In this document: positions 1-33,223 of the stretch, in pieces
Numbering within the stretch: position 1 is the first letter of the stretch
How the letters are laid out: each line of letters begins with the position of its first letter
Source: Deltaproteobacteria bacterium RIFCSPLOWO2_12_FULL_60_19
GTDB lineage: Bacteria > Desulfobacterota > Binatia > UBA9968
Assembly (NCBI GenBank): GCA_001798595.1
Contig: MGSS01000013.1
Coordinates: 12,449-45,671, forward strand
Direction: 5' to 3'
Length of the DNA: 33,223 bases
The notes under the pieces: generated by a model
The model's input: the letters and a program-made list of their open reading frames with translations, nothing else
The model's database searches: none
Told to the model about the DNA's origin: nothing
Position numbers and translations under genes: made by a program

Positions 1-41
1 CGTCAAAGTAAGACCGGGCGGGTAAGACGAATCACGCCTTC

Positions 42-710
42 CTAAAAGGGCTGGTGTGAAGAGGGGATATCGTCTAGGTGAGAGCGCCGCCGTCCTCTTT
101 GTAAGACCGGTTGTTTAGACTTCCATGCCGTCTCCTGTGGAGACTCCTCGAACAATCCAATCTGACCATTGGTACGGCGCCGGTCTTCCTCCGCCTGGAG
201 TTCTGCTTCGGTCAGGATACTCCCGTCTCCTCGAATGTGTTCGAGCTGAACTCCGCGCGTCTTCAATACACGGCCCACGAGCAGTCGCCGATGGCAAACG
301 GCAGGATTCTCTTCGCTGCACATAATCGCCACGCGGTATTTTTTAATGCCGTTTTCCAAGCGTGCGATACCGTCAAGGAACAACTGCGACTCGGCGACGC
401 GCCAGTATAGAACGTGTCCCTCGGCGTCGTAGAACTCGTCGCCGTCCGGCCGTCCACCGAGTTCCTTCCCCATGAAAAGGTACTCAATGCCCGCCCCGGT
501 CACTGCCTCTTGCAGCAACCGTGCCCGAAAATGAGGCGTGAATCTCGAGTAGGGGTGCGACCGAGCATCGACGAGAACTTCAATTCGGTGCTGCCGAAGG
601 AGATCGAGAAACTTCTCAGAAGTGTGATTAGAGTGCCCGATCGAAAACAGGCGACGAGTAGTTGTGAGCGGCTTCGACATTACAGCCGTGAGGTCAACTT
701 TAAGCACCAT
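42..710 (-). CDS. DUF488 family protein
   Basis: The protein opens, after about 20 residues, with LFSIGHSN, then has VDARSHPYSR and later the MCSEENPAVCHR segment. These are the signature blocks of DUF488, a small family of unknown biochemical role with a conserved Cys and His near the centre (here in CSEENPAVCHR). Length is 222 residues from the ATG at 710, or 212 from the ATG at 680, and neither start has a good Shine-Dalgarno sequence. A possible promoter lies just upstream on the minus strand (TTGAGC, 18-base gap, TATCAT). The last 35 residues are basic and low in conservation. It is the first gene of the window and no partner is visible to its right, since the next 200 bases are non-coding. 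Family assignment is firm; function is not known. Confidence 0.9.
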   Translation of the reverse strand: MVLKVDLTAVMSKPLTTTRRLFSIGHSNHTSEKFLDLLRQHRIEVLVDARSHPYSRFTPHFRARLLQEAVTGAGIEYLFMGKELGGRPDGDEFYDAEGHVLYWRVAESQLFLDGIARLENGIKKYRVAIMCSEENPAVCHRRLLVGRVLKTRGVQLEHIRGDGSILTEAELQAEEDRRRTNGQIGLFEESPQETAWKSKQPVLQRGRRRSHLDDIPSSHQPF

Positions 711-911
711 ACCCTAAACCATAATGATAACGAAAAGCTCTTGGCGCGCTCAAGGAGCTTCCACGATTATCCAAACCGCTTGAGGACAATCCTTCTTGTC
801 GCCGGATTTCATGTAATTTGGCAAGAGAGTTGCCGAATTGCATGACGCCGCCGGGAAGTAAAAACGCATCAAGCGCCACGAGCTAATGGCTGACCGCCGA
901 TAGCTTTGAGG
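711..911. other. intergenic stretch without gene
   Basis: Nothing is recognised here except the probable promoter region of the DUF488 gene near 725-765 on the minus strand. No hairpin with a T-run was seen behind the selenoprotein-like gene that ends at 912. Confidence 0.4.
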
Positions 912-1451
912 CTACTCTGCCGGCGGTTCTTTGCCTTGGGCGATGGCGACGGCCACTCGGGCCAACGCGACGGGGCTGGGGCGGTCGGAGGCGCTGTCGC
1001 CGCTGTAAGTCCAACGAACTTTTCCGTCGGGATCGACGACGAAAGTTACCGGCTTGGCGATCAAACCTTTCCAGTGTCCGTCGTGGCCGACTCCCACGGC
1101 GCGGATTAGTTGAGCGTCAGGATCGCTCAGCAGACGCAGGGGATAAGGATCGAGCGGGATGTGGGGCCGGTCTTCCTTGCAGTCCTCCGTCACGCGCTCC
1201 AATAATTTTTTTCCGTCTTCCGGCGGCTCGACGCTGACTCCCAGAATCTGAACTTTCTCCGGAACGTATCGCTCCGACTCGTAAACGAAGGCCGTCACCT
1301 GGGCCCGGCACCACGGTCACCACCGGCCACGGTAGAAAAAGACGACCGTTGCCGGCGCTTGGGCAAAGACGGCCGGGAACTCAACTGTCTTTCCGTCCGT
1401 GTCTTTAAGTTTCGCCTGCGGAAATTTCTCGCCTGCTGCTAAGATTGACAT
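912..1451 (-). CDS. peroxiredoxin-like selenoprotein candidate (in-frame TGA = Sec45)
   Basis: A thioredoxin-fold protein of the AhpC/TSA peroxiredoxin-like group, probably cytoplasmic and acting on peroxides or disulfides. The frame runs from ATG 1451, after a good GGGAGG site eight bases upstream, to the TAG at 912-914. It is broken only by TGA at 1317-1319. Reading that TGA as selenocysteine gives FFYRGRW-U-PWCRAQ. Relatives have Cys here (FYRGxWCPxCxxQ), so the stop codon sits exactly at the first redox residue and yields a UxxC motif (Sec45, Cys48). Both sides of the TGA are in one frame and are typical of the family (GEKFPQAKLKDTDG before; GVSVEPPED, FVVDPDGKVRW after). Total length would be 179 residues, normal for the family. 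The alternatives are a sequencing error or a fresh nonsense mutation. RidA lies upstream on the same strand. Confidence 0.85.
1290..1319 (-). promoter_or_regulatory. candidate bacterial SECIS element after the TGA
   Basis: Read on the minus strand, the 27 bases after the TGA can form a small hairpin. GCCG at +8 to +11 pairs with CGGC at +23 to +26, leaving a loop that contains GGU at +18 to +20. An alternative outer pairing joins CCGU (+1 to +4) to ACGG (+22 to +25). The distance from UGA to the GGU in the loop is close to that in E. coli fdhF. The fold was made by eye and not computed. Confidence 0.5.
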
Positions 1452-1670
1452 GATGTTATCCTCCCAAAAAATGCTGAAGGTTGGCGAACCTTTGTCTCCT
1501 ATCGCGCCCGCCCGGGAATCTCTCTCCGGGCCGACGCGATACGTTGCTGTTACGCTGCTCCTAAACGCTGAGAGTAGTTCTACGTTACGCTTGTGTCTCC
1601 TCGTCCCACGCGTCGGCCCTTCGAGAGACACCCAGGCGGGAGCTTGCGACGAAAGCTGTAATACTACTAC

Positions 1671-2165
1671 TCACCTCCGAACCTGCACGATGATCTCGGT
1701 TTCCACCGGCGAGTTTCTGGTGATCGCGGCGACGCCGACGGCGGCGCGGGCGTGCTCGCCGGCGCTGCCCCAGAGCTGGACGAGGAGATCCGACTCGCCG
1801 TTGACCACCTTCGGCATATCCGCAAAACCTGGAGCCACATTAACAAACCCAAGCACCTTCACAATCCGCTTCACCCGATCCAAATTGCCCAAGGCCGACT
1901 TGATGATGGCGAGGTGGTTGAGCGCGCAATGGCGCGCCATCTCATAGGCCTGTTCCAGCGTCACCTGATCGCCCACTTTCCCTACGTACTTCGGCGGCTG
2001 GCCGTTCAGGCGGCCGATGTTGCCGCCGACGAAGAGCAGATCGCCGACTCTCACGTGGCTGATGTAAGTCGCCGCCGGCTTGGGCGGCTGCGGCAGCTCG
2101 TAGCCGAGGGCGTTCAGTTTTTGCTCGATTTTGTCTTTCGCGCGAGCCTTTCTCTTTCGCTTCAT
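1671..2165 (-). CDS. RidA family (YjgF/YER057c/UK114) protein
   Basis: RidA-type proteins are small trimeric enzymes. The founding subgroup hydrolyses reactive enamine/imine intermediates, while other subgroups act in catabolic pathways. The 164-residue product has the family landmarks YISHVRVGDLLFVGGNIG, a central QAYEMARHCALNHLAII helix and the C-terminal block HARAAVGVAAI followed by VETEIIVQV. The Arg of HARAAVG stands near where RidA carries its substrate-carboxylate Arg, but the alignment is by eye. It matches the larger RidA-like group with an N-terminal extension (a basic, Lys/Arg-rich first 12 residues). The ATG at 2165 is preceded by GAGGGAGA at good spacing. The stop lies 219 bases before the selenoprotein-like gene on the same strand, so co-transcription is possible but not shown. 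Confidence 0.9.
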   Translation of the reverse strand: MKRKRKARAKDKIEQKLNALGYELPQPPKPAATYISHVRVGDLLFVGGNIGRLNGQPPKYVGKVGDQVTLEQAYEMARHCALNHLAIIKSALGNLDRVKRIVKVLGFVNVAPGFADMPKVVNGESDLLVQLWGSAGEHARAAVGVAAITRNSPVETEIIVQVRR

Positions 2166-2204
2166 TGTCGGTCTCCCTCTACGTGACGCAGGGGATCATA
2201 TGAA

Positions 2205-2370
2205 AGAAACCGGCAAAGCGCAAAGCGCAGAGAGCAAAGCGCAAGGCGCGGAAAACCCTTCGACGCGGCTCAGGGCAGGCAGAGACAGCAGGCAGCGCGC
2301 AGCAGGCGGTAGGGGCGTGATTCATAACGCCCAGATAGGCAGAAGGCAAGAGGCAGTAGGCAGAAGATGG
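2205..2370. repeat. degenerate short tandem repeats between RidA and MFS genes
   Basis: This stretch has iterated words: AAAGCGCA-type units at 2214-2250, then GGCAG/AGGC-type units (GGCAGAAGGCAAGAGGCAGT) at 2276-2368. Between them lies one TTCGAC...CAGGGCAGGC unit (2258-2282), a short dispersed repeat seen again in altered form near 10737-10807, 21597-21618 and, reversed, 25020-25045. No gene is supported here. Confidence 0.6.
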
Positions 2371-2413
2371 ACATTGCTGAGTCTGTAAGATAATCAAGCG
2401 TGCGAGGTTCGAC

Positions 2414-3847
2414 GTGAGCGCAGATACGCAGAGAGAGCCGGATTGGAAGCAGCTCGCCGTCATGTGCCTCGGCGCGTTTCTTTTCTTCAACAGCTTCGGC
2501 AGCATCAACGTCGCGCTGCCGACGATTCAAGCCGAGTTCGAGAGCAGCCTGGCGGCGATCCAGTGGATCTCGATGATGGGGCTCGTGATGATTTCGAGCT
2601 TGTCGTTCTGCTTCGGCCGCGCCGGCAACATCCTGGGCCAAAAGCGGCTCTACAAGCTCGGCGTCCTGCTCTACGCTATCGGCGCCGGGCTGGGCGCGCT
2701 TTCAGTCTCGCTTCCGCAACTGCTTTTCTTTCGGGCCGTGATGAGCGTTGGGCTGGCGATGGCGCTGCCGATGTCGACCGCCATTCTCGTCTCGATCTAT
2801 CCATCGGATCGCCGGGGCCGGGCGCTGGGAATCTTCGCCGCCGCCATTGCGATCGGCAGGGCAACGGGGCCGACGGTCGGCGGGACTTTGCTGCATTTCT
2901 TCGGCTGGCAATCGGTTTTCGTACTCAATTTCGCGATCGGCCTCCTCGTCTCCGCCGCCGTGCTTCACGTCTTCAAGGGCAAAGAAGAGGGCAAGCGAGA
3001 GCCGTTCGATCTCTGGGGTTCTCTGGCTTTAATGGTGGGTTTCCCGTCCCTGCTTATCGCCTTGAGCCTGGCGGCGAACGCCGGTTTGAGTTCCGGCCCC
3101 GTCCTGTTCTGGCTCGCGCTGGCCGCGCTCGGCCTGGTGAGTTTTTTCGTCGTCGAGCGGCGCGCCGAGAGGCCGCTCATCGACGTCGCCCTTTTCAGGC
3201 GGCGCACTTTGTTTGCCGCTGTGCTTTCGAGCGCGTTCGGCGCGGCCTCTTATGCTCCGATCAACTTGATCGGGCCGCTCTTTATGCAAAGGGTACTGGA
3301 GCTTTCGCCCCTGGCGATCGGCTTTGTCATGGCGGCGTTGCCGGTCTCCACGGCGCTCGTCTCGCCGGCGAGCGGCCGGCTCGCGGATCGCCTCGATCCC
3401 GGGCGCGTCGCCGCGGCAGGCTTGGTTTTGATTTTCGCGGGTCTGGCGCTCTACGCCACGCTCGCCGCAGAGTCGAGCGTCTGGTCGGCAGCGATTGCCC
3501 TGGCGCTCGTCGGTGCCGGGACCGGCATTTTTATCCCGGCGAACCAGAAGGCGGCTTTTGCCGCCGTCGGGAGCGAAGACTATGGGATTCTCTCCGCCAT
3601 GCTCAGCTCGTTCAGCACCGCCGCTTCAACGCTGGGAACGACGCTCGCCGTGGCGTTAATCGAAATGAAGATGACCGGAGCAGCGGCGACGGACCCGGGG
3701 CGGTTCTCCGCCGCGCAAAGCTTCACGTTCGTCGCGTTTCTCCCCCTCGCCGTGGCGGCTTTGATCGTTTCCCTCGTGGGGCGGAAACGCGCGGAGTCAG
3801 ATTATTCAGAGACCTCGGAGGCAGGCCCTTCCGGTCGACGGCAATAG
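2414..3847 (+). CDS. MFS transporter, DHA2 (EmrB/QacA-like) drug/solute exporter
   Basis: An integral membrane proton-coupled exporter of 477 residues. It is strongly hydrophobic with a short polar N-terminus (about 12 residues), the first helix at about 14-35 and roughly 14 segments, as in the DHA2 group. Motif A-like sequence is present after helix 2 (GRAGNILGQKRLY), and ALPTIQAEF at the end of helix 1 is the usual family block. RATGPTVGGTLL matches motif C (GxxxGPxxGG). The start is GTG at 2414 with GAGG six bases upstream. The last codons (GPSGRRQ) fall inside a palindromic repeat that begins at 3820, so the original C-terminus may have been altered by the repeat. The substrate is unknown. 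The gene stands alone on the plus strand. Confidence 0.92.
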   Translation: MSADTQREPDWKQLAVMCLGAFLFFNSFGSINVALPTIQAEFESSLAAIQWISMMGLVMISSLSFCFGRAGNILGQKRLYKLGVLLYAIGAGLGALSVSLPQLLFFRAVMSVGLAMALPMSTAILVSIYPSDRRGRALGIFAAAIAIGRATGPTVGGTLLHFFGWQSVFVLNFAIGLLVSAAVLHVFKGKEEGKREPFDLWGSLALMVGFPSLLIALSLAANAGLSSGPVLFWLALAALGLVSFFVVERRAERPLIDVALFRRRTLFAAVLSSAFGAASYAPINLIGPLFMQRVLELSPLAIGFVMAALPVSTALVSPASGRLADRLDPGRVAAAGLVLIFAGLALYATLAAESSVWSAAIALALVGAGTGIFIPANQKAAFAAVGSEDYGILSAMLSSFSTAASTLGTTLAVALIEMKMTGAAATDPGRFSAAQSFTFVAFLPLAVAALIVSLVGRKRAESDYSETSEAGPSGRRQ

Positions 3848-3902
3848 GTCTCTGCTTTTTTCGAACCGATACGCTCAGTGCCGTCGCCCGTCACGGCCTG
3901 CC
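3820..3902. repeat. structured palindromic repeat, copy A
   Basis: An 83-base imperfect hairpin. GGCAGGCC (3820-3827) pairs with GGCCTGCC (3895-3902), and CGACGGCA (3836-3843) pairs with TGCCGTCG (3879-3886). It overlaps the last codons and stop of the MFS gene. A second copy is at 5454-5541. The outer arms differ between copies but remain paired. The run TTTTTT lies in the loop. Confidence 0.8.
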
Positions 3903-3966
3903 CCCTCGGCCAACGCTGTGCTGTGACACATTCTCACCGCGCGAAGCATCTCGACCAAAAGAGAGC

Positions 3967-4827
3967 TTAACGGGAGAGGATAATCGCGACCGTGCCTAAC
4001 ACGACGCTTAGTGTGCCGAGGACGGTCAAAGGGGTGATTCGCTCGACGTCGCGGAGAAAGATCGCTGCGCCGAGCAGCGCCCACACCGGATAGGTCGCGG
4101 CGATCGGCGCGACCACGGATACCGCGCCGACGCTCAGCGCGGTGATGATAAAAAGAATGGATAGAGTCTCGGCGACGCCCGTGACGATGAGCGGCCAGAG
4201 CGCCCGGCGATTCCAGACCAGCTGCTCGCCGGGAAACAGCGCCCGATAGGCGAACATCGACAGCAGAGAGGCCGCGCCCATGAGCGCGGAAAAAAACAGC
4301 GGCTCGTTGGACAGCAAGAGCGCGTAGCGCCGGATCGGGTGGTTGGTTCCTGTCAGGCAGGCTGCGCCGACCGGGATGAGCAGGTGCCACCAGCGGAAAT
4401 TGGGAACATGTTGCTCGGCCTTCCACGAGAGCAGCACGATCCCGCCCACTACGAGGAGCGTGCCGAAGAGGACCGCGACGCCCGGTTGCTCGCGGAGCAG
4501 GGCCACGGCGATGGCGGTCGCGATCAACGGGCTGATCGCTTGCACGGCGCTGCTGCGGGCCGCGCCGATCTTGTGCACGCCGGTGTAGGCGAACATTCTC
4601 ACGCCGAATTGGGAAACCCCCACGATGGCAAAAAGGACTACGGGCATGAGCGAAACTTCCGGAGCCCCTCCGGTCAAAAAGACCGCGCTCCAAAGGAGAA
4701 TGTTTTGCGTGAGCACGGAGGCGGAGGTGACGGTTGCGGGAGTCGAATAGTTCAACGCGCGCCGGGCGGAGACCAGGGCCACCGCGTAAAAGATGGAAGT
4801 GAGCAGAGCGATGAGCTGGGCAGGCAT
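3967..4827 (-). CDS. DMT-superfamily (EamA) transporter
   Basis: An inner-membrane permease of 286 residues with about ten hydrophobic helices in two EamA halves (first roughly 5-135, second roughly 148-285). Each half ends with the usual helix pair; the second reads APIAATYPVWALLGAAIFLRD, where the acidic residue after the ninth helix is typical. The starting ATG lies 36 bases after the stop of the ThDP C-half gene on the same strand, so it probably ends the operon CoxG-GMC-ThDP-DMT and may move a substrate or product of that pathway. No clear Shine-Dalgarno is visible, which fits translation coupled to the upstream gene. The actual solute is unknown. Palindromic repeat copy A lies between its 3' end and the convergent MFS gene. 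Confidence 0.9.
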   Translation of the reverse strand: MPAQLIALLTSIFYAVALVSARRALNYSTPATVTSASVLTQNILLWSAVFLTGGAPEVSLMPVVLFAIVGVSQFGVRMFAYTGVHKIGAARSSAVQAISPLIATAIAVALLREQPGVAVLFGTLLVVGGIVLLSWKAEQHVPNFRWWHLLIPVGAACLTGTNHPIRRYALLLSNEPLFFSALMGAASLLSMFAYRALFPGEQLVWNRRALWPLIVTGVAETLSILFIITALSVGAVSVVAPIAATYPVWALLGAAIFLRDVERITPLTVLGTLSVVLGTVAIILSR

Positions 4828-4863
4828 GAAGCCAAAGTGGGGAGCTATGCTGAGAAGGCAACT

Positions 4864-5427
4864 CTACTTCTGCAGCGCTTTGCGGAAGCGGTCGCGGAAT
4901 TCGATGCTGTAAAGGCGTCGGAAATCTTCCGGGTACTGCTCTCCGGGAGTCACTTTAAGGTCGACCAAAATCGGCCCGTCTTCCTTGAGAACCTTCCCGA
5001 CCTCGCGCTCCCAGTCCTCGAGCTTGTCGAATTCGTAGCTCTTGGGATAGCCGGCGGCTCGAGCGAGCGCGGTAAAGCTCAACCGGTTCACTCCGGGTAT
5101 CGGCACGGCGCCGTTGGTCTCATAGGTGCCGTTCTCGCAGACGCAGTGGATGAGATTCTTCGGGGCGGCGTTGGCGATGGTGACGAGGCTGCCGAGATTC
5201 ATCAGCAGGCTGCCGTCGCCGTCGAGCACGACGACGCGCTTGTCCGGGCGTCCTAGAGCGAGGCCGAGGGCGTGAGACGATCCCTGTCCCATCGCGCCGG
5301 TGAAGGTGTAGTTGAAGTCGCTCGGAGAGATGTGGATCCACTCCTGGGCTGCCTGGTAAACCGCGACGACAATCTCGTCGGTCCGGTGGCGCGCGAGGAC
5401 CTTGAAACATTCATCCCGTTTCATCAT
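4864..5427 (-). CDS. thiamine-diphosphate enzyme, C-terminal (PP-domain) subunit
   Basis: This is the cofactor-binding half of a split 2-oxo acid decarboxylase-like enzyme, 187 residues. The ThDP/Mg signature is GDGS at 70-73 with Asn99 (GDG-X26-N), followed by NGTYE. TFTGAMGQGSSHALGLAL is the segment that contacts the pyrophosphate side. The nearest named families are the sulfopyruvate and phosphonopyruvate decarboxylases, of which the former is built from separate N and C subunits. The partner subunit lies just upstream (5588-6088). The 160-base gap between them contains a palindromic repeat. The start ATG-ATG at 5427 has GAGG seven bases upstream. The substrate cannot be deduced; the neighbouring GMC and CoxG genes argue for a catabolic role rather than coenzyme M synthesis. 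Confidence 0.88.
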   Translation of the reverse strand: MMKRDECFKVLARHRTDEIVVAVYQAAQEWIHISPSDFNYTFTGAMGQGSSHALGLALGRPDKRVVVLDGDGSLLMNLGSLVTIANAAPKNLIHCVCENGTYETNGAVPIPGVNRLSFTALARAAGYPKSYEFDKLEDWEREVGKVLKEDGPILVDLKVTPGEQYPEDFRRLYSIEFRDRFRKALQK

Positions 5428-5453
5428 GTGGGCCTCGATGATCCAGAGTCCTC

Positions 5454-5541
5454 GGGGCGAGCCCTTCCGGTCGACGGCAATAGGGCCCTGCCTTTTTTCG
5501 AACCTGTACGTTCAGTGCCGTCGTCCGTCACGGCTCGCCCC
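5454..5541. repeat. structured palindromic repeat, copy B
   Basis: An 88-base imperfect hairpin related to 3820-3902. The outer arm GGGGCGAGCC (5454-5463) pairs with GGCTCGCCCC (5532-5541), and the inner CGACGGCA (5472-5479) pairs with TGCCGTCG (5516-5523). It lies inside the operon between the two ThDP subunit genes. Two outer pairs are swapped relative to copy A (G-C for A-T and A-T for G-C), so pairing is kept while sequence changes. Confidence 0.8.
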
Positions 5542-5587
5542 TTCGGACAACAATCGTAGTGTCCCGTCGCGTCATGAACCCTCCACG

Positions 5588-6088
5588 CTAGCGAGGCTCC
5601 CGGCCGATCAGCAGCACCACCGGCAGCGAGCGTTCGTAGGCGCGCGCCACCGCCGGCGTGATCTTTGTTACATCTTCCGGTTGTTCAATGAGGTGGTGCT
5701 CGATGCCCATCGCGTCCAGGATCGGCTCCACGATCCGCAGGCCGTAGCGCTTCGATTGCGTCGGCGCGACGCCCGGTTCTTTGCCCAATAAACCCACCAT
5801 CATGCAAACCGGGTTTTGGCCCTCGATGGCGCCGCCGCGCAGGGAGTTAATGGAATCCAACAAACCAGTGTACTGAATCAGCAGCAGCGCGCGATGGCCC
5901 GTGGCGTAGAGGGCGCTGCAGATGGAGACTCCTTCATCCTCCTTGCAGACCTGGACGACTTTCAACTCCGGGTCTCGCAGCATCGGCTTCAGCAGATGCT
6001 CGCTGGTCGTCCGATCGGGCAGGGCGACGACGAACCGGATGTCGGCCCGTTTTATTTCTTTGATGATCTCGTTCGCGCTTAATTCCAT
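5588..6088 (-). CDS. thiamine-diphosphate enzyme, N-terminal (PYR-domain) subunit
   Basis: The 166-residue pyrimidine-binding half of the split ThDP enzyme whose C-half is at 4864-5427. The block VCKEDEGVSICSALYATG has the catalytic Glu (Glu52, in EDEG) that activates the thiamine ring in this superfamily, and QNPVCMMVGLLG is the usual strand before the subunit interface. The length fits a single PYR domain with no fused partner. Its ATG at 6088 directly follows the TAG of the GMC gene (TAGATG), which points to translational coupling. A second, related pair is encoded at 31301-32417. The family is well supported; the reaction is inferred only as 2-oxo acid decarboxylation or carboligation. 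Confidence 0.88.
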   Translation of the reverse strand: MELSANEIIKEIKRADIRFVVALPDRTTSEHLLKPMLRDPELKVVQVCKEDEGVSICSALYATGHRALLLIQYTGLLDSINSLRGGAIEGQNPVCMMVGLLGKEPGVAPTQSKRYGLRIVEPILDAMGIEHHLIEQPEDVTKITPAVARAYERSLPVVLLIGREPR

Positions 6089-7597
6089 CTAGGCGGCTCC
6101 TTCGATGAAATCAGCCAGCCTCTCTCCGATCATGATCGCCGTCAGGTTGGTGTTGGCGTGCGTCACCGTCGGCATGATCGACGCGTCGCCGATCCACAGA
6201 TTTTCCATTCCGCGCACCCGCAGGCTCTGGTCCACCACGGCCATGTTGTTCGACGCCGGGCCCATCATACATGTTCCCACTCCGTGGTGGTAGCTGTCAT
6301 AGGTCGCGCGGGCGAATTTCGCCCAATCGTCGCCGGCGGCAGGCTGCAAAAGCGGGCCGTAAAACTCTTGTGCCGGCCCGCTCTGAACCAGCTCGGAGAT
6401 AAACTTCATCGCCGCAAGCATCGCCTGGACGTCTCCCGGATCTTCGAGCATGCGCGCATCGACGAGGGGCAGCTCGCGAGGACCCGAACTCGCCAGCCGG
6501 AGCCGGCCGCGATTGCGCTGTTCGAGCAGATGGGCCGAAACCGGAAGCATGCGCTTGATCCCCTGAACCTCCGTCGGCGGCCGCATGACGATGTGAAAAT
6601 TCCCGCATCCGACGCTCGGGTCGCTTTTGATCACGAGACGGAAACGCGGCACGACCCAATCTTCCTGAAAAGTCTTTTTCCCTTCGTACGTCATGTAGAC
6701 GACGGCGTGGTCCTGGTAATTTTCGCCGACGCCGTCGAGAGCGTGAACAACGCGAATGGCGTGGCGCTTAAGCTCCGCTGCCGGACCGATGCCGGAAAGC
6801 ATGAGAATCTGCGGCGTGTGATAGACGCCGGCGCTGAGCGCGACATGATGGGCAAGCGCGGTCGCTGTTTTTCCATCCTTCTCGTAGAGCACGCCTTCGG
6901 CTTTCGCGCCGTTGAGCTTTAGCCCGACGACCAGGGCTTCGGAGACGATCGTGAGATTCGGCCGCGACCGCGCCGGATCGAGATAAGCAACCGTGGTCGA
7001 TTGGCGCTTGCCGTTCTTGATGTTGTACGGCGCAAGGCAGACGCCCAACGGATCGGCAACATTGATGTCCGGGCAAAGCGGAAGGCCCATGCCCACGGCG
7101 CCGTCGATGAACGCCTTGACCGGCGGAGAGAGAGGCGCGTCGAAGGTAATGGGCCGCTTGACGTAGAGCGGGCCGTTGCGCCCGTGCAGGGGACTATCGG
7201 GATAGTCCTGGTCGGACTCGATCCGCTTGAGCACCGGCAGCACATTCTCGTAAGACCAATCGGGATTGCCTAAGCTCGCCCAGGTCTCGAGGTCGAACCT
7301 GGTCGGGCGCAAGGCCGACATCACGTTGACCGAAGAGCCTCCGCCCATGATCCTTCCCGCCAGGTTGTAAAAAATGCTGCCGTCGAGGTTCCGCTCGGTG
7401 GGATACATCGCCAGATAGGGAGCCTCCAGAAGCAGGCGCACCTGTTTTGCCGCATCGCTCACGATGTCAGGGATGGGCTGCGGATCGGGCCCGGCTTCAA
7501 GCAGGAGAACCCTCCGCCTTGCATCTTCCGACAGCCGCGCGGCGGCGGCGCACCCGGCGGAGCCGCCGCCGGCGATGATCACGTCGTACGAGTCCAT
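6089..7597 (-). CDS. GMC-family FAD oxidoreductase (choline dehydrogenase-like)
   Basis: A soluble flavoprotein of 502 residues that oxidises an alcohol. The ADP-binding motif GGGSAG is at 10-15, LLLEAGPDP follows at the end of the second strand, and GRIMGGGSSVN is the classical GMC signature 1. The second GMC signature is visible as HHVALSAGVYHTPQILMLSGIGP. The active-site segment is YHHGVGTCMMG (His438 aligned with the catalytic His) and the paired residue is in THANTN (Asn482). GMC enzymes usually act with a quinone, a cytochrome or oxygen; no cytochrome gene is adjacent. The ThDP N-half gene begins directly after its stop and CoxG lies 60 bases upstream, all on the minus strand, so it belongs to this operon. 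The starting ATG has GGAG seven bases before it. Confidence 0.95.
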   Translation of the reverse strand: MDSYDVIIAGGGSAGCAAAARLSEDARRRVLLLEAGPDPQPIPDIVSDAAKQVRLLLEAPYLAMYPTERNLDGSIFYNLAGRIMGGGSSVNVMSALRPTRFDLETWASLGNPDWSYENVLPVLKRIESDQDYPDSPLHGRNGPLYVKRPITFDAPLSPPVKAFIDGAVGMGLPLCPDINVADPLGVCLAPYNIKNGKRQSTTVAYLDPARSRPNLTIVSEALVVGLKLNGAKAEGVLYEKDGKTATALAHHVALSAGVYHTPQILMLSGIGPAAELKRHAIRVVHALDGVGENYQDHAVVYMTYEGKKTFQEDWVVPRFRLVIKSDPSVGCGNFHIVMRPPTEVQGIKRMLPVSAHLLEQRNRGRLRLASSGPRELPLVDARMLEDPGDVQAMLAAMKFISELVQSGPAQEFYGPLLQPAAGDDWAKFARATYDSYHHGVGTCMMGPASNNMAVVDQSLRVRGMENLWIGDASIMPTVTHANTNLTAIMIGERLADFIEGAA

Positions 7598-7657
7598 GTC
7601 CTCGCTCCGCTCGGAATCTCAGATCTCAGATCTCAAAAAAACTCAACACTTAACACT

Positions 7658-8104
7658 TCACTCTTCGAGTTGCGCTCGCAGGCGGCGCGCAAATTCTTCC
7701 AGAACCAGCACCGCAGTCGCGCGCAGCACCATGTCGCCGAGGATCGCCAGCCTTCCTCTGATCCCGACCTCCGCGTGATAACCCAGTTCCGTGCGGCTTG
7801 CAATCTTTCCCGTCAACGCTACTTTCATGGTCACGCTCACCGCGCTGTTCGTGACCGAGTCCGTGCCCTCGGTTTGCACCACCATCTCGGCGGGCGGGGC
7901 GCTCTCCACCATGGTCGATCGGAAGGTGAACTTTCCCGAGATGGGGCCGACGGCGGCGCTGATGACGCCGTTAAATGTGCGTTCGTCGACCTGCGTCACC
8001 TGTTCCAGTCCCGGCAGGCAGGAAGCGAACTTTTCAATGTCCATGAGAAAATCCCAAACCCGAAGAGGGGAGGCGCCAACGTCGATTGTTCCTTCGAAGA
8101 TCAT
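7658..8104 (-). CDS. CoxG-like SRPBCC protein
   Basis: A 148-residue START/SRPBCC-fold protein. The first part, FEGTIDVGASPLRVWDFLMDI, followed by CLPGLEQV, is typical of the CoxG family (CO dehydrogenase subunit G-like). CoxG members are thought to help recruit molybdenum-containing oxidoreductases of the CoxL type to the membrane. No molybdenum hydroxylase subunits are present here, so this one may simply be a ligand-binding SRPBCC protein of the pathway. The C-terminal membrane-anchor helix found in some CoxG proteins is absent; the end is the polar EEFARRLRAQLEE. It is first in the presumed minus-strand operon that continues with the GMC gene. An inverted repeat GCACT-GTTTAT-AGTGC at 8187-8202, in the gap shared with the deacetylase gene, could be an operator. 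Confidence 0.85.
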   Translation of the reverse strand: MIFEGTIDVGASPLRVWDFLMDIEKFASCLPGLEQVTQVDERTFNGVISAAVGPISGKFTFRSTMVESAPPAEMVVQTEGTDSVTNSAVSVTMKVALTGKIASRTELGYHAEVGIRGRLAILGDMVLRATAVLVLEEFARRLRAQLEE

Positions 8105-8381
8105 GGTTTCTACGGTCGTGTTAGTCTAATCCCGGCGGTCGCAAGCTCATTTCGTTGCTCGCTATTCGTTGATCTGTTACTGGCTGGCACTGTTTATAGT
8201 GCGGTGGTCGGTTTATTTCAAACCATTGTCGGTTGAATGCCGGGCCGCTCTTGCCGGCGAGGAGACTCGGGGTTTCGCGCTTCTATATCCGGCTAACTTA
8301 GGGAAGTTTCCGCTTCCTCTTGCTCCCCGTTCGTCTCTCAAGTAAATAAAACCAATCAACCAATCAGGAGGGTGTAAGAAG

Positions 8382-9245
8382 ATGCCAAGACCAAGAACTA
8401 TCGAATGGCCGGACAAGGCCAAAATCTGCGTGACCTTTATCGTTCCGTGGGAGGTGTGGCCGGAGAACTTCGCCACGCACAAATCTCTCCAGCGCCACTC
8501 GAGCCACGCGATTCCGCCCCCCAATGCCGTCTTCAAACAGAACCTGGCCGCCGTTACCGAGCGCGAATACGGCGACCGCTGCGGCATCTGGCGGCTGATC
8601 GATCTATTCGACCGCTACAAGCTCAAAGTCACATTTCTCATGAACGGACTCAAGGTCGAGCAGTTTCCGAACGAGGTGAGGGAGTTTCAAGCTATGGGCC
8701 ATGAGTTTTCCTCAGAAGGCTACGAGCATGAATATTCCTTCATGTACACCAAAGAGCAGGAGCGGGAATCGATCCAGAAAACCGTCGCCGCGTTTCAGAA
8801 GGTCTTAGGACAGAAACCGACCGGCTACCTCTCTCCCGGCCACGCCTCGACCGACAACACGCCGGAGCTGGTCGCCGAGGCGGGTTTTGTCTGGTGGGCC
8901 GACCCGCTCAACAGCGACAATCCCTACACGATCGAGGTTCGCGGGAAAAAGATCGCCGTCGTCCCGTACAACGTCCCCGGCTGCAACGACTACTCGACCT
9001 ACGGCACCGGACGGACGCCGAGAGATCTCCTGCAGATCATGAAGGACCAGTTCGACTATCTCTATTGGGAAGGCGAGCAGGGCTCTCCGAAATTCTTCGC
9101 CTTCAACCTCCACCCGTTCGTCTCCGGCGTGCCGTACCGGACCAAGATCATCGAAGAGTTTATCCGCTACGCGCAGGGATTCTCCAAAGTCTGGTTCGCG
9201 CGGCGGATCGAGATTGCGAACTGGTGCCTGGAAAAAGGGTACTGA
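8382..9245 (+). CDS. polysaccharide deacetylase (NodB-homology) family protein
   Basis: A predicted metal-dependent hydrolase of 287 residues with NodB/CDA1-type fold, acting on a C-N bond. Visible landmarks are LKVTFLMNGL (strand and helix of the barrel), MGHEFSSEGYEHEYSF with His107 and His116 as likely metal ligands, GYLSPGH at 148-154 and LHPFVSG near the C-terminus. There is no signal peptide, so it is likely cytoplasmic. This pattern resembles the PuuE/allantoinase-like subgroup rather than secreted chitin or peptidoglycan deacetylases. The substrate may therefore be a small amide. The start has AGGAGGG with about nine bases before ATG 8382. It is divergent from CoxG and monocistronic. 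The next gene (yceI copy 1) begins after a 105-base AT-rich spacer with repeated AATTCAAAACTC words. Confidence 0.88.
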   Translation: MPRPRTIEWPDKAKICVTFIVPWEVWPENFATHKSLQRHSSHAIPPPNAVFKQNLAAVTEREYGDRCGIWRLIDLFDRYKLKVTFLMNGLKVEQFPNEVREFQAMGHEFSSEGYEHEYSFMYTKEQERESIQKTVAAFQKVLGQKPTGYLSPGHASTDNTPELVAEAGFVWWADPLNSDNPYTIEVRGKKIAVVPYNVPGCNDYSTYGTGRTPRDLLQIMKDQFDYLYWEGEQGSPKFFAFNLHPFVSGVPYRTKIIEEFIRYAQGFSKVWFARRIEIANWCLEKGY

Positions 9246-9350
9246 AAAGAGATGCGAGCTTCCTTAATTCAAAACTCAACATTCATAATTCAAAACTCCA
9301 CAGGCCGTATTTCAAATTCAAGAAGAGAGAGCTGTTGAGAGGGTCGTCGC

Positions 9351-9905
9351 ATGGCTAAATGGATTTTGGAGCCGGGGCATACGGCGGCGGAGTTTTGCGC
9401 GCGCCACATGATGGTGACCTGGGTCCGCGGCCACTTCAAGAACGTCCACGGCACGATCGTCTTCGATCCGGCGAACCCGCGCGCCGCTTCAGCCGAAGTA
9501 ACGATCGACGCGGCCGGGATCTGGACTGGAGATCGGGACCGGGACGCTCACCTCCGGAGCGCGGACTTTCTCGACGTCGAGCATCATCCCAAAATCACCT
9601 TTCGCGGCGATCAGGTCGAACTCAAAGGCGAAAATGAAGCCACTCTCACCGGCGAGCTGACGATTAGGGGTGTCACCCGCAGAGCGGCGCTCGATGTTCG
9701 ATACCTGGGCCAATGGAAAACCCCCTGGTGGGAAGGCGGCGTCGACAAGGGTCCGAAGACGAGAGCCGGCTTCATGGCCACGACGACAATCAACCGACTC
9801 GACTTCGGCGCGAACTGGAACGCCTCTTTGGAGAAAGACGGCCTCGTCGTCGGCAACACGGTGGAAATCACCATCGACGCCGAGGCGATCCTGGAAGAAC
9901 CTTAA
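9351..9905 (+). CDS. YceI family protein, copy 1
   Basis: A 184-residue lipocalin-like YceI-domain protein. Family blocks are WILEPGHTAAEF at the start, HMMVTWVRGHF, SADFLDVEHHPKITF and TTTINRLDFG with VGNTVEITIDAEA at the end. YceI proteins have a long central cavity for a polyisoprenoid or similar lipid. Many are secreted, but this one has no signal peptide and should be cytoplasmic. The ATG at 9351 has GAGAGGG eight bases before it. An almost identical second gene is at 15158-15712, a piece at 17133-17252 and a deleted copy at 18551-18771, all in the same orientation. It marks the left side of the toxin-antitoxin-rich island. Just behind it, at 9926, a short CGGTCGTTAA segment resembles the start of the 5S-like remnants found further on. 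Confidence 0.93.
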   Translation: MAKWILEPGHTAAEFCARHMMVTWVRGHFKNVHGTIVFDPANPRAASAEVTIDAAGIWTGDRDRDAHLRSADFLDVEHHPKITFRGDQVELKGENEATLTGELTIRGVTRRAALDVRYLGQWKTPWWEGGVDKGPKTRAGFMATTTINRLDFGANWNASLEKDGLVVGNTVEITIDAEAILEEP

Positions 9906-9962
9906 TTCATTCCGGCATGGCCGGTCGTTAAACCCGTCTCGTAGTTCCGGTTTCCGACACGT

Positions 9963-9991
9963 TTGACAAAACCACCTGCGGACTCTATTCT
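9963..9991 (+). promoter_or_regulatory. sigma-70-type promoter of the VapBC module
   Basis: The -35 box TTGACA is at 9963-9968, the spacer is 17 bases, and the -10 box TATTCT is at 9986-9991. The leader is about 17 bases and contains the GGAGGTG ribosome binding site at 10004-10010. Confidence 0.75.
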
Positions 9992-10014
9992 ACGGATACA
10001 TACGGAGGTGTAAT

Positions 10015-10275
10015 ATGCTCTCCAAGCGCGTGGAGATTTTGTTGGATCCGGCGGAGATGGAGGCGCTGCGCCGCCAGGCGAAGAAAGCCAGGAAGTCCGT
10101 CGGGGCCTTGATCCGCGAAGCCGTCAAAGAAAAATATCTGATGCCTACCGCCAAGGAGAGGAAGGAGGCCTTAAAACGGCTCCTTTCGCCTGAACACGCC
10201 GTTAGTTTCCCATCTTGGAAAAAGATCAAAAAGGAGCTGCAAGACAGCATGAGGAGAGGGCTTGAGACTGATTGA
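10015..10275 (+). CDS. ribbon-helix-helix antitoxin (VapB/CopG-like)
   Basis: An 86-residue basic protein. Its N-terminal part KRVEILLDPAEMEALRRQAKK, followed by VGALIREAVKEKY, has the strand-helix-helix spacing of MetJ/Arc/CopG repressors. The C-terminal half is rich in Lys and Trp and would wrap the toxin. It is preceded by a strong promoter and GGAGGTG and is the first gene of a two-gene operon. Its stop lies inside the toxin gene (14-base overlap). As in other VapBC modules it should neutralise the PIN toxin and repress its own promoter. Confidence 0.85.
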   Translation: MLSKRVEILLDPAEMEALRRQAKKARKSVGALIREAVKEKYLMPTAKERKEALKRLLSPEHAVSFPSWKKIKKELQDSMRRGLETD

Positions 10276-10663
10276 TGCGAATATCGTGATCTACGCCGCA
10301 GGGAAGGCCCACCCGTTACAAGAAGAAGCGCGGAGAGTGCTGGATCGGGTTGCTCAGGGGACTTTGCATGCGAACATTGACGCGGAGTTGTTGCAGGAAA
10401 TTCTTCACGTCTACGACGCGCGCAAGGAGCGGGCGAAAGGGTTTGACACCATTGACGACCTTTTGGTGCTTTTCCCGAACCCGATTCCCATAGGCCGGGA
10501 AGAAATCGAGGCGGCGCGCGATCTCATGCGCGCAAATTCTTTTCTCGGCGCTCGTGATGCTATCCATGCGGCGGTGGTTCAGACCCACGGCCTCGAAGGC
10601 ATCGTCACCGCCGATAAAGTCTTTGACCGGATAAAAGGCGTAAAGAAGTTCGACCTCAAGTAG
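10262..10663 (+). CDS. PIN-domain toxin (VapC family)
   Basis: A predicted Mg-dependent ribonuclease toxin of 133 residues. The acidic PIN residues are visible: Asp5 in LIDANIVIYA, Glu46 in LLQEIL, Asp99 in GARDAIHAA and Asp118 in VTADKVFD. The start is TTG at 10262, overlapping the antitoxin end, and is chosen because GAGGAGAGGG lies directly upstream and MRLIDANI is the normal N-terminus of the family. Such toxins usually cut tRNA or rRNA; the target of this one is unknown. The gene is followed 25 bases later by a 5S-like remnant. Confidence 0.9.
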   Translation: MRLIDANIVIYAAGKAHPLQEEARRVLDRVAQGTLHANIDAELLQEILHVYDARKERAKGFDTIDDLLVLFPNPIPIGREEIEAARDLMRANSFLGARDAIHAAVVQTHGLEGIVTADKVFDRIKGVKKFDLK

Positions 10664-10688
10664 AGGGTCTGTCCGGGGGTTGATTCGC

Positions 10689-10852
10689 GACTCGGTCGTT
10701 AAATCCTCCAGCACCGGTGGTCCCCTGGGTCGCGGTTCGACTTAGGCTCACCACAGGCCGTTCGACTAAGCCCTGGCCTGAGCTTCTGTCGCAGGCTCAC
10801 GACAGGCCCCATGGGCGGTAGGCCGCCGCCGGATTTAGAATTCAAGGACTGA
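10689..10852 (+). repeat. degenerate 5S rRNA 3'-half remnant with inserted TTCGAC repeats
   Basis: The part at 10689-10733 (CTCGGTCGTTAA, then CCTCCAGCACCGGTGGT) reads like bases 45-80 of bacterial 5S rRNA, and 10813-10836 (GGGCGGTAGGCCGCCGCCGG) like its 3' end (GGGAGAGTAGGTCGCCGCC). Between them, where helix IV should be, lie two tandem TTCGACTwAGsCTs...CAGGC-type units (10737-10807). The 5' half of the 5S gene is missing. The remnant is not expected to be functional. Confidence 0.7.
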
Positions 10853-10953
10853 ATTTACCGGACATCCAACCCCTGACACTCCTTCGTCGATACCCACCGA
10901 TATTCCCTTATCACTTACTAATGTGCTAGCGTTTGCCGAAGCATGGTTGTTGG
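10796..10953 (+). repeat. 158-bp duplicated segment, left copy
   Basis: Nearly identical, without gaps and with about half a dozen differences, to 21607-21764. It runs from the tail of the 5S-like remnant through AATTCAAGGACTGAATT (a small inverted repeat) to just before the primase-helicase gene, and so covers the region where that gene's promoter should be. Confidence 0.9.
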
Positions 10954-10989
10954 AGACACGTTTGTCCTCGTCGTCTCCGGGAGTGTACC

Positions 10990-13353
10990 TTGAGCGGTAC
11001 TGATAAACCCGAAGAAGTGCATCTTCAGTTAGAAGAGATGCGCCGCGAGTTGGAGCGACTCCGCAAGGAAAACGCTGAGCTTCGCCGGCTGTCGGGCGTG
11101 GCTGTGGTCGAGCCAACACGCAAATATCATGCGGAATCGGAGGAACATCGGCCGAGTGCTAGAGCGGGTTCCCTGCTGACTGCCGATTCTTCGACCCGGG
11201 AGAGAATCGCATTATTCCGAAATCTCTTTAGAGGGAGAGAGGACGTCCATGCCATTTTCTGGACGAATGAGCGGAGTGGCAAAAAGGGATATTCTCCGGC
11301 CGTAGAGGACCCGTGGAACTCGGGAAAAGGCAAACCAAAGAGCTATCTCCCTCTAACCGATCAAGTAGTTCATGATCACCTGACAGGAGAGAAAGTGATC
11401 GGGTGCTACCCGCTGCTAAAGGACAATACTTGCTGGTTTTTGGCGTGTGATTTCGACAAGGAGGGCTGGGTCTTAGACAGCTTGGCGTTGCTGAATGTCT
11501 GCAAACGGTTTGCGGTTCCGGCTTATCTTGAAAGATCGCGTTCAGGAAGAGGCGGCCACGTCTGGATCTTCTTTTCCTCTCCGGTGTCGGCGATCTTGGC
11601 CAGGCAATTAGGGATGAGACTGCTAAGAGAAACGATGGACCTGCGCGGAGATATGGACCTCGCGAGCTATGACCGGTTTTTCCCTAACCAGGATTTCGTG
11701 CCTGGCGGAGGCTTTGGGAATCTTATCGCTTTGCCTCTTCAGAAAAAAAGCAGAGCCCAGAGAAATACCGAATTCATTAATTCCGAAGACCCGGAATTAC
11801 CTCCCTATCCGGACCAATGGGCTTTTCTAAGCCGCGTTGAACGACTTGGGCCAACCCATTTGGAGGCTTTGCTTGAAAAAATACCACAGGTGGCGGTTGG
11901 GCCGGGCACTCCTGGACTGGCGTCTCCTTCGATCCGTCACAAGTATCCTGCGCCTGATCGAATCCGCTGCACCTTAGGAAGCACGGTCAGCCTGGAAAAA
12001 TCCGGCATTCCGCCGTGGATGCTTTCCCAGATTAAACACCTCGCATCGTTCCATAATCCCAAGTTCTACGAGCGCCAGAAACTGCGTCTCTCTACCTTCC
12101 AAATTCCGCGGTTCGTCCGATGTTACGAAGAAGACGTTTATCACATCCACCTGCCTCGAGGGCTTCTGGAAGATATTCGGCAGGCAGCTAAAGAAGCTGG
12201 GAGCAAGATTTCGATTATTGACCAACGGCCCGTACCCGGGAAATTATCTCTTAAGTTCTTGGGTTCATTGACACCAACACAAGAGCACGCAGTTCAGAAT
12301 TTGCTCGCACACGAGATGGGGGTTTTAGTAGCTCCACCCGGAGCCGGAAAAACCGTGATGGGATGTTTTGTAGTAGCCAAGCGAAGTCTGCCGACGCTTA
12401 TCCTGTCCCATCGCAAGCCGATCTTGGAACAGTGGCGAGTCCAGTTGACGGCACTGTTGAGCCTTTCCTCGCGGCAAATCGGTCAGGTGGGAGGTGGAAG
12501 AAATCGCCGAAGTGGGATTGTGGATCTAGCCATGATTCAGAGTTTAAAGAGCATTCCCGATTTAGAAACTTTCTACGCGGACTACGGACTCATTATCGTG
12601 GACGAGTGCCATCATCTGCCGGCTTTTACTTTCGAAGGCTGTATCAGAAGGGCCCCGATCCGCTACATTCTCGGGCTCACCGCGACACCCTACCGCCGCG
12701 ACGGTCTCCAGAGTATTATCACCATGCAATGCGGGCCGGTACGTCACAAAATGGAGGATGCCGCGGCGGAGTTTTCTCTGAGGTTGAATGTTCGACCGAC
12801 ATCCTTCACTCTTCCGACCGATGAGAGCCCCTCGATCCAGGAAATTTTCCGTAGCCTGGTCAAAGACGAAGGACGAAATGCTTTGATTGTAGAGGATATA
12901 ATTCGGGCTTTAGAGGAAGGCCGGCAATGTTTACTCCTCAGCCACTGGAGGGAGCATTGTCAGTTGCTGGCTGATAGATTGATTCAAAGAGGGAAGGTTC
13001 CTTTCATCTTGACCGGAGCACTCGGTAAAAGAGAGCGGGCATCGATTTTTAAGGGCATCGAGGATACATCTCCGCAGAAAGAGCTACTCGTAATCGCTAC
13101 CGGACAGTACTTGGGCGAGGGGTTCGACTGCCCGAGAATCGATACTCTCTTTCTTGCGTTCCCGGTCTCTTTCAAGGGGAAAATCGTTCAATACGTCGGA
13201 AGAACGTTGAGAAATTACCGAGGCAAAAGCAGCGTCAGGGTCTATGACTATTTTGATGCCAAGATGCCGATTCTGAGTAAGATGCATTTCCGGCGTCTTA
13301 TGACCTACAAGGCACTTGGATTCGAAGCTGAAGAGGCCGGCTCCGCCGAGTAG
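10990..13353 (+). CDS. TOTE-type archaeo-eukaryotic primase fused to SF2 helicase
   Basis: A 787-residue, two-enzyme protein. Residues 8-34 are a Glu/Lys/Leu-rich coiled coil. Residues about 80-330 form an archaeo-eukaryotic primase domain: catalytic acids Asp154 and Asp156 in ACDFDKEGW, His190 in GRGGHVWIFF, and the NLIALPLQ strand. This matches the primase called the TOTE conflict-system type in domain databases. Residues about 425-780 are an SF2 helicase: motif I APPGAGKT (448-455), DECH (538-541), TATP (564-567) and motif VI QYVGRTLRN (734-742). TOTE genes were predicted by comparative genomics to act in genome conflict or defence. The start TTG at 10990 is preferred because GGGAG lies six bases before it; an in-frame ATG at 10933 falls inside the duplicated segment. 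AbrB follows. The other components of such systems are not seen. Confidence 0.88.
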   Translation: MSGTDKPEEVHLQLEEMRRELERLRKENAELRRLSGVAVVEPTRKYHAESEEHRPSARAGSLLTADSSTRERIALFRNLFRGREDVHAIFWTNERSGKKGYSPAVEDPWNSGKGKPKSYLPLTDQVVHDHLTGEKVIGCYPLLKDNTCWFLACDFDKEGWVLDSLALLNVCKRFAVPAYLERSRSGRGGHVWIFFSSPVSAILARQLGMRLLRETMDLRGDMDLASYDRFFPNQDFVPGGGFGNLIALPLQKKSRAQRNTEFINSEDPELPPYPDQWAFLSRVERLGPTHLEALLEKIPQVAVGPGTPGLASPSIRHKYPAPDRIRCTLGSTVSLEKSGIPPWMLSQIKHLASFHNPKFYERQKLRLSTFQIPRFVRCYEEDVYHIHLPRGLLEDIRQAAKEAGSKISIIDQRPVPGKLSLKFLGSLTPTQEHAVQNLLAHEMGVLVAPPGAGKTVMGCFVVAKRSLPTLILSHRKPILEQWRVQLTALLSLSSRQIGQVGGGRNRRSGIVDLAMIQSLKSIPDLETFYADYGLIIVDECHHLPAFTFEGCIRRAPIRYILGLTATPYRRDGLQSIITMQCGPVRHKMEDAAAEFSLRLNVRPTSFTLPTDESPSIQEIFRSLVKDEGRNALIVEDIIRALEEGRQCLLLSHWREHCQLLADRLIQRGKVPFILTGALGKRERASIFKGIEDTSPQKELLVIATGQYLGEGFDCPRIDTLFLAFPVSFKGKIVQYVGRTLRNYRGKSSVRVYDYFDAKMPILSKMHFRRLMTYKALGFEAEEAGSAE

Positions 13354-13397
13354 ACCCCCCCTGACTCGGAAGAGATTGGGTCTTATCTTGAGTTTTC

Positions 13398-13426
13398 TTG
13401 ACATCCACGGTGGGACCCTCTACCGT
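13398..13426 (+). promoter_or_regulatory. promoter of the AbrB-like gene
   Basis: TTGACA at 13398-13403 and TACCGT at 13421-13426 are separated by 17 bases. The promoter lies between the primase-helicase stop and the AbrB-like gene, so the latter can be transcribed on its own. Confidence 0.55.
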
Positions 13427-13452
13427 TACAGTATTACGAAACGAGGTGCGCG

Positions 13453-13695
13453 ATGGAAGTAGCTAAGGTTAACGCCCATTACCAAGTTACGATCCCAAAA
13501 TCTGTCCGGCAAAAAGCGAAGGTGAAAAAAGGATCGTATGTGAAGGTTGATTACCGGGATGGCGCTATCGTCGTTCGGCCTGTGACCGTCCCCGAGGAGA
13601 GGGAGGAATTGAAGTCCATGAGACACGAAGCAGAAAGGAAATTTGCCGAGGTCTGGAAGGACGAAAACGATGCCCTCTGGGAAAGTTACCTGTAG
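13453..13695 (+). CDS. AbrB/MazE/SpoVT-fold DNA-binding protein (orphan antitoxin-like)
   Basis: An 80-residue protein with the swapped-hairpin AbrB sequence KVNAHYQVTIPKSVRQKAKVKKGSYV at 5-30, then VKVDYRDGAIVVRPV. The C-terminal part is charged and helical (EEREELKSMRHEAERKFAEVW), as in antitoxins that wrap a toxin. No toxin gene follows: 14 bases later a 5S-like remnant begins. It may be an antitoxin that lost its toxin or a regulator of the upstream primase-helicase. It has its own TTGACA promoter and GAGGTG ribosome binding site. Confidence 0.82.
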   Translation: MEVAKVNAHYQVTIPKSVRQKAKVKKGSYVKVDYRDGAIVVRPVTVPEEREELKSMRHEAERKFAEVWKDENDALWESYL

Positions 13696-13708
13696 ACAGC
13701 GAGACATC

Positions 13709-13768
13709 CTCCTCCCGAAGGGGAGAGTAGCCCGCCGCCGGATTTAAATTATAAAGGCCCGATCCGCC
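13709..13768 (+). repeat. 5S rRNA 3'-end remnant
   Basis: CTCCTCCCGAAGGGGAGAG (13709-13727) resembles helix IV of 5S rRNA and its GAGAGTAG side. CCCGCCGCCGGATTTAAA follows, as at the 3' end of a 5S gene, then AAAGGCCCGATC, the left arm of an rrn-like terminator. It is the cleanest 3' terminus among the remnants. Confidence 0.7.
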
Positions 13769-13808
13769 AGAATCATAGACAGACAGTCCCCTTTGTCCCC
13801 CCCGGCCC

Positions 13809-14969
13809 TTACAAACCGTCGCCGATCAATCGATGAGGCTGCAAAGTTAGCAGAAACTCTTCACCGGGTAGGCATAGGATGCCGTCCTTCATCAACCTCT
13901 CTTTGCCGCGGTACAGCAAGTAGGCGCGGCTCTGCGGATAATCCTGCTGGAATGCTCTCAGACCCCGCAGGTCCTGAGGCTGAATGCGCGCGGCGTTTTT
14001 TACCTCGATGGCGAATAGCCCTTCGGCGCCATAGACGACAAAGTCCACTTCGACGCCGGATCGCGTGCGCCAGAAATATAATTTGAAATCGCGTCCCGAA
14101 TAATCAATCCACGCTCTCAAGTGTTGAGCCACCAACCCTTCGAAGGCTTGCCCCTCGATCTCCTCCGGCCGGTCCAACGGCCCTTGAGGGCGCAGAGATC
14201 GGTAAACGCCGGCATCGAAAAGATAAAACTTGGGATGGGCTACGAGCGCCCGCTTGGCTCGCTGGCTGAAGATCGGCAAACGGTAGGCGAGAAGCAGATC
14301 CTCAAGAACGCTAACGTACCCCTCCACCACTTTGCGCTCGACCTGACACTCACGCGCGATATTAGTGAGGTTGAGCAGCGATGCGTGGGAGAAGCTGGCG
14401 GCTTCGAGGAAACGGGTGAAGTTGCCGATATTCCTGACAAGGCTCTCCATCTGAACCTCTTCCCGCAGGTAGAGAGCCGCGTAGGATTGCAGGACTTTTT
14501 TCGGGTCGCTCGAGTCCAACACAATGGGCAGCAATCCGTTTTGGACGGCCCGTTCCAGAGAAAAGGCGCGGCCCAACTCTGCCGCCATGAAAGGCTGGAG
14601 CGAGCAAAGCAGCGCGCGACCGGCCAGAAGGTCGACTCCTCCCCGCTTCAATTTACGTGAGCTGGACCCTGTCAGGACAAAGCGCCACCCGGCCTTTTGT
14701 TCGATCAGGCTATGGACAAGACTCAATAGCTCAGGCACCTTTTGAATTTCATCGATCACCACGGCGGTGCTGCCTGGGGCTGCAAGGAGCCTTTCGCGCA
14801 GCCGTTCGGGATTTGCGGAATAATTTCGGAAGACCTCGGGATCGAGCAGATCCACATAGATGGCTTCTTTGAAGTGGCCCTTCACGAGGGTTGATTTCCC
14901 CGTGCCGCGGGGTCCAAAAAGAAAAAAGCTCTCTTTGGGAGGCTTGAAAAATCTGTCGATCGGTTCCAT
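13809..14969 (-). CDS. AAA+ ATPase with C-terminal DUF4143 domain
   Basis: A 386-residue protein. Walker A is FGPRGTGKS (18-26), Walker B and the following DEIQKVP are at 70-79, and VLTGSSSRKLKR is the sensor segment. A winged-helix-like middle follows, then a DUF4143 end whose GVEVDFVV...IEVKNA resembles a PD-(D/E)XK nuclease-like core. These ATPases are common in accessory regions of bacteria and archaea; their role is not settled. The start at 14969 is preferred over the in-frame ATG at 15014, because a near-perfect promoter overlaps the upstream ATG. It is the only long minus-strand gene in the left two-thirds of the island. It is transcribed away from yceI copy 2 and towards the 5S remnant at 13709-13768. 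Confidence 0.9.
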   Translation of the reverse strand: MEPIDRFFKPPKESFFLFGPRGTGKSTLVKGHFKEAIYVDLLDPEVFRNYSANPERLRERLLAAPGSTAVVIDEIQKVPELLSLVHSLIEQKAGWRFVLTGSSSRKLKRGGVDLLAGRALLCSLQPFMAAELGRAFSLERAVQNGLLPIVLDSSDPKKVLQSYAALYLREEVQMESLVRNIGNFTRFLEAASFSHASLLNLTNIARECQVERKVVEGYVSVLEDLLLAYRLPIFSQRAKRALVAHPKFYLFDAGVYRSLRPQGPLDRPEEIEGQAFEGLVAQHLRAWIDYSGRDFKLYFWRTRSGVEVDFVVYGAEGLFAIEVKNAARIQPQDLRGLRAFQQDYPQSRAYLLYRGKERLMKDGILCLPGEEFLLTLQPHRLIGDGL

Positions 14970-15001
14970 TTTGAGGCTCAAATTGGAAGTTGACAACCCA
15001 A

Positions 15002-15030
15002 ATTGTAGAGCCATGAGGTAGTGTTGTCAA
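15002..15030 (-). promoter_or_regulatory. sigma-70 promoter of the DUF4143 ATPase
   Basis: On the minus strand, TTGACA (15025-15030), a 17-base spacer and TACAAT (15002-15007). The start point would be near 14995, giving a leader of about 26 bases to ATG 14969 and leaving the ATG at 15014 outside the transcript. Confidence 0.8.
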
Positions 15031-15157
15031 CCGGATTCTGGCCCAATCCGCTAAAGCAATAGGCGGACGGGCCTCTTTTGTTGTCTCTTCTTGAATCCGT
15101 CTCTCCGAGCGGCGTATATAGTCGTGGGAGAGAGAGGGCTGTTGGGAGGACTCGACT

Positions 15158-15712
15158 GTGGCTAAATGGATTTTGGAGCCGGGGCATACGGCGGCGGAGT
15201 TTTGCGCGCGCCACATGATGGTGACCTGGGTGCGCGGCCACTTCAAGAACGTGCACGGCACGATCGTCTTCGATCCGGCGGACCCGCGCGCCGCTTCAGC
15301 CGAAGTCATGATCGACGCGGCCGGGATCTGGACGGGAGATCCCGACCGGGACGCCCATCTCCGGAGCGCGGACTTTCTCGACGTCGAGCATCATCCCAAA
15401 ATCACCTTTCGCGGCGATCAGGTCGAGCTTAAAGGCGAAAATGAAGCCACTCTCACGGGCGAGCTGACGATTAGGGGTGTCGCCCGGAAAACGGCGCTCG
15501 ACGTTCGTTACCTGGGCCGGTGGCAAACTCCCTGGTGGGAAGGCGGCGTCGACAAGGGTCCCAAGACCAGGGCCGGCTTCGTGGCCACCACGACGATCAA
15601 CCGGCTCGACTTCGGCGTAAGCTGGAACGCGCCCTTGGAGAAAGACGGCCTCGTCGTCGGCAACACGGTTGAGATCACGATCGACGCTGAGGCGATTCTG
15701 GAAGAAAGTTGA
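15158..15712 (+). CDS. YceI family protein, copy 2
   Basis: A 184-residue protein nearly identical to that at 9351-9905, with scattered substitutions such as TRRAALDVRYLGQWK to ARKTALDVRYLGRWQ. The reading frame is intact, so both copies look functional and selected. It starts with GTG at 15158 after GGGAGG, where copy 1 uses ATG. A TATATA box with TTGAAT 18 bases before it (about 15090-15120) may be the promoter. No signal peptide. It separates the divergent DUF4143 ATPase from the Fic gene. Confidence 0.93.
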   Translation: MAKWILEPGHTAAEFCARHMMVTWVRGHFKNVHGTIVFDPADPRAASAEVMIDAAGIWTGDPDRDAHLRSADFLDVEHHPKITFRGDQVELKGENEATLTGELTIRGVARKTALDVRYLGRWQTPWWEGGVDKGPKTRAGFVATTTINRLDFGVSWNAPLEKDGLVVGNTVEITIDAEAILEES

Positions 15713-15831
15713 TTCGTATAGACGCCCGGATTCAAGCCTCGCCGCCACACCCCTGCCAGGCGCGCTCGCGCACCCGGAGCCCCAATTTTTGTTAAATCGG
15801 CGGGAAGCATGATGCGGTGGATAGCGGCTGC

Positions 15832-15855
15832 ATTCTCCGCTTATATACGGTGAAT
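15832..15855 (+). repeat. direct repeat flanking a hairpin element, left copy
   Basis: ATTCTCCGC, six bases, ACGGTGAAT. The right copy is at 16010-16034 with a seven-base middle. The right copy contains the Fic ribosome binding site and start codon. Confidence 0.6.
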
Positions 15856-15871
15856 ACGGTTGATCCAATGT

Positions 15872-15976
15872 AAACCCCGCCTCTTGAGGCGGGCACAAAA
15901 CCGATGGGGTTTCCAAAGGGGAGAAGCGGCAGCTCTTCCCTTTGGTCGAACACGGGGAGTCAAACCCCGTGTTCGA
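15872..15976 (+). other. three-hairpin element upstream of the Fic gene
   Basis: There are three stems in a row. CCCGCCTC (15876-15883) pairs with GAGGCGGG (15886-15893). CCAAAGGG (15913-15920) pairs with CCCTTTGG (15938-15945). The 12-base TCGAACACGGGG (15946-15957) pairs perfectly with 15965-15976 around AGTCAAA. In addition AAACCCC at 15872-15878 could pair with GGGGTTT at 15906-15912, and AAACCCC recurs at 15962-15968, so alternative folds exist. It could be a small RNA, an attenuator or a mobile palindromic element. Confidence 0.55.
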
Positions 15977-15982
15977 TATAAG

Positions 15983-16012
15983 TTGATAGATACGGCGATT
16001 ACATGCTATATT
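15983..16012 (+). promoter_or_regulatory. promoter of the Fic gene
   Basis: TTGATA (15983-15988), an 18-base spacer and TATATT (16007-16012), just after the three-hairpin element. The leader is short and holds GAGGT. Confidence 0.6.
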
Positions 16013-16032
16013 CTCCGCATGAGGTACGGTGA

Positions 16033-17187
16033 ATGAGTCGCTATATCCATGAATTACCGGACTGGCCGGATTTCGAGTGGGATCAGGAAAAGCTGGCCGG
16101 CCCACTGGCGGCGTTGCGACACCGTCAGGGGCGCCTGATCGGCCGGATGGAGACTTTGGGCTTCTCCTTACGGGGGGAAGCGACGCTACGGACCCTGACC
16201 GAGGACGTTCTCAAATCTTCCGAAATCGAAGGCGAGATTCTCGATCGCGAACAGGTGCGTTCTTCGATCGCGCGACGGCTGGGGATGGATATAGGCGCGC
16301 TGGCGCCTGCCGATCGCAACGTCGAGGGTGTGGTCGAGATGATGCTGGACGCCACGCAGCGCTATAGTGAGCCGCTGACCCCCGAGAGACTGTTCGGCTG
16401 GCAGGCTGCCCTTTTTCCGACAGGCTACAGCGGCATGAGGAAGATCGCTGTTGGCCGGTGGCGCGATGACGCGAAGGGCCCGATGCAAGTCGTCTCCGGC
16501 GCTCTCGGACGGGAACGCGTGCATTTTGAAGCGCCGGCGGCAAAGCGTCTTAAGAAAGAAATGACGGCGTTCCTCAAATGGTTCAATGGCAGAGATGGCA
16601 CGGATCCCGTCCTGCGAGCAGGGCTTGCTCATTTGTGGTTTGTCACCGTTCATCCCTTTGAGGATGGAAACGGCCGCATTGCGCGCGCGATTGCGGATAT
16701 GGCGCTGGCCCGTTCGGAACAGAGCGCGCAGCGTTTTTACAGTGTGTCGGCTCAGGTCCGGATCGAACGAGAGACCTATTACGATATCTTGCAGAAGACA
16801 CAGAGAGGCGGCCTTGATATTACGCCATGGCTCGAATGGTTTCTCGGTTGTCTCGCCGGCGCTTTTGACGGCACGGAAGAGACGCTCGGCAGCGTTATGC
16901 ACAAAGCCCGCTTTTGGGAAGAGCATGCGGATGCATCGGTCAACGACCGTCAGCGGCTGATGCTTAACAAGTTGATGGATGGGTTCGAGGGCAAGCTGAC
17001 CTCGTCCAAATGGGCGACGATTGCCAAATGCTCGCAGGATACGGCTTTACGTGACATTCTTCACCTCGTTGATCGTGGCATTCTTGCCAAGGACCCTGCC
17101 GGCGGGCGCAGCACGAGTTATTCTTTGGCGCAGGCGATCAGGTCGAGCTTAAAGGCGAAAATGAAGCCACTCTCACCGGCGAGCTGA
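16033..17187 (+). CDS. Fic family protein (N-terminal DUF4172), C-terminus altered
   Basis: A 384-residue Fic enzyme, which normally transfers AMP from ATP to a target protein. The catalytic motif is complete: HPFEDGNGRIAR at 207-218. The inhibitory helix motif [S/T]xxxE[G/N] is present before the domain as SSEIEG (62-67), which makes it a self-inhibited class II Fic. The N-terminal DUF4172 part (PDWPDFEWDQEKL) and a C-terminal winged-helix part (ending GGRSTSYSLA) fit the usual full-length proteins. The last 17 residues are read from an out-of-frame piece of a yceI gene joined at about 17133, so the native stop has been lost. The catalytic part is untouched. The start is supported by GAGGT seven bases before ATG 16033. 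Class II Fic proteins usually act without a separate antitoxin. Confidence 0.93.
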   Translation: MSRYIHELPDWPDFEWDQEKLAGPLAALRHRQGRLIGRMETLGFSLRGEATLRTLTEDVLKSSEIEGEILDREQVRSSIARRLGMDIGALAPADRNVEGVVEMMLDATQRYSEPLTPERLFGWQAALFPTGYSGMRKIAVGRWRDDAKGPMQVVSGALGRERVHFEAPAAKRLKKEMTAFLKWFNGRDGTDPVLRAGLAHLWFVTVHPFEDGNGRIARAIADMALARSEQSAQRFYSVSAQVRIERETYYDILQKTQRGGLDITPWLEWFLGCLAGAFDGTEETLGSVMHKARFWEEHADASVNDRQRLMLNKLMDGFEGKLTSSKWATIAKCSQDTALRDILHLVDRGILAKDPAGGRSTSYSLAQAIRSSLKAKMKPLSPAS

Positions 17188-17252
17188 CGATTCGAGGAGT
17201 CGCTTGCAAAGCGGCACTCGACGTTCGATACCTGGGCCAGCGGCAAACCCCT
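17133..17252 (+). pseudogene. yceI fragment (copy 3)
   Basis: About 120 bases matching the middle of yceI copies 1 and 2, from GGCGATCAGG (codons for GDQVELKGENEATL) to LDVRYLGQ. It is read in another frame by the end of the Fic gene. Both ends of yceI are missing. The join GGCGCA|GGCGATCAGG suggests recombination at a short shared GGCG-type word. Confidence 0.9.
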
Positions 17253-17300
17253 TAGCCGCATGAATGAGCGGCAGAAAAGACGCTATCAGAGGTATCAAAG

Positions 17301-17618
17301 ATGAAGAACAAGAAAGGAGCTATTCCTCCATTGCGCAAAGGGGCCGGGGACCAGGCAATTATTCGCTGGACCAAGACCCACGATGTCTTTGACCGGCTGG
17401 ATGCAGGAGTTTCGGAGTTGGTGGAGACCCACAGCGACCTGGACCGGATACTCGAAGAAGCGGTGTTTCAAGACAACACGGCGCGGCTCAAGTTGCGCAT
17501 CCCTCCGGCGATGAAGGCGGTCTTGAGCCGACTCGCGCGACAACGCACGACCGATGCGACGACCCTTGCCCGCATGTGGCTTGCGGAGAGACTCAAGCGG
17601 GAGCTGAAAGCCGGCTAA
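17301..17618 (+). CDS. CopG/BrnA-like ribbon-helix-helix antitoxin (orphan)
   Basis: A 105-residue protein. The C-terminal part ARLKLRIPPAMKAVLSRLARQRTTDATTLARMWLAERL has strand-helix-helix spacing as in CopG or BrnA-type antitoxins (HTH-like RHH). The N-terminal part (IRWTKTHDVFDRLDAGVSELVE) is of unknown fold. No toxin gene is adjacent on either side: Fic ends 113 bases upstream and a 5S-like remnant follows 14 bases downstream. It could be a solitary repressor, or have lost its partner when the yceI piece arrived. GAGG lies upstream of the ATG. Confidence 0.75.
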   Translation: MKNKKGAIPPLRKGAGDQAIIRWTKTHDVFDRLDAGVSELVETHSDLDRILEEAVFQDNTARLKLRIPPAMKAVLSRLARQRTTDATTLARMWLAERLKRELKAG

Positions 17619-17631
17619 CGCCAGGGACAAC

Positions 17632-17693
17632 AGGCCGGCCTAGCGGATTAAATTCAAGAGGCCCGATCTCGAAAGACTTAGGGCTTCGTTGGT
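17632..17693 (+). repeat. degenerate 5S 3' end with rrn-like terminator
   Basis: GCCGGCCTAGCGGATTAAAT followed by AAGAGGCCCGATCTCGAAAG, then ACTTAGGGCTT. The tip CTCGAAAGA with GGCCC/GGGCTT arms is the pattern of rrn terminators, partly decayed here. The 5S part is reduced to the last dozen bases. Confidence 0.5.
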
Positions 17694-17706
17694 GCTTATG
17701 GTTGCC

Positions 17707-17747
17707 TTGAGGGACGCGGGTTGCTGGTGTACACTGAAAGTGTTCAC
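17707..17747 (+). promoter_or_regulatory. promoter with overlapping operator of the Phd-VapC operon
   Basis: The -35 box TTGAGG is at 17707-17712 and the -10 box TACACT at 17730-17735, with a 17-base gap. A 21-base near-palindrome, GTGTACACT-GAA-AGTGTTCAC (17727-17747), covers the -10 region; its arms match at 8 of 9 positions. It is the expected site for autorepression by the antitoxin. Confidence 0.75.
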
Positions 17748-17764
17748 CTAAAGGAGCAGCGGAA

Positions 17765-18061
17765 ATGGCCAAAGAAAAAGTCGTCTCTTTTGTCACGGCG
17801 CGGAAAGAGTTGAGCCGGATTTTAGACCGGGTCAGCCATGGGGGCGAGCCTGTTGTGATTGCCAAGAGGCACAAGCCGCTGGCGGTCGTCGTCGGGCTGG
17901 ACCGGTATCGTCAGGTATCCGGCGCACACAAACACCTCGCAAAAGTCAGGGGCAAGCGGATTCTGAAGATTCGTGGAATGGCAAAGTCTGGCGCCGATCT
18001 TGACGAGGCTATCGGCGCTCTGCGCCGGTCGAGGATAGAAGCTCTTACTCGTTCTTTCTGA
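17765..18061 (+). CDS. Phd/YefM family antitoxin
   Basis: A 98-residue protein with the N-terminal Phd fold (VVSFVTARKELSRILDRVSHGGEPVVIAKRHKPLAVVVGLDRY) that binds DNA as a dimer, and a basic C-terminal tail that would block the PIN toxin. AAGGAG is eight bases before ATG 17765. The toxin gene begins one base after its stop. It should repress its own operon through the 21-base palindrome upstream. Confidence 0.9.
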   Translation: MAKEKVVSFVTARKELSRILDRVSHGGEPVVIAKRHKPLAVVVGLDRYRQVSGAHKHLAKVRGKRILKIRGMAKSGADLDEAIGALRRSRIEALTRSF

Positions 18062-18062
18062 G

Positions 18063-18464
18063 ATGTTGTTTGCAACCGACACGCATGCACTCGTCCACCA
18101 CATCGTAGGGCAGAGTAGAAAACTAGGCCGGAGAGCGAGAACGGTCTTTGACCGGGTGGAGCGCGGCCTCGACACGCTGCTCATTCCATTCACCGTTCTG
18201 GAGGAAGTGATGCTTTTGTCTGAAGTCGGAAAGGTTCATCTACCGATGCCCTTTAGAGATCTTCTTGTCTCCTTCATGCGGGCTGAAAACTTTGAGCTGG
18301 GAGTGAACGACCCTGAGCTCCTTATGGAGGCCGCCGCCTTGACCGGCATCAAAGATCCTTACGACCGGCTGATCGTTGCCCAGGCCAGAGTGGCAGGGTT
18401 GCCGTTGCTGACCGGCGATGAGGCAATCCACGACAGCCGGCTCGTTCGAACGGTGTGGGATTGA
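18063..18464 (+). CDS. PIN-domain toxin (VapC family)
   Basis: A 133-residue putative ribonuclease. Asp6 is in FATDTHALVH, Glu47/Glu48 in VLEEVM, Asp101 in DPYDRLIVAQA and Asp119 in LTGDEAI, so all PIN acids are present. The pairing with a Phd-type antitoxin is common for this subgroup. The start follows the antitoxin stop directly (TGAGATG). A deleted yceI copy begins 86 bases after its stop. Confidence 0.92.
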   Translation: MLFATDTHALVHHIVGQSRKLGRRARTVFDRVERGLDTLLIPFTVLEEVMLLSEVGKVHLPMPFRDLLVSFMRAENFELGVNDPELLMEAAALTGIKDPYDRLIVAQARVAGLPLLTGDEAIHDSRLVRTVWD

Positions 18465-18550
18465 GATGAGCAGTAAAAGAAAACGCGTTTCAAGGGTCGG
18501 CGGGCCGACCGGCGATCCCGAAACGCTGCGCTGGAACAGGAACCACGACA

Positions 18551-18771
18551 ATGGCTAAATGGATCTTCGAGCCGGGGCATACGGCGGCGGAGTTTTGCGC
18601 GCGTCACATGATGGTGACCTACGTCCGCTGGCCGGCTTCGTGGCCACGACGACGATCGACCGGCTCGACTTCGGCGTGAGCTGGAACGCGCCCTTGGAGA
18701 GGGATGGCCTCGTCGTTGGCAACACCGTCGAGATCACCATCGACGCCGAAGCGATCCTGGAAGGTCCTTGA
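18551..18771 (+). pseudogene. yceI copy 4, internally deleted
   Basis: Bases 18551-18628 match the first 26 codons of yceI, and 18629-18771 the last 45 or so. About 110 codons are missing, and the join (GTCCGC|TGGCCGGC) shifts the frame, so the N-terminal frame ends after 42 codons at a TGA while the C-terminal part is read two bases later. Both ends retain very high identity to the intact copies, hence the deletion is recent or the copies are kept alike by gene conversion. Confidence 0.95.
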
Positions 18772-18785
18772 TCTGGGGTCTCCTC

Positions 18786-18850
18786 CCTGAGTTCTCCAGC
18801 GCCGGTTGACCGATCCGGTCGCCCTGTCGACCGTTACGCCTCAGGCGCGA
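18786..18850 (+). repeat. weak 5S rRNA-like remnant
   Basis: GTTCTCCAGCGCCGGTTGAC resembles the CTCCAGCGCCGATGGT part of 5S rRNA, followed by CCGGTCGCC. It is shorter and more decayed than the other copies, and the 3' end is not recognisable. Confidence 0.35.
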
Positions 18851-18903
18851 AATCCTTTCGATTCCCATAGCCAAGAAAACAGATGACAGGCGCGCCCCGG
18901 GGA

Positions 18904-19266
18904 TCACAAGGCCAGAGGGACGCGCTTCGAGTTCCGGATCTGCCGATCGCGCGTGAGCAGGGGTATCTTGTGGACGATGCTCGTAGCGCCGATGATTTGG
19001 TCCGCCGGGTCGCCCTCGAAGTCGAGAGTGCGGATCGTGCGGCAGACTTCCAACGTGAGCGGCCAGGTTTGGATGCGGGCCAGGGTCCGCACCAATTCCG
19101 GGTGCTCCAGGTCGATTTCGATCCGGCCTAACTCCGACAGTTTGCTGATTTCCCAGAGAACGATCGCAGAGATGCTCCAGGCGTCGCCCGACAGCAGGGC
19201 CGCCTCGCGCCTGGTCAAGTCGCCGGTCAACGCGTGGAGCAGGATGTGGGTATCAAGATTCAGCAT
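18904..19266 (-). CDS. PIN-domain toxin (VapC family)
   Basis: A 120-residue PIN protein with Asp5 in LNLDTHILLHAL, Glu39 in VLWEISKL, Asp86 and Asp89 in GDPADQIIGATS and Asp107 in LTRDRQI. The LDTHILLH start and DxxDQxIxAT pattern belong to the subgroup paired with Phd antitoxins. Its start overlaps the end of the antitoxin gene by 14 bases. This module is in minus orientation, unlike the other PIN modules of the island. Confidence 0.92.
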   Translation of the reverse strand: MLNLDTHILLHALTGDLTRREAALLSGDAWSISAIVLWEISKLSELGRIEIDLEHPELVRTLARIQTWPLTLEVCRTIRTLDFEGDPADQIIGATSIVHKIPLLTRDRQIRNSKRVPLAL

Positions 19267-19471
19267 CCCACTTGACCCCGGTCGATAAGATATTCCCCTT
19301 GATTTTGATCTTGCCCTTAAAGCTTCCGATCAGCTTGGCGGTGTCCGTATGGATCGGCATAAGCTTGGCGACCGGTTTGCCGTGCTTCGTGATGACGATG
19401 CCCTCGGGGCCTACCTGATCCAGCAGCGACAAGCACTGCTCCTTGAATTTGGCGGCAGGGACGCTTTTCAT
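19253..19471 (-). CDS. Phd/YefM family antitoxin
   Basis: A short 72-residue antitoxin: VPAAKFKEQCLSLLDQVG, then GIVITKHGKPVAKLMP, which is the Phd core, followed by a Lys-rich tail. It lies upstream of and overlaps the PIN toxin gene. The -10 box of its promoter ends only seven bases before the ATG, so the messenger may be leaderless; no Shine-Dalgarno sequence fits in that space. Confidence 0.9.
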   Translation of the reverse strand: MKSVPAAKFKEQCLSLLDQVGPEGIVITKHGKPVAKLMPIHTDTAKLIGSFKGKIKIKGNILSTGVKWDAES

Positions 19472-19478
19472 GGAAGAA

Positions 19479-19507
19479 ACTATACAGTAAGCCGGAAATC
19501 TTGTCTA
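19479..19507 (-). promoter_or_regulatory. promoter of the minus-strand Phd-VapC module
   Basis: On the minus strand, TAGACA (19502-19507), a 17-base spacer and TATAGT (19479-19484). The expected start of transcription is at or next to the ATG at 19471. Confidence 0.65.
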
Positions 19508-19546
19508 GTCGGAAAAAGTGGACATTTTACCCTCCTTCGCAGAAAG

Positions 19547-19605
19547 CCACGGGTGCCCGGCCTTCGTAGCCGAAGCTACTTCGGCGGAGTAGGCTAAGGC
19601 CGTGG
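19547..19605. repeat. strong imperfect palindrome
   Basis: GGCCTT (19559-19564) pairs with AAGGCC (19596-19601), CCGAAG (19570-19575) with CTTCGG (19579-19584), and CCAC (19547-19550) with GTGG (19602-19605). It lies between the minus-strand Phd promoter and the 5S-like remnant. There is no T-run, so it is not a classical terminator. Confidence 0.6.
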
Positions 19606-19631
19606 GGCTTCACGCGTTCCGCCTCAAGTCT

Positions 19632-19692
19632 GCCGGCGCCGCCGGATTTAAAATTCAAAAGGCCCGGTGCTCGAAAGAGTCCGGGCCTTTGT
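19632..19692 (+). terminator. 5S 3'-end remnant with intact rrn-like terminator
   Basis: GCCGGCGCCGCCGGATTTAA resembles the end of a 5S gene. AAAGGCCCGG (19658-19667) then pairs with CCGGGCCTTT (19681-19690) around a tip with CTCGAAAGAG, the classical rrn terminator form. It is the best preserved terminator of the repeated series. It can stop transcription in either direction between the Phd promoter and the next module. Confidence 0.8.
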
Positions 19693-19755
19693 GCATGGAG
19701 AAAACGCAGTTGTTATGTTAAGCTCTCACACGAAGACTTTCAGGAGGAATTTACC

Positions 19756-19992
19756 ATGACGGCGAGAGTTGAAGAACTGGCCCGGCAGATAGCGTCATTG
19801 GAGGAGTCCGACCTCCAAGCACTTTTGGAGCGTGTTGAAGAGCTGAGTTTCCGCCACGGTATTAACGCTCTGTCGGATCGATACCGAAAACGTCTCAAGG
19901 AACAGGGAAAGCTCAACGAAGGGGCAGAAAAGATTCTGATCCAATTAAAGCAGATCCGTCAGGAGATCGCCTCTCGTGAGTATCCGGGATGA
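19756..19992 (+). CDS. small helical protein, probable antitoxin of the PIN module
   Basis: A 78-residue protein, highly charged and helical throughout (ARQIASLEESDLQALLERVEEL at 8-29, LIQLKQIRQEIASREY at the end). No DNA-binding motif of the RHH, AbrB or Phd type is visible and I do not recognise the family. Its position directly before a PIN gene with a 17-base overlap, and its size, argue for an antitoxin. AGGAGG is eight bases before ATG 19756. Confidence 0.7.
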   Translation: MTARVEELARQIASLEESDLQALLERVEELSFRHGINALSDRYRKRLKEQGKLNEGAEKILIQLKQIRQEIASREYPG

Positions 19993-20416
19993 GTGGATCG
20001 TCCTGGATACCAATATCTGGATATTTGGCCTAAGACGGGTTCCCGAATTCCCCGCGTGTGCTGAACTCTTAGATCACCTGAACCGGCTGCGGGTTGTGCT
20101 TCCACGGCAGATATTGCAAGAGCTACAAGCAAATCTAGTCGAGGATGAATTGAGGGCTCTCTTCCGACTTTTCACTCGCCTTCCGATATCTCCCAAAATT
20201 GACTGGCAAAAAGCCTCTGCAGAGACCGTAGCCAAGTATCAACAAATGGGTTGCAAACTTGGCGACGCAGTCGTGTCGGCGCATTTGGAAGAGTCGGGAG
20301 TCAAGGTGCTCGTTACGGAGAATCGGGATTTCTTGGAAGAACTTACCGGCTTGCCGTTCAGAAGGGTAAACGCCAGCCAAGCGATAGCTGAACTGAGAGC
20401 CGTGGATTCCCGATGA
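19976..20416 (+). CDS. PIN-domain protein, probable toxin
   Basis: A 146-residue PIN protein: Asp11 in VLDTNIWIFGL, Glu49 in QILQELQAN, Asp97 in LGDAVVSAHLE and Asp118 in TENRDFLEEL. It starts with GTG at 19976 inside the antitoxin gene. The TENRDFL end is typical of the PIN subgroup that includes putative tRNA or mRNA nucleases. It is followed after only 12 bases by a long 5S-like remnant. Confidence 0.9.
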   Translation: MSIRDEWIVLDTNIWIFGLRRVPEFPACAELLDHLNRLRVVLPRQILQELQANLVEDELRALFRLFTRLPISPKIDWQKASAETVAKYQQMGCKLGDAVVSAHLEESGVKVLVTENRDFLEELTGLPFRRVNASQAIAELRAVDSR

Positions 20417-20427
20417 TAGATCGTTAT

Positions 20428-20590
20428 TCGGTCGTTAAGCGCTCCAGCGCCGATGGTACTATACGGTCGCCTGATTCGTTCTGCGGATTTATCTGCCATT
20501 TGAGATTTGCGATTTGAGATTCCGAGCCTAGCGAGGATAGGAGTAGGACGCGGCCGGATTTAAATTAAAAAAGCCCCTGAGTCCAGCACC
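20428..20590 (+). repeat. 5S rRNA 3'-half remnant with insertion
   Basis: The most readable 5S stretch in the window. TTCGGTCGTTAAGCGCTCC then AGCGCCGATGGTACTATACGG (20428-20468) corresponds to the part of 5S rRNA from loop B to helix IV. The 3' end follows at 20539-20565 (GGAGTAGGACGCGGCCGGAT), then AAAAAAGCCCC, a decayed terminator arm. The piece between (20473-20535) has TTTGAGATTTGCGATTTGAG words foreign to 5S. The 5' 45 or so bases of a 5S gene are absent. Confidence 0.75.
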
Positions 20591-20658
20591 CGCAAGGCTT
20601 CTGGTTTGTGCTTGACGCCTGCCCTCGATGTCCTTTATTTTACACGCAACTGAGTTTC

Positions 20659-20680
20659 GCCGGCCGAGCCGGGCTTTTCC
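20659..20680 (+). terminator. possible intrinsic terminator
   Basis: CCGGC-CGA-GCCGG (20660-20672) followed by GCTTTTCC. A short stem with a short T-run, 55 bases before the MBL gene. Its strength is uncertain. Confidence 0.4.
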
Positions 20681-20734
20681 TTTGTCTGAGAAAACGGTGA
20701 GCCAAGAGCAGACTCTTATTCAGAGGACACAAAC

Positions 20735-21526
20735 ATGGAAATCTGTTTTCTAGGGACCGGAGCGCCTTATCCGGATCCCCAGCGAGGGAGTTCTGCCATC
20801 CTGGTAGATGTCGGTTCGGCAAAGATCCTGCTCGATTGCGGCCGCGCCTGCATCCAACAGATGGCCCGGATGCGGATCGCACCCGCAGCCATCACGCACT
20901 GCTTTCTAACCCATGCCCACTACGATCACGTGGCGGACTACGCGCCGCTGGTGCTTACCTCCTGGCGCTTCGGCCGTCGCCATACATTGCGTGTTTACGG
21001 CCCGCCGGGAACCCAGGCGATGTCGGAGGCTCTCTTCAACGAGGTTTACAAGATAGATATCGCCGCGAGAAAGGCTTTGCAGAAGGAAGATACCGAGCGA
21101 GGCATTGACGTTCAAGTGATCGAGTTGGGCGACGGAGCCGTGGTGGAAGGCGAGGGCTGGCGCGTTCGCGCGACTCAAGTCGAGCACTGGCCGATTCCGA
21201 TCTCGCTGGGTTTTCTCGTGGAAGGGAACGGCAAGCGCATGTTCTTTACCGGAGACACCTCGCCATGCGACGCCGTGAGAGAGGCCGCCGCGGGCGTGGA
21301 CCTCCTGATTCACGAGGCCATGTATTTCCCGCCCGACTCCGGCCATTACCGGGGCCATAGCCATCCGGTAGATGTCGGGGAGGTGGCGCGCCAGACGGAG
21401 ACGAAGCACCTGGTACTTACCCACCTACAACCAGAGACGACAATGGAGAAGCTCCTCAACGATGCCGCCACCCATTTCACGAGGCGGATGACCATGGCGT
21501 CGGACCAGATGCGTTTGGTTGTGTAA
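20735..21526 (+). CDS. MBL-fold metal-dependent hydrolase (RNase Z-like)
   Basis: A 263-residue metallo-beta-lactamase-fold protein. FLGTGAPYPDPQRGSSAILVD is the typical first strand and loop. The zinc motif is complete as HAHYDHV, with His in QVEHWPIPI, Asp in FTGDTSPCD and a final His in THLQPE. Its size and lack of the flexible RNase Z arm fit the general MBL hydrolase/arylsulfatase-like subgroup rather than a true tRNA 3'-endonuclease. The substrate is unknown. AGAGGA lies upstream of the ATG at 20735. It stands alone between two 5S-like remnants at the right end of the island. Confidence 0.92.
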   Translation: MEICFLGTGAPYPDPQRGSSAILVDVGSAKILLDCGRACIQQMARMRIAPAAITHCFLTHAHYDHVADYAPLVLTSWRFGRRHTLRVYGPPGTQAMSEALFNEVYKIDIAARKALQKEDTERGIDVQVIELGDGAVVEGEGWRVRATQVEHWPIPISLGFLVEGNGKRMFFTGDTSPCDAVREAAAGVDLLIHEAMYFPPDSGHYRGHSHPVDVGEVARQTETKHLVLTHLQPETTMEKLLNDAATHFTRRMTMASDQMRLVV

Positions 21527-21547
21527 CCGAGTAGATCTCTCATAACA

Positions 21548-21660
21548 TCATTTGTTTGTTAAGCCCTCCGGTGCCGATGGATCTATGCGGTCGCAGTTCG
21601 ACTAAACTCACGACAGGCCCCATGGGGGGTAGGCCGCCGCCGGATTTAGAATTCAAGGAC
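21548..21660 (+). repeat. 5S rRNA 3'-half remnant with TTCGAC insertion
   Basis: GTTAAGCCCTCCGGTGCCGAT (21558-21578) and GGTCGC correspond to the middle of 5S rRNA, and GGTAGGCCGCCGCCGGATTT (21628-21647) to its 3' end. The helix IV region holds one TTCGACTAAACTCACGACAG unit (21597-21616), where the remnant at 10689 has two. Its 3' part is within the 158-bp duplication. Confidence 0.75.
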
Positions 21661-21764
21661 TGAATTTACAGGACATCCAACCCCTGACACTCCTTCGTCG
21701 ATACCCACCGATATTCCCTTATCACTTACTAATGTGCTAGCGTTTCCCAAAGCATCGTCGTTGG
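21607..21764 (+). repeat. 158-bp duplicated segment, right copy
   Basis: Second copy of 10796-10953, same orientation, no gaps. At the left copy the segment leads into the primase-helicase gene; here the sequence diverges at 21765 and no such gene follows. Confidence 0.9.
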
Positions 21765-22290
21765 GGATCCGGCAGGACCGACCCGCTCAACGAGTCCAGC
21801 CTGTTTCACCTGCCCCTGAGGGAACCTTCCCGTTGCGGTGCAGAGGAGGCGCTATACGCGCAATCGGGTTTCAGCAGTTCGGGCAGGCCTCTTCCCGCCT
21901 CACGGTAGGTTTTAGGAAGGGGTCCAAGCCGGCTTCGCAAGGTTTGAATCCCGGCGAGTGCTCCTGGATGGACCGGGGAATGAGGGATTCGGAACCCGAT
22001 TCAATCTGCCACGACGTGACGGACGTGTTTCTCTCAACGACGTATAATCATAACTCCCAGTACAACCCTCCGGATCTTCACCTCCTTCAGTCTGCCTGGT
22101 CGAAGAGCGCACCATACCTCGAGAGGCTTCGGGAGCCGAATTTTAATTTCACAGTGCACGTTAAGAGTGAGGGTAGATGTCTGGTGGTTAGGGCTGTTCC
22201 GTAAGGCGTTGACAGGTGCTAATGCGGCAAAAGGCGCCAGACTGCGGTGAACCGGCTTTTACGGACACGTATTAAGCGACACGCTTGAGC
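21765..22290. other. 525-base stretch without recognisable gene
   Basis: An open frame of 156 codons (21734-22204, plus) begins inside the duplicated segment, but its product resembles nothing I know. It has odd composition (low Lys, high Ser/Pro) and no ribosome binding site in a suitable place. The stretch may be remnant DNA, a structured RNA or a real orphan gene. Confidence 0.3.
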
Positions 22291-22388
22291 GTTTTATACT
22301 TCGCTGAAGGCTGAAGTCGGCCTGGAATTTCGCTCGCGTTAATCCTGCGGATGACCCGGCCTGGGTTGATTCACCTACCCGACACTTT

Positions 22389-22414
22389 CACGTTTTCGCA
22401 ATTGCGAAAACGTG
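22389..22414. repeat. 26-bp palindrome, copy 1 (12-2-12)
   Basis: A perfect palindrome: CACGTTTTCGCA, central AT, then the reverse complement of the first half. The 100 bases before it (TCGCGTTAATCCTGCGGATG, then GGGTTGATTCACCTACCCGA) recur before copies 2 and 3. It lies beyond the 3' end of the XRE antitoxin gene. Confidence 0.9.
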
Positions 22415-22450
22415 GCAAACGTCGCTTTCGGGAAAAGGTCGGCGTTCAGC

Positions 22451-22726
22451 TTACGCGGACAACCTGACTTGAATCCTGGCTCCCAAAGCCCGCGCGATCT
22501 TTTTGAGCGTCGGCAGGGATACCCGGTCGTAGTTACCGCCTTCGAGGCGGGCGATGTTCGGTTGCTGCATGCCGACGCGTCGCGCCAGTTCGGCCTGCGT
22601 CCATCCCTTCTTGAGTCTGGCGGTGATTAAACTGTGAGCCAGTTGAAATTCGGGCTGCAGCTTGTCGTATTCTTTTCGGACTTTTGGGTCCTTGAGCAAT
22701 CTCTCCTTGTGTTGACGGAAATTCAT
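22451..22726 (-). CDS. XRE-family HTH antitoxin (HigA-like)
   Basis: A 91-residue protein with a helix-turn-helix at about 36-80 (LKKGWTQAELARRVGMQQPNIARLEGGNYDRVSLPTLKKIARAL), the Cro/C1 pattern. The N-terminal part is charged and helical. Its ATG overlaps the stop of the toxin gene upstream (ATGA), and the toxin-first order is that of HigBA modules. It should bind its toxin and repress the operon promoter at 23104-23132. Confidence 0.92.
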   Translation of the reverse strand: MNFRQHKERLLKDPKVRKEYDKLQPEFQLAHSLITARLKKGWTQAELARRVGMQQPNIARLEGGNYDRVSLPTLKKIARALGARIQVRLSA

Positions 22727-23097
22727 GGTTTGCCTCCCTGCCTTTGCATGTAATCTTTCATTCGCGCTTCGGCTGTTTGCAGCTCGCGCCTCGGAGTCTG
22801 TTGGGTTTTCTTTTTGAATCCGTGCAAGAGGATCAATTTCCTCCCGGCAACCGGGAAAAAGAAGAAGCGATAAATGTCGCCAAAGGAAATAAACCGGAGT
22901 TCCCTCAGCTTGGAAATATCCTGAATGCTCCTAACCCAAGGCTCTCTAAGGAGCAGGCCGTATTGTTCCAGCAGCTCCAATGAACGAAGGAATTTCGCCT
23001 TGGCTTGGGGGGCAAGGCCATCGATGAACTCTGCAACAGGGACCGAACCGGCGGCGGTTTGATAGTACTCGATCACCCATGTCCCCAAGCTCGGCAT
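22723..23097 (-). CDS. RelE/HigB-superfamily (Gp49-like) toxin
   Basis: A 124-residue basic protein with the features of the phage-derived Gp49/HigB toxins: VPVAEFIDGLAPQAKAKFLRSLELLEQYG, then LRELRFISFGDIYRFFFFPVAGRKLILLHGFKKKTQQTP, where the KLILLHGFKKK core is diagnostic. It is a predicted ribosome-dependent mRNA interferase. It is the first gene of the module. The -10 box ends six bases before ATG 23097, so the messenger would be leaderless unless translation starts at the GTG a few codons further in. Confidence 0.93.
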   Translation of the reverse strand: MPSLGTWVIEYYQTAAGSVPVAEFIDGLAPQAKAKFLRSLELLEQYGLLLREPWVRSIQDISKLRELRFISFGDIYRFFFFPVAGRKLILLHGFKKKTQQTPRRELQTAEARMKDYMQRQGGKP

Positions 23098-23103
23098 TCG
23101 CTT

Positions 23104-23132
23104 TGTATACCATATATGATATGTACTGCCAA
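23104..23132 (-). promoter_or_regulatory. promoter of the HigBA-type module
   Basis: On the minus strand, TTGGCA (23127-23132), a 17-base spacer and TATACA (23104-23109). The spacer is an AT-rich imperfect palindrome (ACATATCATATATGGT), a likely repressor site. Confidence 0.65.
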
Positions 23133-23187
23133 GGCTAAATACGGAACGTCTTTGGACCCGGTGCTCACGCCAAAAACGGTTTAATTG

Positions 23188-23304
23188 ACCTGCATCGTGA
23201 CGACGCCGGAGAAGTTCTGGGTAACGATGACGAGGCCGGAAATCAGCCGGCGATATTTTTTCGGGCGAGGTCTGGAGGCGGACCGGACGTTCGGCTCGCG
23301 TTGA
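23188..23304 (+). pseudogene. AHSA1/SRPBCC N-terminal relic, copy a
   Basis: The frame from 23194 reads IVTTPEKFWVTMTRPEISRR followed by YFFGRGLEADR and ends at TGA 23302. It matches the start of AHSA1-type SRPBCC proteins (TYIxTTPEKLWxALT...YWFGRRxESDW). The rest of the gene is missing. Downstream lies palindrome copy 2. Confidence 0.7.
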
Positions 23305-23350
23305 TCCTGCGGATGACCCAGCTTGGGTTGATTCACTTACCCGACACTTT

Positions 23351-23376
23351 CACGTTTTCGCAATTGCAAAAACGTG
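23351..23376. repeat. 26-bp palindrome, copy 2
   Basis: Same site as 22389-22414 with one mismatch in the right arm (TGCAAAAACGTG). It precedes the amidohydrolase gene by about 260 bases. Confidence 0.9.
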
Positions 23377-23639
23377 GCAAAGGTCGGCGTGGGGGTCGAA
23401 TCTTAAAAATCAGAGTTCGGATTCCCGGACTTGCTCCTGGTGCGACGCCGTGTGCCATGGCGGTCCCCCATGACAATCTGGTTTTCGCTCCAAACTACTT
23501 TCCGTTAGCCAAAGCCGTTCACCGTCAGTCGTGCTTGGGATAGCTGCACTGGAGTTGCTGTTTGTGGCGATCCAGAACGCTTCACTAGGTTGACACGCAT
23601 TGTCGCCTGGGTTACGCCATGAACCATGGAGGTGACGGT
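23377..23639. other. intergenic region before the amidohydrolase
   Basis: No gene is recognised. The stretch should hold the amidohydrolase promoter, but no convincing -35/-10 pair was found by eye. Confidence 0.3.
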
Positions 23640-24737
23640 ATGACGACATCGGCTGAGCGGCCGCGGGTTATCGACGGTGACGGTCACGTGATGGAAGACA
23701 TCGCCGCGATTTGGAAGTACATGGCGCAGGAATATGTCGGCCGGAGCTTTTCGGACATCCGGGGCAAGAGCCCGTTCCCGCCGATCGATCATCTCCACTC
23801 GGCCAACCGCCACTTCGCTCCGCGCGGGGCCTTCGCCAACGTCGGCACGGACGGATGGGAAGCGTTCCTGGACGACGTCGGCATCGACTCCACTGTTCTC
23901 TATACCAGCGCCGGTCTCAGCTTCGGTAAAATCGTAAGCCGCGATTGGGCAATTGAGCTTGCGCGCGCGTACAACAACTGGATGCACGATACTTACCTCT
24001 CGAAGAACCGGCGCTTCCGCGCGATGGGACTCATCCCGCTGCAGGAACCCAAAGAGGCGGTGGTTGAGCTGCGGCGGATCGTCTCGGAGCTGGGGATGTG
24101 TGGTGCCATGCTTCCCTCGACGGGCGCCACCAACTCTCACTTGGGAGCGGAACAGTTCTGGCCCATCTACGAAGAAGCGGAACGGCTCGGCTGCGCGATC
24201 GGCATTCACGGCGGCGCCCACCAAGGCATGCTGATGGACGACATGAGCCCCTATGCGCCCGTGAACGCGTTGGGCCATCCGATCGGGCAGATGGTGAGCT
24301 TCGCAGGCATTATCTTCAACGGCATCTTCGATAAATTTCCCGGCGTGCGCATCGGTTTTCTCGAAGCGGGCTGCGGCTGGCTCCTGACCTGCGTCGAGCG
24401 CTTCGCGCGCTCGTGGGCGAGCCACGTCCAATACGACCCGCGCGACCGTTTCCTGAAGCTTAAAGCAGAAGAAACCGTGCGCGACTATATCGTTCGCCAC
24501 ATCGAGGAGGGGCGGATCTTCGTCGGGGTGGAAGGAAACGAGCTGACTCTCGGCGAAGCCGTGCGCCAGGTAGGAAACAAGCCCTTTATCTTTTCTTCCG
24601 ACTATCCGCACGAAGTCGACGCCGGGACGTGCAAGGCCGAGCTGGAAGAGCTGCGCGAGAACCCGGCGCTTACGCGGGAGGACAAAGAGGCGATTTTGCT
24701 TAACAACTCGGTCCGCTTCTACAAGCTGGGATTGTAG
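23640..24737 (+). CDS. amidohydrolase-2 family metal-dependent hydrolase
   Basis: A 365-residue TIM-barrel hydrolase or decarboxylase of the ACMSD-like amidohydrolase-2 family. VIDGDGHVMED at the start carries the first metal ligands in altered form (D-x-H instead of H-x-H), GIHGGAHQGML the central His, GFLEAGCGWL the strand 6 block and FSSDYPHEVD the C-terminal Asp. Members act on aromatic ring-cleavage products and similar carboxylates; no substrate can be named. The start at 23640 is chosen over an ATG 21 bases upstream because GGAGGTGA precedes it at ideal spacing. The gene is flanked on both sides by AHSA1 relics and the 26-bp palindromes, so it may be a passenger of that repeat family. 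Confidence 0.9.
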   Translation: MTTSAERPRVIDGDGHVMEDIAAIWKYMAQEYVGRSFSDIRGKSPFPPIDHLHSANRHFAPRGAFANVGTDGWEAFLDDVGIDSTVLYTSAGLSFGKIVSRDWAIELARAYNNWMHDTYLSKNRRFRAMGLIPLQEPKEAVVELRRIVSELGMCGAMLPSTGATNSHLGAEQFWPIYEEAERLGCAIGIHGGAHQGMLMDDMSPYAPVNALGHPIGQMVSFAGIIFNGIFDKFPGVRIGFLEAGCGWLLTCVERFARSWASHVQYDPRDRFLKLKAEETVRDYIVRHIEEGRIFVGVEGNELTLGEAVRQVGNKPFIFSSDYPHEVDAGTCKAELEELRENPALTREDKEAILLNNSVRFYKLGL

Positions 24738-24756
24738 GCCGAGGGTTAAACTCATT

Positions 24757-24906
24757 GACAAGGTGTTCGTGCCACAACCCACCTACGTCACCTACATCGT
24801 GACGACACCGGAAAAGTTGTGGGCGGCGATCACGAGGCCGGAACTCAGCCGGCGATAGTTTTTCGGGCGGAGCCTGGAGTCGGACTGGGCGCTTAACTCG
24901 CGTTGA
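24757..24906 (+). pseudogene. AHSA1/SRPBCC N-terminal relic, copy b (with TAG)
   Basis: Read from 24757: VFVPQPTYVTYIVTTPEKLW, then AAITRPELSRR, TAG (24856-24858), FFGRSLESDWA, ending at TGA 24904. It is longer at the N-terminus than copy a and aligns with it without gaps. Where copy a has TAT (Tyr), this one has TAG. The AHSA1 fold is cut after about 45 residues in both. Confidence 0.75.
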
Positions 24907-24937
24907 TCCTGCGGACGACCTGGCTTGGGTTGATTCG

Positions 24938-25076
24938 CCTAGCAGGCTGCTGAAAAAAGCCAAACGTGCTTCGAGTGCCTCAGCACGAACGCAAATTCCC
25001 CAATGAATTCAACGTCTCTCCGTTCGCCCTGAGCTTGGTCGAAGGGTGAGCGGGGGTTTTTCAGCAACCTGCTAGG
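24938..25076. mobile_element. MITE-like element with 20-bp terminal inverted repeats
   Basis: The left end CCTAGCAGGCTGCTGAAAAA (24938-24957) is the reverse complement of the right end (25057-25076) with one mismatch. The whole is 139 bases with no coding capacity. It interrupts the repeat that is uninterrupted in copies 1 and 2 (TTGATTCACCTACCCGACAC), so an empty site is available for comparison; the target seems to be TA. The interior carries a reversed TTCGACCAAGCTCAGGG word. Confidence 0.85.
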
Positions 25077-25085
25077 GGACACTTT

Positions 25086-25111
25086 CATGTTTTCGCAATT
25101 GCGAAAACGTG
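25086..25111. repeat. 26-bp palindrome, copy 3
   Basis: Same palindrome, one mismatch in the left arm (CATGTTTTCGCA). It lies 15 bases before the preferred start of the ArsR-type gene, the normal place for an autoregulatory operator. Confidence 0.9.
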
Positions 25112-25126
25112 ATAAGCGTCGTTGCC

Positions 25127-25429
25127 ATGGAAGAGGTGAGCTATAGGCAGTCGCGGCTGTGCCGGCTGCTTGGCAACCCCGCTGCCTTCGCCGTCGTCTG
25201 TCGGTTGGCGGAGGGCAAAGAGATGAGCACGAGCGAGATCGCCGGGGCCATCGGTCGCAGCGTGCCGCGCACGAGCAATATTCTCGGAGCATTGAGGCTC
25301 GCGGAGCTGGTGCGATACGAGACCGACGGACGGTACGCCCGGTACAGGCTCAAACACCCGCGCGAGGTGCGCAGAATTCTCGACGCGCTCTCCGGCTTTG
25401 TGACGACGACGTCCGTGGCCCGCCGTTAA
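25127..25429 (+). CDS. ArsR-type winged-helix regulator
   Basis: A protein of 100 residues. RLCRLLGNPAAFAVVCRLAEGKEMSTSEIAGAIGRSVPRTSNILGALRLAELVRYETDGRYARYRLKHP has the winged-helix order of ArsR/SmtB repressors: helices, recognition helix (SVPRTSNILGALRLA) and wing (RYETDGRYARYRL). Metal-binding Cys clusters such as CxC are absent, so the signal is probably not a soft metal. ArsR regulators are often paired with AHSA1 genes, and a relic of such a gene lies just upstream. A 26-bp palindrome of 12-2-12 form lies before and another after the gene. The ATG at 25127 is chosen from family length; a GTG at 25109 is also possible, and no clear Shine-Dalgarno is seen. Confidence 0.85.
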   Translation: MEEVSYRQSRLCRLLGNPAAFAVVCRLAEGKEMSTSEIAGAIGRSVPRTSNILGALRLAELVRYETDGRYARYRLKHPREVRRILDALSGFVTTTSVARR

Positions 25430-25443
25430 ACCTTCGATACTTT

Positions 25444-25469
25444 CACGTTTTCGCAATTGCGAAAACGTG
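25444..25469. repeat. 26-bp palindrome, copy 4
   Basis: A perfect copy, 15 bases after the ArsR-type stop, again followed by GCAAAGGTCG as after copy 2. The longer upstream repeat is not present here except for ACTTT. Confidence 0.9.
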
Positions 25470-25620
25470 GCAAAGGTCGCTTGCGTGGAATATCACCGGT
25501 CGGGATCAGGCTTGCGCGGCGATGCTGAGATAGAGATCCCGGGTTTCGTCCCGCCGGCGGGCAAGAGTTCCAGGCTGCATTTTATTGACGAAACGGTCAA
25601 GGAATTTTCGCGACACCACC

Positions 25621-26055
25621 CTAGCGGCTTAGCAACCGGTCCACGGAAAACGCGCCTCCGCCGCCGATGAGCAGCGCCATAGCCATCAAAAACAGCGCCA
25701 TCGTGTACTCGATTCCGTTGGCCTCGCCCGGGCGGCGCGCCAGGAAAAAGCCGTGTCCCCAGTGGGACTTTAACATCGCGGTGGCGATGAAAACCGCCAG
25801 TCCCAACGCAAACGGCCGCGTGAGACATCCGGTGAGAAGGGCGAAAACGCCGAAGAACTCAGTGAATAGTCCCAATGCCCCGATGGGGACGGGAATGTTG
25901 TATTTGTCGCGCCAGTTGGCGAGGTGTCCTTTCCCGCCGCGGCCGCCGAACCAGCCGAAGATATGTTGGGTTGAATGAAAGAAAAACGTGACGGCAAGAC
26001 CCAGGCGCAGCACTACAAACGAGTAAGACGGGGATGTGTCCAAAATCCAGGCCAT
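25621..26055 (-). CDS. DoxX family membrane protein
   Basis: A 144-residue protein with four hydrophobic segments (about 10-30, 55-75, 78-98 and 118-138). FVVLRLGLAVTFFFHSTQHIFGWFGG and GLFTEFFGVFALLTGCLTRPFAL are the DoxX blocks. DoxX proteins are inner-membrane proteins linked to redox or quinone-dependent processes. The start at 26055 is preferred over one at 26106 because GGAGG lies six bases before it. It is divergent from the flavoprotein gene at 26252. Confidence 0.92.
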   Translation of the reverse strand: MAWILDTSPSYSFVVLRLGLAVTFFFHSTQHIFGWFGGRGGKGHLANWRDKYNIPVPIGALGLFTEFFGVFALLTGCLTRPFALGLAVFIATAMLKSHWGHGFFLARRPGEANGIEYTMALFLMAMALLIGGGGAFSVDRLLSR

Positions 26056-26251
26056 TCGCAACCTCCGAAGAGCGGCTTCAAAAACGTTTTTGTCATTACC
26101 ACACATCGCGCGCCCAAATCAAAAGCGCCGTCCACTTGACCATCCTCACCGGCATAGGATAAAAGGTGAGCGTTTTCGTTTCGGAAGCTTCAACAGGCGC
26201 GTATCCTATACGGAAACTGATCCGCAGCCGCAGTCCGAGGAGAATCCATCT

Positions 26252-28090
26252 ATGGAACAGAACGACACCAACGACGATCGCTCAAGAAAGAGCTCGATGA
26301 CGACGACGATAACGGCCGGCGGCGATGCCGCGCCTGCTTCAACGGGAGCGGGAATAGGAAAGATCCCCGCGACGTGGGACCTGGCGGCGGATGTGGTGGT
26401 TGTCGGCGCGGGAGCGGCGGGGCTGGCGGCGGCGATCAAGGCAGTCGACGCGGGAGCCTCGGTCATCGTCGTTGAAACCAATTACGATGTCGGTGGACAT
26501 GCAATAATAAGCGGCGGCAATACGCCCCTGGGCGGCGGGACGAGCGCGCAAAAGAAGTACGGCATAGAGGACTCGCCGGATCTTGTCTTCTCCGATTTGA
26601 CGGACTGGTCCATCGTGCAACCCAACGGGTGGCCGGATTACCGGTATAACGACCGCGCGGTGATGCGCGCCTTTGCCGATCATTGCGCTTTGACCTATGA
26701 ATTCCTGTTGGAAAACGGCGTAACGTTCAAAGACATCCCGCCGGACAATCAGGGCGGGCACAATTTGGGAAACTCCGCGCCGAGGGAAAATCATTTGACC
26801 TGGACCAAGGGCGCGGGGCTCGAAAGTCCCAACGCCAGAGCGGGCACCAGTCTGGTCAGGCCGCTTGAGGCGAACGCGCGCGCAAAGGGCGTGCGATTCC
26901 TGCTTAACTATAAGATGACAGGCCTTATCCGCGAGCCGTCCGCGGAACAAAAAGCAGGAAGAGTGATCGGTGTCGCCGCGCGGCACACGGCGAGAATCAT
27001 GCCGGGCCGGACGACGCCATTAGGGAGCTTTCGCTCCGGGGGCAACATCGAGGCCACCCAACCAAGCGTCACTATTCGCGCGCGGAAGGCCGTGATCCTC
27101 GCGACCGGGGGCAGCACCGGCAACGTAAACTTCCGCCGCATGTTCGATCCGCGGCTGACCGACGCGCTGCAGGTCGCGGGCGAGCCTTATTCGTTTCAGG
27201 ACGCAAGCGGCGAGCTTGCCGCCACGGCTGTCGGCGCGTCGCTCTGGGGATTCGCGAACCAGACTCTTGAAAACGGCGACAACATTCGCACCAAGCGCGC
27301 CCTCGCTACGAGGTACAACTACATGACCTGGGAGCTTGAAAGCCCGATTTTCCCGCTCGTCCGCGCCACCGGCCTGAACGTACAGGATTGGCAGGATTTG
27401 ATCCTGGTCAATCAGGTCGGGAAGAGATTCTACGACGAAACCAAAGGGGACTATCCCCACGGCAACGTCTACAACGAGATCCATCCTTATACGCCTCACG
27501 ACTATCGCAATAACGAGAATATCAAGTTCAATCCGACGAAATACAATTTTTTCAACGCCGCGGTGGCGATGAACGAGTACTCGGAGCCGCCCGATTATTC
27601 CGCCGGCCCGGTGTGGGCCATATTCGATGCCGACGCGGCGGAACGGGAGAAATGGAAACTGACTCGGCCATACGTCGATACCGACGGCTATTTCTTCAGC
27701 GCAAAGACGCTTCCGGAACTAGCCGCCGCCATCAAAAATCCATATCAAGCCAGGCCGATGGTCGGCGCCGTCCTGCAAGCAACGGTGGACCGCTACAACT
27801 CCTTTGTGGAATCCGGCGTGGACCTGGATTTCGGCAAGCCAGGGCTCAAGCACAGGATCCAGACACCGCCATTCTACGCCGCCTGGGCCACGCCGCTCGT
27901 GCACGATACTCGCGCCGGGCTGAGGATCAACAACAAGTGCCGGGTGATGGACATGAACGGTCAAGTCATCCCCGGGCTCTATTGCGCCGGCGAGTCCGCG
28001 GGGGGGTTCAATCAACACGGTCTGGGACGGTGCACAACCCAGGGTTACATCGCCGGCAAGAACGCCGCCACCGAAAGGTCCGAAGGCTAA
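26252..28090 (+). CDS. FAD-dependent oxidoreductase (fumarate reductase/succinate dehydrogenase flavoprotein type)
   Basis: A 612-residue flavoprotein. DVVVVGAGAAGLAAAIKA (48-64) with Glu75 is the FAD-binding fold, GGHAIISGGN (81-90) is the FAD loop of the FRD/SDH and ketosteroid-dehydrogenase group, ILATGGSTGN lies in the middle, and LYCAGESAGGFNQHGLGRC near the end closes the flavin site. The first 40 residues are polar and rich in Thr/Gly, without a hydrophobic core, so there is no evidence of export. The electron acceptor and substrate are unknown. The start at 26252 has GAGGAG nine bases upstream; longer in-frame starts back to 26036 overlap the divergent DoxX promoter region. An MFS transporter follows. 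Confidence 0.93.
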   Translation: MEQNDTNDDRSRKSSMTTTITAGGDAAPASTGAGIGKIPATWDLAADVVVVGAGAAGLAAAIKAVDAGASVIVVETNYDVGGHAIISGGNTPLGGGTSAQKKYGIEDSPDLVFSDLTDWSIVQPNGWPDYRYNDRAVMRAFADHCALTYEFLLENGVTFKDIPPDNQGGHNLGNSAPRENHLTWTKGAGLESPNARAGTSLVRPLEANARAKGVRFLLNYKMTGLIREPSAEQKAGRVIGVAARHTARIMPGRTTPLGSFRSGGNIEATQPSVTIRARKAVILATGGSTGNVNFRRMFDPRLTDALQVAGEPYSFQDASGELAATAVGASLWGFANQTLENGDNIRTKRALATRYNYMTWELESPIFPLVRATGLNVQDWQDLILVNQVGKRFYDETKGDYPHGNVYNEIHPYTPHDYRNNENIKFNPTKYNFFNAAVAMNEYSEPPDYSAGPVWAIFDADAAEREKWKLTRPYVDTDGYFFSAKTLPELAAAIKNPYQARPMVGAVLQATVDRYNSFVESGVDLDFGKPGLKHRIQTPPFYAAWATPLVHDTRAGLRINNKCRVMDMNGQVIPGLYCAGESAGGFNQHGLGRCTTQGYIAGKNAATERSEG

Positions 28091-28197
28091 GGTTTGCCGG
28101 GGAGTTTTCAAGAACTAAAGGCCTTCAGCTCCGTAGGTGGTGATGGGATCTTTCCTTCCGGTTGGAATCTTCGAGGGAAACATTGTAAGGCAGGGAG

Positions 28198-29424
28198 GTG
28201 ACGCTCGACAAAAACGCAAGCAGGTTTTCTTCCGCCGCTGGAAACCGAAACGTAAGCGCGGCGCTTTCCTGGCGCGCGATGGCGCCGGTTCTCTTTCTCA
28301 CGCTGCTGTTTTTTTTGAACTTCACCGCCCGGATTCTGCTCGCCCCTTTTCTCCCCACTATCGAAAGGGAGTTGGGGATAAGCCATAGCGGAGCCGGATT
28401 CTTTTTCTTTCTCGTCTCCGCGGGTTATCTCCTCGCGCTGGTCGGTTCCGGATTTCTCTCCGCGCGGCTCACCCACCGCAGAACCATCACCCTCTCGTGC
28501 GCCTCGCTCGGCATCGTTTTGCTGGCGATCTGCTTGGCGGATAGCGTGTGGGCCATCCGCGCCGGCCTTGTTTGTCTCGGACTGGCGACCGGCCTTTACA
28601 TGCCCTCGGCGATCGCAACGATCACCTCTTCGGTCGGCTCCGGCCACTGGGGCAAGGCGATCGCGATCCATGAGACGGCGCCGAATCTGGCCTTTATCGC
28701 CGCTCCTCTCGCGGCCGATCTCTTTCTCCGCTGGTCCTCCTGGCGCGCTGCGCTGGGCCTGCTCGGCGGTATTTCCGTCATCGTGGCCGTCGTCTTTCAC
28801 CGCTATGGCAGGGGAGGAGAATTTCTCGGAGACTCTCCGAGTTTCGCAGCAATGAGAGCGTTGCTCCGCCAGCCCGCCACCTGGCTGATCGCGCTGCTGT
28901 TCGGCCTGGGAGTAAGCTCGACGCTGGGAATCTTTAGCATGCTCCCGCTCTATCTCGTGAGCGAGCGGCAGATGGAGCAGAGCTGGGTCAATACGCTCGT
29001 CGCCCTTTCCAGGATCTCCGGCCCCTTCATGGCGCTTCTGGCGGGCTGGGCTTCAGACGCCTTCGGTCCAAGACGCACGATCGTCGGCAGCTTTCTCCTG
29101 ACCGGGCTGGCAACTCTCCTGCTCGGGCCGTCCCCGGCTTCGTGGCTCGTCCCCGTCGTCTTTCTTCAACCCGCGCTCGCCGTCTGTTTCTTCCCGGCCG
29201 GCTTCGCCGCGCTCTCGGCGATCGCTCCGGCGCGCTCTCGCAACGTGGCGGTCTCTTTTACCGTGCCGGTCGGCTTTCTCCTGGGAGGGGGAGTGGTCCC
29301 CGCCTTTGTCGGAGTGATGGGAGACGCAGGTTCTTTCGGCCTGGGGTTTACCTGGGTCGGCGCTCTCATCCTCGCGGGCGCCGTGTCGGCTCTTTTTCTG
29401 CGGCTTCCCGACCGCCGGAGTTAG
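28198..29424 (+). CDS. MFS transporter
   Basis: A 12-helix major facilitator protein of 408 residues or fewer. The first helix begins at APVLFLTLLFFLNFTARIL, followed by PFLPTIERELGIS, a normal MFS N-terminal domain. The GTG at 28198 has AAGG upstream, but the ATG at 28279 gives the more usual short N-terminus (381 residues). It is probably co-transcribed with the flavoprotein gene 107 bases upstream and may import that enzyme's substrate. The nearest named relatives cannot be told by eye. Confidence 0.9.
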   Translation: MTLDKNASRFSSAAGNRNVSAALSWRAMAPVLFLTLLFFLNFTARILLAPFLPTIERELGISHSGAGFFFFLVSAGYLLALVGSGFLSARLTHRRTITLSCASLGIVLLAICLADSVWAIRAGLVCLGLATGLYMPSAIATITSSVGSGHWGKAIAIHETAPNLAFIAAPLAADLFLRWSSWRAALGLLGGISVIVAVVFHRYGRGGEFLGDSPSFAAMRALLRQPATWLIALLFGLGVSSTLGIFSMLPLYLVSERQMEQSWVNTLVALSRISGPFMALLAGWASDAFGPRRTIVGSFLLTGLATLLLGPSPASWLVPVVFLQPALAVCFFPAGFAALSAIAPARSRNVAVSFTVPVGFLLGGGVVPAFVGVMGDAGSFGLGFTWVGALILAGAVSALFLRLPDRRS

Positions 29425-29613
29425 CGTTAACCAGCGCTTGAATTAAATGATTTTACGAGGCGCCCTTCGGTCCGTTGAAGAGAGAGGGCCGAGCGGCCGA
29501 GTTCAGGCTTGCCAGCAGAATGGTTAGGGCATAAGATTGCCACGCAAAATAGGTTCGAACTTGCCGGCGGTTCGGCATCAGGACTTACGAAAACACGCTC
29601 GCTGCGGGCTAAT
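29425..29613. other. intergenic region before the CoA-transferase genes
   Basis: A 189-base gap. No gene and no clear terminator were found; a promoter for the CoA-transferase pair is expected here but was not identified with confidence. Confidence 0.3.
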
Positions 29614-30522
29614 ATGAGCAAAATCTGTACACTTCGGGAAGCGATTTCCAGCATTGAGGACGGCGCGGCGGTCGCGATGGGTTGCGGTCTTGAGTCTCTG
29701 ATTCCTTTTGCCGCCGGCTATGAGATCATCCGCCGGAAAAAGCGCGGTCTCACGCTTGTCGCGCCGATCTCCGACATCCAGTTCGATCAGCTCATCGGCG
29801 CTGGCTCAGCGAGAAAAATTGTCGCCGCGTGGGTGGGAAACGTCGCAGCAGGGCTGGGACACAATTTCCGCCGCGCCATGGAAGAGGGCATTCCGCGGCC
29901 GCTCGAAGTCGAAGAGCACTCCAACTTTACGATCGCTCTCGGCCTCAAAGCCGCCGGCATGGGACTGCCTTACCTTCCCACCCGCACGGCGCTCGGGAGC
30001 GACTTCAGCGAGGCGCCGCATTTTAGGGCCATCACCTGCCCGTTCACCGGCGAGAGACTGCTGGCGGTGCGCGCGGTCGCGCCGGACGTCGCGATTCTCC
30101 ACGTCCAGCGCGCGGATAGCGAAGGAAATGCGCATCTCTGGGGCAACCTCGGCGTGGTGCGCGAGGCAGCCTATGCGGCGAAGCGGGTGATCTTGACTTG
30201 CGAAGAGGTGGTGGACCACGAGGTGATTCTCAGCGATCCCAACCGAACTCTTATTCCAGGGTTTCTCGTTTCCCATGTGGTCGACGCGCCTTTCGGCTCG
30301 CACCCGTCGCCCACCCAGGGCTATGCCAGGAGGGACGACGACTTTTATTTCGACTACCACCGGCAATCGCGCAGCCTTGAAGGCTTTCAGGAATGGCTCC
30401 AGAAGTGGGTCTTTGGGGCGGGTGACCACGAGGGCTACCTCGATCTGCTCGGGAAAGAGCGGCGAGAGAAGCTCAAGCCCGGACGGGAGCTTTGCTCGCC
30501 TGCGGTCAATTTCAGCGTTTAA
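29614..30522 (+). CDS. class I CoA-transferase, subunit A (IpdA/GctA-like)
   Basis: A 302-residue subunit of a heteromeric CoA-transferase or CoA-dependent hydrolase. ISSIEDGAAVAMGCGLE is the N-terminal CoA-binding loop region, and AILHVQRADSEGNAHLWG is the well-conserved block of the glutaconate CoA-transferase/IpdA group. The C-terminal extension (DDDFYFDYHR...WVFGAGDHEGYL) matches IpdA-type A subunits rather than acetoacetate transferases. The catalytic Glu of this family is on subunit B. In actinobacteria IpdAB opens the last steroid ring; here only the family can be claimed. ATG 29614 is chosen from family length, since an upstream ATG at 29509 has no support. Subunit B begins six bases after the stop. 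Confidence 0.9.
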   Translation: MSKICTLREAISSIEDGAAVAMGCGLESLIPFAAGYEIIRRKKRGLTLVAPISDIQFDQLIGAGSARKIVAAWVGNVAAGLGHNFRRAMEEGIPRPLEVEEHSNFTIALGLKAAGMGLPYLPTRTALGSDFSEAPHFRAITCPFTGERLLAVRAVAPDVAILHVQRADSEGNAHLWGNLGVVREAAYAAKRVILTCEEVVDHEVILSDPNRTLIPGFLVSHVVDAPFGSHPSPTQGYARRDDDFYFDYHRQSRSLEGFQEWLQKWVFGAGDHEGYLDLLGKERREKLKPGRELCSPAVNFSV

Positions 30523-30528
30523 AGGCAG

Positions 30529-31287
30529 ATGGACTATACGCTCAAAGAACTGATGGTGGTGGCGGCGGCCCGGGAGATTTGCGATGGGGAAGTTGTCTTT
30601 GTCGGCATGCGGCTTCCGCTTCTGGGATTCGCCGTCGCCAAAGAGCTTCATGCGCCGCGGGCCGTCGGCATCTTCGAGAACGGCGTCATCCGCGACTGGC
30701 CCGCGCTCGCGCCGATCTTCACGATGAGCGATCCCCCCAACGTAAGCCGCTCGCTCTCGTGCTGCGGCCTGGTTGACGTGATGTCTCTCCTGCAGAGCGG
30801 TCGAGTCGATCTCGGCTTCATCGGCGGCGCGGAGATCGACCGCTTCGGAAACCTCAATACGCACTGGGTCGAGGAAAATGGCAGGCGAGTGCGGCTTCCC
30901 GGCAGCGGTGGAGCGGCGGACATCGCCGGCCTGGCCGGCCGCTGCATCATCATTATGAACCACGAGCGGCGACGCTTTCCGCCGAAGGTGCGCTTCATCA
31001 CCTCGCCCGGCTACGGAGAAGGGAGAGGCTGGCGCGAGGGAAAACATCTCAAGGGAGGCGGCCCGAGACGGGTGATCACAAGCCTGGGGATCTTTTCCTT
31101 TGATTCTGAAAGCCGCGAGATGATTTTAAGCTCGTTCCATCCAGGCGTCTCCATCGAGCAAATCCAGCGGGAAACGGGCTGGAGGCTTAAAGTTGCTGCG
31201 GAGGTTTCGGAGACCCGGTCGCCTTTGGCCGAGGAGCTTGCCGCTGTAAGAAAGTACGATCCTAAGGGCGTTTGGACCAACAATTAA
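30529..31287 (+). CDS. class I CoA-transferase, subunit B (IpdB/GctB-like)
   Basis: A 252-residue partner of the preceding subunit. ELMVVAAAREICDGEVVFVGMRLP is the N-terminal block. GFIGGAEIDRFGNLNTH stands where IpdB/GctB have the active-site Glu-Asp-containing loop (GAQIDxxGNxN), and PGSGGAADIAGLAGR is the glycine-rich loop. VITSLGIFSFDSES and LSSFHPGVSIEQIQRETGW close the protein. It is co-translated with subunit A (AAAGG upstream of ATG). It converges with a ThDP enzyme gene whose stop is only 13 bases away. Confidence 0.92.
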   Translation: MDYTLKELMVVAAAREICDGEVVFVGMRLPLLGFAVAKELHAPRAVGIFENGVIRDWPALAPIFTMSDPPNVSRSLSCCGLVDVMSLLQSGRVDLGFIGGAEIDRFGNLNTHWVEENGRRVRLPGSGGAADIAGLAGRCIIIMNHERRRFPPKVRFITSPGYGEGRGWREGKHLKGGGPRRVITSLGIFSFDSESREMILSSFHPGVSIEQIQRETGWRLKVAAEVSETRSPLAEELAAVRKYDPKGVWTNN

Positions 31288-31300
31288 TTTTTCTTCTGAC

Positions 31301-31912
31301 TTAGCGGGGGCTGCTCGCGCGCGACGGCGTTGCGGTAAGGATCTTTAAGTTCTCGCTTTTCTCGATATAGCGCACGAACAGATATTTGTTTTCCTGCGAG
31401 TCCAAAGCCGCCGCCGGCACCTCGCCCGCTCCGGCTTCAACCTTTGCCAGGATGAAGTGGAGATCGTTGCTCTTCAAGGCGCGCAGGAATCCTCCTTCGA
31501 ATTCGCCCAGCGTCTTTGCCGTCATGACGTTGGCAAAACCGGCGCCCCGCGCGATCGCGGCCAGATCGGCCCGCCCGGCCGTGGCCGTCGGCGCGCCGCG
31601 CGAGGACTCGTAGCATTCGTTGTCGAAGACGATATGGATAAGATTCGCCGGATGCTGGTTGGCTATCGTCGCCAGGCTGCCGAGGTTGAGCAGCAGAGAG
31701 CCGTCTCCGTCGAAGGCCACGACCTTGCGGTGCGGCAGCGCCAGAGCCAAACCGAGCGCCATGGAAGAGGTGAGCCCCAGGTTCTGCAAATGGTAATTGC
31801 CCGGGTGAGGTCTGAGAGCCTGCCACTCGTGGCGCACGGCGCCGATGTTCGTGACCACCAGCTCTTCGCCGAAGCGCGGCGCTATCGCTTTAAGACAATC
31901 GTATCTCTTCAT
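31301..31912 (-). CDS. thiamine-diphosphate enzyme, C-terminal (PP-domain) subunit, second set
   Basis: A 203-residue cofactor-binding subunit. GDGS is at 69-72 and Asn98 follows in FDNECYE (GDG-X26-N). LGLTSSMALGLALALP precedes it. It is homologous to the subunit at 4864-5427 but clearly diverged: about 15 residues longer, with a polar, probably disordered end (LTATPSRASSPR). The N-half gene lies four bases upstream on the same strand. It is convergent with the CoA-transferase pair. It is a sulfopyruvate/phosphonopyruvate decarboxylase-like enzyme of unknown substrate. Confidence 0.88.
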   Translation of the reverse strand: MKRYDCLKAIAPRFGEELVVTNIGAVRHEWQALRPHPGNYHLQNLGLTSSMALGLALALPHRKVVAFDGDGSLLLNLGSLATIANQHPANLIHIVFDNECYESSRGAPTATAGRADLAAIARGAGFANVMTAKTLGEFEGGFLRALKSNDLHFILAKVEAGAGEVPAAALDSQENKYLFVRYIEKSENLKILTATPSRASSPR

Positions 31913-31916
31913 CGAA

Positions 31917-32417
31917 CTACCTCAGGGCTTGTTTGTTGAGCACGATGGCCGTGGGCCGGCGCGAGGAGCGCGCGAGCGTCTGACTATCGCGAACGGCGGG
32001 ACGAATCTCCTCGAAGCGGCCCACTTTCTCGTACACAATGTGCATGGCCTGCAAGACCGGCTCGGTCAGGGCGCCGACGGTGGCATGCCCGGCGTTTTCC
32101 TCGCCGACGCCGCCGCTGTGACCGATCAACATCAACACGGGGATGCCCGGATGAATACAGACCGTCGCGATCGCGTTCGCCGATAATAGGAAGCCCGCGT
32201 TCATCATCACCATCGCCGGCTTTTTCCCGCCCAGGTAGGCGCCCGCGCAGACGCCGATGCCCTCCTCCTCGCGGGTCACGGGCACGTGGTGAATCGCGGG
32301 ATCTTCGCCCAGCGCGATGACGAGGTCGTGCAGATTCGCTTCAGTCAGCGTCGCGACGAAATCGACGCCGGCCTCCTTGAGCGAATCGACTATCTCCGCC
32401 GCCACTTCTCGTTTCAT
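31917..32417 (-). CDS. thiamine-diphosphate enzyme, N-terminal (PYR-domain) subunit, second set
   Basis: A 166-residue subunit, the same length as its counterpart at 5588-6088. PVTREEEGIGVCAGAYLGG has the catalytic Glu (Glu52), and GIPVLMLIGHSGGVGEENAGH is the loop after the central strand. The gene order N-half then C-half is the same as in the first set, here without an intervening repeat. A GGAGGA site precedes ATG 32417. Two such split enzymes in one window suggest a lineage with many copies used in organic acid catabolism. Confidence 0.88.
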   Translation of the reverse strand: MKREVAAEIVDSLKEAGVDFVATLTEANLHDLVIALGEDPAIHHVPVTREEEGIGVCAGAYLGGKKPAMVMMNAGFLLSANAIATVCIHPGIPVLMLIGHSGGVGEENAGHATVGALTEPVLQAMHIVYEKVGRFEEIRPAVRDSQTLARSSRRPTAIVLNKQALR

Positions 32418-32499
32418 GTCTCCTCCTACGCCAGTTTCAAACCTTTATTGCCGAGACTGAACCCGCAGTCAAGCCGATTCGGTGGGGCGGTTCAGCCGT

Positions 32500-33223
32500 T
32501 CAGCGCCATTCATGCTTGGGATACCTGCGCTTAAGTTGCGGTTTGAGTTTCGGATAGGTTTCACGCCAGAAGGCCGCCAGGTTCTCGGTAACCTGCACCG
32601 GCCGGTTGCTCGGCGCGAGCACCTGAATGCGGACGGCGACGCGGCGGCCAGCAACCCAGAGCCCTTCTTTGATGCCGTACAGATCCTGGATGCGCGCCGC
32701 AAGCGTCGGCGGAGCGTCGGCGGTGTACGCGACCTTTGCGCCGCGGCCGCTGGGCAGCTTGATCCGCTCGGGCGCATGCTCCTCGACCCACGCCTGTTGC
32801 CGCGCGGGCAGCCATGACTTCACGACCGGCAGGACCTGGCGCTCTTTGATCTCGCTGTAGCTTATCGCGCCCTCGCAAACGTGCTCCAGCATGGCGGCGC
32901 GGTCGTCTTCTCCGATGGCGGGAAGCTTGAGGTCGGGCATCCATTCACGCAGCCGGTTGACGCGCAGGATCCATTGCTCCACCGATTCATTCCAGTTTGC
33001 GAGGGCCAGGCGCCCGGCGGCGACTTCGCGCGCCAGAATCGCCGCCGCTTCTTCGGCAGGCGGCCGGCCGGAGAGCTTCTCCGCCAGAACCAAGTCGCGG
33101 AAGCGCGTCTCCTCGCGGGCGACGACGCGCTTCAATACCGGGTCATAGGCGACGGCAAGGGCTTGCTTGAAGTCGCCGGGGAACAGCTCGCGCAGCCACG
33201 CCTCCTCGACGGCCGTGGCGAGA
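32500..33223 (-). CDS. hrpB: ATP-dependent helicase HrpB, C-terminal part (runs off window)
   Basis: About 240 residues of the C-terminal region of HrpB, a DEAH-type helicase of unknown cellular role. WLPARQQAWVEEHAPERIKLPSG, then YTADAPPTLAARIQDLYGI, RRVAVRIQVLAPSNRPVQVTENLAAFWRETYPKLKPQLKRRYPKHEW is the diagnostic HrpB end. The helicase motifs themselves lie beyond the right edge. The frame is open to the edge (LATAVEEAWLRELFPGDFKQ), so the internal ATG at 33135 is not the start. It lies on the same strand as the ThDP pair but is separated by 82 bases. Confidence 0.93.
   Translation of the reverse strand, partial: LATAVEEAWLRELFPGDFKQALAVAYDPVLKRVVAREETRFRDLVLAEKLSGRPPAEEAAAILAREVAAGRLALANWNESVEQWILRVNRLREWMPDLKLPAIGEDDRAAMLEHVCEGAISYSEIKERQVLPVVKSWLPARQQAWVEEHAPERIKLPSGRGAKVAYTADAPPTLAARIQDLYGIKEGLWVAGRRVAVRIQVLAPSNRPVQVTENLAAFWRETYPKLKPQLKRRYPKHEWR

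Follow-up and report, generated by a model that had tools for sequence, protein, structure and literature searches.

Does the TGA codon that divides a peroxiredoxin-like reading frame in this genome end a gene, or is it read as selenocysteine (Sec) in a redox enzyme? The window, the whole stretch of 33,223 nucleotides analysed here, derives from Deltaproteobacteria bacterium RIFCSPLOWO2_12_FULL_60_19. The best explanation of the locus, which we regard as almost certain from the sequence data, is a predicted selenoprotein of the peroxiredoxin-like (Prx-like) UxxC kind. The internal stop TGA is very probably decoded as selenocysteine, which would sit in the active site of a Prx-like redox enzyme. 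What the sequence itself shows is the redox position of the UGA, its conservation, selection past it, the presence of Sec machinery and the fold match.

An AhpC/TSA gene interrupted by TGA

The gene occupies positions 912–1451 of the minus strand. Its ATG at 1451 is in phase with the TGA (1317–1319) and with the TAG stop (912–914), and the joined product comprises 179 residues including the predicted Sec45, with no other interruption in the frame (...VVFFYRGRWUPWCRAQ... around the TGA). The TGA forms the first position of a UPWC motif, and the TGC codon of Cys48, the UxxC partner of Sec45, lies at 1308–1310 (minus strand). A ribosome-binding-like GGGAGG, read by eye, is located 5' of the ATG at 1460–1465 (minus strand). 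An earlier note on this DNA had described two in-phase frames separated only by the TGA, with a strong ribosome binding site at the start, and had predicted that annotation would split or truncate the gene; the frames and the split were borne out, the mechanical list of open reading frames giving 912–1298 and 1317–1631. Since this list cuts the gene at the TGA, routine annotation would miss its active site. The window contains 38 "start + TGA + open frame" constructs at a loose cut-off, and among the 24 listed at a stricter cut-off the UPWC gene was the only one in which a redox motif was seen, by eye, at the TGA.

The joined protein is a member of the AhpC-TSA family of Pfam (PF00578; E 1.4e-24, 86.8 bits against a cut-off of 26) and also matches Redoxin (E 2e-17). 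None of the 12 NCBIfam models among the matches listed reached its own cut-off.

Conservation of the TGA and the selenium machinery

The search for relatives covered the family (25 genomes), the class (148) and the phylum (395, drawn from a larger group and with at most eight candidates scored in each genome). Apart from the window, 12 of the matches listed, in 11 genomes, were at least 45% identical and spanned residue 45; the codon of column 45 was checked in each, and all 12 have TGA. The intact orthologues (window, L024–L030 and L081), from eight genera, carry TGA at the identical codon in nine of nine cases, the eight besides the window being 68–77% identical; this count omits L031 (frameshift), L032 (TAG and frameshift), L033 (apparent frameshift) and the more distant L119. 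Genomes G013 and G009 contain short N-terminal fragments, both ending before residue 45. Damaged copies in relatives are represented by L031/L048 (G007), L032 (G022), L033 (G004), L047/L121 (G013) and L122 (G009), and these frameshifted, stopped or shortened copies look like the outcome of decay or assembly faults. Plasmid relatives were found in 20 records, with identity of at most 31.4% among the 15 matches listed. A Planctomycetota locus (L022), 35% identical over 40 residues only, was dropped.

A wider alignment comprised 71 loci (L023–L093), which are part of the matches; 70 of them, all except L047, align over residues 45–48. Column 45 holds TGA in 53 loci, Cys in 10, Thr in six and Ser in one, and column 48 is Cys in all 53 TGA rows. 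TGA is confined to column 45 in 52 rows, occurs additionally at column 175 in one, and is absent from 17. As L023 is the window and L031 and L048 are one gene, TGA is present in 51 distinct genes besides that of the window. In the 10 rows with Cys at 45, column 48 is Cys in four, Ala in five and Ser in one. The alignment proposed in the earlier note agreed with its placement of the TGA at the first Cys of a CPxC motif: the in-frame TGA is the first position of CxxC, a column that is Sec or Cys in the CPxC relatives (e.g., Cys in L057, L060 and L063). Judging by codon variation, protein-level selection continues downstream of the TGA: mean pN/pS is 0.32 upstream and 0.23 downstream, and third codon positions are the most variable on both sides.

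The genome (4.19 Mb, 97% complete, 162 contigs) encodes the complete set for which a search had been suggested. Its tRNA-Sec scored 76.6 bits against a cut-off of 47, with anticodon TCA assigned by ARAGORN, and selA (603.7 bits), selB (379.5 bits) and selD (383 bits), each above its own cut-off, are consecutive on a single contig (C142). Since the tRNA, selB and selD models also gave weak matches in each of the 14 control genomes, only matches above the cut-offs were counted. The selD gene itself contains one in-frame TGA, in a UxxK motif, which is a listed SelD motif (PMC13188914). One TGA is also carried by seven of the 15 AhpC/TSA matches of the genome, at the redox position in each: four are of the UxxC type, namely UPWC (L103, the gene under study), UPYC (L096), UPEC (L101) and UPKC (L104), and three of the T/SxxU type, namely TFVU (L095), TGGU (L097) and SPTU (L099). 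The genome therefore has at least eight selenoprotein candidates, seven AhpC/TSA proteins and SelD, a lower bound because the TGA scan covered AhpC/TSA and selD.

These data bear on two other explanations of the codon. A sequencing or assembly error, or a recent pseudogene, could be suspected in an assembly of 162 contigs, the more so as the orthologues of G007 and G004, with frameshifts, and of G022, with TAG and a frameshift, look decayed or mis-assembled and only N-terminal pieces are left in G013 and G009; however, all nine intact orthologues have the TGA, and the sequence after it remains under coding constraint. Because nine orthologues share the TGA, this explanation of the codon is set aside as highly improbable. 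Reading of UGA as another amino acid, either Cys via a tRNA-Cys with a UCA anticodon or Trp, has in its favor that both kinds of recoding are known in bacteria. Against it stand the tRNA-Sec, selA, selB and selD of the genome, and the fact that other frames of the same genome (e.g., L098, L100 and L104) terminate at TGA, so that UGA is not reassigned genome-wide and global recoding was discarded. Moreover, the seven tRNAs that match the tRNA-Sec model next best, ahead of four weaker matches, are Ser(TGA), Ser(GCT), Ser(GGA), Leu(TAA), Leu(CAA), Trp(CCA) and Gly(TCC); a TCA anticodon occurs in no member of this set of seven. Insertion of Cys or Trp is accordingly given very little credence, and selenocysteine is retained as the most probable reading of this UGA.

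Candidate SECIS hairpin and the redox site

A candidate bacterial SECIS hairpin, GGGCC-CAGGUGAC-GGCCU, is located at 1289–1306 on the minus strand, with GGU in the loop. It has a 5-bp stem and an 8-nt loop that begins at the 16th nucleotide after the UGA (15 nt between). The bSECIS model given in PMC13188914 comprises a loop of 3–9 nt, an upper stem of 4–16 bp, a G within the first two loop positions and a distance of 16–37 nt from UGA to loop; in contrast to the model, the first G of the loop CAGGUGAC of the window is at position 3. Codons 50–54 (GCC CAG GTG ACG GCC) are nearly fixed, whereas other invariant residues are mostly encoded by variable codons. Among 78 sites, codons 49–54 form the six-site run with the best synonymous conservation, matched in two of 20000 shuffles anywhere and in none of 20000 at that place, which supports a nucleotide-level element at codons 49–54.

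Across 12 sequences, of which three are damaged copies, the stem pairs in 59 of 60 cells, and no compensatory change was found in any pair of these 12. Folding of the local 22 nt gives the full 5-bp hairpin in eight of the nine intact copies, the closing pair being broken in L081. Within the 57 nt after the UGA the pair probability of the hairpin exceeds 0.5 in three of nine orthologues (window, L028 and L030), and in the other six the free strand prefers other pairing; our assumption is that the ribosome masks bases of the competing pairing. A long lower stem seen in the window's own fold was rejected, since it is missing from the folds of most orthologues. Candidate hairpins in paralogues, inspected by eye, carry no weight in this assignment. 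The GGU-loop hairpin proposed in the earlier note is thus present, at unusually conserved synonymous sites, while covariation is lacking, the first G stands at position 3 and six of nine orthologues prefer a different fold. The hairpin is likely a SECIS element.

The position of the Sec can be specified further than in the earlier note. In BCP-type peroxiredoxins (e.g., L075 and L073) Sec45 faces Thr or Ser, and Cys48 aligns with the peroxidatic Cys, as also in the alignment with 3hjp. By alignment, the predicted Sec thus stands where true peroxiredoxins have the Thr of TxxC, and not where they have the peroxidatic Cys. In the AlphaFold2 model (pLDDT 93.1, pTM 0.90) residue 45 immediately precedes a helix (46–57). 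The nearest solved folds are peroxiredoxins (3hjp_A by Foldseek, E 8.0e-15), the best structural match being Bcp4, 3hjp_A (Z 23.5, rmsd 1.8, 156 residues). Alignment position, model and structural matches together indicate a peroxiredoxin-fold protein with a thioredoxin-like UxxC motif.

The fold, its closest structural matches and the alignment of Cys48 with the peroxidatic Cys would also suit true peroxiredoxin catalysis, in which Cys48 attacks the peroxide and Sec45 is resolving or assisting. The sequence RGRWUPWC, however, is without the PxxxTxxC motif, and the Cys-at-45 relatives have Ala (5 of 10) or Ser (1 of 10) in column 48; retention of Cys at 45 with Ala or Ser at 48 suggests that the reactive residue is the one in column 45. 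The genome has, besides, separate T/SxxU genes (L095, L097 and L099). We consider catalysis through Cys48 unlikely and favor Sec45 as the attacking residue.

We infer the following scheme for the insertion of Sec, the part played in it by the SECIS, and the catalysis, substrate and physiological role of the product. SelB would carry Sec-tRNA(UCA) to the UGA, aided by the hairpin about 15 nt downstream, and the product would be an enzyme that combines the peroxiredoxin fold with a thioredoxin-like motif. The selenolate of Sec45 would attack a peroxide or disulfide; the intermediate, resolved by Cys48 as a selenenylsulfide, would then be reduced by a thioredoxin-like partner. The product may protect or serve an oxidative catabolic cluster, comprising a molybdenum hydroxylase and a GMC flavo-oxidase, that is able to make peroxides.

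Known relatives, gene neighbourhood and significance

A Prx-like family with UxxC replacing TxxU has been described (PMC1088965). Eight Prx-like Sec proteins, several of them in Deltaproteobacteria, were counted in PMC1794560, and 32 in 28 organisms in PMC5029168; PMC13188914 presents the Prx-like UxxC/UxxU thiol:disulfide oxidoreductase (PF00578) as predicted with high confidence and not experimentally verified. The window gene resembles the Prx-like UxxC selenoproteins of these sources (PMC13188914, PMC1088965, PMC1794560) in several respects: it is an AhpC/TSA protein, it has a thioredoxin-like UxxC instead of TxxU, Cys forms exist among its homologues, and its genome encodes Sec machinery. 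That it belongs with them is well supported: the kind is already known and the member is new. It differs from the others in forming its own subfamily, a group at 45–99% identity together with the fragments of G013 and G009, the other matches listed being at most 38% identical. This subfamily has a stretch around DCxEDRPHIPLDPYPLRLL that is absent from the more distant aligned relatives. Among the openly licensed papers listed in literature searches, none on the UPWC subfamily or its neighbourhood was recognized.

SelL and SelL-related redox proteins form a UxxU diselenide. The window protein is likewise Prx-related with Sec at the first redox position, but it has only one Sec, residue 48 being Cys, and it scored 34.7 bits with the SelL model (NF040769) against a cut-off of 120, outside that family. 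It shares the Prx fold and Sec with Sec-peroxiredoxins (TxxU, including PrxU, NF040737); in these the Sec of PxxxTxxU is peroxidatic, whereas RGRWUPWC has Sec in the Thr column, and with 12.6 bits against a cut-off of 270 for NF040737 it falls outside this family too. The selenoprotein of the peroxiredoxin-like family cd02970 has UxxS (PMC13188914); compared by description, it is also peroxiredoxin-like and AhpC/TSA, and differs from the UxxC of the window protein.

Unlike other Prx-like UxxC selenoproteins, relatives of the window gene often adjoin genes for molybdenum hydroxylase, OsmC, CoxG and GMC oxidoreductase. The neighbourhood sample comprised 14 stretches around relatives and fragments, in which the molybdenum hydroxylase was identified by a Pfam scan of L109 (MoCoBD) and its homologues by tblastn. 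It is near the gene in nine of the 14: immediately upstream and in the same orientation in L109 and L110, both short contigs, and in L115; upstream with a gap or other frame between in L111 and L112; separated from the gene by an OsmC homologue in L113, L114 and L117; and followed by an OsmC homologue before the truncated gene start in L122. CoxG, GMC oxidoreductase and two TPP-enzyme halves lie downstream in L112, L113, L115 and L116, and CoxG and GMC at the stretch edge in L117. No CoxG, GMC or TPP genes were present in the some kilobases seen downstream in L111, L114 and L118, and none of the close homologues was found in the stretches L119–L121.

In the window, homologues of these neighbours form a minus-strand block (3970–8098) whose counterparts neighbour the selenoprotein orthologue in some relatives: EamA transporter (3970–4827), two TPP-enzyme genes, TPP_enzyme_C and TPP_enzyme_N (at 4867–5427 and 5591–6088), GMC oxidoreductase (6092–7597) and CoxG-like (7652–8098). 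The block is upstream of the gene, with MFS and RidA-like genes between, and the closest molybdenum hydroxylase of the genome (76% identity) is on another contig (C2). The relatives have a different gene order from the window, which makes the functional link weak for the window's own copy; the neighbourhood is an association with rearrangements, short of proof of a role.

The molybdenum-hydroxylase large subunit has 31 matches in the genome (including L123 and L124), some of them fragments; the family is greatly expanded there. The window also contains a second, more distant split TPP-enzyme pair (31430–32402), 30–40% identical to the pair of L115, and a gene that combines helicase domains with the primase domain of a TOTE conflict system (10933–13353).

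From the neighbourhood, the gene product may protect or serve an oxidative catabolic cluster. A more specific proposal, which we put forward tentatively as a possibility, is that this Prx-like subfamily, whose Cys form was unseen in the sampled genomes, is dedicated to that cluster: together with OsmC and CoxG it would scavenge peroxide from the molybdenum hydroxylase and the GMC oxidase, or would reduce or mature the molybdenum hydroxylase. The neighbours of the gene in relatives suggest a testable physiological role for the UxxC family. A genome counts as "selenoprotein-rich" above a threshold of six (PMC1794560, PMC5029168), and with at least eight candidates, more than six, much of the thiol redox system of this lineage would be mis-annotated.
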